Assembly (NCBI GenBank): GCA_963924555.1
Contig: OZ004581.1
Location: 8,595,338 to 8,659,337 of the forward strand
Direction: 5' to 3'
Source of the DNA: Crambe crambe
Taxonomy: Eukaryota > Porifera > Demospongiae > Poecilosclerida > Crambeidae
DNA length: 64,000 nt
The notes under the pieces were generated by a model. The model was not told the origin of the DNA and did not search any database. It saw only the letters and a list, made by a program, of their open reading frames with translations. Shown here one piece after another: positions 1 to 64,000 of this stretch; within the stretch, counting starts at the first letter, position 1; the number at the start of each line of letters is the position of its first letter. A program made the translations under genes and the position numbers.

Positions 1-2221
1 AGTGGCTACAATAATAATACAGTTACTATGTAAGCAGCAGTGCAGTAAGGAAACTATGAATGAAGCCATTTAAAATATTTTATCATAGAGGTGGTCTTTA
101 TTATAGAGGTTGTCAGCTTAAATAGAGGTTAGTAAATACAAATAATACCAAGTTTGAGGTTTGCTTCCCTTCCAAGATGGAGTAGTATATCAGTTAACAC
201 ATGGGGGGGGGGGGGGGGGGGGGGGGGGAGGAAGGAAAAAGGAAAGAAAGTTACCTGACACTTGGCCTGATGTCCATAGACATGAAATATAGGTATAGCC
301 AGTTGTACATTACTCAAAAGTTCACCATTACCACTTGCCTATAATAAATATAGCAAAGCTGAAATAACTAGCTTAGCATGATTAAACTACAGGCTTACAT
401 GGAGATGTTTCTTAAGCATACATGCAATGTCATACAATAGATGTATTCGCATTCTTTCATTCTGTTCCTTCATTTCTTTCAACATCCAAACAGAGTAGGC
501 CAGTCTAAATCACATGACGTATTTTTTTTTTATCATTGGAGTTTGAAATTTGTTCACCTCTCTCCATGCTTCAGGTTGATGAATCTTTTTGGGAACTCAT
601 GTCTACATGCACGACCGAAAATAGCAGTTTCAAGTGCTGAATATCGTCCTGATGATTTCAGTGGGTGTCCAGCAAGAAATTGATTGCATCCCTATATATG
701 AAGTGTACACAATTTATAAAAAAATATTATAGGCCATTAGTTCAAATTCACAGAATCAAAGGAGTTGTGTTTATAGGTTGAAATAAATCGATCGACAGCT
801 GTTTGATTACCAAACATCAAATTCCCATGAAGGGGTTCACGAACACTTTTACCAGAACTTTTCTTCCTTGACAATCCAAACATGGCATCAAATGACTCAA
901 ACAAATCTCCTTCTTCCTAAAGAGACTTCTTTATTCTATATCTGACCAAACAGATGATTATATATCTTACACTTGGACAAGCAAGACATGTATTTCCTCT
1001 GGGAAAGGAGGGGCAAAACTCTGTCAAGTACCTTTTCCTGTACTTAAAATATCTAACAGATTCAGAAATATGATAATCAGGCACATTATTAATATACCTA
1101 CCTACCTGTACTCTTCAAATGAATCAATTATAGCTGGATACACTTTGGAATCCTGTATAAAATAGTAAAACTAGGATATAGAATAAGTATTATACATAAT
1201 CACCTGGGATTGGGATAAAATAGAATACCATGGCCTCCTCAGTTTAAGTGCGTGAACAAAATCCTTCACTGCCACCTGACACTCAAGTAAAAGTGCCTCT
1301 AACCAATCTAGAAGATCAAAATGGAAGGCTTGTATGGGGGATGATGGAGTTGCTGGCCACAGATTATAGCGAATAAGAGTGACAGCTTCTGGTTCACAGT
1401 GGCAAAATACCACAGACAAATTATGCTGGTTTCCTTTTAAAAAATTAAACTTAAATAACATTGATAACAGAATAATTTGACTTACCAAAGCCATCCAAGC
1501 AAGCTAATGATTTCAGATATTTGCCTGAACAGTTATGGTCACTACGGGATAGCTGTTGGTGTATCTTGTATGGCATGAACAAACCATCCTAAATTTCATT
1601 AGTCATAATTATACATTATTATTAAATTATAGCCACACCTTCCATACTTCCAATAGATGATAGATGTTCATGTACTGGTGATTTTTCACTGCACATTGAT
1701 GGCAAAAGTGGGAGTAGGGTCCACAGGATTGACAGCGGACAAGAGCAGGCATTCCACAATAACATTTCCATTCATGTGGTGGAGCACAGTTCTCAACATG
1801 TGCCATAAATAGTGCTGAATAAAATACAGATGGTGGGATCAGCCCATGCAACACTGGTTTAAAGCAACATACAATCTCTGAGTTTCTTCCATGAGTCTGA
1901 TAGTGCATGTTGTCTTGACTCATAGGACTGACGTGGTCGTACACATTCAGGCTGAATATCACACTCCTGACCACCCCCAATATCATCATACAAATCAACT
2001 TGGGGAGGCTGTTGTGTGTGAGGGAAATGCTCCCCATCATCAATGCTGTTTCCAGCTGCTGGAAACTCAGAGCTTACCACTTTTGATCTGCCTGTCAGTG
2101 AATCAGAGATAATATTTTTTGCCTTGATAGTGGTTCGCTTCCTACGCCTAAACCCTTTCCCTTTTGAGTAGTGATTGAGTAAGGAAGCTGCATACATAGG
2201 GATGACTATAAGTGTGACCAA
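1..2221 (-). pseudogene. KDZ-type transposase, multi-exon, continues off the left edge
   Basis: Family motifs appear in order on the minus strand. About 1863-2221 is a basic N-terminal segment (RRRKRT). About 1630-1860 is a Cys/His cluster (CYCGMPALVRCQSC, then FCHQC). About 1236-1420 carries LWPATP followed by FDLLDWLEALLLECQV. About 770-925 has FDAMFGLSRKKSSG and AVDRFIST. About 575-690 has FGRACRHEFP and HGER. About 365-475 has LLYDIACMLKKHL, ending at a GTAAG donor. About 255-317 has FHVYGHQAKCQ, also ending at a donor. The CxC cluster plus these core blocks match Kyakuja-Dileera-Zisupton transposases as I know the family. A one-base frameshift lies near 1858-1862: the upstream frame hits TAA exactly where the CxC frame takes over. 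It is therefore probably dead, but its splice sites are well preserved. Exon borders are approximate. No terminal inverted repeat was found on the right, and the left end is outside the window. Confidence 0.75.
203..229. repeat. Poly-G tract
   Basis: An uninterrupted G run of about 27 bases inside an intron of the KDZ gene. It creates a spurious polyproline reading frame on the minus strand. Its length is likely unreliable in assembly. Confidence 0.9.
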
Positions 2222-2441
2222 TAACTGATTTAAAGGGCTAGGTAATAAAATATCAAAGAGTAGATTATTACAAGATACTTACCCATGAATAAACAGTCAC
2301 TTTAGTCACTGAAAAGTAGGAAGACTCACCGTCAGCAGAACACAGAACGATGCACTCGCCACGTGGGTGGGTGGGCGTAACGCACGGTAGCTTTGGGGCG
2401 CGCATGCGATCTGCGGTGCATTGAGATTGTATTAGTCATAC

Positions 2442-2528
2442 GGGCGTGTATAAACTTCGGACTGGACCGGACCAACGGACCGTGATCGATCTGCGTGCGC
2501 GGAGCCGGAGTGAGGCGGACCATGACGT
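2442..2528 (+). repeat. Left TIR of the 2.8-kb MULE
   Basis: Inverted partner of about 5152-5236. The shared core runs from GGGCGTGTATAAACTTCGGA through CTGCGTGCGCGGAG, with a few substitutions and indels. Confidence 0.9.
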
Positions 2529-2586
2529 CATGCCGATTTGCCAGCTGTTCTGTTTTTGCGCTAAAATAAAGATTACTCCCTGTAAC

Positions 2587-3712
2587 CATAGATATACTAG
2601 ACTACGTACACAGGATTGGAAACAGATCACGTGCGCCCATAACGACAATACTGACAATCCGTGTAGGCAGCTGTTCGTGCTAAATTGCCCCAAACGAACA
2701 GGGGAGGAGAAGTAGTGTGCCAAATTTCTGCTAAACTATAGCCAATTGGTAAGTTCAAAGAATGCAAAGAGTGGGCTAGTATAGTGCTAAACAAGCATAG
2801 TTCTTAAAAAGGCTGGTTTCTCAAGTGTTAGAGGGTATAATTGCGAGTAACAATGGTAGTTCGACTTTGTGGACCTCTGGAGCTTGGATGTTAAAAGTAT
2901 AGTCTCTTTTTCCCCACTAATCTGTTAGGTAGTGATCATTTATATGTACATATGTACTTTTTAAAGGTGCCTGTAAAAAAATCATGTTGATGTTACTGTT
3001 TCTTCAGATTACCCATGGCTGGCTGTCAAGAAAAGCTATAGTAAAGAAGGATACTATAATGTAACAACTAATACTGTCACTTTACACATATTTCCTTTCA
3101 TATTATAATAAAAAAATGATAATAACAAGTACTGATAGTGCACTGCTGAACATCCAATTCATCGAGAGATTTGTTATGATATACTTGTTTTGAGGGATCA
3201 AGATGAAGAGTAAAGCTGCCCCAGTGTATCCTTTCCTGCCCCTGATACAAGAAGGTATCTCATCTCCTCATATAAGAACAACAACATAGTGAAATGGCTT
3301 CTTAAACCATCAATGGCAAATGGCATGTCATCTCCAGCCCTGCACAAAATTAAAACTACTTGAGTACATATGGTCAACTAGTATCTTTCATTTTATACCA
3401 AAAGTAAGGCAGCTAGACTTCTATTTTAGTAGTAGGAGTGCCACAAAACTTTTCAGTCACCTGTTTCCACGTTTTTCTTCCATAGCAACAGTAAATAGAC
3501 TAAACTGACATGATAAACTACTACAGCTATAGGTCATTGAGCCTTTTCACTTATAATCATAATTATTGCTGCGCTAAATACCTTGCCTTTCATCCTCTTT
3601 CTTATTTTGTGTAAGATTTCTCTGTTCGCCAGGTACCTACACGGATGGTCTATAAATTCTACGCGCGCATGCCCTGTTTCCAATCCTGTGTACGTAGTCT
3701 AGTATATCTATG
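2587..3712. mobile_element. Nested non-autonomous element, 1126 bp, 39-bp perfect TIR core
   Basis: 2587-2625 and 3674-3712 are perfect 39-bp inverted copies beginning CATAGATATACTAGACTACG. Weaker inverted similarity continues inward for about 40 bp (GACAATCCGTGTAGG versus GACCATCCGTGTAGG in the same orientation). The 7-mer CTGTAAC flanks both sides (2580-2586 and 3713-3719) and is the likely target duplication. It sits wholly inside the MULE, so it inserted later. No coding content was recognised. Confidence 0.85.
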
Positions 3713-3934
3713 CTGTAACTAGCCTGACTTAACTGCAATGAAGAACTGTTTTGAAGCAAAATACAAATCTTTAACCCCTCCTATCCTCCTAGGAATGCAA
3801 AATGTGGAGAAGTATAGCTATCTAGAAAGATATCAGCAAAGGTAAATTTTTGTTGTGTGCTAAAACTGATAGCTATTTTATTTTTTTTGGAAGTGAGCTT
3901 GCTTAACTTCTTTTCATACCATACTTATTCTCTA

Positions 3935-4135
3935 TATGACAGGAAAGTGGATGGTTATCGCTGGTACCAGAATGGGACCAAATTGATTTGTAGCAGTGAT
4001 CCAAAATTTCAAAAAATATATTTTTCAATCGTTTTGCCCTCAGGAAGAGATCTGAGATTCAAGCATCATGCCTATTTCCTTTTGGATTCTACGAGAAATA
4101 GCTAACCAAGTTGTAATTCACTGCTATAAACTTTC
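3935..4135 (+). pseudogene. WRKY/CG-1-like DNA-binding domain remnant inside the MULE
   Basis: The frame reads VDGYRWYQNGTK, then KFQKIYFSIVLPSG, then HAYFLLDSTR; a shifted frame gives VVIHCY. The DGYRW start resembles WRKY/GCM1-type domains. The HAY-LLD...VVIHCY order resembles the CG-1 fold (RRCYWLLD...IVLVHY). The domain is interrupted by a stop and frame changes. The similarity is by eye only, so the class is tentative. Such zinc or WRKY-like domains occur in Mutator-type elements. Confidence 0.4.
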
Positions 4136-4570
4136 CTCATGGACATTCCAAGTCTGGAAACCTCATACATGTCCCTCTGTTCTGACCAAACTTGCTTTTC
4201 TTTATCTACCAACTAATGTGTATGAGGTCCTTTGTCAAAGATTTGTCCCCTTTTGGAGTCTCCTTTATTGAGGTTCCTTTGCTCTTGCCATTCACTCATA
4301 CAATGCCCATACATATGTAGGTCAATGTTCTCACATACAAAAAATTTATAGTACCAATCAACAGAGGTGCACACTGGTGTCTAGCAATTGTAGACACTAC
4401 TAGATGATTGAAACAATCAAAACATTATACTTTATTATTACAACATTGAGTTTCATTGTCTGCTTTTCTGATTCAGAAATAATATTATCTAAGCAAGGGT
4501 AATCCCAATGTAGACTTCTCCAGTTGGAAGATGCTATGTCCAAAAGTGATTTATTAATTTATTCAAGTTA

Positions 4571-4621
4571 TTTATTATTAGGATATACCTAAGCAAACAA
4601 ATGGTTATGACTGTGGTGTAT
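4571..4621 (+). pseudogene. Ulp1/C48 cysteine protease motif fragment
   Basis: Translates as DIPKQTNGYDCGVFT. This is the Ulp1/SENP active-site block P-Q-x-N-x-x-D-C-G-x-F, with the catalytic Cys in DCG. It is followed at once by GTAAG, and a CAG acceptor lies near 4780, suggesting an intron. Only this block is visible; the His and Asp parts are not seen. Ulp1-like genes are known cargo of some MULEs. Confidence 0.55.
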
Positions 4622-5151
4622 TCACATGGTAAGAATACTTCATTTAATATCAATATAGCTAAAACTAGCCAATTTTTTTGTATATGCAAGATATCATTGA
4701 AGTGTTTTTCAGTCAGGTCAGTGAATGATATAGCATTATGTTATATTTTTTTATTATTTTTTGTTATTCCTTCCCTGCAGGAACACATAACTTGATTTTA
4801 GAGTTGAGAACAATCATTATTGACTAACTAAACTAGCTATAGCTAACTAGCTAATATAGTCAATGTTCTAGAAAAGTTTATAGTGAACCAGATTGCAATT
4901 GACACTATCAGACTAGCTAGCTACCAATATTTAGCTACAACTACCAATATAAATAACACAATATTTAGCTCCAGACTAAAACAGTTTAGCTAGCTGGCTA
5001 TGATTATAGCTATAGCTAACTGGGTTTATATAGGTCTGAGGTATGAATTATTTATCATTTGCTCAAGTAACTAAATACACTCCTATAGTATTACTCTGCC
5101 AGTTCCTATGTAATTCTGTAGCTGTTGATCGATACAGGTAGTTTGCAATTG

Positions 5152-5236
5152 TGCAGCATCGTGGTCCGTCTCGCTCCGCGCACGCAGATCGTACACGGTC
5201 CGTGGGTCCGGTCCGGTCCGAAGTTTATACACGCCC
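5152..5236 (-). repeat. Right TIR of the 2.8-kb MULE
   Basis: Reverse complement of the 2442 end. It is followed immediately by the 9-bp target duplication at 5237-5245. Confidence 0.9.
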
Positions 5237-5418
5237 TAGTCATACACAGGTGCTGATAAATCCTTGCTGCGTATTTAGATAAAAGCTGATAACTCCCTTC
5301 TATAGATTGCGTGATAATACGCGAACCGGGTGGCAAGTTCGAGGTCCTGTAGCGAAATACGCATGCGCTATAATTTTGTTAACGCGCCATATTTACAATT
5401 CAAAATTTAAATTTCATA

Positions 5419-5661
5419 ATGTCTTCCTGTGAATCTTGGCGGACATCAGCTTATGATGAGGACCTCCGATGGAGATTTGTATGGCAAAGGGAAGCTCTTG
5501 GACTGACATATTCTGTGATTGCTAGGAACCTAAATGTTGATGAGTCTACTGTTTTACGTACCTTACATCTCTTTCACTCAACTGGATCAGTTGCAAAGAC
5601 ACCTTATCCTATTAACAGAGCCTATAGAGAACTTACAATAGTGATACCGGGCTATTTTTAA
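5419..5661 (+). pseudogene. Tc1/mariner-like transposase, N-terminal HTH segment
   Basis: Starts with ATG at 5419. The sequence GLTYSVIARNLNVDESTVLRTL is a helix-turn-helix of the recognition-helix type used to bind terminal repeats, followed by FHSTGSVAKTPY. It stays open to 5661, then the frame closes in AT-rich sequence. The catalytic part resumes only at about 6889 in another frame, so the gene is split by an insertion or a decayed intron. The length up to the break fits the first HTH of the family. Confidence 0.7.
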
Positions 5662-6888
5662 AAATACTATAAAATTATAAATTCATTTCTTAAAAATATT
5701 AAGCTCTCTTTCCTCAGCCAGATAAACTTAGAAATCCATCCAGTAGAAGCAGAGATACGTAACATTTTACAATTGAAATTGTACAGGAAAATTTTACTTT
5801 CTTTTAATTAAAAAAAACGGCACCTTTCCAAGTAGGTTAAAGGTCATAATGGCTAATAGTACTGCAATCTTTTGCTCGTATCTTAGGATCTACTGGATAG
5901 ATTTTCTTCAAACAAAGTTCATATGGAAGAGTATGAAAGTGAGTATAGAACTAAGGGTAAAATAGGCCATGTAGTCTGGACTACACCAGACTAGTAAAAC
6001 TGTTGTACAATCGTTGTTAATTTGTCCTAGAGTCTGTCCCTGTTCTGAATGTACACAACATTGACAAAGTTAGGAACTTGAGTAGGCCTACCCTCCCCAT
6101 CTAAAACGTGTTTTTGGTTGCTCATTTCAAATTTACTGTATTACGGCTTTGCTATATTTTAGAATTTGTGGCATTAAACCTGCAATTTCTGCTTCCAAGC
6201 TTTGCAGTGGACAGTGATTGATGTTCAAAGTCATGTACAGGATCTGAGAGCTTTGCTGTTATTAAGGAATTCAGACTGCAGCATTAATCAACTATGACTC
6301 CACAGCCAGAACTGATTTATGTTGTTCAGAGATTGATTCAGAATTCAAACCTTTTTCACAACTTTTATTTTACATTAAAATGTGTACTATGGGGGTGAGG
6401 GGGGTTAGGCTATTCACCTGAGGCAGCACAGATTCAAATTTAGCGGGAAAGGGTTGAGGTCGTGAACTTTGACCTATCAGTTATATAAGTTGAATGCCTT
6501 ATCCTTCTTGCGTGCCTTCTTTTCCGCTTGATGCAAGAAGTTATCCAAGGTATCAGAATCAGTTTTTGATGCAGTTTCCAAAAAATATGGTTTCATGACC
6601 TATTCAAGCGTTATATCATAAGAAAATCGAAATTTAAATATGTTTTTGAACATCAAATCTAATTTTAGCACTATATCTAAAAGAAACTGTCACAGTTAGA
6701 TTCTCTAGAATATTAGGATTCTGTTGATATGCTTTTTTTCTGAATTTCTTTGGATCTGGACCTTCGCAGCCAGGTTATATCTTGGTCACTTTTGGTGCCG
6801 TCCTGCAGTATTATCTTTACGTATAAAAAATTGACCCCGCCCACCTTAGCATCCGGTATCACTACTTACAAACCCTGGGAAACTACTG
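5662..6888. other. Non-coding stretch interrupting the transposase
   Basis: AT-rich and without a supported gene. It contains a short palindrome at 5974-5995 (TAGTCTGG...CCAGACTA). It is either an intron or a later insertion; no terminal repeats were found. Confidence 0.5.
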
Positions 6889-7625
6889 TATTGCAAAGAC
6901 CTGGGATTTATCTACGAGAAATACAGAAAGAACTGGAGGATGTGTTGATGATCGAAATAAGCATATCAACTATTTGCAAGTTTTTATGTAAAAGTGGATT
7001 CACTCGTCAGAGGCTCCGTATTGTTGCCACACAGCAGGATACCTTTTTGAGGGAGCAGTATATCATTGATGTATCATTATATTCTCCCATTATGTTCGTA
7101 TTTGTAGATGAAACTGGAGCAGACCATAGGAATAATTTACGGAAATATGGTTACAGTGTGCATGGAAAACCTGCTGTCAATAATACCTTATTATTCAGAG
7201 GAGAAAGGGTATCATGCATGTCAGTCTATGGTGTTTTGGATGTTAAAATGATCAGAACGACTAGTGATGGTGATATATTTTATGATTTCATCCAGACTTG
7301 CCTTATTCCACACCTAATGCCTTTCAATGGAATAAATCCTCATTCTGTAGTCATACTGGACAACTGCTCTATACATCATTGTGCAGAAGTGGTGTCAACA
7401 CTTAGAGATATTGGTGTGTTAGTACATTTTCTTCCACCATATTCACCTGACCTGAATCCCATTGAGCAGGCTTTTTCAAAAGTGAAGTCACAATTAAAAA
7501 CTATTGATCCAGAAGAGGAACTTGATATGGAAACAGCATTATTGGCAAGTTTCGCTGCAATAACTGCTGAAGATTGTAGGGGGTGGATTTCTCACCCTGG
7601 TATATATAGTAACAAAATCATTTAA
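6889..7625 (+). pseudogene. Tc1/mariner-like transposase, DDE catalytic segment
   Basis: Homology starts around QRPGIYLREIQKELEDVL; the upstream part of the open frame from 6750 looks non-homologous. The catalytic triad is visible: D in VFVDETG (near 7108), D in VVILDNCS (near 7360), and E in YSPDLNPIEQ (near 7465). There are 34 residues between the second D and the E (DD34E spacing). It ends at a TAA near 7625. This segment is open and looks well kept. It is separated by about 1.2 kb from the N-terminal HTH at 5419, so the transposase as a whole is broken here unless splicing joins the two. Confidence 0.8.
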
Positions 7626-7732
7626 TTCTCAGTTGTAATCATTTTTCACATGTCATTGAATACATTTTCCATTTATACATAAGTTCTGTCCCAAAAATTT
7701 AAAACAAAACAAAACAAAAAACAACACAACAC

Positions 7733-8816
7733 TCACAACTTTCTTAATGATCCAAGAATATCCTGTTTCTGCTCTGCATATTCACTATCAGACAGTATAC
7801 CATCCTCAAATAATTGCTGAAGATATCGTAACTGTTCATAGTTTTTCATCCTCAATTCAACTGCTTTTCCAGGTGATAACCCAGTTTGCCGATAAGATGA
7901 AGTAGGAGTAGTGGTGGGAGTACTTGATGTGTCTTTAGCATCTTCTTTTGGAGTTCCCCCAAGTGCTTTTGCTAATGTAATGGCTGCTCCACTAATGGCA
8001 CTAGTAACAGATTGCTGTCGAGGTCTCTTAGATACTGAACTAAAAGCAGGTATATTTGGGGGTTCTTCAAAATCATCATGTAAACTGTTAGCAATCATAC
8101 GAGCCCATAAACGAAGGTGGGGTGTATTATATTTGCTGCCATGCTTTTCCTTGAGTTGATCAAATACAGTATCAACTTCTTCTTCCCTTTTTTGCCTTTT
8201 TGAGTGGCCACTAGAGGAGTCATCTCTCTTGCGTTTTTTGCACCCAGTTGAATCTTCATTTGTGCAGCCATCACACCAGAGAGTGATTTCACCAGAAGGA
8301 TACTTATGATACATAACCTCAAGATCTTTATTAGAGCATAGCCATATCTTCGAGTGGTGCTGTCCATCATAATATCCTTACTGTATTTGGAACTTGTTCA
8401 CCAAGCCTTTCAATTAACTTGGCACGAAGAACTATAACTGATTCAAACTTAGTGTGACAATCATGCAGGTACCGCACAGTAACATCATTCTTCTTCAATG
8501 GATTAATGATCTTTATCTTGTATGTGTGCTGTTTCTAAAAAATTAATAGTAATGATAATTCTAATAAAAGCACAGCATGGGCAAGTTAAATTTAAATCAT
8601 ACGCCGATTGATCAGGGAAATTCAAATTTGGCAAGATTCACTTACCTCCACACTGGAGGAAGGGTTTTTCTGTGGCATAGTTACAGAGCTGCCAAGGACT
8701 TGTAATATAACAGATTTACCACCAGCTGTCATTATCTGGTGCTGGCTTAGGCTAGGTTGCGGATTAGTAGTCAAACTAGAACTTCCACTAGAGCCAGAGA
8801 TAGTAGAGGGTTCCAT
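7733..8816 (-). pseudogene. Transposon-associated accessory gene with SHOCT-like C-terminus, one frameshift
   Basis: The start ATG is at 8814-8816. Exon 1 is 8646-8816 (57 codons, Ser-rich, GTAAGT donor). Exon 2 starts at 8534 after a TTTTTTAG acceptor and runs on with one extra A near 8378. Removing that base joins ERLGEQVPNTVG to YYDGQHHSKIW and MYHKYPSGEITLWCDG. The middle holds a bipartite basic stretch (KKRKRDD...KRQKREEE), a likely nuclear signal. The last 45 residues (LQQLFEDGILSDSEYAEQKQ) resemble SHOCT-type short C-terminal domains. It converges tail to tail with the transposase, 108 bp apart. I do not know its function; it may be a second ORF of the same element or a neighbour of it. 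Confidence 0.55.
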
Positions 8817-8842
8817 TTCCGTCGTATCGAGCTAGCTAGCTA

Positions 8843-9540
8843 GTCTGGCGGCGCGACGACCCCTGGTAATATCGAGCATGCTCAGTTCGTAACATGGGTG
8901 GCATCCTGCAAGATCACTGAAAAACCCTGTAATAAATAAATCTGAAATGGTCTCAAAATTAATGTCTAACCTAGATGAGTGAATGGTTTTAAGAAAGCAT
9001 AAGTGAAGAGATTAGACAACATGATAAGCATTAAGTGATACCTGCACGTGAAAAGGGGAAAGTCATTCAGCCTGCAGTGTGAAATAATGTCACACTGATC
9101 CGTCCTTCTTTACTTCTCTCTATTTATTACACAGGTGCACATGTCTGCATCCTTCTCAATATAATTATCAGTCTGTAAAGGATGCAGTCATGTATATGTA
9201 TACCTGAAGCACCTCTGTGATAGAGAGAAGTTATTAAAGAGGGATGGATCAGTGTCTATTCACAACACACTAACAAAGAACCTCATTTATTTACTCATAG
9301 ATTGAAGAGCCTGAGTGAATACACTCACACACTTCTTCTCTATCTGACCTCTCACCCACCATCTAACCGCTCACCCACTTAATTCCTTCTTCTCCATTTA
9401 ACCTCTCACCCACTTCTCCATGTATCCTCCACTTTTTCTCCATCAAACCTCGCACCCACTTCTTCTCCACCTAACCTCTCACCCACTTCTTCTATCCTGT
9501 CACATACTTCCTCTCCACCTAGCCTGTCCCACAATTTTTA
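8843..9540. other. Intergenic; inverted repeat and pyrimidine-rich tandem repeats
   Basis: About 9098-9130 (CTGATCCGTCCTTC...) and 9215-9255 form an imperfect inverted repeat. The stretch 9220-9335 is also found near 33780-33875, so it is dispersed. About 9310-9540 is a degenerate tandem repeat built on CTCACCCACTTCTTCTCC. No gene is seen. Confidence 0.6.
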
Positions 9541-9718
9541 GCCTGCCGCCCACTTGATGGAGGAACTCTTTCAGAGTTCTGACCGTGACCAAAGATGTCA
9601 GTCAACAACATTCAATGCACTGCAATATGAGCACTTTGACAAAGCATGTGATGTATCACTCAAGTCATGTGTTGAGGACAGACTCCTGTACAATTCAGTA
9701 ATGTTTCTGCAAGAAAAG
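9540..9718 (+). CDS. Possible isolated coding exon, unknown
   Basis: After a TTTTTAG acceptor-like site an open frame reads MEELFQSSDRDQRC and continues for about 54 codons to LQEK before GTTAGC. The composition is protein-like, but no partner exon or family was recognised. It may be a fragment. Confidence 0.25.
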
Positions 9719-9849
9719 GTTAGCTAACTATACAATTATTATGGGGGGGACATCTGATTTCAATTAAAAAAATAACTAGCAGAATAACACTGAGGCAATG
9801 ACTTATCCTGTTTTTGCTTCCCAAATACCAGATGCAATAATATAAGAAA

Positions 9850-10450
9850 ACTCTAAAATTTTCCCAGGGGAGCATACCCTAGTTGGCAGGCCTTGCATGC
9901 TGTGTAGCCTACCTTCAATTCCTCAATGGAACCCAGATTTGGTACCCCCAATATTTCGTAGTGGATTTTGTACCCATGCAAAATATCATAGTTGATTTTG
10001 CACCCCCACACCAAATATCCTTGAATTCTCCAATGGTTTTGGTTTGATATCCCCATGGGTGCAAAAATCCCTAAGTAGATTCAAAATCCACTACCACATC
10101 TTTTCAGTGGATTTGGTATGGGGGTGCATAATAATTCATTAGTGGATTAGGTAGGGGGTACAAAAAAAGGGGTCCCGAATTTCCTGACACCATACCTGGT
10201 CTTACACCTTAAGTTACAGTATACATGGGCATCATGCCCCCCCCCTTTCAAATTCCTAGATCCACCCCTGTACATAAGCAAGAAGATTTTTCTGTTGTAA
10301 AGGTAATTTCTATGTCATATATCTAATGGTACAGTGTACATATGTACATGTTAACCTCCTTTTTCTCGAGGGTGGGCATAGGCACCGCCAGACTAGACAT
10401 GCAATGTGGTCTTAATAATAATCATTGTTATGATAATACCATGGATATTA
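9850..10450. repeat. Degenerate short-period repeat, otherwise no gene
   Basis: 9900-10180 contains several diverged copies, in both orientations, of GTGGATTTTG with an adjacent CCCCCA or TGGGGGT block. The remainder to 10450 shows nothing supportable. Confidence 0.5.
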
Positions 10451-10458
10451 CAAAGCAT

Positions 10459-12555
10459 TTAAATACACAACTCCTGATCTGAAATGAAGTGAGACGCTAA
10501 AGGCATCTCACGAACAATCAGTTCACAAGGTTGTGGCCCAGCCCCACCCATTTCTTTCACAGCTAAATACTGTGAATGCGATGAGCTGTAATCTGGGAGA
10601 TCTTCATCACTGAGGGAAACGTCAAATTCATTCCCAGAATACTCTTCACTGGAGCTGGCAGTAGAATCTTCATTGGAGTAGATACTCCCCTCGTTTCCAC
10701 TCATCTCAGGAGGTACTTCGTGGGACGGCTGGTAAGTGGTGCGAGCATGAAGAGAAAATGGCATTGTGATCACAAACTCATCTCCCTCAACATAAACAGC
10801 ATTCGCTTCAGGGAGAAGTGGCATAGCATAGCTGCCATCTTGTATCTCAGTGGCCTCATCATTCGCATCACCAGCTGCTTCAATAATCACTATGGCATTG
10901 TTTGGACCAAGACCAAATAAAAAGCGCAAATATTTGTAAAGACGTGAAAAAAACTGGCCGACAAGGATAGTGATTCTCCATCTGTTCTGATTCAATGGAG
11001 CTTGGAATTCAGATGATGCAGAATCGACTGAGTAATGAGGTGTAACGTCAGAAGTCTGAAAGTGATGAGAGTCAAGTCATTACCAGGTGAGGTGAGGCCT
11101 GAGCATGAAAAGATTTCAAGTACACTGGGAAGGATTCCGAAGTATTGGACAACCAAGAGGATTCAAGTAGCAACTCTTGATCGTTTAACGCACCATTTCC
11201 ACCACCATTCAATCGTGCTAGTTCTCTGTTTAGCCTGTCACCCACTTTTTGGCGAGGAACGGAGAAACATTCGTGGTGAGTGGCTTGCATGCTGGCATAT
11301 CTCTGAAGTAGTTCCTCTACAGGATTGGGAGAGAATTGTGGAAGATAAGACTGTACATTTTGATGGAGAGGGTTGATGGTTTTTATACCGAATATGTCGA
11401 TGAGAGTCAAGGTATAGCGATACAAGCACTTGGAGAGGTCACGTGACGAGGATCGGTTCGATAGTCGGACTTCTTTGCAATTCTGTAGATGATTCTGCAG
11501 GTAGGTAGAAAAATGAATTTATCAAATGGATGTGTAATCTGCTCATATAGTTTCATTGCTGCTGAAACATAGTTTATAGTTCACCCAACAGTGAAAATAA
11601 GGATAAAACGCTTCACAGTGAAATCTCTGAACAAGGGGCCAAATTCAGCCAAACTGAATGGAATGAAATGACCTTTCCTAACCTCCGTAAAGGGCCAACC
11701 TCTCTACAAAGATCAAAAAAAAAAAAAAAAAAAATCTGTCCCAAACATTGAACCTGGCTGTTGTTCAGTATGTGCACATCTGCTCTCAATCCCCTCAGAA
11801 CCTCCCTTTATACCCTCGGAACCTCCCTTTATCCACTCTCAATCCCCTCGGAACCTCCCTTTATCCACTCTCAATCCCCTCGGAACCTCCCTTTATCCAC
11901 TCTCAATCCCCTCGGAACCTCCCTTTATCCACTCTCAATCCCCTCGGAACCTCCCTTTATCCACTCTCAATCCCCTCGGAACCTCCCTTTATCCACTCTC
12001 AATCCCCTCGGAACCTCCCTTTATCCACTCTCAATCCCCTTGGAACCTCCCTTTATCCACTCTCAATCCCCTCGGAACCTCCCTTTATCCACTCTCACTT
12101 TTAACTGTTGTCTTGGAAGAACCAACTCACACAATGGACACACCACTGGTGGAACCATAGCAACAAATCCATTACACCTGGCATAATATGGAAGTTCCAA
12201 TACCTGCAGTAAGATAAGCAGTTGTGTTAACAAGTTAGCTGTACAAGATCTGAACGAGGTCCTAAACATGACGTAATCTATGCTTACATGTATCTGCGAC
12301 CGACGACTGTGATCTATCGTGCCATGCCTTCCAAGTATCATCTCACACTTTAGCTATTTAACTCTAATGACTTACCCTGCTGGCTACATCATCGAGCAGC
12401 CTTTTGTTTCGAGCATTGTAATCAGATAGCTTCTTTTTTTGGCCACGGCTTGTATACGTATTGTTATAAGATCGGCAATGCTGAATTCGAAGTTGCTTAA
12501 TAACTGACATGGTTGGAAAGCTAGGTAACTCATAGAAACTATCGGATATACTCAT
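10459..12555 (-). CDS. Four-exon gene for a 430-aa protein with a C2HC zinc finger
   Basis: Reconstructed exons are 12376-12555 (ATG start, 60 codons), 12099-12203 (35), 11084-11494 (137) and 10459-11055 (198 plus stop). All introns are phase 0 with GT-AG borders: GTAAGTC, GTGAGAG and GTAATG donors; CTGCAG, CTGCAG and TTTCAG acceptors. Joining exons 2 and 3 completes CPLCELVLPRQQLKNHLQNC, a C-x2-C...H-x3-C finger, which strongly supports the model. The N-terminus is basic (RGQKKK). Exon 3 is polar with VEELLQRYASM. Exon 4 has a hydrophobic stretch (ITILVGQFFSRLYKYLRFLFGLG) and a long acidic Ser-rich tail. The family was not recognised; function unknown. Intron 2 holds a minisatellite, and a SLU7-like exon lies 70 bp upstream. 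Confidence 0.7.
11790..12100. repeat. 32-bp minisatellite, about 9 copies, in intron 2
   Basis: The unit is CTCAATCCCCTCGGAACCTC plus CCTTTATCCACT. Copies are almost identical, with one CTTGG variant near 12039. The period of 32 is not a multiple of 3, so the long open frames here are artefacts. The array abuts the exon 2 donor of the zinc-finger gene (12094-12098), which appears to be built from unit sequence. Confidence 0.95.
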
Positions 12556-12639
12556 TCGAGCGTATTAATAGTTTTAAATTTAACCGCGAACCCAGCGCCA
12601 TTCTTAATCGCACCTTATTTTCGCGGGTCAACCTGATTG

Positions 12640-12882
12640 CATATTAAACTGGTAACAGGATGGTGCGTGTTGTTTTGATATAATATACAGCAGCCATGGT
12701 CTGAGGATATGCACACTATGCAGCCATGGGGTCCTCCTGTTCAGCTTGTAGGCTTCCATTTCTTCTTCAGTGGGTTCCCGACACTCCCCATCCCTCTTCA
12801 GAGAGTTGTATGGTCTCTTCCTCTCATCTATCACCATCAGTCTCTCCATCTTCCCCTCTCGGTCCTCCTCAGCCAGTAGTGC
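12640..12882 (-). pseudogene. SLU7-like 3'-terminal exon fragment
   Basis: After a CCCTCAG acceptor at 12883 the frame reads [11 protein letters not shown], then [13 protein letters not shown], then [25 protein letters not shown] and [10 protein letters not shown] are the conserved tail of the splicing factor SLU7 (usually ending in a K/R-rich block and EDPMA). Here the frame continues RTPWLH; shifting by one base gives QEDPMAA and a stop, so a frameshift near 12735 is likely. No upstream SLU7 exons were recognised, so it is a fragment or a decayed copy. A second remnant lies at 51370-51490. Confidence 0.65.
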
Positions 12883-12899
12883 CTGAGGGTGGGGGAGGG

Positions 12900-13670
12900 G
12901 AATAGATTAGGTGATTTTATCAAAGCTGAAAGATACTGATTATGATACAGTAAACTCCCTCTTTAATTAACAAAACCTCCTATTAAGAACCATTAGTTAT
13001 TGGATAGAGAAAACATGACTACATTTTTGAGAAATAATAACACTTTATTTTTTGAAATTCCTCATTTTCCTAACAATAATTCTTTCAATTTAGTGTGACC
13101 TGATAACATAGATGTCAATATGCAATTTTCCCCACTTTGGAATTTCACCAATTTTCATAGCAACAAATACCACCAAGGATTAAACAAAGAGGGTTATACA
13201 ATAGAATTACTCAAACCCACCCCAAGGCAATTGCACTTCATTATTATGGTGATGGCATTGTGTCATCACCTGCCAGACGTGTGACAGTGGAGGGTAGAAA
13301 TCTTTTGAAAAAAGACTCACCAGTGACCTCAGCTACCTAATTAACCCTACCAGTGAGGTAAGATAGCTCTTGGATCCACAGAAACCTTATAGACCAGATA
13401 AAGGGAATCTTCCCCTGCTATCCCCCTAAAAACCACTAATTCAATGATTATTTAATAGGACCTAGACACAATAAATCTAGAAAACTATTGTAATTATTGT
13501 GTATCCATACACCAGCCACTACTATGATATTCCACACGAATAGTTCAACATCATCCTTATACGACATCCACTTCCTATAGGATTAGCTATAGGATTGGAC
13601 AGCTGCTACTAATAATGACAGGGACAATCACAGGAGGAGGGAGGGCATGTTAGAGTCTTGCTACTAATAA
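12900..13670. other. Non-coding stretch
   Basis: AT-rich intergenic sequence. No exon, repeat family or RNA gene could be supported. Confidence 0.5.
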
Positions 13671-14575
13671 TCACATGACCTTGAGTTCCCATAGTATAAA
13701 AATGACTAACACTGTGTTGCCTTGGAAACCCCAGGCAGATATTAGCCTTATATCTGATGTTACCAAGGACAACGGAATTATGAATATTCCAACTAGAAAC
13801 AGCATGTTAACAATTTCCTCCATGTGGTAGATTGCCTGAGGATACAGAGCTATGAAGTAGGGTCCAACCCAAATAATATGGTTGTGCATACAAATACTGT
13901 TCCTGATTGTTCAAGCCGTAGTAAAGATGAAACTTAATTAGTAAACAACTGAGAAAAGTGGAATACAAATAGACTATTGCCACAAAGAATGAATGTACCC
14001 ACTTCAATAAATTTCAATTTATGGCCAAATAAAATTAATGGCCACTTCAAATTCATCAACAGTTAACTTGAGCCACGTGCCAGAACATGCTGTGGACCTG
14101 ATTATTAATTGTTCAGAACACTTGTATGAATAATATAAAATGGCTCATTGGCTCAAGTTACTTGTTGAATTAGACCACTTTTCTCTGCTTTTGAGAGATC
14201 CTTAGTGCAAAGGTCATCATGATATTCACACTCTTGCAGTTAGTGAATTTCTCTCCAGTTTTGGTTCAAGGTTTTTTTGCATGAGGTGTTCTAGAGGTCT
14301 TTTGCATGAGGTGTTCTAGGGGTACTCTCTCTCTCTCAGCTAACTTAATACTTACTGAGTGATTGTTTGGGAAGATGTCTTCTTCATAACATGACTTAGT
14401 TTTCTCTTGTCCCTTGATGACATTGCCAGAGCGAGAATACTCCACATAATTCTCAACAACAGTTCATTGGGTGGTACCTACACAATGACAAATATGCATA
14501 CCATATAAGGTAGCAGTAATATATCATAGCTCCAGCCAAGACCCACAGAATAGCAGCAAAGAAAAGGGAAAGAGC
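13671..14575 (-). pseudogene. Possible multi-pass membrane protein exons, frame-broken
   Basis: A candidate N-terminal exon (ATG about 14573) reads MMTSLTALSLFFAAILWVLA, a clear membrane segment. Further down, 13807-14007 gives WVHSFFVAIVYLYSTFLSCLL and an overlapping frame (13671-13889) gives IVNMLFLVGIFIIPLSLV, also membrane-like. The two frames would join with a one-base shift near 13890. The order of hydrophobic segments is loosely like FRAG1/DRAM-type proteins, but no diagnostic motif was found. It may be a pseudogene. Confidence 0.25.
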
Positions 14576-14599
14576 AGTCAGTGAAGTCATCATTATTGT

Positions 14600-15754
14600 T
14601 GGGACCAGATATTATGCTGTGAGCAAATGTGTGCGAGAAACCAACCAATCAGCATTGGACTGCAGTAAAGCAGAAATATCTCAGAGGCACAGTCAATTTG
14701 TTTGTATGGCAAATGAGGCTCCAGTATGACTATTGCTTTGAAAGTCCTGTGTACCTACGAATCTTGATACAATTAGGCCCTGAAGGAGGTAACTACCATT
14801 GGGTCATGTGTGATAGCTAACTACATCACTTCTTAAACCAACAAACTTCTGGCCTAGCCCAAGAATCCATTTTCTTGGTCTGGCCAGGAGCGTTAATGGA
14901 TTGTATTATACATGTTTATCGTATCACACTATTTTTATCTTTGTTATATTTCCTGATTTGAGCAAGCTAAAATCAATGATTGAATTCCTAGCAGGATTAG
15001 AATTGTGGAGATGTCTTGCCACCTGTACCTAGAGCACACACCACACCATACCACACCACACCACACCACACCACACCACACCACACCTCTGTTAATACCA
15101 TACCACCTGCAGGCTAGCACCTAGAAAACAGTCCAGATAGTAATCATCACTATTGCCCCATCTCTCATTGGACCTGTTGCATTGGACTACATGATTGGTT
15201 TAGAAAGCTCTTTGGTCAAGTGCCCAGTCACTTGACCATTACAAGAAGTGGTTATGCCCACAAAGTGCCTATTATGATGCTCCCTAACTAATTATAGAAG
15301 CATGTCTAACGAGGTTAGTGAATTAGAACCATGGAAACAGAGGAGGGGGGAATATTATTATAACAAAGTGGCTTATCACATGACCTGGGAGTCCAGGAAA
15401 AGCATGTCACCCACACCATAATTCTTATTTGCCTAACAAAATTAGAAATTAGTGTGACCTGAAAACCGTAGGACACAGGACAAACATCATCATGACTTCC
15501 TACTACACTCATGCAAATTCTTCATTCTCATGGTCTTCTAGCATGGTCTCTCATGTACGCATCTGTCATGATTATTATGTATGTCTATCATGACTGTCTC
15601 CCACCCTCTGCATGTAATCCTTGGTTCTAATGATCTTCTAGCATGGGTCTCTCTCTCTCTCTCTCTCTCCCTCCTCCATAGTAAGCAAGTGCAACAAAAA
15701 CACCACTTAGGACTTACAACCAGTAACCACCCAAGAAATAGCAACTTCCTGGTT
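14600..15754. other. Non-coding stretch with an ACCAC pentamer repeat
   Basis: About 15038-15088 is a tandem (ACACC)n tract. A short CT repeat lies at 15648-15669. Nothing else is supportable. Confidence 0.6.
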
Positions 15755-15854
15755 GTAACAGTGTCTGAATTCAAATGTGAAGTTTGACACTCTAAAGGTA
15801 AGAAGGAATGATCTTGATTGAGTATCCATCTATAGCTAAACTACACACTTCACC

Positions 15855-16195
15855 TTTCTCCAATTCTTTCTTTAAATGATCAATCTCCTTGTTCTTTTCG
15901 TGTAAACTCAGTTAGTGTTCCTTGTGAGTCTGTCAGCTCATACTTGTGGTAAATCAATCTGGAAAAAACAACAAAAACAAACAAACAAACAAATAACCAA
16001 TGGGTAGTACAAGTAGCTAATACATGCTATGCTGATCAGATGCTGGAGGAGGTGATACTATCTCTATCTCTTCCTGCCACAGGTCTAGCAGAATCTTGGC
16101 ATTATTCTTCTTGATGAATAATAAGTGTTCTGAGATCTCCAAAGCTTCTGCCAGTTCCTTCACCTTCTCATACTTCTAAACCTCCATGGCGTTGT
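15855..16195 (-). pseudogene. Decayed coiled-coil and Death-like exons (copy A)
   Basis: 16060-16185 reads YEKVKELAEALEISEHLLFI and NAKILLDLWQEE, clearly homologous to the Death-like exons at 46998 and 59107, but has an in-frame TAG just upstream (MEV*KYE). 15855-15960 holds a coiled-coil exon remnant. The same TAG is present in copy B, so the lesion predates the duplication. Confidence 0.7.
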
Positions 16196-16204
16196 ACATC
16201 AATT

Positions 16205-16400
16205 CTCATAGTGAAGGTACAATAGGAGACAGCATGTAAGTAACAATGCAGAGAGTGAGTATGTTCATGTATCCTGAAGGAATGAAATTAAGCATCAAAA
16301 TACAACAGTGAAAGAATAGACCACATGTAAGTAACAATGCAGAAAGTGAGTCGGTTCAGAATAACTTACCTACTGAAATAAAGGATCAAAATATGACAGT
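16205..16400 (-). repeat. Two orphan, degenerate 115-bp array units (copy A)
   Basis: These carry the same motifs as the big arrays. The first unit has lost its donor (CATGTATCCTGAAGG). The second keeps acceptor and donor, but its triplet (16370-16372) reads TAG on the minus strand, the only stop triplet seen in any unit. Confidence 0.85.
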
Positions 16401-16428
16401 GAAGGTGATTCTTATGGACCAATGCAAT

Positions 16429-17575
16429 GCCTGCCAAGAAACGACCTTCAACATCTTCAGTAATGGCGTGGGGTTCTTCATGCACACACAAAGGTGGAAA
16501 GCTAACAAAAGAAAGGAGTGGTGTCACCATAGAGATGACCTGAAAACTCAATCCCTCGCAGACAATCTCAGAAAATCTGGTTCGAAGTTGTGCAAGATGT
16601 TTATGATCTATCAAAAGAGGAAGACACATTCCTTATAGCGAAGAAATCAAAGTCTACAGAGAAAGTACAGCTCAGTCCAATGATTGTGCTCAGTCCTTCC
16701 ACTGTTCCCCTGTCCTGTCCAGTAGTGATTCCCATGCCACACAGTTTGCCATACCAGAACAATTCCTGGCACCTTCAGATGCTTGGACGTGCCTCCAAGG
16801 ACAGTGGCGAGTGGACAGAGGTCATGAACGCGATTGGACACATTCAGCTCCCTGTAAAGAGGAACAGGTTCCACAAGTCTGCCTATCAAATGCACTTGGA
16901 CTATGTCCAGATCAAGACCAGTCAACTAGGCTGCTTCAAACTGGTAATTCATTAGAGCTAGCCACATCTTTTTCAGTAAACACTTTAGATATACATAGCT
17001 ATAAGTTTGTATTCTATGATTATGTAAAAGTATAAAAGTATTGAATCTCAACTTCTTGCTGTGTCACCTGACCTTGCAGGTTGGATATAGCTATGCTGCT
17101 AAAGGATGGTTGCTTTAGTCTATTCCAAATAGAAACTCTGCTTCGTAAATGGCAAAGACATGGGGATAACGCTTAGTAATGACAGCAACTCAGTAATCCC
17201 ATGGGAACAAAGGTGAGACTTCTATCAAAGTTTGAGTTATACAATACAGTGGAACCTCTGACCAGCTAGCTAGCTACATCCATTCAGATACATGCAGTGG
17301 ACTCCATCTAATCCAGCCACCTTTGGGTGTACTAATTAGAGGGTGGCCTCATTTCAGGGGTAAATTAATTATGAAGTACTTTTACAGAAGTGTCCTGAAT
17401 ACAAGGGTGACCTCATTTCAGGGGTCCTCACTTTATGTATGTCAAGATGCCTTCCCTCACTGTACAGGCTATTCCTTTCGGACAGTTTTGGCAGTACAAT
17501 AAAGTTGGTCAGCTGCATGTCATCTTTGATATTGAAACTGATCTGGTGGAGGATGATCAGACTTGAAGGTACAGC
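16429..17575 (+). pseudogene. Plus-strand gene remnant, unknown family (copy A)
   Basis: Possible pieces are ATG at 16429 (MPAKKRPSTSS), an exon after a CTCAG acceptor at about 16572 (IWFEVVQDVYDLSKEEDTFL), a segment reading KDSGEWTEVMNAIG near 16800, and SLTVQAIPFGQFWQ near 17452. The last is frameshifted relative to copy B by a 4-bp difference near 17540. Family unknown. It lies antisense to the Death-gene family and appears degenerate. Confidence 0.35.
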
Positions 17576-17773
17576 AGGCCCAAACTCTTTCATGAGACTA
17601 ACTCAACTTCTTTCTGCAAGATATAGCTATAGCTAGCTAGCTGACTCTTTCATGAAACAAACTTCCTTCTGCAAAATATATTCACTGCATGTACAATAGC
17701 TGTAACTACAATACTGTATGTTTTATAAAAAATAATTAAATAATAAAAAGGGGAATTTAAAGTACTAATATAG

Positions 17774-20700
17774 CTACATGCAAAGCTTAGCTTCTATCGA
17801 TCTTGCAAGTTGGTTGAGTTCGCATTTTTCCAGTACAGAAATAAGAGTTTCCCAGGACGCAGGGTTTTCCCCTTCCCCCTGTACCCACTCTTCAAAGATT
17901 TGAAGATTGATTTCTTTCGCATTTTTCATTTTTTCTCGTTCTATGGCTCTGATATGTGCACCAGTCTTGTCATCCAGGAGAAGTATTCCAAATGAATAAT
18001 ACTTGTCCCCCACCTCTTGAGCCAACTTCAATCGGATGATATCAGGCATGGATGGGGAGCTGCAGAGTCCTGGTCCTGTGAATTAATGGTTACGATAGGT
18101 ATACCTTATCACATGCTACATGTATGTGCTTCAAACCATATGGAGTGCACAAGGATTAAATGGGCTACCGTACAGCGGGATAATTTTGGTGGGGATAAAA
18201 AATCAGTAATTCGGTAATCAGTCTATCGAAAAATTTTAAAGCCACCATGTAGAGTTATTCTTTTTGTTTGTACATTTCAATGTTAACTACGGTGACCTTC
18301 TGGTCTTAGCTAGTTAAAAAGTCACCATGATCGCAAAGAGGGCTATACCTGAAGAAATGAAGGCCAAAATAGGCAAGTATGCAAGCCAAGTGAAAATGGA
18401 GATTCAGCAGTCTGTAGATATTGTTGCACATGCGCTAAAACCATCCGTATTGTCCTTTGATGATTAACGAAATATTTTATCTCCAAAAAAGACCTACTGT
18501 ATGGTATGATAATAACTAAATATTTACCTTCTTTCCTCCAGTTACACATAGCTTTATTTCCAGGAGTCTGCTCTGGAACCCCACACATACATTCTGGAAG
18601 TAAAACCATGAGATTATGGTGTAGATGGTCCCCCAACTTGATAACAGGAGGGCCCCCCCCCATTAATATTCAGTGGTATTTTCAACCATAGCCTGCATTA
18701 TGTGGTGTAGTACCTTGTCTCTTATCTTTTAAGACTCTCCCCCTCTGCTGCCCCCCTCAATTTTCATTTTGTTCCTATTCCACTGCATTAGCTCATACTT
18801 TTATGCACGTGCAGGAATACATCTACCAGTAGCTTACATTATAGCTACCTATTACTTACTAGCACACGTTAGTAGAACAGCATAAGGCTCATCCTCATTC
18901 TTATTCAAATTAAATTTGAACTTTACAGTTAGGGGACATTGATGTTGTGGTTTGGGGGAGATCTCCATCTGCATTCGAGGCGGATGTCTCTTTTGTTGAT
19001 CCAGTGATTCTATCAATTTTCCATCCTTATTCCAAAACTCCACATCTTTAAGAAGTACCTATCAATATATTTGACCACATGATATAGCTGATAAACCATA
19101 ATGCAGTAACAGGGATTATTAAAAGTTCTATACATCCTCCCAAGATGTTCCATATTAGGTTGTTTTGTTGACTGTGAGCATATCTTTTTTTTGCATGCAC
19201 ATGCAATGACATGCTTCCACTCTACATGTACATGCATGGTTAGAAATTCGGACCAAAAGCATTTTAGGTTGATAAATCACTTATTAACCTCCTGCAGTGG
19301 TTGATAAATGCTGAACCAGTAGGACTGCTGATTTATAGGTCAGTGATCAACCTCAGTGCTTACAGTCTAAATTTAACCTTGTGCTTATAGCATAGAGACC
19401 TACACTTTGTGTGTAGCATGTACACTTTTATTCTCAAATTACCTTGTGTGGCACTGTTATTGCTATTTCATCGCTACAGTCAATTTCAGTTAATTGAATA
19501 TATCCATCACTTAAATCCTCCAGTGTGAAATCTTCTAGATGGACATGTTTATACTCTTCTTCTGGATAATGATGTTTAAGCCTCTGGACAACAACCAAAC
19601 AAATAAAATTAAAGCATCCCACTTGGAGTAGATATGAGTTTTTGGTATCAAAATGAAGCTGAAAATAGATTACGCAATTCAAGGCTCATTGAAGGTGAAA
19701 TCCACTGTGTTTTTGAGCAAACACTTTATACCCACCTAATGCAAGCACCTCTAAATAAGATAGCTAGTGTCCTTAATTAAAGTCTTGAGCTGTCCAGTAG
19801 CAGATCTTTTATGAACATTTGAACATTATAGAGACAGTAATACCTGCTGGTGAGAAGCAAATCACCTCCTTCACTGAATTTTAAGGAAAGCACTCATTCA
19901 TGACTATATACTTTTCTAAAGCACTCTTTTTTTTTCTTTTTTTTTGCATGGAAACAATATAAACAAGAATAACCTCCAAGATAAGGACAATTAAAGGTCT
20001 TTCCCCCAAGTGTCCTCCATTCAGAGGTTCCACTGTAATTATGAACTTACCTCTTTACATGGTGGCATGTTAAATGATACGTAGATGTAGACATCTGAAC
20101 AATCCTTGCACACTTTGGGCTTCACACAAGTGAGGCTGTATCCAAAGTTACTTACAGTCTTTTTATCTTCCTTTCCAATACAAGTGAAACAAAAATGATC
20201 GAGAGAAAAAAGGCAATAGTTGCCTTTCTTATGCTTAAACAACGACATAACTTTTGCTGTGTGTTCCAGTGGTTTGAAGTGATACACATTTTTTTCTCCA
20301 TTGTAGTCACTGTGATGAGCCTTGAGCAAAATTACTCCAGAGTCATCTTGCATTATGTGAGGTAATATAATCTTGATGGGTTGGAATAATTGTACCTCTT
20401 CTTGTGGACACAGGAATAAGATTGGTGAAATAGGGTGCATATTGGTCGGATAACTGAATGGTCCATCCAAAGCTATGCCTACTTTGATGTTAACGGTCAA
20501 ACCATCTTCTATCGCTCCTTTAGGGATTTCCACAATAACTCCCATCTTTTCATTTTTGAATCTTGCACCATCGTGGTCAAAAGAAAAAGTTTCAAGTGGT
20601 TGTAAAAATGGATATTCATAAATGTCAACTTCTGTCACTTTCTCCAAACTTGGTTTTGTTGCATTATCTGAATGGATGTGTGGTAGTTAATAGTAATCAT

Positions 20701-22353
20701 TCATGCAGTTAATAGTAATCATTCATGCAATCACCAGCTATAATTATAGCTAACAGTGTCTGAGTCACATGTAGGTATGCCTGTAGCTTTGACTACATCA
20801 GATGGTTGTCATGGAAGGTCCTGGAGCTCTGATTTTTTGCATGCTGGCTACTGACCACTACAGGATAGAAGGAGATTAACTTTTGTAGCCTAGCCAAGTT
20901 CTATGACCCAGCCAACACCTTCATTCCTGCTGGAGCGTGACTTGTGCCTATGACCACCCTTACCAACTCAATTGCAACGGCTCGAAAGAGAATACCTCAT
21001 ACATCTCATTCTGATCATGGAAATCCCAGGTAGCTAAACCTCCCATGATTATTCTCTAAATCTTATTCCTGAAGACCTACTTAACAACTGTGTAGATAGC
21101 TATTTGTTGTTGTTGTTTTTTGTTGTTTTTTGTTGTTGTTTTTTCCTGCTTGGTATGTGTTTGCCCTCCAAGTAGAAAAATTAACAATACTAGGGCAATG
21201 TGCAGCATTAGACAGCGAGCGACCAAGCAAGTATTTTTTAGTGCTCCAACTCTTTAGAAGATTTTGCTGGTAATGGAACAAAGAACTTAAATAAGCCAAG
21301 AGCCTCTACAACTACTACTATAGCATTTGACTGTGAGTAAGTGACCAAGTAGCTGAGAGGTTCCAGTGCTTGATATTGCTGTCAGAGACAAGAGTCATTA
21401 AGTGGTGGTTCCAACCAGTAAGAAGTGATAAAGTAATGATATAATGATAATATGATGTGAATAAACAGACATGTTGAATCAACAAAACGTTCCCTGTAGC
21501 TTAATACAAGACATTTTACCGGAAGTGGAGACCCTGTACCTTGGTCTTAGCATAGACTGTAGGCTTATCTAAGTGGATTGTTGGCCAAGTAAACCACCCA
21601 CTAGGCTTATGTAAGTATTTTGTGGCAAGCATTACAGGTTCATATTAACATGCTAGCTGATACAAGTAATCCACCACATGATTAATAGGCAATAACATGC
21701 TTTTGAGAACTATTTGGGTATAATTGCATTCCACTCAGGCTTCACTCATGCAATTACCTAGCAAGTTTCTCATGCAATTATACCCAAATTGCACTCAAAA
21801 GCATGTGATTACCTATACTAATAAAATGAAGGGGGAAAAATGAAAGAAAACAAGTAAAGAAAAAAAATTTATTCAAATAAATGAAAGTAGTATAGGGATG
21901 CACTGGTCAAAAAAGAGTTGAAACAAGAGCTGAATAGATGAGATGATGCAAGGATGAAGTCAAAACAGGGTGCAGTAACTAGGTGTGACATACCCACATT
22001 TGACTTCATCCTACCTTGCATAATCTCAGCTCAGGTTCAACTCTTTTTCGACCAGTAAACTATAGTCATCCCTACATCACCTTCATTTTTTGCAAATGCT
22101 TTTTTATTTGTTATACACTGTACATAGCCACATACCTCGCTTCAAATGATCAATTTCCTCATTCTTTTCTATAGCATAATCTCTCTATGTGCATGCATAA
22201 GACCCATATAGCTATATACCTTTCTACAACTCTTTCAAACATTCAATTTTTGCACAATTATACACTATAGTTATGAATACACACATATTAATGCTACATA
22301 CCTTGCTTCAAATGGTCAATTTCCTTATTCTTTTCATGTACTTTTATGACCTT
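17774..22353 (-). CDS. Gene A: coiled coil - ZU5 - UPA-like - Death domain protein
   Basis: Exons 5' to 3': 22302-22353 (phase 0 in, 1 out; coiled coil HEKNKEIDHLKQ), 22136-22168 (EKNEEIDHLKR), 20051-20667 (ZU5: FDHDGARFKNEKMGVIVEIP...VQLFQPIKIILPH), 19443-19583 (YPEEEYKHVHLEDFTLEDLS), 18860-19058 (EFWNKDGKLIESLDQQ), 18528-18692 (VIKLGDHLHHNLMVLLPE), 17774-18075 (Death: SFGILLLDDKTGAHIRAIE...NPASWETLISVLEKCELNQLA, stop at 17774). Phases agree at every junction except the 18692 exon, where a 9-G run puts the frame one base off; 8 Gs would restore it. ZU5 plus Death in one protein recalls UNC5, PIDD and ankyrin, suggesting a cytoplasmic adaptor in signalling or cell death. The 5' part is array 1 at 22365-24345. 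The likely first exon is near 25018. Confidence 0.7.
20051..20667 (-). CDS. ZU5 domain exon of gene A
   Basis: A 617-nt exon, acceptor CCATTCAG and donor GTAAGTT. The ZU5 fold is suggested by G-x-x-V-x-I-P-x-G-A-I (GVIVEIPKGAIEDG) and the PISPILFLCP...PIKIILPH blocks. It is open throughout, unlike its twin at 45343-45958. Confidence 0.8.
21682..21822. mobile_element. Fold-back (MITE-like) element, about 140 bp
   Basis: Arms ATTAATAGGCAATAACATGC at the left and its imperfect inverse at the right (GCATGTGATTACCTATACTA). The two halves pair over about 48 bp through TTTGGGTATAATTGCAT. Confidence 0.8.
21886..22075. mobile_element. Fold-back (MITE-like) element, about 190 bp
   Basis: Inverted halves share GGTCAAAAAAGAGTTGAA, GCAAGGATGAAGTCAAA and GTAGGGATGA-type termini, with small indels. 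It lies within an intron of gene A. Confidence 0.8.
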
Positions 22354-22364
22354 CTTATTCAAGC

Positions 22365-24345
22365 ATCAAAATATGACAGTGAAGGTACATCACGGCAAGA
22401 GAATAGACAGCATGTAAGTAAAAATGCAGAGAGCAAGTCAGTTCAGGATAACTTACCAACTGAATAAAATTAAGCATCAAAACCCGACAGTGAAGGTACA
22501 ACAGGGTAAGAGAATAGACAGCATGTAAGTAACAATGCAGAGAGTGAGTCTGTTCTGAATAACTTACCTCCTGAAGGAATGAAAATAAGCATTAAAATAT
22601 GACAGTGAAGGTACGACAGGGTCAGAGAATAGACAGCATGTAAGTAACAATGCAGAGAGTGAGTACATTGAGAATAACTTACTTTCTGAAAGAATAAAAT
22701 TAAGAATCGAAATACGACAATGAAGGTACGACAGGGTAAGAGAATAGACAGCATGTAAGTAACAATGAAGAGAGTGAGTACATTCAAAATAACTTACCTC
22801 CTGAAGGAATAAAATTAAGCATCGAAATACGATGGCGAAGGTACAACAGGTAAGAGAATAGACAGCATGTAAGTAACAATGCAGAAAGTGAGTCAGTTCT
22901 GAATAACTTACTATCTGAAGGAATGAAATTAAGCAAATATGACAGTGAAGGTACGACAGGGTAAGAGAATAGACAGCATGTAAGTAACAATGCAGAGAGT
23001 GAGTCAGTTCAGGATAACTTACCGGCTAAAGGAATGAAATTAAGCATCAAAATATAACAGTGAAGATATAACAGTGAAGATAAGATAGGGTAAGAGAATA
23101 GACAGCATGTAAGTAACAATGCAGAAAGTGAGTCAGTTCAGGATAACTTACCGGCTAAAGGAATGAAATTAAGCATCAAAATATAACAATGAAGATACGA
23201 CAGATTAAGAGAATAGACAGCATGTAAGTAACAATGCAGAGAGTGAGTCAGTTCAGGATAACTTACCGGCTAAAGGAATGAAATTAAGCATCAAAATATA
23301 ACAGTGAAGATATGACAGGTAAGAGAATAGACAGCATGTAAGTAACAATGCAGAGAGTGAGTATGTTCAGGATAACTTACCGGCTAAAGGAATGAAATTA
23401 AGCATCAAAATATAACAGTGAAGATATGACAGGGTAAGAGAATAGACAGCATGTAAGTAACAATGCAGAGAGTGAGTCAGTTCAGAATAACTTACTGGCT
23501 GAAGGAATGAAATTAAGCATCAAAATACAACAGTGAAGGTAAGACAGGGTAAGAGAATAGACAGCATGTAAGTAACAAAGCAGAGAGTGAGTACGTTCAG
23601 AATAACTTACCTCCTGAAGGAATGAAATTAAGCATCAAAATACAACAATGAAGGTAAGACAGGGTAAGAGAATAGACAGCATATAAGTAACAATGCAGAG
23701 AGTGAGTACATTCAGAATAACTTACATCCTGAAGGAATGAAATAAGCATCAAAATACAACAGTTAAGGTAAGACAGGGTAAGAGAATAGACAGCATATAA
23801 GTAACAATGCAGAGAGTGAGTACGTTCAGAATAACTTACCTCCTGAAGGAATGAAATTAAGCATCAAAATACGACAGTGAAGGTAAGACAGGGTAAGAGA
23901 ATAGACAGCATGTAAGTAATAATGCAGAGAATGAGTACATTCAGAATAACTTACCTCCTGAAAAAATAAAATTAAGCATCAAAATACGACAATGAAGGTA
24001 CAACAGGGTAAGAGAATAGACAGCATGTAATTAACAATGCAGAGAGTGAGAAACTTACCGACTGAACAAATGAAATCAAGCATCAAAATACGACAGTGAA
24101 GGTAAGACAGGGTAGGAGAATAGACAGCATGTATATAACAATGCAGAGAGTGAGTACATTCAGTATAACTTACCGACTGAAGGAATGAAATTAAGCATCA
24201 AAATACAACAGTGAAGGTAAGACAGGTAAGAAAATAGACAGCATGTAAGTAACAATGCAGAGAGTGAGTCAGTTCTGAATAACTTACTATCTGAAGGAAT
24301 GAAATTAAGCAAATATAACAGTGAAGGTACGACAGGGTAAGAGAA
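22365..24345 (-). repeat. Array 1 of about 115-bp intron-microexon units (17 readable units)
   Basis: Same-orientation tandem units. On the minus strand each has CTTAAT, TTTCATTCCTTCAG (or CTTTAG), three variable bases, then GTAAGTTAT. Reading the triplets from high to low coordinate gives ISSEEDEPPPPPIEKEL with no stop. The last unit runs directly into the phase-0 coiled-coil exon of gene A at 22353. Unit sequence otherwise differs mainly by scattered substitutions. Confidence 0.95.
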
Positions 24346-25010
24346 TATAAGAAGGTCAAGGTGAACGTGAATAGACTTTAATTTTAAGTGGCCTAAGTGC
24401 ATATGAGGCACATGCAGCCACCAATTTCCTTATAATGACATTGTTACTATAATAATGATAGCCACTGTAAAAGTGCTGCCAGCCTGCCCATGCTATAGCT
24501 AGCTGCCAGTTGCCCACCATTTTACTTCATAAGTAGACAGAATCAACAAGCTGTGCAAGCATTTGCACACTCCATCAGCTTAACTAGCTACTCCAACTTC
24601 ATAGATTAGTGGAATGAATAAGTTTGCCATCATGAACTACTTGACCTCAAAGACAGTTATTATATTCATGCACAGCTACTAAAGTCTAGCTATTTGCAGT
24701 CACTGGGTCCCTTAAATGATCATTCACTGTTTGCTCTAACTTCAACCACACCAGCTGCAGCTGCATGGTTTAAAAATTGAGAGAAAATTTATAGCAGTGC
24801 ATGATCAAGGGAGTAGGTACTGCTAATTGAACTTCATTATTTTAAATATTGTACAGGAACAGAAGGGATCAGCTGAGTCCTGTTCAGTTATTTTCACTAG
24901 CTAGTACAGACAGTTTCTATATGCAGGCTTGTGAGTACACAGTTGCTAGCTAGCACCAACTTATGTAGCTAGCTGCCTTTTCATGTGAATGTACTTACGG
25001 TTTAGCTCTG
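24346..25010. other. Intron-like non-coding stretch
   Basis: Lies between the 5' end of array 1 and the candidate first exon of gene A. AT-rich with AGCT runs; nothing else is recognised. Confidence 0.5.
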
Positions 25011-25017
25011 CTAGAAG

Positions 25018-25062
25018 TAGATAACTGCTCTTCTTCTAATATTGATCATAATCATATCATGT
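25018..25062 (-). CDS. Candidate first exon of gene A
   Basis: On the minus strand TCTACTTCTAGCAGAGCTAA is followed by a GTAAGTACATTCACATG donor region. It matches the end of gene C's exon 1 (ATSSRAEPYF then GTGAGTGCATTCACATG). Here the phase at the donor differs (AAA CC) and no clean in-frame ATG is visible, so this copy may be damaged or start elsewhere. Confidence 0.4.
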
Positions 25063-25469
25063 AGTCTCGCGTGGCCAGACCCTTTACCAACTGCAGCACG
25101 GATGTGTATTACATCATCCGCACGCAGTACGATTGGTTAGACACACTATGATAGCAAAAACAACTCCACTGGTCACTGGCTAGGCACTGTGATTCAGGGC
25201 CATGCCGTAAGTTTGAATATCTGATGCTGGAGAAAGCAGGCTCCTGTCACTCTTAGACACACCACCCTTCTTTCCTCCAAGATGGCAACAAGACTGCACT
25301 GTATATGCAATGGGTCTATATCGCAAAATGAATTCTGGACAGCATAGCCAATAGGCATAAGTAAGAGTAGATTATTCCTATGATTATGTAAATAATATTA
25401 TTCACAATAGCAATAGTTACTTATGACTACATCAAGGAACATTGATTCAGCAAGAAGCTTTTGTGAAAT

Positions 25470-28400
25470 TAATCAATTTCTTTTAATAAATGAACTTGCA
25501 TACCAATCACTGACAGTTTCATTTATTTCTTCTGCAAGTGTTTTCAATCCGATATCATTTAAGACTTTGACAAGACTCTTCCACGAAACTTCCACTCCTT
25601 TTCCTTCCAACCAGTTGTTGAGTATTCTTGTGGTGATGTCCACTGGAACCCCACGAAGTTCTTTTTGAATGGCCTTCACATGACCACCTGTTTCATCCTT
25701 CAGCAGTGATATCCCAAAACTGGAATAATCTGCTCCAATCTTGTTTGGAATATTGATGTTACGCTTGAGGCCAGGGAAGTTGAGTAAACAGGGCATAGTG
25801 GGCTTCAAACCTGGAAGAGTAAGTGACAACCAAAACTGTTAATGATGAGTGAAGGTGTATTATGCATGAGTTATCACATTCATTAAAGTAATATTGCCCC
25901 TGAAGGAACTGCAATCAGTGCTTCACATATGTAGTACCCTAAGGGGACATGCTTCAAATATTTAGTTTGTATAGTTTGTACCCACCCTTCAAAGATTTGA
26001 AGATTGATTTCTTTCGCATTTATTAACGTTCCAATTAAAACTCCAGAGACTAACATTACCCAACCTAAACTCAAAGGTAAATAAGACTTTCACAACAAAG
26101 TCATTAACTGATCATACCTCACTCGATGATAGGAACAAGTTTTAGTGTATTGATAAGGTTGGAGTTATCGGGGCCGGGGTCAATGTTGTTTTTTGTTTCG
26201 GCTTTAGCAGAGACTAATAGAGTTCCTTTTGATTTAAATACAAAAATGACCACAAAAATGATAATGATAGCAATCAGTCTCCAAATTAGCACTGTATGGT
26301 AAGGGAGTGCCCCTTCAAGGCCATGCCAACTCCTCTATCCTAGATACACCAGCTATCGGACTCGGAAGTAATAGCGTAATAGCTAGTGGTAAAGAGTTGG
26401 CTATGCCAGACTAGAGAGTACGAGTATGATATGTTGGTTATTTAGGAAGAAATATTTTTCAAAACTATGAATCAGGCCATACACGTTGATATGTGAGATA
26501 GAACATTCTGAATTATAATACAGAGCTGGAATCGTGCCCTTTTTTCCAGAAAGCCTAAGGCTTCGTTCTAATTGCTACTGGCAGTGTAGTGGATGTAAAA
26601 GATACACATATACACTCAACTGAGTACTGTAACCCTTGTGCATGTGATGACAGCTTAAGTTTCCAGGAAAGCTTTAGTCGTGACTTACCTGAATTTTGAC
26701 GTTGTTTCATATCAATAGCTATTCAATATCAAAGGTATAGGAATAGGGGACGGGAGGGCCATAAATTAATCTGATGAAGAGTCTAACACAAAAAAGAACA
26801 GATGACTCATTTTTGTCACATGACCCCCATCCCCTATGAATATGGAACTGTTGTACATTGTTAGGTAATAAATCTTTTGCATATGTCCATACCAATTCCA
26901 TAATTTTTTATCATTAGTACTAGTTGTACCCAATAGCTAAATGTAGTTATGTGCAAAATGCTACCTTGCTTCGAATTCTCAATGGAAATGACCTCAAGTT
27001 TGCTAGCAGCAATCTACCAAGAAAATAAATAAATATATAATTAATAAATATTAAAATACGACAGTGACAGGGTAAGAGAATAGACAGCATGTAAGTAACA
27101 ATGTAAAGAGTGAGTAAGTTCAGAATAACTTAACCGCTGAAGGAATGAAATTAATCATCAAAAATACGACAGTGAAGGTACGACAGGGTAAGAGAATAGA
27201 CAGCATGTAAGTAACAATGTAAAGAGGCAGAATAACTTACCCGCTGAAGGAATGAAATTAATCATCAAAATACGACAGTGAAGGTACGACAGGGTAAGAG
27301 AAGAGACAGCATGTAAGTAACAATGCAGAGAGTGAGTACGTTCAGAATAACTTACCTCCTGAAGGAATAAAATTAGGTATCAAAATACGACAGTGAAGGT
27401 ACGAATGGGTAAGAGAATAGACAGCATGTAAGTAATAATGTAAAGAGTGAGTACGTTCAGAATAACTTACCCGCTGAAGGAATGAAATTAAGCATCAAAA
27501 TACAACAGTGAAGGTACGGCAGGGTAAGAGAATAGACAGCATGTAAGTAACAATGCAGAGAGTGAGTACATTCAGAATAACTTACCTCCTAAAGGAATGA
27601 AATTAAGCATCAAAATACGACAGTGAAGGTAAGACAGGGTAAGAGAATAGACAGCATGTAAGTAACAATGCAGAGAGTGAGTCAGTTCAGAATAACTTAC
27701 CGGCTAAAAGAATGAAATTAAGCATCAAAATATAACAGTGAAGATACGACAGGGTAAGAGAATAGACAGCATGTAAGTAATAATGCAGAGAGTGAGTCAG
27801 TTTAGGATAACTTACCGGCTAAAGGGATGAAATTAAGCATCAAAATATAACAGTGAAGATATGACAGGGTAAGAGAATAGACAGCATGTAAGTAACAATG
27901 CAGAGAGTGAGTCTGTACGGAATAACTTACTGGCTAAAGGAATGAAATTAAGCATCAAAATATAACAGTGAAGATACGACAGGGTAAGAGAATAGACAGC
28001 ATGTAAGTAACAATGCAGAGAGTGAGTCAGTTCAGAGTAACTTACCGACTGAAGGTATATCAAAATACAACAGTGAAGGTAGGACAGGGTAAGAGAATAA
28101 ACAGCATGTAAGTAACAAGGTAAGAGAATAGACAGCATGTAAGTAACAATGCAGAGAGTGAGTCAGTTCAGAATAACTTACCGGCTAAAGGAATGAAATT
28201 AAGCATCAAAATATAACAGTGAAGATACGACAGGGTAAGAGAATAGACAGCATGTAAGTAATAATGCAGAGAGTGAGTCAGTTTAGGATAACTTACCGGC
28301 TAAAGGGATGAAATTAAGCATCAAAATATAACAGTGAAGATATGACAGGGTAAGAGAATAGACAGCATGTAAGTAACAATGCAGAGAGTGAGTCTGTACG

Positions 28401-31400
28401 GAATAACTTACTCGCTAAAGGAATGAAATTAAGCATCAAAATATAACAGTGAAGATACGACAGGGTAAGAGAATAGACAGCATGTAAGTAACAATGCAGA
28501 GAGTGAGTCAGTTCAGAGTAACTTACCGACTGAAGGTATATCAAAATACAACAGTGAAGGTAGGACAGGGTAAGAGAATAGACAGCATGTAAGTAACAAG
28601 GTAAGAGAATAGACAGCATGTAAGTAACAATGCAGAGAGTGAGTCAGTTCAGAATAACTTACCGGCTAAAGGAATGAAATTAAGCATCAAAATATAACAG
28701 TGAAGATACGACAGGGTAAGAGAATAGACAGCATGTAAGTAATAATGCAGAGAGTGAGTCAGTTTAGGATAACTTACCGGCTAAAGGGATGAAATTAAGC
28801 ATCAAAATATAACAGTGAAGATATGACAGGGTAAGAAAATAGACAGCATGTAAGTAACAATGCAGAGAGTGAGTCTGTACGGAATAACTTACTGGCTAAA
28901 GGAATAAAATTAGGCATCAAAATACGACAGTGAAGGTACGACAGGGTAAGAGAATAAGTAACAATGCAGAGAGTGGGTCAGTTCAGAATAACTTACTCGC
29001 TGAAAGAATGAAATTAAGCATCAAAATATAACAGTGAAGGTACAACAGGGTAAGAGAATGGACAGCATGTAAGTAATAATGCAGAGAGTGAGTCAGTTCA
29101 GAATAACTTACCGACTGAAGGCATTAAAATACGACAGTAAAGGTACGACAGGATAAGAGAATAGACAGCATGTAAGTAACAATGCAGAGAGTGAGTACGT
29201 TCAGAATAACTTACCAACTGAAAGAATGAAATTAAGCATGAGATTTAATACGACAGTGAAGGTACAACAGGGCAAGAGAATGGATAGCATGTAAGTAACG
29301 ATGCAGAGAGTGGATCAGTTCAGAATAACTTACAAGCTGAAAGAATGAAATTAAGCATCAAAATACGATAGTGAAGGTAAGAGAGGGAGAATAGACAGCA
29401 TGAAAGTAACAATGCAGAGAGTGATTTGATTCAGAATAACTTACCCACTGAAGGAATGAAATTAAGCATCAAAATATGACAGTGAAAGTACAGCAGGGTA
29501 AGAGAATAGACAGCATGTAAGTAACAATCCAGAGAGTGAGTACGTTCAGAATAACTTACTCGCTGAAGGAATGAAATTAAGCATCAAAATATGACAGTGA
29601 AGGTAAGACAGGGTAAGAGAATAGACAGCATGTAAGTAACAATGCAGAGAGTGGATCAGTTCAGAATAACTTACATGCTGAAAGAATGAAATTAGGCATC
29701 AAAATACGACAGTGAAGGTACGACAGGGTAAGAGAATAGACAGCATGTAAGTAACAATGCAGAGAGTGGATCAGTTCAGAATAACTTACATGCTGAAGGA
29801 ATGAAATCAAGCATCCAAATATGACAGTGAAGGTATGACAGGGCAAGAGAATAGACAGCATGTAAGTAACAATGCAGAGAGTGAGTACGTTCAGAATAAC
29901 TTACCTCCTGAAGGAATAAAATTAGGCATCAAAATACAACAGTGAAGGTACGGCAGGGTAAGAAAATAGACAGCATGTAAGTAACAATGCAGAGAGTGAG
30001 TACGTTCAGAATAACTTACCGACTGAAGGAATAAAATTAGGTCAAAATACGACAGTGAAGGTACGACAGGGTAAGAGAATAGACAGCATGAAAGTAACAA
30101 TGCAGAAAGTGGATCAGTTCAAAATAACTTACTTGCTGAAAGAATGAAATTAGGCATCAAAATATGACAATGAAGGTACGACAGGGTAAAAGAATAGACA
30201 GCATGTAAGTAACAATGCAGAGAGTGGATCAGTTCAGAATAACTTACAGGCTGAAGGAATGAAATCAAGCATCAAAATATGACAGTGAAGGTATGACAGG
30301 GCAAGAGAATAAACAGCATGTAAGTAACAATGCAGAGAGTGAGTACGTTCAGAATAACTTACCTCCTGAAGGAATAAAATTAGGCATCAAAATACGACAG
30401 TGAAGGTACGGCAGGGTAAGAAAATAGACAGCATGTAAGTAACAATGCAGAGAGTGAGTACGTTCAGAATAACTTACCGACTGAAGGAATGAAATTAGGT
30501 CAAAATACGACAGTGAAGGTACGACAGGGTAAGAGAATAGACAGCATGAAAGTAACAATGCAGAGAGTGGATCAGTTCAAAATAACTTACTCGCTGAAAG
30601 AATGAAATTAAGCATCAAGATATGACAGTGAAGGTAAGAGAGGGTAAGCGAATAGACAGCATGTAAGTAACATTGCAGAGAATGATTCAATTCAGAATAA
30701 CTTACCCACTGAAGGAATGAAATTAAGCATCAAAATATGACAGTGAAGGTACGGCAGGGTAAGAGAATAGACAGCATGTAAGTAACAATGCAGAGAGTGA
30801 TAACTTACCAACTGAAGGAAATATTAAGCAATGACAGTGAAAGTACAACAGGGTAAGAGAATAGACTGTATGTAAGTAACGATGCAGAGAGTGAGATAGT
30901 TTAGAATAACTTACACTCTGAAGGAATGAAATTAAGCATTAAAATACGACAGTGAAGGTACGGCAGTGTAAGAGAATAGACAGCATGAAAGTGATATTGC
31001 AGAGAGTGAGTCAGTTCAGAATAACTTACCAGCTGAAAGAATGAAAATAAGTATCAAAATACGATAGTGAAGGTACAACAGGGTAAGAGAATAGACAGCA
31101 TGTAACAATGCATAGAGTGAGTCAATTCAGGATAACTTACCGTCTGAAGGAATGAGATTAAGAATTAAAATATGACAGTGAAGGTACGACAGGATAAGAG
31201 AATAAACAGCATGAAAGTAACATTGTAGAGAGTGAGTCAGTTCTGAATAACTTACTTTCTGAAAAAAATTAAGCATCAAAATACAACAGTGAAGGTATGA
31301 CAGGGTAAGAGAATAGACAGCATGTAAGTAACAATGTAGAGAGTGAGTCAGTTCAGAATAACTTACTCGCTGAAGGAATGAAATTAAGCATCAAAATACG

Positions 31401-33651
31401 ACAGTGAAGGTAAGAGAGGGTAAGAGAATAGACAGCATGTAAGTAACAATGCAGAGAGTGAGTCAGTTCAGAATAACTTACATCCTGAAGGAATGTATCA
31501 AAATACAACAATGAAGGTATGACAGGGTAAGTGAATAGACAGCATGTAAGTAACAATGCAGAGAGTGAGTCAGTTCAGAATAACTTACCATCTGAAGGAA
31601 TGAAATTAAGAATCAAAATATGACAGTGAAGGTACGGCAGGATAAGAAAATAAACAGCATGTAAGTAACATTGCAGAGAGTGAGTCAGTTAAGAATAACT
31701 TACCTCCTGAAGGAATGAAATTAGGCATCAAAATACGACAGTTAAGGTACGGCAGGGTAAGAAAATAGACAGCATGTAAGTAACAATGCAGAGAGTGAGT
31801 ATGTTCAGAATAACTTACCGACTGAAGGAATGAAATTAGGTCAAAATACGACAGTGAAGGTACGACAAAGTAAGAGAATAGACAGCATGTAAGTAATAAT
31901 GCAGAGAGTGAGAACTTCAGAATAACTTACCAACTAAAGGAATGGAATCAAGCATCGAAATACGACAGTGAAAGTACGACAGGGTAAGAGAATAGACAGC
32001 ATGTAAGTAACAATGCAGAGAGTGAGTATGTTCAGAATAACTTACCGGCTGAAGAAAATATTAAGAATCAAAATACGACAGTGAAGGTAAGAGAGGGTAA
32101 GAGAATAGACAGCATGTAAGTAACAATGCAGAGAGTGAGTACGTTCAGAATAACTTACTGGCTGAAGGAAATATTAAGCATCAAGATACGACAGTGAAGG
32201 TATGGCAGGATAAGAGAATAGACAGCATGTAAGTAACAATGCAGAGAGTGAGTACGTTCAGAATAACTTACCGGCTGAAGGAAATGTTAAGAATCGAAAT
32301 ACGACAGTGAAGGTAAGAGAGGGTGAGAGAATACACAGCATGTAAGTAACAATGCAGAGAGTGAGTACGTTCAGAATAACTTACTGGCTGAAGGAAATAT
32401 TAAGCATCAAAATACGACAGTGAAGGTACGGCAGGGTGAGAGAACAGACAGCATGTAAGTAACGATACAGAGAGTGAATACGTTCAGAATAACTTACCTC
32501 CTGAAGGAATTAAGCATCAAAATACAACAGTGAAGGTAAGAAAAGATAAGAGAATAGACAGCATGTAAGTAACAATGCAGACGTTCAGAATAACTTACAA
32601 TCTGAAAGAATGAAATTAAGCATCAAAATACGACAGTAAAGGTAAGAAAAGATAAGAGAATAGACAGCATGTAAGTAACAATGCAAAGAGTGAGTCAGTT
32701 CAGAATAACTTACCCACTAAAAGAATGATATTAAGCATCAAAATATGACAATGATGGTACGGCAGTGTAAGAGAATAGACAGCATTTAAGTAACAATGCA
32801 GAGAGTGAGTCAGTTCAGAATAACTTACCGGCTGAAAGATTAAGCATCAAAATACGACAGTGAAGGTATGACAGAGTAAGAGAAAAGACAGTATGTAAGT
32901 AAAAATGCAGAGAGTGAGTATAACTTACCAACTGAAGGAATAAAATTAAGCATCAAAATACGACAGTAACGGTACAACAGAGTAAGAGAATAGACAGCAT
33001 GTAAGTAATAGTTATGAAGTAAGTTGTCAAGAATAACTCACATCCTGAAGGATCTAAATATGTCAATGAAGGTATGACAGGGTAAGATAATGAGAAGTGA
33101 TAAAACAATATGCTAATAAAGTATGAGTAATGACTTACCAGGAGAAGGGGTAATAAGTTCCAACATCAAATTGAGTGCATATGGTGTGAAAGAACATGAT
33201 GTCAAATATAATGTCAGTCTTGAATGACTCACCTCCTGAAAGAAAATATTGATACACATACTAACTAAAGGTCGTGATCATAACATAATTCAGCACTTTC
33301 TAATTAATAGACATTCCAGACACAATCTTAAAACCTCCTTCCTTTGTGTTGGTAAAGGGTTGACAAGTGAGAATTGGTCCCACCCGGTACCCGTGGGCCA
33401 CATATATACACTGCAGTACAGCACAATCTGTACTTCAGGTGAGGAAGGAATGAGCTTCCAAGTCATTACCAGTGGTGGGTTGCATTGGTACACCCTCTAT
33501 AATTAATACTCCACAACTAAATGAGCTGGTGTCACACCCTAGCCCCTAGCTACCTTTTTCATGTGAATGCACTCACAAAATATGGTTCAGCTCTGCTAGA
33601 AGTAGCCTTCTTCTCTGTCTCTTCATTCTCTTCACCTTTTTTATCACTCAT
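25470..33651 (-). CDS. Gene C: microexon array - coiled coil - Death domain protein
   Basis: Exon 1 is 33577-33651 (ATG; MSDKKGEENEETEKK ... SSRAEPYF, 25 codons, ends in phase 0 at GTGAGT). Array 2 follows. Then come 26965-27013 (IAASKLEVISIENSKQ, 0 to 1), 26689-26718 (IDMKQRQNS, 1 to 1), a possible 26123-26213 (KAETKNNIDPGPDNS), and a Death exon from about 25817 down to a stop near 25473 (YSSFGISLLKDETGGHVKAI ... VSWKSLVKVLNDIGLKTLA). The phase between the last two does not match, so an exon or border is wrong there. A Death fragment at 25980-26020 (AKEINLQIFEGWVQ) is leftover sequence. No ZU5 is present. Probably an adaptor acting through Death-Death contacts. Confidence 0.6.
25473..25817 (-). 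CDS. Death domain exon of gene C
   Basis: Acceptor TTCCAG at about 25818. The helical pattern IGADYSSFGISLL, GGHVKAIQKEL, ILNNWLEGKG, SWKSLVKVLNDIGLKTLAEEI is the family Death domain. It is clearly diverged from the 17.8-kb and 57-kb copies. Confidence 0.75.
   Translation of the reverse strand, partial: LPGLKPTMPCLLNFPGLKRNINIPNKIGADYSSFGISLLKDETGGHVKAIQKELRGVPVDITTRILNNWLEGKGVEVSWKSLVKVLNDIGLKTLAEEINETVSDWYASSFIKRN
27045..33240 (-). repeat. Array 2 of about 115-bp intron-microexon units (53 readable units)
   Basis: The largest array. Triplets between acceptor and donor are GAG, CCG, TCG, CGA, TTG, TGG, CCA, CAT, CTT, CGG, GAT, ATG, ACG, AAA, AGT, CTG, CCT, CAA and ATT on the minus strand; none is a stop. 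Excerpts are RWLLSRPPPSR and IEPPPPLSEMDRK. The unit nearest the coiled-coil exon (27125) has a mutated donor (TTAAGT), and the one at about 33125 lacks an AG acceptor. Higher-order duplication is evident: 27658-28138 repeats at 28139-28619, and about 29890-30100 repeats at about 30348-30558. Confidence 0.95.
33245..33570. other. Non-coding (intron 1 of gene C)
   Basis: Between the array edge and exon 1. It contains CCCACCCGGTACCCGTGGG but no gene. Confidence 0.5.
33577..33651 (-). CDS. Exon 1 of gene C
   Basis: ATG at 33649-33651, then 25 codons rich in Glu and Lys, ending SSRAEPYF exactly at GTGAGT in phase 0. An upstream GTAAGAAAT donor at about 33677 suggests a 5' untranslated exon. Diverged relatives lie near 25018 and 38155. 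Confidence 0.65.
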
Positions 33652-33659
33652 GATGTGAT

Positions 33660-34830
33660 CCAGTAAATATTTCTTACCTGACAAAAATATCGCATGAGTC
33701 GTCGATCCAAAGGTCTGTGGATTCAAAGGTTATAATGATTCACTATGCATGTGCAAGATGCAAATTGTGTACTGTACAGGAGAGAAGTAATGATGGATCA
33801 GTGTGTCTATCCACAACACAATAACATAACCTCCTCATAGATTGAAGAAGGCATACACTCACACACAAAAAGGAAAAAAAGAAATCTAAACTCTCACAGT
33901 ATTGGAATCTGCAACTGTGAAAAGGTCATGTAACCAAGGGTCCAAAGTGATTTATTATGGTATGGAGACAAAGAACGGAGAAATATTGGCCTATTAATAA
34001 TGAAGCTGAAGATTTTCAGAATTTCTTTTTGAGCTATAAAATTACATTTGGGAATGCAATGGAAAAGAATGGAGGAAGGCACTTGCGTGCTAGCTAAGCA
34101 TTAGGTAGCATGCAGGTTCTGTGCGCATGCGAGAGCCTGCATGGGGATGAGGCTAAGCATTAGCTGGATTGTAGCGACTGATCAATTTAATGTAGCTGTA
34201 TCACATTTTAGTAGTTTACTTCAAGAATATCAGCAATAGCTAGAAGATTCACTGGCAGGTAGGTTACACATAGTTTTCCAACTCTATGTACTTCTGGTAG
34301 CAGCACATCTACTAAGGCCACTGGAAACATTCCTATGGTATGAAATGTCTATCACCAAGGTATTGTGTTATCAACTTTAGCTAGCTATGTGCTTCATGGC
34401 AGCACACATGTTTAGCTTTAGCTAATTAGAGCATGAAATCACCCTTGTCCAAGTTATGCAGGATTTTAATGGTAAGGGGTCTAATACTTGGACAGTACCA
34501 AATATTGGCAATGGCAACTTAATTGTGTTAATAATCATTAAAAGCACTGAGCCATCCCACATGTTTTAAGTTCTAATTAGAGCTCATCCCATAGTCTTCT
34601 TGCAGTGTTCAGTTCAAGAGTGAGATTAAGCTTTTGTTTACATAGCTAAGAGAGTGTTGTTTTAAGAATTGATATTTGACTAACCACAAATACAAAACAT
34701 GCTCATTTTGATTAGTGACTCATATACTTTTTCATTAGCTTACTCCATTTTTACTTTTTTAAAATTTATATAAGAGTAGCTCTGTACCAAATAATGGACA
34801 GGTCAAAATTTTTACAGGATATTTGATGGT
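33660..34830. other. Intergenic
   Basis: 33780-33875 repeats the sequence at 9220-9335. Nothing else is recognised. Confidence 0.5.
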
Positions 34831-35185
34831 AGACGGGATTGGACACCTGAAATCTTCAGGCTGCACTTACAGCTATACTAAATGATAAACTCTCCCTTAG
34901 AACTACTTTTGGTGTGCCTAAAAGAAATTGGAAGCTGAGTGGAAAAAGATGGAATGACAACATGAACAAGGACAGAGCTGGTAAAGGATATGGTCAGGGA
35001 TGACGAGGAAAAGCTATGAATCGTGTTGCTTTATACAGAATCCATGTCTTCAAGTGACTCCAGCGATGCCGAGAGTAATGAAAGAGATGAGGGGTGTGGT
35101 CTTTTGTCAGCTGACGAGAGCAGTGATGCTGCAGTTGAAAGTTGATTATCAATGCATCATTTGTGGGAATTCAGGATTGTGTTGC
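34830..35185 (+). pseudogene. pogo/Tigger-like (CENP-B type) transposase remnant
   Basis: Near 34890 a frame reads KLSLRTTFGVPKRNWK, the HTH-psq pattern of pogo-type transposases. Near 35045 another reads SSSDSSDAESNERDE followed by DESSDAAVES and a stop, like the acidic tail of such proteins. The catalytic middle is missing, so it is internally deleted. Confidence 0.5.
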
Positions 35186-35198
35186 CTGTGATGAGTAT

Positions 35199-35347
35199 AG
35201 GTTATTGCACGGAGTCGAGGAGTTTCGCTATTTTAGAACCTGAGAGCTGTTGCTATTATGGTGACCGAGGGCGAAGCCCGAGGTCATCATAGGCAACAGC
35301 TCAAAGGTCCTAAAATAGTGGAACTCTGAGGCTGAGGGCATTAACCT
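35199..35347. mobile_element. Fold-back element, about 150 bp
   Basis: Near-perfect hairpin: CTATTTTAGAACCTGAGAGC pairs with GCTCAAAGGTCCTAAAATAG. The apex CCGAGGGCGAAGCCCGAGG is itself palindromic. Confidence 0.85.
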
Positions 35348-35577
35348 ACTTAGACTATGGCGGCAAGTGGGTTACAACACAATGCAGCTTCAATGAGTCC
35401 CTTTTATACTGAGCAGTCTTGTTGTACAGGATGTAATTAGTGATCATGAATATGATTAATTTTTATTTTTTCTGTGCACTTTTCTACACTTTTCAACCAA
35501 TTCAAGTATGTAGTTTTGATACCACTATTTATTAGTAAAATTTAAAGCAATGCAAAATATAATCATATTCATTATAC

Positions 35578-35823
35578 AAACAAGTGAGCACAAAAATTTC
35601 TTCTAGGGATAGCCTAAAATCTAGCTGGGCTGTATAATGTACTGCAGCCTCGTATGAAAACAATCCCTACATTTACATCCACTACCTATAGCTAGCTATG
35701 GGCCGTTGTAAATGTAGGGATTGTTTTCATACGAGGCTGCAGTACATTATACAGCCCAGTTCGATTTTAGGCTATCCCTACTTAACTTTTTATTTAGAAG
35801 AAATTCTTGGTGCTCACTTGTTT
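35578..35823. mobile_element. Fold-back element, about 246 bp
   Basis: AAACAAGTGAGCAC at the left and its inverse at the right bound long arms. The core GGGATTGTTTTCATACGAGG is perfectly inverted across a short AT-rich loop. Confidence 0.9.
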
Positions 35824-36970
35824 CTATCCTTTTTTTGAAAGTAAGTTTGTATAAGTAAAGAATTGAGGGTGGCAGTATTGATCGTCATTTGAACTGAGAG
35901 TATGCAGTGATTATTAATGGTACTATAGTCTATACAAAGTCAGCTCTACATAAACCTATCTTTTTTTCTTTTGTAGGCACATACACAGTCTCTGGAAGAA
36001 TTTATTTAGCTATTTAAGTTTTATCTATTATTTAATATAAGACTTTATAGCAACAGCAATGTAAATGACATGTGCATGGGATGGTAAAGTGAGCTGACTA
36101 CACTACAGCCAAGTACTGGCTCTATAGGATGAGCATCTGTACTGCAATGCAGCAAGGAGTGTCAGGAAGATCATCAGATAAGAATAAATAACTAGCTAAA
36201 CGATTAAACTGAAGACCTAGCTTAGCTACTAAACTGATTAGGCTGCACCGTAGCCCTTATATGTGGCTTCACTCATATGCTCCACCCCCTACTGACGTGC
36301 GCTTCAAAATGGCGTAGAAAGATTAGCCGAGTGCTGATTTGTGAAGTAGCGCTTTAGTCAAAACTAATAGCAAAAGATCAGCCTCTAAGTGCCGCTCTAA
36401 CAGATGGCCAAAGCAGAATTTTGATGACTATAGCCAGTAAGTCAGTACGTCGATCTTATTATTATTATAAAGAAAAAGAACAAAAGTCAATTTTAGAACT
36501 CGTTTTTTTTCTATGTTAGCAATTGGTTTTAAACAGTCTCCTTTCTTCTTTGTAGATGTAATAATTCACTGTAGCCTTCTGAGAACCAGTAGAGTAAGGG
36601 TAGAAGAGAAGGAAGAGTTTTAGTTTATACAGTCTTATGACCTTTGACCCGCCATCCCTACTTAGAGATAGCGCGCTCTTGATAATTGCATTCTTTTAAA
36701 AAAACAATGAAACCCATTGAAAGGTCTGAGAGTTTGACACTATAAAAACAGCCCTGGTCATTTATTAGTTTAGAGATGGTAGTTTCACTGTTTTAAAAAC
36801 CTCATTGTGGTCAAAACTTCAATACCCGAGGGGTGGGAATATTTCACAAGGCCATAGGCCAGAGTGAAATAATTATGCCCAACCAAGGGATCTGATATTC
36901 AACAAAGGAGTGTGCAATAAGTATTTTATTATATATAAGTGGATTCTACAGTTTCCAGCCAGGCAGCTAC
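35824..36970. other. Intergenic
   Basis: No exon could be supported. Confidence 0.5.
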
Positions 36971-36981
36971 ATATGCGTGTA

Positions 36982-37401
36982 TAGTCTGGCGTAGCGGCGA
37001 CCCTTACCAACCCAAGGGAAGGAAAAGGGTCTGGGGACATTAGCATCAACGACTTGTCACTTTGGAACGTTAATTTACAACAAGATTATCACATGCACGG
37101 TATAATCATAATTTTGCGTGCATCAATAGCCTTGCTCAAATTCTGGTGGATGGCCTGTAGTGAAGTTGCTAAATATAACTAGATAGCTTATATTAAAACT
37201 TTGACTAGATACGACATAGCTATTAAAGCATTTTCTACATAAATCTATCATCTTCTTGGCCCTTGTCTCTTCCAAATTTTCCATCAAGCGATCTGATTGG
37301 TGGCGTCAAAATCTTGACGTGAGACACAAGTCGTTGATGCTAATGTCCCCAGACCCTTTTCCTTCCCTTGGGTTGGTAAGGGTCGCCGCTATGCCAGACT
37401 A
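36982..37401. mobile_element. MULE-type MITE, 420 bp, perfect 9-bp target duplication
   Basis: TIRs of about 88 bp begin TAGTCTGGC and share CCCTTACCAACCCAAGGGAA and GTCTGGGGACATTAGCATC. The 9-mer ATGCGTGTA flanks both ends (36973-36981 and 37402-37410). Non-coding. Confidence 0.95.
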
Positions 37402-37410
37402 ATGCGTGTA

Positions 37411-38380
37411 GGAAGTTGTAATGTGAACCTGTAATACTTACCACATTCGATAAGCATATCAGCCCACCAGACCTACAAACAACTAAGATAAGCCAATGCA
37501 CTTTGACAAACCGCTGTAGAATTAAGCTTGCCTATCATCTTCAGAAATGTCTGCCAAAAATGTTGCTAGGCTAGTCTGCGCATGCATAGACAAGGCATTG
37601 AATAATGCCATTGCATGAATACCGTGGGTAACGGACCAATCAGATTGCTTGAATCCACATATATTAGGATATTGACTGGTACTGTGTGGATAGCAAGGAC
37701 TAGATATCCTTTCTGAGTATTGACATTACATTGACTATACAGGGTTCTATCTAGGATTTTTTAATAGGGGGAAGAATATCTGTGTGGGAAAATTTTTGCC
37801 TTGGCCATGCCCACTTTTGCCCTTCTCGGATATCAAACCATGCCCACTTGTAAAAATAATACAAACAATGACTTTTAGCTAGCAGCTGCAATTGTTGACA
37901 TGAGATTAAGATTACACCCAGTAGATAGAACCCTGCAATATTGTTTGTTCAATAGGTATTGGTGTACAATACTCAAACTGTGTGTACAAAAATTAGTTCC
38001 AATGTCCAATAATTGGTCCAAATATTTTTTTGTAGAAAAGGGTGGGTTTAAGTTGGAGTCAAAAAATTCATTTTGATACTGTTTCCAATACCACTCAGTA
38101 AACCTTAAGTGTCCAAAATATGGCCCTTTACATCTGGCTACATCACTCACAAAATATAGTCCAGCCGGCCCTACTAGAAGTATAGCCGCCTTCTTTCTCT
38201 TTCTTCTTAATCTTTACTTGAGGTTTTACGCCCCCGGGTCACGCCGCGCCGCGCCGCGCCCAGCTAGTTTTTTTTTTGAAAGAAAGGTGTGGTCACCCTT
38301 GGTATGACATGTGAAAAGAAAATATTACAATATATTGAGGATTGAGTTAGAGGATGACTAGAGGGAGAGTAATGTCTGTC
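37411..38380. other. Intergenic; decayed exon 1 relative and a GCCGC tract
   Basis: 38150-38215 on the minus strand resembles gene C exon 1 (YTSSRAG...IF then GTGAGT), but no array follows. 38242-38262 is a (GCCGC)n run. No gene. Confidence 0.5.
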
Positions 38381-38383
38381 TGT

Positions 38384-38617
38384 TCACTCAGATACCTGTG
38401 ATTCTTGAGTCATAAGGTCAATTGGGAGGGTAGATTTTGAAGCTCTGCCTGCAGAAGAACGAGCACCTCTGATAGCTTGAATGGAGGACCGTAGCAGGGA
38501 AAAGGATAGTCGACACCTTAGCCAGCCCATTGTGTGGCTGTATGGTTGATCCCATTTCCAAGCCAAGAGTGTGGCTAGGCGCTTGTAGGTTTTTACGTGC
38601 AGACTGCGCAGGCGCAT
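38384..38617 (-). pseudogene. Retroelement ORF fragment
   Basis: The frame reads YKRLATLLAWKWDQPYSHTM then GWLRCRLSFSLLRSS and IQAIRGARSS. This block recalls the C-terminus of LINE-type reverse transcriptase ORFs in aquatic invertebrates and fishes (LAEK...YS..M.WLR.RLSFSLLRSA...RG.R). Only the tail is present. By-eye recognition, moderate certainty. Confidence 0.45.
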
Positions 38618-38624
38618 GATGCTA

Positions 38625-39250
38625 CGTGTAAGGGATTGGAAACCCGCCCCCGCATCCGTACATATACTCCTTGTCCGAGAGAAGTTTGCATGCAGTTGTT
38701 ATTATGGTTTCAGACCCCCCTGACCTATACAAACTCTGGATCACAGAAACACTACTCTTTAAGCCTGTGGCACTGTAGCTACAGTTAAGTGGATGTTTAC
38801 ACAATCACATATCACATGCGTCAATCTATGAATCTATGCAGGAGTATTTAGCAGGTCGAGCTGTTGCCAATTTGACTTACTAGCATCCATTGCACTATAA
38901 TAATAGAGCTCTCATTGAAATGCCTAATTTTTCAGTCACCTTCAAACTTCATCTATAAAGTTGGGGGGAAATTACTATGACTGTACAAATTTTTACATTT
39001 GGATACATCAGTGATACTTGTGATAGCTACTATCTTCCATGCTTGTTCTTATTCTTATGCATGCAATTTTAACAAACACACTTGGTGGCTGACATGAATA
39101 ATACAACACAAGGAGATGCTACACAACAAGGTTGTCCTCAAGGTGTGAGATTTGACATTAATTTCCTATAATTATTATTACACTAGTTGGATCAATCGAG
39201 ATAATGCACACCACCTACTAGCCCCACCCTTCAAATAATGCGCATGCACA
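38625..39250. other. Intergenic
   Basis: No supported feature. Confidence 0.5.
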
Positions 39251-39255
39251 AAAAA

Positions 39256-41345
39256 TTAACGAATAATCACATCTCTAATAGATTTGGCAAGTTGGTTCAA
39301 TCCAATATCTTCCAGCACAGAAATCAGAGTCTCCCAGGACACAGGATGTCTCCCTTTCCTTGAAACACTCAGTAGTTTGATGTCTTGTGTGTTCTTCATC
39401 AGTTCTCTCACAAGGGCACTGATGTGAGCTCCAGTCTGGTCTTCCAGGAGGAGAATCTCAAACTGACGGTAATTTGTTCCCACTTCTTTAGTCAAGTTTA
39501 CTTTAGAGTCTTGCAAAGGGAAGCAGATGATGTCCATCATGGTTGGGGGACTGCAAGAACAACCTGCAATTAAGGGCCCATGAAGTTTCACTCAGATAAG
39601 GGAGTCTATAGTCCACCCAACCCACTTTGCCAGTGTATGCTTTGAGGTACACACATGCTTGTACATGTACATAATACTGTAGCTATGACAACTGCACACT
39701 GTGTTGAATTGTATTGCCAGCACTATATACGAGTCAGAGGCAGTTGCCAGCTCATCTAAGGCACTGGAAGAATGGTTCATATCAAAGAGTCAGTGAGATT
39801 ATGTGACTGTGCAGTGAGATGAGAGCATGCACCTAGCTCTCCATTAAAGCCATTCCGCAATGTCCTATTCCAACCATTTGACCTCCCTAAACCTCCTTAT
39901 TAAGCCTGGCCCATATAAAATAAATAAATAAGGCAAACCAATAAGAATGTGGTCACAGTAACAGTGCCCTTGAAGTACATGTTGTGATTCACCAACTGAA
40001 ATGCCTGCAAACTGCCATTATGAAGTATTAGTTCTACTAACCATTTATATAATCATTCTCCCTATTAAATACCGTATAGCGTGATATTTTCGTGGATAAA
40101 AATTTTCATGGTTAATACACGAGAATAAGGGAATTTATATGGTTCACACATCAATATTATTTTGCAAAATCACAAAATTTTTGCGCTATATAGACCCTTT
40201 GCTCACTAGTGGATTATTAGAGAGAACAGACTGTACAATTATAGCAACCACCTCTGGGCCACCAAAAGGTGGTCTCTTAATGGAGGTGGTCTCTTAATGG
40301 AGATGGTAATGGAGGTGGTCTCTTTACAGAAGTCAAAGTCAATGGTACAAGCACTATTGGGACATAACCAAGTGGTCTTTGAAGGGAGGTGGTCTCATTT
40401 CATTGTATCCACTCACTCAAGGTGTCATCTCTAACTTGACTCTTTGACTGATTTCCTTGTTGGTTCACTCTATAGATATACATGATGGAGGTTGTCTCAT
40501 AAAAATGACATTCTTTAGTCATAGCCACTTACATCAGGATCACTGCTTGTTCCTAGTGGTAGAGATTTGCTCAAAGTTGTGGACTGAGTAGGTGTTGGAC
40601 TGCAACCAGGTTGAAGTTGAGGTGCACTTTGCAACTGGTTCAATGCTGAGATGGAAAACATAATCATAATATCTACAATCAGTGACAGGTCAGAGAATAG
40701 ACATAATACATTATCATTACTAGTTCACTACCTTTCTCCAATTCTTTTTTCAACTGATCAATTTCCTTGTCCTTTTTGGCTCAGTTGTAGCTGGGACTTA
40801 TTCAGAAGCACTGCAATTACCTGGTCACAACATGAAGAGTCAGCGGAGAAGAAGTATAGTCAGAAAAATTATTGTTAATACAGGTACATCCTGGGTCAGT
40901 CCAAGACCTGAATTCAAATGTGAAGTTTAACACTCTAAAGATAAGAAGGAATTGATTGAGTTTGAGTATCCATCTACTATAGCTAAGCTACACACTTCAC
41001 CTTTCTCCAATTCTTTCTTAATTTCCTTGTTCTTTCCTTGTATTTCTCTGTCCTTTAAACTCAATATTCCTTGTGAGTCTGTCAGTTCATACTTATGGTA
41101 AATCAATCTGGAAAAAACAACAAAAACAAACAAACAAACAAACAAACAAACAAACAAATAACCAATGGGTAGTACAAGTAGCTAATACATGCTATGCTGA
41201 TCAGATGCTGGAGGAGGTGATACTATCTCTATCTCTTCCTGCCACAGGTCTAGCAGAATCTTGGCATTATTCTTCTTGATGAATAATAAGTGTTCTGAGA
41301 TCTCCAAAGCTTCTGCCAGTTCCTTCACCTTCTCATACTTCTAAA
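39256..41345 (-). pseudogene. Degenerate Death-family gene (39-41 kb)
   Basis: Minus-strand exons homologous to gene I: a Death-like fragment with an in-frame TAG (about 41210-41345), coiled-coil exons (about 40985-41100 and 40735-40775), a linker exon 40533-40645 (LNQLQSAPQLQPGCSP), a following exon near 40430-40490 that hits TAG after SEPTRKSVKESS, and a Death exon 39256-39563 (YRQFEILLLEDQTGAHISAL...VSWETLISVLEDIGLNQLAKS) ending in TAA. The Death domain has lost the helix that reads YRVFYEWLQ in gene I. Several lesions make it a probable pseudogene. Confidence 0.65.
39850..40420. other. Intron of the degenerate locus
   Basis: 40240-40400 holds imperfect repeats of GGTGGTCTCTTAATGGAGG. No exon. 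Confidence 0.5.
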
Positions 41346-41374
41346 CCTCCATGGCGTTGTACATCAATTCTCAT

Positions 41375-41575
41375 AGTGAAGGTACAATAAGAGACAGCAT
41401 GTAAGTAACAATGCAGAGAGTGAGTATGTTCATGTATCCTGAAAGAATGAAATTAAGCATCAAAATACAACAGTGAAAGAATAGACCACATGTAAGTAAC
41501 AATGCAGAAAGTGAGTCGGTTCAGAATAACTTACCTACTGAAATAAAGGATCAAAATATGACAGTGAAGGTGATT
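41375..41575 (-). repeat. Two orphan 115-bp units (copy B)
   Basis: Same pair as in copy A. The triplet at 41535-41537 again reads TAG on the minus strand. Confidence 0.85.
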
Positions 41576-41594
41576 CTTACGGATCAATGCAATG

Positions 41595-42870
41595 CCTGCC
41601 AAGAAATGACCTTCAACCTCCAACATCTTCAGCAATGGCGTGGGGTTCTTCATGCACACACAAAGGTGGAAAGCTAACAAAAGAAAGGAGTGGTGTCATC
41701 ATAGAGATAACCTGAAAACTCAATCCCTCGCAGACAATCTCAGAAAATCTGGTTCGAAGTTGTGCAAGATGTTTATGATCTATCAAAAGAGGAAGACACA
41801 TTCCTTATAGCGAAGAAATCAAAAGTCTACAGCTAGAGAAAAAAAAGAAACTGGAACCTGTTCCTCTTCACAGGGAGCTAAATGAGTCCAATGGTGTTCA
41901 TGATATGATCTCTGTCCACTCACCATCTAATTCCCTGTCCTTGGAGGTACATCCAAGTATCTGAAAGTGCCAGGAATTATACAATCAGTAAGCACTTTAG
42001 ATGTAGCTAAGTTTGTTACTATGAGGTATTCTGTGATCATATGAGTATTGAATCTCGACCTCTTGTTGTGTCACCTGACTTTGCAGGTTGGAAGACCGAT
42101 TTGCAATGGCTGCAAAAAGATGGTTGCTTCAGTCTATTCCAAGGCTAATCCCAGCAACGAGTCAGTGCAGTTCAGCATATTTGTCAACAATGCCATTGAA
42201 GATCAGTCTAATGTAAGTCAACTTTCAAGACTTACTGTTAGCCAAGTGTGGTTGGTTCTGGAAAAAAAAAGGTTCACACCGTTATCAAAACAGTTTAGGC
42301 ACAATAACTCGTGTTAGCTACTCCTCAGGTGCTGAATAGAGATCTCTTACCTTGCACAGACTTACACCCCTTAGGACTTGAAATTTACCCATTCTCTGCT
42401 TTGGAGATGGCAAAGACACACTTAGTAATGACAGCAACTCAGTAGTCCCATGGGGAACAAAGGTAAGGCTTATATCAAAGTTTGAACCATGGGGAGTTAT
42501 ACAATACAGTGGAACTTCTGATAAAAGACCAGCTAGCTAGTTATATCCATTCAGATATAGCTACAGTGAACTCAATCTAATCCAGCCACCTTTGGGACCA
42601 GTAGAAGTGTCCTGATTAGGGGTGCATGGCCTCATTTCAGGGGTGAATTAATTATGAAGTACTTTTTAAAGTGACCTGAATACAGGGGTGATCTCATTTC
42701 AGGGGTCCTGATTAGAGGGAATTCACTGTATGTATGTCAAGACGCCTTCCCTCACTGTACAGGCTATTCCTTTCGGACAGTTTTGGCAGCACAATAAAGT
42801 CGGTCAGTCGCATGTCATCTTTGATATTGAAACTGATCTATATAGTGGAGGACGATCAGACTTGAAGGTA
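41595..42870 (+). pseudogene. Plus-strand gene remnant, unknown family (copy B)
   Basis: Candidate exons are about 41742-41822 (IWFEVVQDVYDLSKEEDTFL), 42087-42212 (phase 0 both sides; GRPICNGCKKMVASVYSKA ... FVNNAIEDQSN then GTAAGT), about 42400-42465 (GKDTLSNDSNSVVPWG then GTAAGG) and about 42742-42866 (SLTVQAIPFGQFWQHNK ... GGRSDLK). Splice sites look real, but the middle is scrambled by the inverted block. Family not recognised. Confidence 0.4.
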
Positions 42871-43062
42871 CAGCAGGCCCAAACTCTTTCATGAGACCAA
42901 CTCAACTTCTTTCTGCAAGATATAGCTATAGCTAGCTAGCTGACTCTTTCATGAAACAAACTTCTTTCTGCAAAATATATTCACTGTACAGTAGCTGTGA
43001 CTATATGTTATGTAAATAATAATTAAATAATAAAAAGGGGAATTTAAAGCACTATATTATAG

Positions 43063-45211
43063 CTACATGCAAAGCTTAGCTTCTATCGACCTTGCGAGTT
43101 GGTTGAGTTCACATTTTTTCAGTACAGAAATAAGAGTTTCCCAGGACACAGGGTTTTCCCCTCCCCCTCGTAGCCATTCTCGTAAGATTCGATGAATGAT
43201 ATCTTCTGCATTGTTCATTTCATCTTGTTTCATGGTTTCAACATGTGCACCTGTCTCATCATTAAGGAGAAATATTCCAAATGTTCTATACTTGTCCCCC
43301 ACCTCTTGAACCACCTTGTATTGGATAATATCAGGCATGCGTGGGGGGTTGCGAAGTCCTGGTCCTGTGAATTAATGGTTACGATAGGTATATGCTACAT
43401 GTATGTGCTTCAAACCATATGGAGTGCACAAGGATTAAATGGGCTACCGTACAGCGGGATAATTTTGGTGGGGATAAAATTTCAGTAATTTCGGTAATCA
43501 GTCTATCGAAAATTTTTAAAGCCACCATGTAGAGTTATTCTTTTTGTTTGTACATTCAATGTTAACTTCTGGTCTTAGCTAGTTAAAAAGTCACCATGAT
43601 CGCAAAGAGGGCTATACCTGAAGAAATGAAGGCCAAAATAGGCAAGTATGCAAGCCAAGTGAAAATGGAGATTCAGCAGTCTGTAGATATTGTTGCGCAT
43701 GTGCTAAAATCATCCGTATTGTCCTTTGATGATTAACAAAATATTTTATCTCCAAAAAAAACCTACTGTATGGTATGATAATAACTAAATATTTACCTTC
43801 TTTCCTCCATTTACACATAGCTTTATTTCCAGGAGTCTGCTCTGGAACCCCACACATACATTCTGGAAGTAAAACCATGAGATTATGGTGTAGATGGTCC
43901 CCCAACTTGATAACAGGAGGGCCCCCCCCCATTAATATTCAGTGGTATTTTCAACCATAGCCTGCATTATGTGGTGTAGTACCTTGTCTCTTATCTTTTA
44001 AGACTCTCCCCCTCTGCTGCCCCCCTCAACTTTCATTTTGTTCCTATTCCACTGCATTAGCTCATACTTTTATGCACGTGCAGGAATACATCTAACATTA
44101 GCTTACATTATAGCTACCTATTACTTACTAGCACATGTTAGTAGAACAGCATAAAGTTCATCCTCATTCTTATTCAAATTAAATTTGAACTTTACAGTTA
44201 GGGGACATTGATGTTGTGGTTTGGGGGAGATCTCCATCTGCATTCGAGGCGGATGTCTCTTTTGTTGATCCAGTGATGCTATCAATTTCCCATCCTTACT
44301 CCAAAACTCCACATCTTTAAGAAGTACCTATCAATATATTTGACCACATGATATAGCTGATAAACCATAATGCAGTAACAGGGATTATTAAAAGTTCTAT
44401 ACATCCTCCCAAGATGTTCCATATTAGGTTGTTTTGTTGACTGTGAGCATAAAAAAAGAGTTTCTTTTTTTTTGCATGCACATGCAATGACATGCTTCCA
44501 CTCTACATGTACATGCATGGTTAGAAATTCGGACCAAAAGCATTTTAGGTTGATAAATCACTTATTAACCTCCTGCAGTGGTTGATAAATGCTGAACCAG
44601 TAGGACTGCTGATTTATAGGTCAGTGATCAACCTCAGTGCTTACAGTCTAAATTTAACCTTGTGCTTATAGCATAGAGACCTACACTTTGTGTGTGGCAT
44701 GTACTATTTTATTCTCAAATTACTTTTTGTGGCTTTGTTATTGCTATTTCATCGCTACAGTCAATTTCAGTTAATTGAATATATCCATTACTTAAATCCT
44801 CCAGTGTGAAATCTTCTAGATGGAGATGTTTATACTCTTCTTCTGGATAGTGATATTTAAGCCTCTGGACAACAACCAAACAAATAAAATTAAAAATATC
44901 CCATTTGGAGTAGATATGAGTTTTTGGTATCAAAATGAAGCTGAAAATAGATTATGCAATTCAAGGCTCATTGAAGGTGAAATCCACTGTGTTTTTGAGC
45001 AAACACTTTATACCCACCTAATGCAAGCACCTCTAAATAAGATAGCTAGTGTCCTTAATTAAAGTCTTGAGCTGTCCAGTAGCAGATCTTTTATGAACAT
45101 TTGAACATTATAGAACCTTATAGAGACAGTAATACCTGCTGGTGAGAAGCAAATCACCTCCTTCACTGAATTTAAGCAAAGCACTCATTCATGACTATAC
45201 TTTTCTAAGCA

Positions 45212-45250
<39 letters not shown>

Positions 45251-45958
45251 ATGGAAACAATATAAACAAGAATAACCTCCAAGATAAGGATAATTAAAGG
45301 TCTTTCCTTCCAAGTGTCCTCTGTTCAGAGGTTCCACTGTAATTATGAACTTACCTCTTTACATGGTGGCATGTTAAATGATATGTAGATGTAGACATCT
45401 GAACAATCCTCGCACACTTTGGGCTTCACACAAGTGAGGCTGTATCCAAAGTTACTTACAGTCTGTTCATCTTCCTTTCCAATACAAGTGAAACAAAAAT
45501 GGTCGAGAGAAAAAAGGCAATAGTTGCCTTTCTTGTGCTTAAACAAAGACATAACTTTTGCTCTGCTTTCCAGAGGTTTAAAGTGATGCACAGTTTTTTC
45601 TCCATTGTAGTCAGTGTCACTGTGATGAGCCTTGAGCAAGATTACTCCAGAGTCATCTTGCATTATGTGAGGTAATATAATCTTGATGGGTTGGAGTAAT
45701 TGTACCTCTTCTTGTGGACACAGGAATAGGATAGGTGAAATAGGGTGCATATTGGTCGGATAACTGAATGGTCCATGCAAAGCTATGCCTACTTCGATGT
45801 TAACGGTCAAACCATCTTCTATCGCTCCTTTAGGGATTTCCACAATAACTCCCATCTTTTAATTTTTGAATCTTGCACCATCGTGGTCGAAAGAAAGTTT
45901 CAAGTGGTTGTAAAAATGGATATTCAAAATGTCAACTTCTGTCACTTTCTCTTGTTGC
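43063..45958 (-). pseudogene. Gene B: decayed ZU5-Death duplicate of gene A
   Basis: Exons parallel gene A: Death (about 43063-43365, open, FGIFLLNDETGAHVETMK), 43797-43961 (same 9-G frame problem), about 44129-44327, about 44717-44852 and ZU5 (45343-45958). The start of the ZU5 exon is broken: it lacks bases just after the acceptor, has a frame change at the GAAACTTTCTTTCGACC segment, and carries TAA where gene A has GAA just before the KMGVIVEIP block. The Death exon has diverged most from gene A (NNAEDIIHRILREWLRGGG). Confidence 0.7.
45211..45248. repeat. Poly-T tract
   Basis: About 38 T in copy B, where copy A has mixed T/C (19926-19945). Confidence 0.9.
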
Positions 45959-46808
45959 ATTATCTGAATGGATGATACCATGCAGATGAGTATAAATTAT
46001 GGTTTATTTTACAGATTTTTTCTTTCTGTGATAGTTAATAGTAATTATTCATGAAATCATCAGCTAACAGTGTCTGAGTCACCAAGTAACTACATGTAGG
46101 TATGCCTGTAGCTTTGACTACATCAGATGGTTGTCAAGGAAGGTCCTGGAGCTCTGATTTTTTGCATGCTGCATAGGCTCTGTTGTACGGAACTGGAATT
46201 GTGCCCTTCTTTCCAGAATAAAGCCTTTATCCAAAATTGGAACACTGGAGAGTATCATCTAGACATCATTAAGGCTGAATTGAAGCGTTCTGATCACTAC
46301 TGGCAGTGTAGTGGATGTAACAGATACACACATACACTCAACCAAGCACTATAACCCTTGCACATGTGATGAAGTTTGATCAGCTGTGTACAACAACTTA
46401 AGTTTACTTACCTGAATTTAGACAATTGTCAAATAGCTATTCAATATCAAAGGTGTAGGAATAGGGGGTGGGAGGGCCATAAATTAATCTGATGAAGAAA
46501 GTATTCCTAACACAAAAAGGAGCATGATGATTCCGCCCGCCCCCCTGAATATGGGACTGTCATACAGTTTTAGGTTAAAAATCTTTTGCATATGTCCAGA
46601 AGTATAGCTAACCTTTTTCCAACTACTCAATTTCTGTAGTACTAGTTATACCCTGTAGCTACATGTATCATGTGCAAAATGCTACCTTGCTTCAAATTCT
46701 TCTTATGCATTTCTCGTTCATCTTCTGCTCATATTCCTTATTGCTTCCATCTTTGTGGTATATTAAGGAGAAATGATTGTCCATCCATAGATAAGCTACA
46801 CACTTCAC

Positions 46809-47245
46809 CTTTCTCAAATTCTTTCTTTAAATGATCAATCTCCTTGTTCTTTTCACATATCTCTTTGTCCATCTGCTGTTCAAAATATTCCTTATAGCTT
46901 CCGTATGTTAATCTTGGGGGGAGGGGAGAGAGAGAGGGAGGAAGGGAGGGAGAGAGGGAGATAAATAACCAATGAGCAAGTTATTTACACAACTTACTTC
47001 ATTTGCATGTCTTTTATTCCTATGGAACTCAAGTGGTGGAGGAGGTAAGGTCTGGCTGGAATATTCATCATATCCATCTCCTTCTGCCATTGTTCTAGCA
47101 GAATCTTGGCATCATTGTTGATGTGCTCCAAGTGTTCTGACATCTCCAAGGCTTCTGCTAGTTCCTTCACCTTCTCACACTTCTGAACTTCCATGGCAAT
47201 AACTTCAAGTTCGGCAGAAGAAAAGATTATAGCATTACTTGCCAT
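46809..47245 (-). pseudogene. Death-like and coiled-coil exons of gene-I type
   Basis: 46998-47245 (acceptor CTAACCAG, ends phase 2) reads KCEKVKELAEALEMSEHLEHI and ILLEQWQKEMDMMN. 46809-46912 (phase 2 in, 1 out) reads YGSYKEYFEQQMDKEICEKN and KEIDHLKKEFEK, an intact coiled coil. No Roc-COR exon precedes them. Further 3', 46680-46770 is a stop-containing remnant like gene C's coiled coil. Orphaned exons upstream of gene B. Confidence 0.6.
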
Positions 47246-47329
47246 CTGGTTAGGATTAACACACAATAATCAAATCTAGTTCCCACCTATTGAATATTCA
47301 ACCAAAAGTTTAGGTCAACATTTTTTAAT

Positions 47330-47475
47330 TTTTGCCACCCTATTATCACCCTAGTGTCATGATAGTGTCTCTGAGTAGTTTACTGAATTTTGATAAAATG
47401 GCATTTGCCACCCTATTATCACCCTAGTGTCATGATAGTGTCTCTGAGTGAATTTTGATGAAATGGCATTTTCAA
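47330..47475. repeat. Tandem duplication, two copies of about 73 bp
   Basis: CACCCTATTATCACCCTAGT plus GTCATGATAGTGTCTCTGAG is repeated once, with a small deletion in the second copy. Confidence 0.85.
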
Positions 47476-47499
47476 TGAGCATAATCAAGAATGGTGTGG

Positions 47500-48090
47500 A
47501 ATCTATCCATTTAACCCTAATGCTGTAGATAGTGCTAAAATGCTCAGTTCAATAACAGGTGACCCTGGTGAAGTTCCATTGAATGAGGCATGGATCTATA
47601 GTCTAGCAGTGCTCGTGTTAGCACTAACAATAGTGAGGCTGGGTCTAGCATTTCGACTAGTACCCATGTTAGTGCTAACAGCAGTGTTTCAAGTGGTGCA
47701 GGGATTGGTGTGTCACCCATAGTAGTTTAACAATTCACTCCTCCTTTATTTGACACACCAAGTACATCAGATGCTAATAATAGCACTCAGGTTAGCTAGC
47801 ACAAGCACTCCCGGAAACATACCAAATTATTTGAGTGATATTCTTGTCCCCCCAGCCGAAACTTCAAGTAAGCCTAAAAGAAGGGCAATCAAGGCACGAG
47901 TGCTTACTGATGATGAGTTCATGGCAATTCTTTTGGAGAAGGAGAAGAAGGAGCCGAAGAGAAAGAACAGAGGAAGCAGAAGAAATAGAGAAATGGGAGA
48001 AAGAGAAAGAGCAGAAGAAACGGGAAAAAGAGAAAGAAGAAAAGCAATAGAGGAGCAGGCCAAGGAAAAGGCAGGCACCACCTGATGGAT
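47500..48090 (+). pseudogene. pogo/Tigger-like transposase C-terminal fragment
   Basis: Reads YLSDILVPPAETSSKPKRRA then ARVLTDDEFMAILLEKEKKE, followed by a long K/E/R-rich helix. This is the typical tail after the DDE domain in CENP-B/Tigger-like proteins of marine invertebrates. The catalytic part is not recognisable. Confidence 0.55.
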
Positions 48091-48366
48091 CTTTCTGGAT
48101 CTTGCGATACATGGTACCATACATAATGTGCATTTGGAAAAAACATCACAAGTGCTAGTTCTTATGCGAAGAATGTGTATAAACAATATGAAGTGTTTTA
48201 TTTATAGTTTCCTTGATTGGCAACGTGTACGTACTAAGGACCAATAATTTAAGGTGATAATAGGTGACACTACACGACAATATTATATAATGGAGCCTAG
48301 CTCTGAATGTGAAGGACATTTTCTTTTCTGGGGAGAGACCTTCACATTATCCATATCCACATCAAA

Positions 48367-49420
48367 TCACACATCATAGTTACCCTCCACCTCCTCCACC
48401 CACCAACCTACCATACAGTACTTTTGTTCGATACTTGTTGCAATGTCTTTGCGGTTGACCAAAGGGTCTCTGAGGGCTGTGCAGAGACTGCTCCAAGATG
48501 GTGGCTGACTTCCCTTCATCTTCAGCCACTGTTTGATGAGTTCTCTCATGCATCCATTGATGTCATTGGGGTTGTTCACTCCTATCTTCTCACAGCATCT
48601 GATAGTCCTAGGACGACTCCAAGGTCCTCCCATTCCTTCACTATGTCAATCAGTTCTGTCCTCACATTGCAATAGGCTGCATACAGGCAAACACCCAATG
48701 GCATGACTCACAGCTATGTTGCTAAGTAACTCACTGAGTATAGCTATACATGTGCATGAGATATACTAGTAAACTATCCACTCACTTAAGGTGTCATCTT
48801 TAACTTGACTTGCTTCAACTGATTTTCTCATTGGTTCATTCTATAGACATACACAATGGAGGTTGTCCTTAAATCATAGAAGATGATGTTCTTTAAACTT
48901 ACATCAGGAGCACTGCTTGTTCTTAGTGGTTGAGGTTTGCTGGTCAAAGTTGTGGACTGAGTAGGTGCTGGACTGCAACCAGGTTGAAGTTGAGGTGCAC
49001 TTTGCAACTGGTTCAATGCTGAGATGGAAAACATTATCATAATAATACTAGCTAATAGCTACCATCAGTGACGGGTCAGGGAATAGACATATATTATTTT
49101 ACCTTTCTCCAATTCTTTCTTCAACTGATCAATCTCTTTGTCAGTTGTAGCTGCATTGACTATATTCATGAGTCAGTTATAATATTGATATAGTTGAACT
49201 CTGCACTTACAGAAGTACCAAGTGATTGCTGATGAGGTGGACAAGTTGAAGATGCTGACTGGGTCAGTCCAAGACCTGAATTCTGATGTGAAGTTTGACG
49301 ATCAAAAGGTGAGAAGGAATGATCTTGATTGAGTATCCATCTAGCTAAACTACACACTTCACCTTTCTCCAATTCTTTCTTTTAATAACTGATCAATCTC
49401 CTTATTCTTTTCTTGTCAGT
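48367..49420 (-). pseudogene. Degenerate Death-family gene (48-49 kb)
   Basis: Pieces 5' to 3': coiled-coil remnant near 49370, a second near 49110, linker exon about 48903-49018 (LNQLQSAPQLQPGCSPAP), exon about 48791-48846 (NEPMRKSVEASQVKDDTL), Death exon about 48367-48685. The Death domain reads LIDIVKEWEDLGVVLGLSDA in one frame and KIGVNNPNDINGCMRELIKQ then PPSWSSLCTALRD in another, so there is a frameshift near 48600. Its Death domain is a different subtype from the DDQTGAH group. Confidence 0.6.
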
Positions 49421-49549
49421 TGCTGCTCGTAGTGTTCCTTGTGACGTAGGCCTGAGCTAATTATTTGGGAATAATTTTTTGAATAATAGTAGGTAAGTTA
49501 GCTTCTTTCAGAATAATAATAAGAGCTAGGGGGCAAGGTTCTAGTGAGC

Positions 49550-50980
49550 CAAAGTCAGTCAATCCCAGACAGAGTACCTGATGAGTGCTTAAGGGTAAAT
49601 AGAGGTGGAAAACTATTCTGTGGTGCCTGCAGGGAAGAGCTTAGTTTGAGAAAGAAAATTATTGCAAAATCATTTAAATAGTAAGAAGCACGAGACCAGC
49701 AAGGAAAAGCTCAGCACCAGTAAATCTAGAGAGAAAGATATCATAGACAGTTTGTTGAGGATTTATGATGCTGAACACCACCCTGTTGATGAAACGCTGC
49801 CTATGGATCGTGTGTACAGGGTCAAGGTCTTGAAGAGCTTTTTGCGTGCTGCTATTCCTCTGACAAAACTGGACCTATTCTATGATATACTAGAGGAGAA
49901 TGCTTTACGATTAACTGACAGACACCATATGAGTGACCTAATACCCTTCCTATGTTCTCAAGAACAAAGTGACATCAAGACCGAGTGACCCATATCATCT
50001 TCAATGGCACAACCAGACTGGGCGAAGCTTTGGCTATTGTTGTCAGGTTTGTTGAGGACTCTTTTTCAATACAGCAGCGACTAGAATGCTCGTCAAGAGT
50101 ATGTCCGGAGAAGAGACAGCTCAAGAATTGATTAATGTCATCTCAGCACAATATGGTATCAGTTCAAATAAGCTTGTTGCTGCTATGGAGCAAGTATGAA
50201 ATTATGAAACAGCTGATGGACCTGATGAGCCACCATTCCTTGAAGAGGCGATCTTCTCACCTGCTACCATTGAGAAGCTACTCTCTGTGCTCCGGAATCC
50301 TTGTGAAAAAAAGCTTCTTCAGGTGAAGCTAGCTGCAACAATCGATGAAGGTATGCCATTTGTAATTTGTAAAGGCAACATACAATTTAGAAGGTGACGG
50401 TTCATTAGTACTCACCTGTTATGACACTGTGAGTGCCCTGAATATGTCAGCCTGGCAAGCCCATTACCCCAATTTGGATGCTATTGCTGCACAAATTGCA
50501 GTTGATACCCATGAAGAAAGTGATTTGCTACAACGTGCAAAGAGTTGTATTCAGCCTGGGATAGCATACTATTTTCAACAGGTATCCACCAATATGAAGA
50601 CATCTCTGGAAGCTTTCAAAGCAGCTAGGCTTTTTTCTCCTTTTTGGTTAACTGAAATCAATCCAAGTGTTGCTGCTGTTGATTCCCTCACTGCTTTTCC
50701 TTTCTTGGGATCTGAAATACCTGCTCTAAAGCAGGAGCTTCCTGCAGCCCAAGATATTCATCCTTCATTTGGTCCCCTCATTTTTTGGAAGAATCACGAA
50801 AGCGACTTACCCACTTGGGCTAAAGCTGCACGAAAAGTGTTACTTGTACAGCTTTCTTCAGCCGCCTCAGAGCATGTCTTTTCACTTTTAAGGAACTCTT
50901 TCGGATAGAGGCAAAATCCTGCCTTGCAAGACTACATTAAGACATCTTTGATGCTGCAGTACAATAATCGATGAACTAGC
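49550..50980 (+). pseudogene. hAT-family transposase, broken
   Basis: N-terminal BED-like finger: FCGACREELSLRKK, then after a frame change HLNSKKHETSKEKL (C-x2-C...H-x5-H). Middle: RVYRVKVLKSFLRAAIPLTK. C-terminus: LPTWAKAARKVLLVQLSSAA then SEHVFSLLRNSFG, the hAT dimerisation block, followed by an in-frame TAG and then RQNPALQDYIKTSLMLQYNN. Multiple stops and shifts make it dead. No TIRs were found by eye. Confidence 0.75.
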
Positions 50981-51369
50981 TATGTATGACTGTCAATCCT
51001 GTCAATATATATTGGTCAGTCAGTCAGTGTTTTGAATAATAGGGAGCAAAATGTTGAATAAAATACTTGCATTTATAAATGATTAATTAGCTCAGGCCAA
51101 TGCGCAAGTGATATAAGCTATGATATCACTGATGAGCAAATCCCTTTTGGTCACGCCCCTGGCCTAGCCTCGTCCCCAGGCTCTAAAATTTGCAGAGCCT
51201 GGTACAAACTCCTTCCTCCTCCCTGTTGTTGTGAAGTGCTGCAGTGCAGAGATAGATACATGCACATTCTACCAGTGATCACGTCCATGTGGATAAAGTG
51301 CCCAAAAAATGTAACATTGTCAGAATGAGATTGAAAATTGTATGTTGAGAGATGGCTGGCCTATGGCTA
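50981..51369. other. Intergenic
   Basis: No supported feature. Confidence 0.5.
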
Positions 51370-51490
51370 AGTGGTGGGGTCCTCTAGTCGTGCCCTCTTC
51401 ATCTCATGGGTCTCCGCAGTGGGTTCCTGACACTCTCCTTCCTTCAGAGGTCTCTTCCTCTTGTCCTTCTCTTCTTCCTCTGCTGGTGTC
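51370..51490 (-). pseudogene. Second SLU7-like tail remnant
   Basis: Reads EEEEKDKRKRPLKEGECQEP and HEMKRARLEDP. It parallels the 12.7-kb fragment and the SLU7 C-terminus. Short and diverged. Confidence 0.45.
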
Positions 51491-51945
51491 TGAACACACA
51501 TACATAGCTAGCTAATATAATTATTCACCAAAATTACAAAAATTAACCTCTTTTTAGGGAGGGAGGGAGGGAGGGGAGGGGAGGGGAGGGAGGTGATTGT
51601 GGCTATAGGGACCAGACCATTAATTATGTTACTCCCAAGCATCAGGTATAAGGCGAATTATCAGGCATGCAAAGTGTTGAAGCAAATATTGCTCATGAAC
51701 TGTATGTGTGAACCTATTAAACACTTGCACTTCAAACCATAAATTGGGAATTTAAATATTCATGTTTACAATTTTCATGTTAATTTATTTTCTTTGTTAC
51801 AGTTTACTATTTGTACAAGGTAATTAAATTTCATGGAATTAATTTTCATTGTTAAACATGACCACAAAATAAATCAAGATCGAAATTTCCCAATCTATGG
51901 TAGTTATAACCACATGATCATAAATCAATGGCATTCTATGAGTCT
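51491..51945. other. Intergenic with a GGGA-rich tract
   Basis: 51558-51592 is (GGGA)n-like. No gene. Confidence 0.5.
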
Positions 51946-51954
51946 AGCTACAAA

Positions 51955-52108
51955 CACCAAGGTTATGAACACCAGAGTTACAAACACCAAGGTTATGAAC
52001 ACCAGAGTTACAAACACCAAGGTTATGAACACCAGAGTTACAAACACCAAGGTTATGAACACCAGAGTTACAAACACCAAGGTTATGAACACCAGAGTTA
52101 CAAACTGA
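51955..52108. repeat. 30-bp minisatellite, about 5 copies
   Basis: The unit is CAAACACCAAGGTTATGAAC plus ACCAGAGTTA. Because 30 is a multiple of 3, all frames stay open, so the apparent ORFs are not evidence of a gene. Confidence 0.95.
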
Positions 52109-52466
52109 CCAGTTAAAAAAACAGTGATTTCACTTGCACACACCAATAATCACACATCCACAATTTATTTCATGCAGCTGCTTTTTTTCAGCTAACCCCA
52201 TTAGCTTCAGAGATAGTTATGAACACCAAAAATCCCAAAGGGTTCATAAGTCTGAGGCCCAAAATAGCATAGTAGGAAACAATCACAAGCTGTTACGTGA
52301 GTGAATGGTTGTGGAGTCCCACATCCCAGGCCCAGTGTGTTAGTATAAGTTACCACATCAATAAGTGACCACATAATACCTCTAACCTACCATACCAGTA
52401 CCAACCTACCATACATCCCAAATATCAGTAGCAACCTACCATACATCCCAAATATCAGTAGCTATA

Positions 52467-52970
52467 CATAGGCGGAGGAACATAAATTTACCTGGGGGCC
52501 AACCCTAAACCCCCATTGCACCATGCGTACCAACAATAATTGTGATTTAATTTAAAAACAAGAGTCAAAATTCAGTCAACACAAACAAGTTCTATACGTA
52601 ACAGTAAGTTCTAATAGATACCAAAATAATATCTTCCAGCAATTAGCAATCAAGCTGCTGCAACAATTTAAGTGACTAACTTAGCCTCATGTGTGAATGA
52701 TTTTCATGTTTGCATGGAAAAGGCATGTGATTGCCTATTAGCTGCATGTAGGAAGCTGTTAGCTAATGTGTTGCCTCAATATGCTTACATAAGCCTAGCG
52801 TGGCCAACAATCCACCTAGATAAGCCTAGCACTTATATCAATAGAGTTGAAAATGTTTCACTTTGCACATGCAGTCATGTATAACTGTCTCCTACAATGA
52901 CTTAATAGTTGAATGAAATCTGGGGGGGGGGGGCCATGGCCCCCTGGCCCCCCTGGTTCCTCCGCCTATG
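52467..52970. mobile_element. Non-autonomous element, 504 bp, 5-bp target duplication
   Basis: Ends CATAGGCGGAGGAAC and GTTCCTCCGCCTATG are inverted. CTATA flanks both (52462-52466 and 52971-52975). G-rich subterminal sequence (GGGGGCC). The interior shares inverted sequence with 21545-21620. Confidence 0.8.
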
Positions 52971-52989
52971 CTATACCGACCTACCATAC

Positions 52990-53222
52990 ATCCACTCAAG
53001 GTGTCATCTTTAACTTGACTTGCTTCAATCGATTTTCTCATTGGTTCACTCTATAGACATACACAATGGAGGTTGTCTTAATCATAGAAGATGATGTTCT
53101 TTAACTTACATCAGGAGCACTGCTTGTTCGTAGTGGTTGAGGTTTGCTGGTCAAAGATGGTGTGGACTGAGTAGGTGTTGGACTGCAACCAGGTTGAAGT
53201 TGAGGCAACTGGTTCAATGCTG
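52990..53222 (-). pseudogene. Linker exons of the Death family, isolated
   Basis: About 53109-53222 reads QLQPGCSPTPTQS...PLRTSSAPD, ending at GTAAGT. About 52999-53055 reads the NEPMRKSIEASQVKDD type. No Death exon follows, so it is an orphan fragment. Confidence 0.55.
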
Positions 53223-53328
53223 AGATGGAAACATAATATTAATAATAACTACCATCAGTAACAGGTCAGGGAATTTGTGAATACACACCATTAGACTGGT
53301 GGAGTCTCTGGATCTTACACTTTCTTAG

Positions 53329-54077
53329 CCTCGAACCCAGCCTCTTTTTTTGGGGGGGGGGGGGGATGGGGAAAAAGAGAGCCTGGTATCCACTGTTTGC
53401 GCATGCGCCGATTTTTGATTAATAAACGCGCATGTGATGACAAGTTTTGACGTCGAGAAGTGCTAGCAATCTCATGCATGATGTCGTACTATTCCGAGAA
53501 TGCTTAGATCCTCCAAGGCATCAGAAGTAACAAGGGCTTCAGGGGCACAGAAGAGAAGGCTAAGACTGGCAGATGTAGCGAGGTAGTACTGGCCAAAACA
53601 TCGTTGGTCGATCATCAGAGCATATATCTACATCTATGATGAGAGCAACTAGTGGAGAGGCAACCAGTACGCACTACGCTTCATCAGCATCATCATGAAG
53701 GGGAGAGTCTGGTAGAACAGATCTTTCTATAACCAGTTTGGTAGACAAACAGAAACATCCTTCCCATTGAGCGCGTGTTGTTCCTTCTTCGGGAATGCCA
53801 ATTTCTACCAAAGAGAAACAAAGAGCAGCAGCAAAGGAGCACGAGTAAAACTATAGCTGGCATGCAGCATTGTACTAGTTGTGCAACCACGCCCATTAAT
53901 TATGATAATCGTGTAGCGGAAATATCCGAGTGATATCCTGATTCCCAGATTTCTGGGAAAGATTGGCGCATGCGCAAACAGTGGATACCAGGCTCTCTTC
54001 CCCCCTCCCCTCCCCCCCCCCCCCCCCCCCCCCCCCAAAAGGAAAAGAGAGGCTTAAAAGAGAGGCTGGGTTCGAGG
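53329..54077. mobile_element. Non-autonomous element, 749 bp, inserted in a paralogous intron
   Basis: Ends CCTCGAACCCAGCCTCT and its inverse. Inner inverted blocks include CCTGGTATCCACTGTTTGCG. The paralogous site at about 58345-58380 (GGATCTGTCCTCTAAGATAG) lacks the element, an empty-site comparison. Flanking homopolymers blur the target duplication. Confidence 0.75.
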
Positions 54078-54079
54078 TC

Positions 54080-54865
54080 CTCTAAGATAGTTTGGCACAA
54101 TTTGCATGCTATCTACAGTATCTAGTCACAACCCACCCATACTGGATGGGGCCCCACTTCAGATACCTATATAACATTAGCATCCCATAAAATTTAATTT
54201 TTTGAGGACAAACATTTTTGAGCACAATGGTAGCTACCCTCAGTCATCATGTTATAGCTCTGGGCCACGATATAAATATTGTGACTATGACCATTATTCA
54301 TTGTGCTAGTAATCTACCCTAATACATGCTCTGATCCAATAATTACCTGTATGAGCAAATTGTGAGGATTGATGGTGTCTCTTAGACTCTGTCAAAGGTT
54401 GTTCGTCTATTAAAGATCGTTTGCCTATCAGAGAATACCAATATAAGATTTATGTGAAATCATAATGCTCTATACTGTAGGTAAAGGAAACTGTTAAGAT
54501 AAAATTACAAGCTATATTCAATCAACTAAGTTATATATTTGATGATTAACCAAAATTCCAATTTCTGCTCCAAGCAGAATTGATATACTGTCTATGCATA
54601 AATAAACATGTATCAACATGTATCAAAAGAGGGGAAGAATAGAATTAGTTAATGGACACGAAATTAAATAGTTAGGGAGATGCAAAAACTCATCTACCAA
54701 CATAAAATTAGATCCCGTTGCTATGTGGTTGCTATGTGCATTAAATCAGCAAGTGTGCACTAATTCTGTAGGAGTGCACTAATTTTGTAGGAGTGCACTA
54801 ATTTTTTTGTATTCCCAGGCTATGCTGAATGCTGCAAGACAGCTTGAAAAAGTTGTTGAAATTCT
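54080..54865. other. Intergenic or intronic, shared with 58360-58880
   Basis: Paralogous to the 58.4-58.9 kb sequence (TTTGGCACA, GATTGATGGTGTCT, TGACTAAG-type blocks). No exon. Confidence 0.5.
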
Positions 54866-54867
54866 GC

Positions 54868-55013
54868 CTTTTATGCTGGCTACTATACTCTCTGAAAAGC
54901 TTGTTGGGTTTGAAACGTTATGTCATTATAAACGTGCAACGTGGTCAATGAATAACATTAAAATTCCACTTTTCAAACCCAACAAGCTTTTCTGAGAGTA
55001 GCTAGTATAAAAG
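54868..55013. mobile_element. Fold-back element, about 145 bp
   Basis: AAAAGCTTGTTGGGTTTGAAA-type arms are inverted, with a central non-paired loop of about 55 bp. Confidence 0.85.
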
Positions 55014-55175
55014 AAGGAACATTCTAGCTGGTCTACAGCAAGCTGGTGTTTCACACGCCGCCTTCTTTGATCTTCAGACTGGGCAGGCACAAAATACTTG
55101 TATCCTTCGTGCTCGGGGAGTATCCCCGATTTATAGATAGCATCAGCAGGTACGTGGACTATTCTTGCCGCCATT
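55014..55175 (-). CDS. Possible small exon, unknown
   Basis: ATG at about 55173-55175 in a good context, reading ARIVHVPADAIYKSGILPEH then EDQRRRRVKHQLAVDQLE. It runs into the fold-back element. The composition looks coding; no family was recognised. Confidence 0.3.
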
Positions 55176-55291
55176 TCACAACTCAAGAAAGAAGTGGAGA
55201 CACAACAATTAGCTAGCTATAGCAACCAAACAGTACTGATGTTTGTAACTATGGACTACAGTAGCTACGCGCATGCGCAATGGGATCTAAA

Positions 55292-55410
55292 ATAGATAAA
55301 GCTTGCGCACTCGGTTTCTGGTTGATTTAGTGCACCATCCTTCGGGCCTGCGGCCCTCGGGCTACGGTGGACTAAATCAACCAGAAACCTCGCGCACATG
55401 CTTTATCTAT
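55292..55410. mobile_element. Fold-back element, about 119 bp
   Basis: ATAGATAAAGC at the left and GCTTTATCTAT at the right. GGTTTCTGGTTGATTTAGT pairs with ACTAAATCAACCAGAAACC. The tip is GGGCCTGCGGCCC. Confidence 0.9.
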
Positions 55411-55647
55411 TACTTAATGTCCCTCTAGAACTACTCCTTGCCATAAATGGTCTCCTCCTATTTGCCACAAAACAATAAAGTCTATAACCACTCAATCCCT
55501 CTGAGGTGGTAAAACATGCAAGTATGAATTTCGGATAAACAGCTGCTAGATCAAGACTAGTGATCTCATTACATAATTCACACCATCCCATAAAAAAAGT
55601 TATACCGAATCACAATGACACACAGGCACACAGGAAGTGTTAGGTAC

Positions 55648-55652
<5 letters not shown>

Positions 55653-55708
<56 letters not shown>
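55653..55708. repeat. (GA)n microsatellite with shared flank
   Basis: The right flank (AAAAATGATGAACCTTGTGG) is shared with the 58927-58978 GA tract, so the tract and flank moved as one unit. Confidence 0.9.
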
Positions 55709-55711
<3 letters not shown>

Positions 55712-55879
55712 AAAGGAAAAAATGATGAACCTTGTGGAGTGTGTGCTTCTTTTGAAATAGGAAGGGTGGATACTGAGGTGAACTGCTGCAATACTTCTGA
55801 ATCTGTATTTAAAAGGTGATACCACGTCTATACATGATTCAAAATACCATTGCAATTAAGTACAAAAAGCTAAGTTTAC

Positions 55880-56263
55880 CTTCATACTTTCCATGGATGG
55901 AACATTTCTCAGCATTGAGAGCTGCTTTTAGATCTGCTGCCAATTCTTCCTGTCGGCCATCTTTCAACAAGTTGTATAAGCCTCTCCATTTCTCTGAGTA
56001 GCGTTTGCAGTGGGGCATTTGGGGAGCATTGGCCAGCCATTCTCCAATCACATCTCGTAAGCAATCAACATCTGACTCTTGCTTCGCTACGGACTTGATG
56101 CGATAAGGTGGGATGCCAACAAGCTCAGCTATCTTCTTCCAGTAGGGAGCCAAGTCATCCAGGATTCTGATTTCTCTGTGCTTGGCAGTTTCACGGTCAA
56201 AGTACTTGATAAGTTGTAAGCTTTCAATGGTTGCATCTTCATCCCAAAGAGGACTTGTACCAA
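55880..56263 (-). CDS. Death domain 2 of gene I
   Basis: ILDDLAPYWKKIAELVGIPP, CLRDVIGEWLANAP and KWRGLYNLLKDGRQEELAAD form a distinct Death subtype. The acceptor ACAACAG in phase 1 matches the preceding exon. Confidence 0.75.
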
Positions 56264-58923
56264 CTGTTGTGATGATAAAAGATAATAACCACATGTTCAC
56301 ATTATACTGTAGTGGATTATAATCATGACTGCATGGCTATGTACACATATATCTTGCTTGCTAACTTATACTACTAAATCCATGCACACTAACAATACTA
56401 ACACTGGATGGGGCCCCCACTTTCTGGCACCCCAGGTATATAAATTTAGCATCCCGTTAATTTTTTGAAAACAAACACAATGGTAGCTACCCTCAGTCAT
56501 CATGTTATAACTCAAAAGTGGAGTGGATACTGTAGGTACAGAAAACTGTTAAGATAAAAATTACAAGCTGTAAGTTCTAATTATTTGAAAGATGATTAAC
56601 CAAATTCCAATTTCTGTTCCAAGCAGAATTGATATACTGTCTACATGCATAAATAAACATCGATCAATTTATAAAATAAAGGAATTAGTTAATGGGCATA
56701 TCATGCAAAAATTAGTCCTCTACAAAAATAGTTGGGGAGACGGTTCAAATTGCAAAAATTCATCTGCTGACATAAAATCAATGGTCCCTCAAGGACTGAA
56801 ATTTGAGGGTCCCTCATTGCCAGGGGATGATTTTTATAAAATGAATGGTCTCCTCCCATCTGCCACAAAATTAAATAATCCATAATCACCCCCTCTAAGC
56901 ATGCAAGTGTGAATTTCTTGCTTGTATGAATACACAGTGATGCGGGTGTCACACTGAGGTGGGTGTCACACAGTGATGCAGGTGTCACACTGTGGTGGTG
57001 GACCATTGATGATATCCAATTACCTTTCCAAATCACTGTGTCTCTAATAGATTTAGCAAGTTGGTTCAATCCAATATCTTCCAGCACAGACACCAGAGTC
57101 TCCCAGGACACAGGCCGTCTCCCTTCCCCTTGCAGCCATTCATAAAACACTCGATAGTTGATGTTTTGTGCGTTCTTCATCAGTTCTCTCTCAAGGGCAC
57201 TGATGCGAGCTCCAGTCTGGTCTTCTAGGAGGAGTATTCCAAACTGAAGGTACTTTGTTCCCACTTCTTTAGTCAAGTCCACTTTAGAGTCCTGCAAAGG
57301 GAAGCAGATGATGTCCATCATGGTTGGGGAACTGCAAGAACCTGCAATTAAAGCCCCACGAAGATAAGGGAGTCAATAGTCCATTATTTATTATAGTCCA
57401 CCAGACCCACTTTGCCAGTGTACATGTACTGTAGCTATGACGACTGTAGTGATAGGCATTCCTTATGACTGCATCATGCATTTGCAGCACATGCACTTGA
57501 AGCTGCACTGTGTTGAAAGAGATGAATTGTATTGCCAGTCAGAGGCAGTTGACAGCTCATCTAAGGGCACTGGAAGAATGGTTCCTATCGAAATCAGAGA
57601 AGTGTCTAATCAGACAACCTTATGATGAGATCACTTAGCTGTCTATTATTAATGGCCACTCCACAGTGAAACCTGTCTAATCAGACCATCCCATAATGAG
57701 ACCGCCTAGCTATAGCTCTCTATTAAAGCCACTCCATCATGTCCCAACAGCACCTATTCCAATTATTTTGATCTCCCTAAAGAAACCACCTCCCTATTAA
57801 GGCCACTTGTTCCTGGCCCATAAGTCCATTGTCACAGTAAGTAGGTTGCACTGTACATGTAAAAGAGGAGCCTTAAAGTGCATGTTGTGATTCACCAACT
57901 GAAATGCCTGGAACTCCATGCAGTACTAGTTCTACTAATACTAGAGGTTGTTCCTTTACAAAGGAAAACCATATATTGGGATATAACCAAGTGGTCTTCT
58001 GATTCCCTGAAGATTCCCTGAATAGGGAGGTCTCATTTCACTGTAGATACTAGCAAAGCACTCACTCAAGGTGTCTTGACTTGCTTCAACTGATTTCCTT
58101 GTTAGTTCACTCTATAGTAAAAGTTGTCTTTAATCATAGAAGATGTTCTTTAAACTTACATCAGGAGCACTGCTTGTTCCTAGTGGTTCAGTTTTGCTGG
58201 TCAAAGTTGTGGACTGAGTAGGTACTGGACTGCAACCAGGTTTAAGTTGAGGTGCACTTTGCAACTGGTTCAATGCTGAGATGAAAACATTATCGTAATA
58301 ATTTTTGAATACTGTACACACCATTAGAGGTATCAAACCAGGTGGGGTCTCTGGATCTGTCCTCTAAGATAGTTTGGCACAGTTTGCATGTCATTTACAG
58401 CATCTAGTCACAACCCACCCATACCATGTAACACTGGATAGGGCCCCCACTTTCTGGCACCCCAGACAATAAAATTATGTTGACTTGAGGACAAATATTT
58501 TTGAGCAGAATGGTAGCTTGTTAACATAACTCAAAAGTGGATTAGGAGGCTCTTCATTGTGCTAGTAACCTAATGCACCCTAACACACACACTCTGATCC
58601 AATAATTACCTGTATGAGCAAATTGTGAGGATTGATGGTGTCTATTAGACTCTGTCAAAGGTTGTTCGTCTATTAACGATTGTTTGCCTATCAGAGAATA
58701 CCAAGATTATATGAAAATCAGAATGTAGGTAGGTACAGGGACCACTCCTAAAAATGTTAAGATAAGCTATATTCAAAAACATTGGGATCAACTAAGTTAT
58801 AATCATTTGAAAGATGATTAACCAAATATCAATTTCTGCTCCAAGCAGAAATTGGATATGCTCTCTATGAAATAAATAAACAGGTATCAACATTGATCAG
58901 AAAATTTATAAAAGAGGGGAAGA

Positions 58924-58981
<58 letters not shown>

Positions 58982-61471
58982 AAAAATGATGAACCTTGTG
59001 GAGTGTGTGTTTCTTTTTCCTTATAACTTCCATCTTTGTGGTACATTAGTCTAGATGGGGGTGGGAGTGTTAAATAATGAGGAAAATTATTATTTACACA
59101 ACTTACTTTATTTGCATGTCTTTTATTCCTATGCAACTCAAGTGGTGGAGGAGGTAAGGTCTGGCTGGAATATTCATCATCTCCATCTCCTTCTGCCATT
59201 TTTCTAGCAGAATCTTGGCATCATTTTTTATGTATGGAAGGTGTTCTGACATCTCCAAGGCTTCTGCCAGTTCCTTCACCTTCTCACACTTCAGAACCTC
59301 CGTGGCAATAACTTCAAGTTCAGAGGAAGAGATGTTTGCATTAGGTGAATGGTCCTGCATGAAGAGCAACAGTCATTATGAAATGAGATAAAGAGGTATG
59401 ACTTACTTGTCGAATATTGAACCAAAATCTCTGGAAATCATTTAACTTTGTTTGATTCCCTTTCTGACAAATGAGGGATGGGTTGGAAGTGGTGGGAGAT
59501 GATGGAAGGATCACAAAATGATCGTTTTGTGGGCAGCCTTCACATTTCAGTGCAAAGTCAATATTGATTCCGGCAAGCCACTTTTTGATATCGGAAGATG
59601 AGTCTTGAAGTATTTCAAGAATATCACGACATGAACTTATGAAGAAGGGACGGTTGTACTCTCTTGAATTGATACGTTGTACATCAACTCTCACGCTCAA
59701 CATTTCTTCTGTAATGAAAAGTCTGTCCAGTTGCTGTCCAGGAGATCCAAACAAAAATTGGATTTGATTTCGATATATTTTTTCATTGACAGGTAAATAA
59801 CATTTCGGGTGCTTTGACATGACTGCTGCCAGTTGAGTGAAGAAGCCTGGAGGCAAGTAGTTGGTGTTGAAAACAAGATGCAATGGAATTGCAGAGTTGA
59901 TGGCAGTGCTAATTGATTGTGGATCATCAACTTTCAATAAATGAGGTAGCATGGATGGAACAAAATACTTCATACCAGGACCCTTATGCTTTTCAATATT
60001 GATTGTAGCAATAATCAAGAAATGTTCCAACAGATCCACGATTTGTTGAGGTTGCATCTCTTTTTGAGCACTCAATACTTCCTGGCATAATGATTCTACC
60101 AATACTCCATCCTCGCGCAGCAACTTCCAGAGACGGCTGTTTCTATATTCTTCTCGGCCTTCCAGTGCCAACAAACAGGCTATTTGCTTGATGAGCCATT
60201 GAGGGTCAGCAATGACACAAGACTTCAAGCTGGGGATGTCAGAGTAGTGAAAGAATACGGCAAGATCGTGATAGAATGCAAGAATGCTAGTAAGAGTATC
60301 TTCAGGGATTGAACATGCTCTGCACAATTCCTTCACTTCCTCTAAAGGAACTACTGGCTTCTTTTGAGATCTGGCATATCTCTGGAACACTTTCCTGAAC
60401 AGCAACCAAGTGATTGGAGTACGAATAGCTAAGTTTTTTGTTGCAAACTTATTCACAATTGTACGAATGAGCTTAAAAGTGTTATCTTCTTCAAGTTCTC
60501 CTTTACCAGCTGTTGTGTTATCAACTATTGCTCCATCCAGAACAATGTCAGAAAAAGCTTTATCTGTAAATTCTGTAGAAAGCTTTTCAAGAATCTCATC
60601 CTTCCTTTCCTTGACAGAAAAATCATCACCGTGTGAACCAACTGGTAGAATGCGGGGATATTTGGGGAATGCTTCATCTTTATCATTTTCTTTATCGAAA
60701 AAGAGCCTCTTATTCAAGAGAGTAGCATGAATGGTGGATATCCACTGCACCATCAGGTCCAGTGTGGATATATCTTCTAGATGCTCAGTGGCTCTTCCTT
60801 TCAAATACGTGAGTGACCGACACTGATCATGGAGATCAAGTCTGGCATCAAACATTAAGAGAAACAATGTCCTCGCTGTTAGGAATGCAGGAAGAATTTT
60901 AAGGAAGACTGGCTGGCCTCCACAATCCCACACATTCAGATAAACTTCCTCTTCAATAAATAGGTCATCAGTTGTTATAACAGAAAAAATCTCTTTCAAA
61001 ATCCCCTCAATTAATGGGTTGTCAAACTTGGGGACAATTTTACTAGATTGACTTTTGCCACTGCTCACATCACTTCCACTGCTTGCATCACTTTCTGTGG
61101 CAGAATTGGAATCTTTGTGGTCAAGAATAGTTTGTATCAACTGAGCCATTGCCTTGATTTCATCAGCATCAATTATTTTAGTCCAGAACTTTCCTTCCTG
61201 GCTGCAGGCACAGTAACTCTCAGTGGGGCGGAGGGAGAACGTGTCAGCCACCTGGGTGCTGTAGGCTTCACAGGGAAGGGGCAGATTCATCAAGCCATTG
61301 AGTAGACTGCTCTTGCCCACACCTCCAGGGCCAACGATCATCACACGAGCATATGCAACCTTCGTTTCACCATGCCCCAGGGCATTCAAGTAATCCACTG
61401 AAAATCAAACATACAAAATAAACAATATCTATCAAAATAAAAATATTACCTTCAGTCCTTGAGGCTCGAGT
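55880..61471 (-). CDS. Gene I: Roc-COR - Death-like - coiled coil - Death - Death protein
   Basis: Exons 5' to 3', phases consistent: 61450-61471 (TRASRTE, 0 to 1), 59407-61397 (Roc-COR, 1 to 0), 59107-59354 (Death-like, 0 to 2), 59050 downward (YHKDGSYKE, cut into by a GA-repeat insertion), 58160-58275 (linker LNQLQSAPQLKPGCSP, 1 to 0), 58066-58111 (0 to 1), 57024-57341 (Death, 1 to 1), 55880-56263 (second Death, 1 to 1, donor GTAAAC; the next exon not found). Upstream it is continuous with array 3. The architecture is that of ROCO proteins with Death domains: a GTP-switched scaffold, probably for innate or cell-death signalling. The coiled-coil exon and the 3' end are uncertain. Confidence 0.7.
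56300..57020. other. Intron of gene I
   Basis: 56940-57000 has a short GGTGTCACACTG repeat. Otherwise featureless. Confidence 0.5.
57024..57341 (-). CDS. Death domain 1 of gene I
   Basis: SCSSPTMMDIICFPLQDSK leads into YLQFGILLLEDQTGARISAL, VFYEWLQGEG and VSWETLVSVLEDIGLNQLAK. Same subtype as 17774, 43063 and 39256. The donor after VIWK keeps phase 1 into the next Death exon. Confidence 0.8.
57345..58060. other. Intron of gene I
   Basis: Paralogous to 39570-40420. No exon. Confidence 0.5.
58927..58978. repeat. (GA)n microsatellite inside the coiled-coil exon region
   Basis: On the minus strand it extends the coiled-coil frame as LSLSLS, an unlikely protein segment. Intact paralogues read on as a coiled coil here, so it is an insertion. 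Confidence 0.85.
59107..59354 (-). CDS. Death-like helical exon of gene I
   Basis: Reads SELEVIATEVLKCEKVKELA then ILLEKWQKEMEMMN and YLLHHLSCIGI. The six-helix spacing with L-L-x-x-W fits the Death superfamily. It is joined to Roc-COR by a 52-nt intron (59355-59406). Relatives: 46998-47245 (intact), 16060-16185 and 41210-41340 (dead). Confidence 0.7.
59407..61397 (-). CDS. Roc-COR exon of gene I
   Basis: A 1991-nt exon. The acceptor GATTTTCAG at 61398 and donor GTAAGTC at 59406 fix its limits. Roc: P-loop GPGGVGKSSL near residue 23, switch II WDCGGQ near 158 (DxxGQ form), and a G4-like LPVGSHGDD near 250 in place of the usual NKxD. COR starts around RTPITWLLFRKVFQ and includes IADPQWLIKQIACLL. 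The insert after the P-loop (SDASSGSDVSSGKSQSS) is a low-complexity linker. No stop or shift, so probably functional. Confidence 0.88.
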
Positions 61472-61519
61472 CTCAATATTCAACATGGAAACGAAGTTGA
61501 TTCACAAATGAATTATGCA

Positions 61520-64000
61520 CAAAAGACACACTCACCACCTGAAAATATGAACACCACAACAGTGAAAGTATTATGAAATTCAGTGAGCAAACACAGGGAG
61601 AAAGCTGACTCTCAGGTCATGACTCAATGTACGTGTTATGATTAACAACGCATTAATTTTGGTAGACAACATGTAAGTAACAATGCAGAGAGTGAGTCAG
61701 TTCAGAATAACTTACTCGCTGAAGGAATGAAATTAAGCATCAAAATACGACAGTGAAGGAACAGCAGGGTAAGAGAATAGACAGCATGTAAGTAACAATG
61801 CAGAGAGTGAGTCAGTTCAGAATAACTTACTCGCTGAAGGAATGAAATTAAGCATCAAAATACGACAGTGAAGGAACAGCAGGGTAAGAGAATAGACAGC
61901 ATGTAAGTAACAATGCAGAGAGTGAGTCAGTTCAGAATAACTTACTCGCTGAAGGAATGAAATTAAGCATCAAAATACGACAGTGAAGGTATAGCATGGT
62001 AAGAGAATAGACAGCATGTAAGTAACAATGCAGAGAGTGAGTCAGTTCAGAGTAACTTACATACTGAAGGAATGAAATTAAGCATCAAAAGACGACAGTG
62101 AAGGTACGGCAGGGTAAGAGAATAGACAGCATGTAAGTAACCATGCAGAAAGTGAGTCAGTTCAGAATAACTTACCGACTGAAGGAATGAAATTAAGCAT
62201 CAAAATACAACAGTGAAGGTACGGCAGGGTAAGAGAATAGACAGCATGTAAGTAACAATGTAGAGAGTGAGTACGTTCAGAATAACTTACCTCCTGAAGG
62301 AATGAAATTAAGCATCAAAATACGACAGTGAAGGTAAGACAGGATAAGAGAATAGACAGCATAGACAGCATGTAAGTAACAATGCAGAGAGTGAGTACGT
62401 TCAGAATAACTTACCGACTGAAGGAATGAAATTAAGAATCAAAATACGATGACAGGGTAAAAGAATAGACAGCATGTAAGTAACAATGCAGAGAGTGAGT
62501 ACGTTCAGAATAACTTACCAACTGAAGGAATGAAATTAAGCATCAAAATACAACGACAGGGTAAGAGAATAAACAGCATATAAGTAACAATGCAGAGAGT
62601 GAGTACATTCAGAATAACTTACCAACTGAAGGAATGAAATTAAGCATCAAAATACAACAGTGAAGGTACAGCAGGGTAAGAGAATAGACAGCATGTAAGT
62701 AACAATGCAGAGAGTGAGTACGTTCAGAATAACTTACCCCCTGAAGGAATGAAATTAAGCATCAATATACGACGACAGGGTAAGAGAATAGACAGCATGT
62801 AAGTAACAATGCAGAGAGTGAGTACATTCAGAATAACTTACCGACTGAAGGAATGAAATTAAGCATCAAAATACAACAGTGAAGGTACGGCAGGGTAAGA
62901 GAATAGACAGCATGTAAGTAACAATGCAGAAAGTGAGTACGTTCAGAATAACTTACCTCCTGAAGGAATGAAATTAAGCATCAAAATACGACAGTGAAGG
63001 TACGGCAGGGTAAGAGAATAGACAGCATGTAAGTAACAATGCAGAGAGTGAGTCAGTTCAGAATAACTTACTCGCTGAAGGAATGAAATTAAGCATCAAA
63101 ATACGACGACAGGGTAAGAGAATAGACAGCATGTAAGTAACAATGCAGAGAGTGAGTACATTCAGAATAACTTACCAACTCAAGGAATGAAATTAAGCAT
63201 CAAAATATAACAGCGAAGGTACGGCAGGGTAAGAGAATAGACAGCATGTAAGTAACAATGCAGAGAGTGAGTACGTTCAGAATAACTTACCAACTGAAGG
63301 AATGAAATTAAGCATCAAAATACGATAATGAAGGTACGGCAGGGTAAGAGAATAGACAGCATGTAAGTAACAATGCAGAGAGTGAGTCAGTTCAGAATAA
63401 CTTACTCGCTGAAGGAATGAAATTAAGTATCAAAATACGACGACAGGATAAGAGAATAGGCAGCATGTAAGTAACAATGCAGAGAGTGAGTACGTTCAGA
63501 ATAACTTACCTCCTGAAGGAATGAAATTAAGCATCAAAATACGACAGTGAAAGTAAGACAGGGTAAGAGAATAGACAGCATGTAAGTAACAATGCAGAGA
63601 GTGAGTACGTTCAGAATAACTTACCTCCTGAAGGAATGAAATTAAGCATCAAAATACAACAGTGAAGGTACGGCAGGGTAAGAGAATAGACAGCATGTAA
63701 GTAACAATGCAGAGAGTGAGTACGTTCAGAATAACTTACCAACTGAAGGAATGAAATTAAGCATCAAAATACAACAGTGAAGGTACGGCAGGGTAAGAGA
63801 ATAGACAGCATGTAAGTAACAATGCAGAGAGTGAGTGGAGTCAGTTCAGAATAACTTACTCGCTGAAGGAATGAAATTAAGCATCAAAATACGACGACAG
63901 GGTAAGAGAATAGACAGCATGTAAGTAACAATGCAGAGAGTGAGTACGTTCAGAATAACTTACCTTCTGAAGGAATGAAATTAAGCATCAAAATACGACG
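61520..64000 (-). repeat. Array 3 of 115-bp intron-microexon units (22 readable units, runs off the right edge)
   Basis: The exact period of 115 bp is seen at 61731, 61846 and 61961. The unit nearest the gene (61535) has triplet GTG and donor GTGAGT, then comes the phase-0 exon TRASRTE of gene I. Triplets read from the right edge begin KRLEERLLRESG and end YRRR before V; none is a stop. Some units lack about 10 bp (AATACGACGACAGGG). Confidence 0.95.

Follow-up and report, generated by a model that had tools for sequence, protein, structure and literature searches.

Arrays of predicted single-codon exons between near-identical introns in the sponge Crambe crambe

We consider here a tandem repeat in the genome of Crambe crambe whose units look like introns separated by three bases, which raises the question of whether each unit is a complete intron plus one codon. 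The window, by which we mean the whole 64,000-nt stretch that was analysed, was scanned for units of the type TTTCATTCCTTCAG-NNN-GTAAGTTAT, allowing at most five mismatches, or seven where AG and GT are intact. On the minus strand between positions 22365 and 33240 there are 71 acceptor–NNN–donor units with 20 different triplets, confirming the arrangement that a first-pass annotation had described on the strand of the host genes. They form two arrays, of 17 and 54 units, separated by about 2.8 kb in which a Death-like exon lies. At five mismatches or fewer the whole window contains 93 sites with 24 triplet values, all on the minus strand, and the same scan of its plus strand finds none; the more than 20 triplet values that had been claimed are thus present in the window but not in the span itself. 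The estimate that about two thirds of triplets end in G agrees with 47 of 71 (66%) in the span, and the triplets are indeed hypervariable at the DNA level, differing in 42% of 542 pairs with identical aligned intron columns. A unit of about 115 bp is seen as a 115-bp period in many units, but the introns vary in length, and the supposedly branch-like CTTAAT, although 86–98% conserved, is no better conserved than the rest of the intron, so its columns provide no special evidence.

The arrays and their host genes

The features in the window are as follows, with exons and microexons as predicted.

33577..33651, minus strand: first coding exon of the array-2 gene (MSDKKGEENEETEKKATSSRAEPYF); 25 codons, ending in phase 0 and followed by GTGAGT
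33233..33235, minus strand: leader microexon GAG (Glu) of array 2; the leader is found at 40 places
33042..33044, minus strand: second microexon GAT (Asp) of array 2; E then D is a common start
27134..33235, minus strand: array 2, 54 single-codon microexons, reading EDLPWIEPPPPLSEMDRKTLSLWRSEPQSEHHRWLLSRPPPSRPPSPPPERERR
26965..27013, minus strand: ordinary exon after array 2, IAASKLEVISIENSKQ plus 1 nt (49 nt), starting in phase 0
25473..25838, minus strand: Death-like domain in a stop-to-stop frame; Pfam Death 19.1 bits (cut-off 22.6)
22457..24290, minus strand: array 1, 17 microexons, reading ISSEEDEPPPPPIEKEL
61716..63966, minus strand: array 3, 21 of the 41 microexons of a Roc-COR gene, running past the window end
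61536..61538, minus strand: GTG, candidate extra 3-nt microexon with different intron sequence (TTTTCAG-GTG-GTGAGT)
61450..61471, minus strand: exon TRASRTE plus 1 nt (22 nt), starting in phase 0 and ending in phase 1
59341..61397, minus strand: exon with Roc (PF08477) and COR-A (PF16095), to the frame's stop; the frame continues from TRASRTE

The last unit of array 2 has a broken donor (TTAAGT), and the Death-like frame probably forms the 3' end of that array's gene. Upstream of array 1 there is an exon-1-like sequence (24999-25025) for which no in-frame start codon was found, so the array-1 gene may not be intact. Array 3 extends over C1:8661989-8657055 and reads EDLSSSSSDSEDEEELLLESKRLEERLLRESGLLSESYRRR, and its host belongs with the Roco genes in that PF08477 (37.6 bits) is followed by PF16095 (58.7 bits), both above cut-off (59341-61404). 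The predicted product of this gene would contain EPYF, EDLSSSSSDSEDEEELLLESKRLEERLLRESGLLSESYRRR, V and TRASRTEVDYLNALG, in that order.

The window is one instance of a much larger set. Exact CTTCAG-NNN-GTAAGTTAT units number 3094 genome-wide, a count of non-independent events because the copies are related, and a 26-base pattern with at most three mismatches has 325 (+) and 3460 (-) genome-wide matches. The reversed 26-base pattern has no matches genome-wide at the same stringency, and the reversed exact 18-base pattern has two against the 3094 forward, counts that exclude a chance origin of the units. Arrays are present on C11 as well as C1, the viral contigs searched contain no match to the unit pattern, and six isolated units that do not belong to arrays of 10 or more are left out. 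A 9-nt version on C9 was rejected as a microexon, since it seems to be the end of repeated exons of an ordinary kind, FN3/EGF-like on visual inspection.

Twelve arrays were read, with 16 to 177 consecutive predicted microexons each and thus more than 100 in a row in the longest cases, and nine of the 12 begin with E and D. All 40 leader places are on C1 and correspond to about 38 genes, since two pairs of places are separated by 1.5 kb, one pair falling within a single array. A frequent setting has a short leader exon on one side and a Roc-COR exon on the other. A first exon like that of array 2 also precedes six other arrays; at the decayed array C1:8234213 the first exon is decayed too, and for the longest array (C1:8163492) none was found within the 700 nt before it, which counts against the reading preferred below. 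The predicted array-encoded segments are rich in Glu, Leu, Ser, Lys, Pro and Arg and contain recurring peptide motifs, SELPKEEELSEL and LERLPREQHSLL among them.

Constraints on the three bases

The distance from acceptor to donor is consistently three bases. In 264 kb, all 635 acceptors with a donor at most 40 nt away have a gap of exactly three, and 15 more acceptor-like sites have no donor within that distance. With exact flanks, gaps of 0–2 occur at two places genome-wide and gaps of 4–16 at 21, none of them on C1 or C11. The introns are less uniform, with 354 of 685 in the fetched arrays being 112 nt long and 331 of other lengths. Of 697 units, 691 keep AG and 696 keep GT, in a search that is somewhat laxer for units keeping both dinucleotides; the six units without AG count against the reading preferred below, as does a seeming 4-nt unit with a different acceptor in one decayed array. 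Wherever the array borders were read, the first exon ends and the next exon starts in phase 0. Both the AG and GT of the adjoining introns and the agreement in phase with the flanking exons are those of spliceosomal microexons. The consensus intron RNA structure is no more stable than shuffled sequences (z +1.2), nor does pairing of the donor exceed that in shuffles. We also note an excess of five hexamers complementary to the donor (5 vs 0.54), which were chosen after looking at the sequence.

Stop triplets are nearly absent. Among the exact units genome-wide there is no TAA or TAG and one TGA (one stop in 3094), compared with 131 AAA, 15 ATG and 125 Gly/Ala codons. The 12 fetched arrays have two stops in 959 triplets in the codon frame, and 19/947 and 36/947 in the shifted frames (55/1894; P=4e-8), so that frame 0 only is stop-poor, and the mean of the one-step neighbour codons predicts 94 stops (TAA 0 observed vs 23 expected, TGA 2 vs 15). 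The two in-frame TGAs, with intact sites around them, are in C1:8234213 and C1:8832953, and they too count against the preferred reading. Synonymous codon choice in the arrays follows splice-site rules, as is clear when the array codons (leaving out 10 of 969 units without intact AG/GT) are compared with 7028 codons taken from 11 ORFs in this DNA that are 400 aa or longer. GAG:GAA is 154:4 in arrays and 117:306 in the reference, AAA:AAG is 83:22 vs 279:218, CAA:CAG is 33:5 vs 167:123, and C is the third base in 7/957 vs 1264/7028. G is thus favoured before the donor, except in AAG and CAG, which would create a second acceptor right after CAG.

Recent change can be seen in two paralogous arrays whose introns are only 0.19% apart (25/12946 sites). 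Whole units have been gained or lost between them, both singly and in blocks, and three of 118 aligned codons differ, one of these in a badly aligned unit. These figures come from an alignment of units, as a nucleotide alignment slips by whole units in two stretches and its totals were not used. The differences between these recent paralogues are mainly gains and losses of whole codons.

Models for splicing and turnover

We favour a model, to which we assign a probability of roughly 0.9, in which each repeat would comprise one codon and a spliceosomal intron some 112 nt long, with the codons joined in order between two phase-0 exons into a segment of 16 to 177 residues, often preceded by a short acidic N-terminus and followed by a Roc-COR GTPase. 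If so, sizeable portions of certain signalling proteins would be encoded one residue per exon. The earlier proposal of one codon per repeat, if spliced, is supported at the sequence level by the length of three, stop avoidance, phase and codon choice, patterns which require triplets to be spliced and translated often enough for selection; the anatomy and the gains and losses of whole units are likewise shown by the sequence, and that the triplets are included in mRNA is what we infer. Three nucleotides offer hardly enough room for both splice complexes simultaneously, and we therefore propose that introns are removed successively by intron definition, with a new donor left after each step. We know of no precedent for serial splicing across 170 introns of one kind, and this counts against the model. 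Exchange between units would keep the introns alike, and unequal recombination would gain, lose and move codons as whole intron-plus-codon cassettes, with point change being slower. The encoded segment may act as a flexible or coiled linker.

Several other readings must be weighed against this one. The arrays could be a satellite within one long intron that is always removed whole, with splice-like sequences as relics of its origin; phase 0 on both flanks where read means that the frame would survive such removal, and the introns are alike in satellite fashion. However, a triplet that is never used would not retain a three-base gap throughout 3094 exact units, a shortage of stops in one frame only and a codon choice shaped by splicing, and we regard this as very improbable. 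Recursive-splicing ratchet points that aid removal of a long intron, with the three bases not kept in mRNA, are the least probable reading. Such points are described, in the portion of the source drawn on, as having a strong donor almost directly after the acceptor (PMC8605326), as is the case here, but in a ratchet point the acceptor lies beside the donor, whereas three intervening bases would stay in the mRNA after stepwise splicing. An exact gap of zero is found once genome-wide, on C14, and never on C1 or C11, and stop avoidance and phase would be left unexplained. The triplets might instead be restricted by splicing and not by translation, since third bases and the NAG classes are clearly splicing-shaped and, by our reasoning, stop triplets also change splice signals (TAG adds another acceptor, and with TAA or TGA the donor is shifted), so splicing alone could explain part of the shortage of stops. 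This too we think highly unlikely, given the TAA and TGA deficits while CGA, CAA and AAA are common, the frame-preserving length and the repeated peptide motifs, and it concedes in any case that the triplets are spliced.

A further possibility, compatible with serial joining of codons but itself doubtful, is that units are often skipped, giving many in-frame single-residue variants per gene. Any donor joined to any later acceptor stays in frame, and the rare TGA units and AG-less units would be tolerable if skippable; micro-exons in multiples of three are skipped, on a smaller scale, in flatworm micro-exon genes, according to the part of that source consulted (PMC7653826). If skipping were free, however, stops should exceed one in 3094. 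More speculative still, and a little less likely, is a codon-cassette system in which germ-line recombination between the near-identical introns would insert, delete and shuffle single residues of a Roco/Death protein family in frame and somatic skipping of units would give every gene a large set of in-frame variants, perhaps in immune or self recognition.

Relationship to known systems

Near-identical introns are also seen in introners and introner-like elements, which are numerous within a genome and dispersed; here they are tandem, each with its own codon, and in the parts read the arrays adjoin one gene family. The variable exons of Dscam are tandem copies much larger than one codon and mutually exclusive. 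Tandem exon copies and possible protein diversity are common to both, but the exons here are of one codon and apparently joined serially. The codon-cassette possibility, if true, would provide single-residue protein diversity distinct from V(D)J joining, Dscam splicing and whole-exon gene conversion.

Exons of 1–3 nt can be spliced, as with the isolated 3-nt exons of Drosophila hth, troponin T and NCAM (PMC7392893) and the 1-nt exon of Arabidopsis APC11 (PMC4674806), a likeness to the arrays; these are single tiny exons in otherwise ordinary genes, and the sections of the sources used here mention no arrays. Very short exons are easily missed in annotation, as one source notes in the section available (PMC8831610), and here thousands of 3-nt exons would be involved.

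The closest known kind is the flatworm micro-exon gene (MEG), as described in the excerpts of the sources cited here. Those of Schistosoma mansoni and tapeworms carry very short exons in succession, whose lengths are mostly divisible by three so that skipping preserves the frame, with exons down to one codon mentioned (PMC7653826, PMC10526429); most S. mansoni micro-exons are 15 bp, with 10 to 20 per gene and introns of 0.1 to ~5 kb (PMC10526429). MEGs are defined by micro-exons shorter than 70 nt and divisible by three, and by at least seven exons, at least half of them micro-exons, in runs of at least four (PMC7653826). The predicted exons here fit both parts of this definition, having a 3-nt gap (635/635, and the 3094 exact units) and occurring in runs of 16 to 177 in the 12 arrays. 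In contrast to S. mansoni, each predicted exon is a single codon, runs reach 177, and the introns, about 112 nt long, repeat in tandem with near-identical sequence. In the literature as searched and seen in part we recognised no paper describing arrays of single-codon exons, and more than 100 predicted exons in a row between near-identical introns go beyond any described gene that we found. Should transcripts confirm this, the arrays would be a limiting case of the split gene, with an intron after every codon more than 100 times in a row, and would make it possible to see how the spliceosome copes with 3-nt exons in series, what its error rate is when no error breaks the frame, and whether single codons can be exchanged with introns as handles.

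Units and their distribution

The repeats of about 115 bp that the first-pass annotation had described, each with an acceptor, three bases and a donor, are present, with 71 units in the interval 22365..33240 that fall in two arrays, and with a third array at the window end. On the minus strand, which is the direction of the host genes, each unit reads TTTCATTCCTTCAG, then three bases, then GTAAGTTAT. A pattern search of the 143-Mb genome returned 3785 units at three or fewer mismatches and 3094 exact CTTCAG-NNN-GTAAGTTAT units, the positions for both counts being those of the first 100 places. Beside the window, which lies on contig C1, we read C1:8140001-8360000, 8659001-8679000 and 8818001-8838000, for about 324 kb in all, which is part of clusters that extend further in this one genome. 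The array sample comprises the 12 arrays with 10 or more units that lie within the regions read on C1, and unit and array counts come from related copies. Pattern matches place further units on another contig, C11, near its genes for COR-A (a Roco protein domain) and on the same strand as those genes. C11 holds nine of the 11 exact CTTCAG-GTT units, and 41 of the Gly/Ala triplets among the 100 matches listed, of 125 genome-wide.

C11:5833094-5877785 and 7130931-7219600, microexon units near Roc-COR genes, with Gly, Ala and Val triplets

The earlier statement that the gap is exactly three bases holds for all 635 acceptor-like sites with a donor within 40 nt in 264 kb; 15 further acceptor-like sites there have no donor within that distance. 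Across the whole genome, the exact flanks occur at gaps of 0-2 in two places and of 4-16 in 21, none of them on C1 or C11. Intron length is free to vary, unlike the 3-nt gap, with 112 nt in 354/685 introns and the remainder spread over all length classes modulo 3. The decayed array C1:8234213 has an apparent 4-nt unit with a different acceptor.

Triplets read as codons

Stop and codon counts rest on the 959 of 969 units in the 12 arrays with AG and GT intact. Stops occupy 2/959 triplets in frame 0 and 19/947 and 36/947 in the shifted frames, and, against the two seen in frame 0, 94 would be expected from the mean of one-step sense neighbours. Among the 3094 exact genomic units there are no TAA or TAG and one TGA triplet, while AAA alone accounts for 131. 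The longest codon string, beginning EDRREEKLEKSKWELWLPKELSELPKEEMSELL..., has 177 units (178 before overlapping matches were merged). Both frame-0 stops are TGA, one in each array that precedes a transmembrane-like exon, and one of these arrays is clearly decayed. Many W, C, Q or L codons are seen in both.

C1:8832953-8819168, array with one in-frame TGA, then a transmembrane-like exon
C1:8234213-8229165, array with one in-frame TGA, then a transmembrane-like exon; decayed

Outside the arrays there are six single units, and three of them have stop triplets, as expected where nothing is translated.

Window 16233-16403, isolated degenerate unit of 91 bp, triplet TAG
Window 41398-41568, isolated degenerate unit of 91 bp, triplet TAG
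C1:8668442, isolated degenerate unit of 91 bp, stop triplet

The 91-bp units lie near copies of a ZU5/Death gene region, which is repeated on the minus strand at about 16-20.7 kb and 41-46 kb of the window, with ORFs alike between the two copies. Other features of the window are as follows.

Window 6744-7625, plus strand, DDE_3 transposase-like ORF
Window 11813-12097, 32-bp tandem repeat, copies matching at 99-100%
Window 51949-52105, 30-bp tandem repeat, copies matching at 99-100%

The comparison set for codon choice was 7028 codons from 11 ORFs, each 400 aa or longer, in the same DNA. Most array codons end in G, as first proposed, and C is the third base in 7/957 array codons versus 1264/7028 ORF codons. 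Glu GAG:GAA is 154:4 in arrays versus 117:306 in ORFs, Lys AAA:AAG is 83:22 versus 279:218, and Gln CAA:CAG is 33:5 versus 167:123; Arg (CGA 38, CGG 22) runs partly contrary to the final-G rule. G is preferred as the base before a donor, and AAG or CAG directly after CAG would supply another acceptor, which GAG would hardly do. Both splice rules combined explain most of the array codon pattern, which is hard to account for if the triplets were never exons.

Host genes and flanking exons

The coding phase of the flanking exons fits triplets read as codons: where read, the first exon consists of complete codons, and the exon 3' of the array begins on a codon boundary and, in Roc-COR genes, continues into their frame. 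A first exon resembling MSDKKGEENEETEKKATSSRAEPYF precedes seven of the 12 arrays, including window array 2 (27134..33235), and a decayed one precedes C1:8234213; no such exon was found in the 700 nt before the longest array, C1:8163492. Microexons E (Glu) then D (Asp) open nine of the 12. The exon 3' of the arrays is short and of IRASRTE, TRASRTE or IAASKLEV type or, in two arrays, transmembrane-like, and a Roc-COR exon directly follows five. The leader microexon is found at 40 places, exclusively on C1, and since two pairs lie 1.5 kb apart these represent about 38 genes. Of 339 COR-A candidates, 150 were scored and 149 of these exceed the cut-off; 28 of the 150 lie at C1:8.1-9.4 Mb and 19 on C11. 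In array 2, at about 33130-33160, there is an apparently dead unit between E and D that has lost the acceptor AG (CTG at the triplet position) and retains its donor; similar sequence is present in other arrays with a first intron of 180-201 nt.

Splicing, array turnover and known systems

The short introns are probably recognised as units by spliceosomes, one after another, and each removal would add a codon to the lengthening exon and leave the following donor available, in an order that we infer. Skipping of units preserves the reading frame, and is predicted as a process that may make protein variants. Judged by their composition (E 16.5%, L 15.7%, S 13.2%, K 10.9%, P 10.0%, R 7.3%), the predicted segments may form a flexible or coiled linker. 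Three hexamers complementary to the donor, chosen after inspecting the sequence, occur in 552 (ACTTAC), 530 (CTTACC) and 511 (ACTCAC) of 671 introns and exceed shuffles in the consensus intron.

Variation of the triplet within an otherwise uniform unit is borne out: of 542 unit pairs whose aligned intron columns are identical, 42% carry different triplets. Triplets are linked with the haplotype of the intron that follows: among the five commonest haplotypes, GAG goes with GT in 61/69 cases, and codon and intron therefore seem to move as one cassette. Two paralogous arrays of very recent origin, with 137 and 131 units, differ at 25/12946 intron sites and 3/118 aligned codons, and 19 and 13 units respectively are without partners, singly and in blocks of at least six. 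With so few point differences and so many unpaired units, arrays change in length and order mainly through whole-codon steps.

In searches of an open literature library, outside which most subscription papers lie, we recognised no description of arrays of single-codon exons. Provided that transcripts confirm the predicted exons, the array genes would be micro-exon genes by the operational definition in PMC7653826. Relative to the micro-exon genes described there, the arrays here stand apart because each predicted exon is a single codon, because of how many follow in a row, and because the introns are tandem and near-identical.
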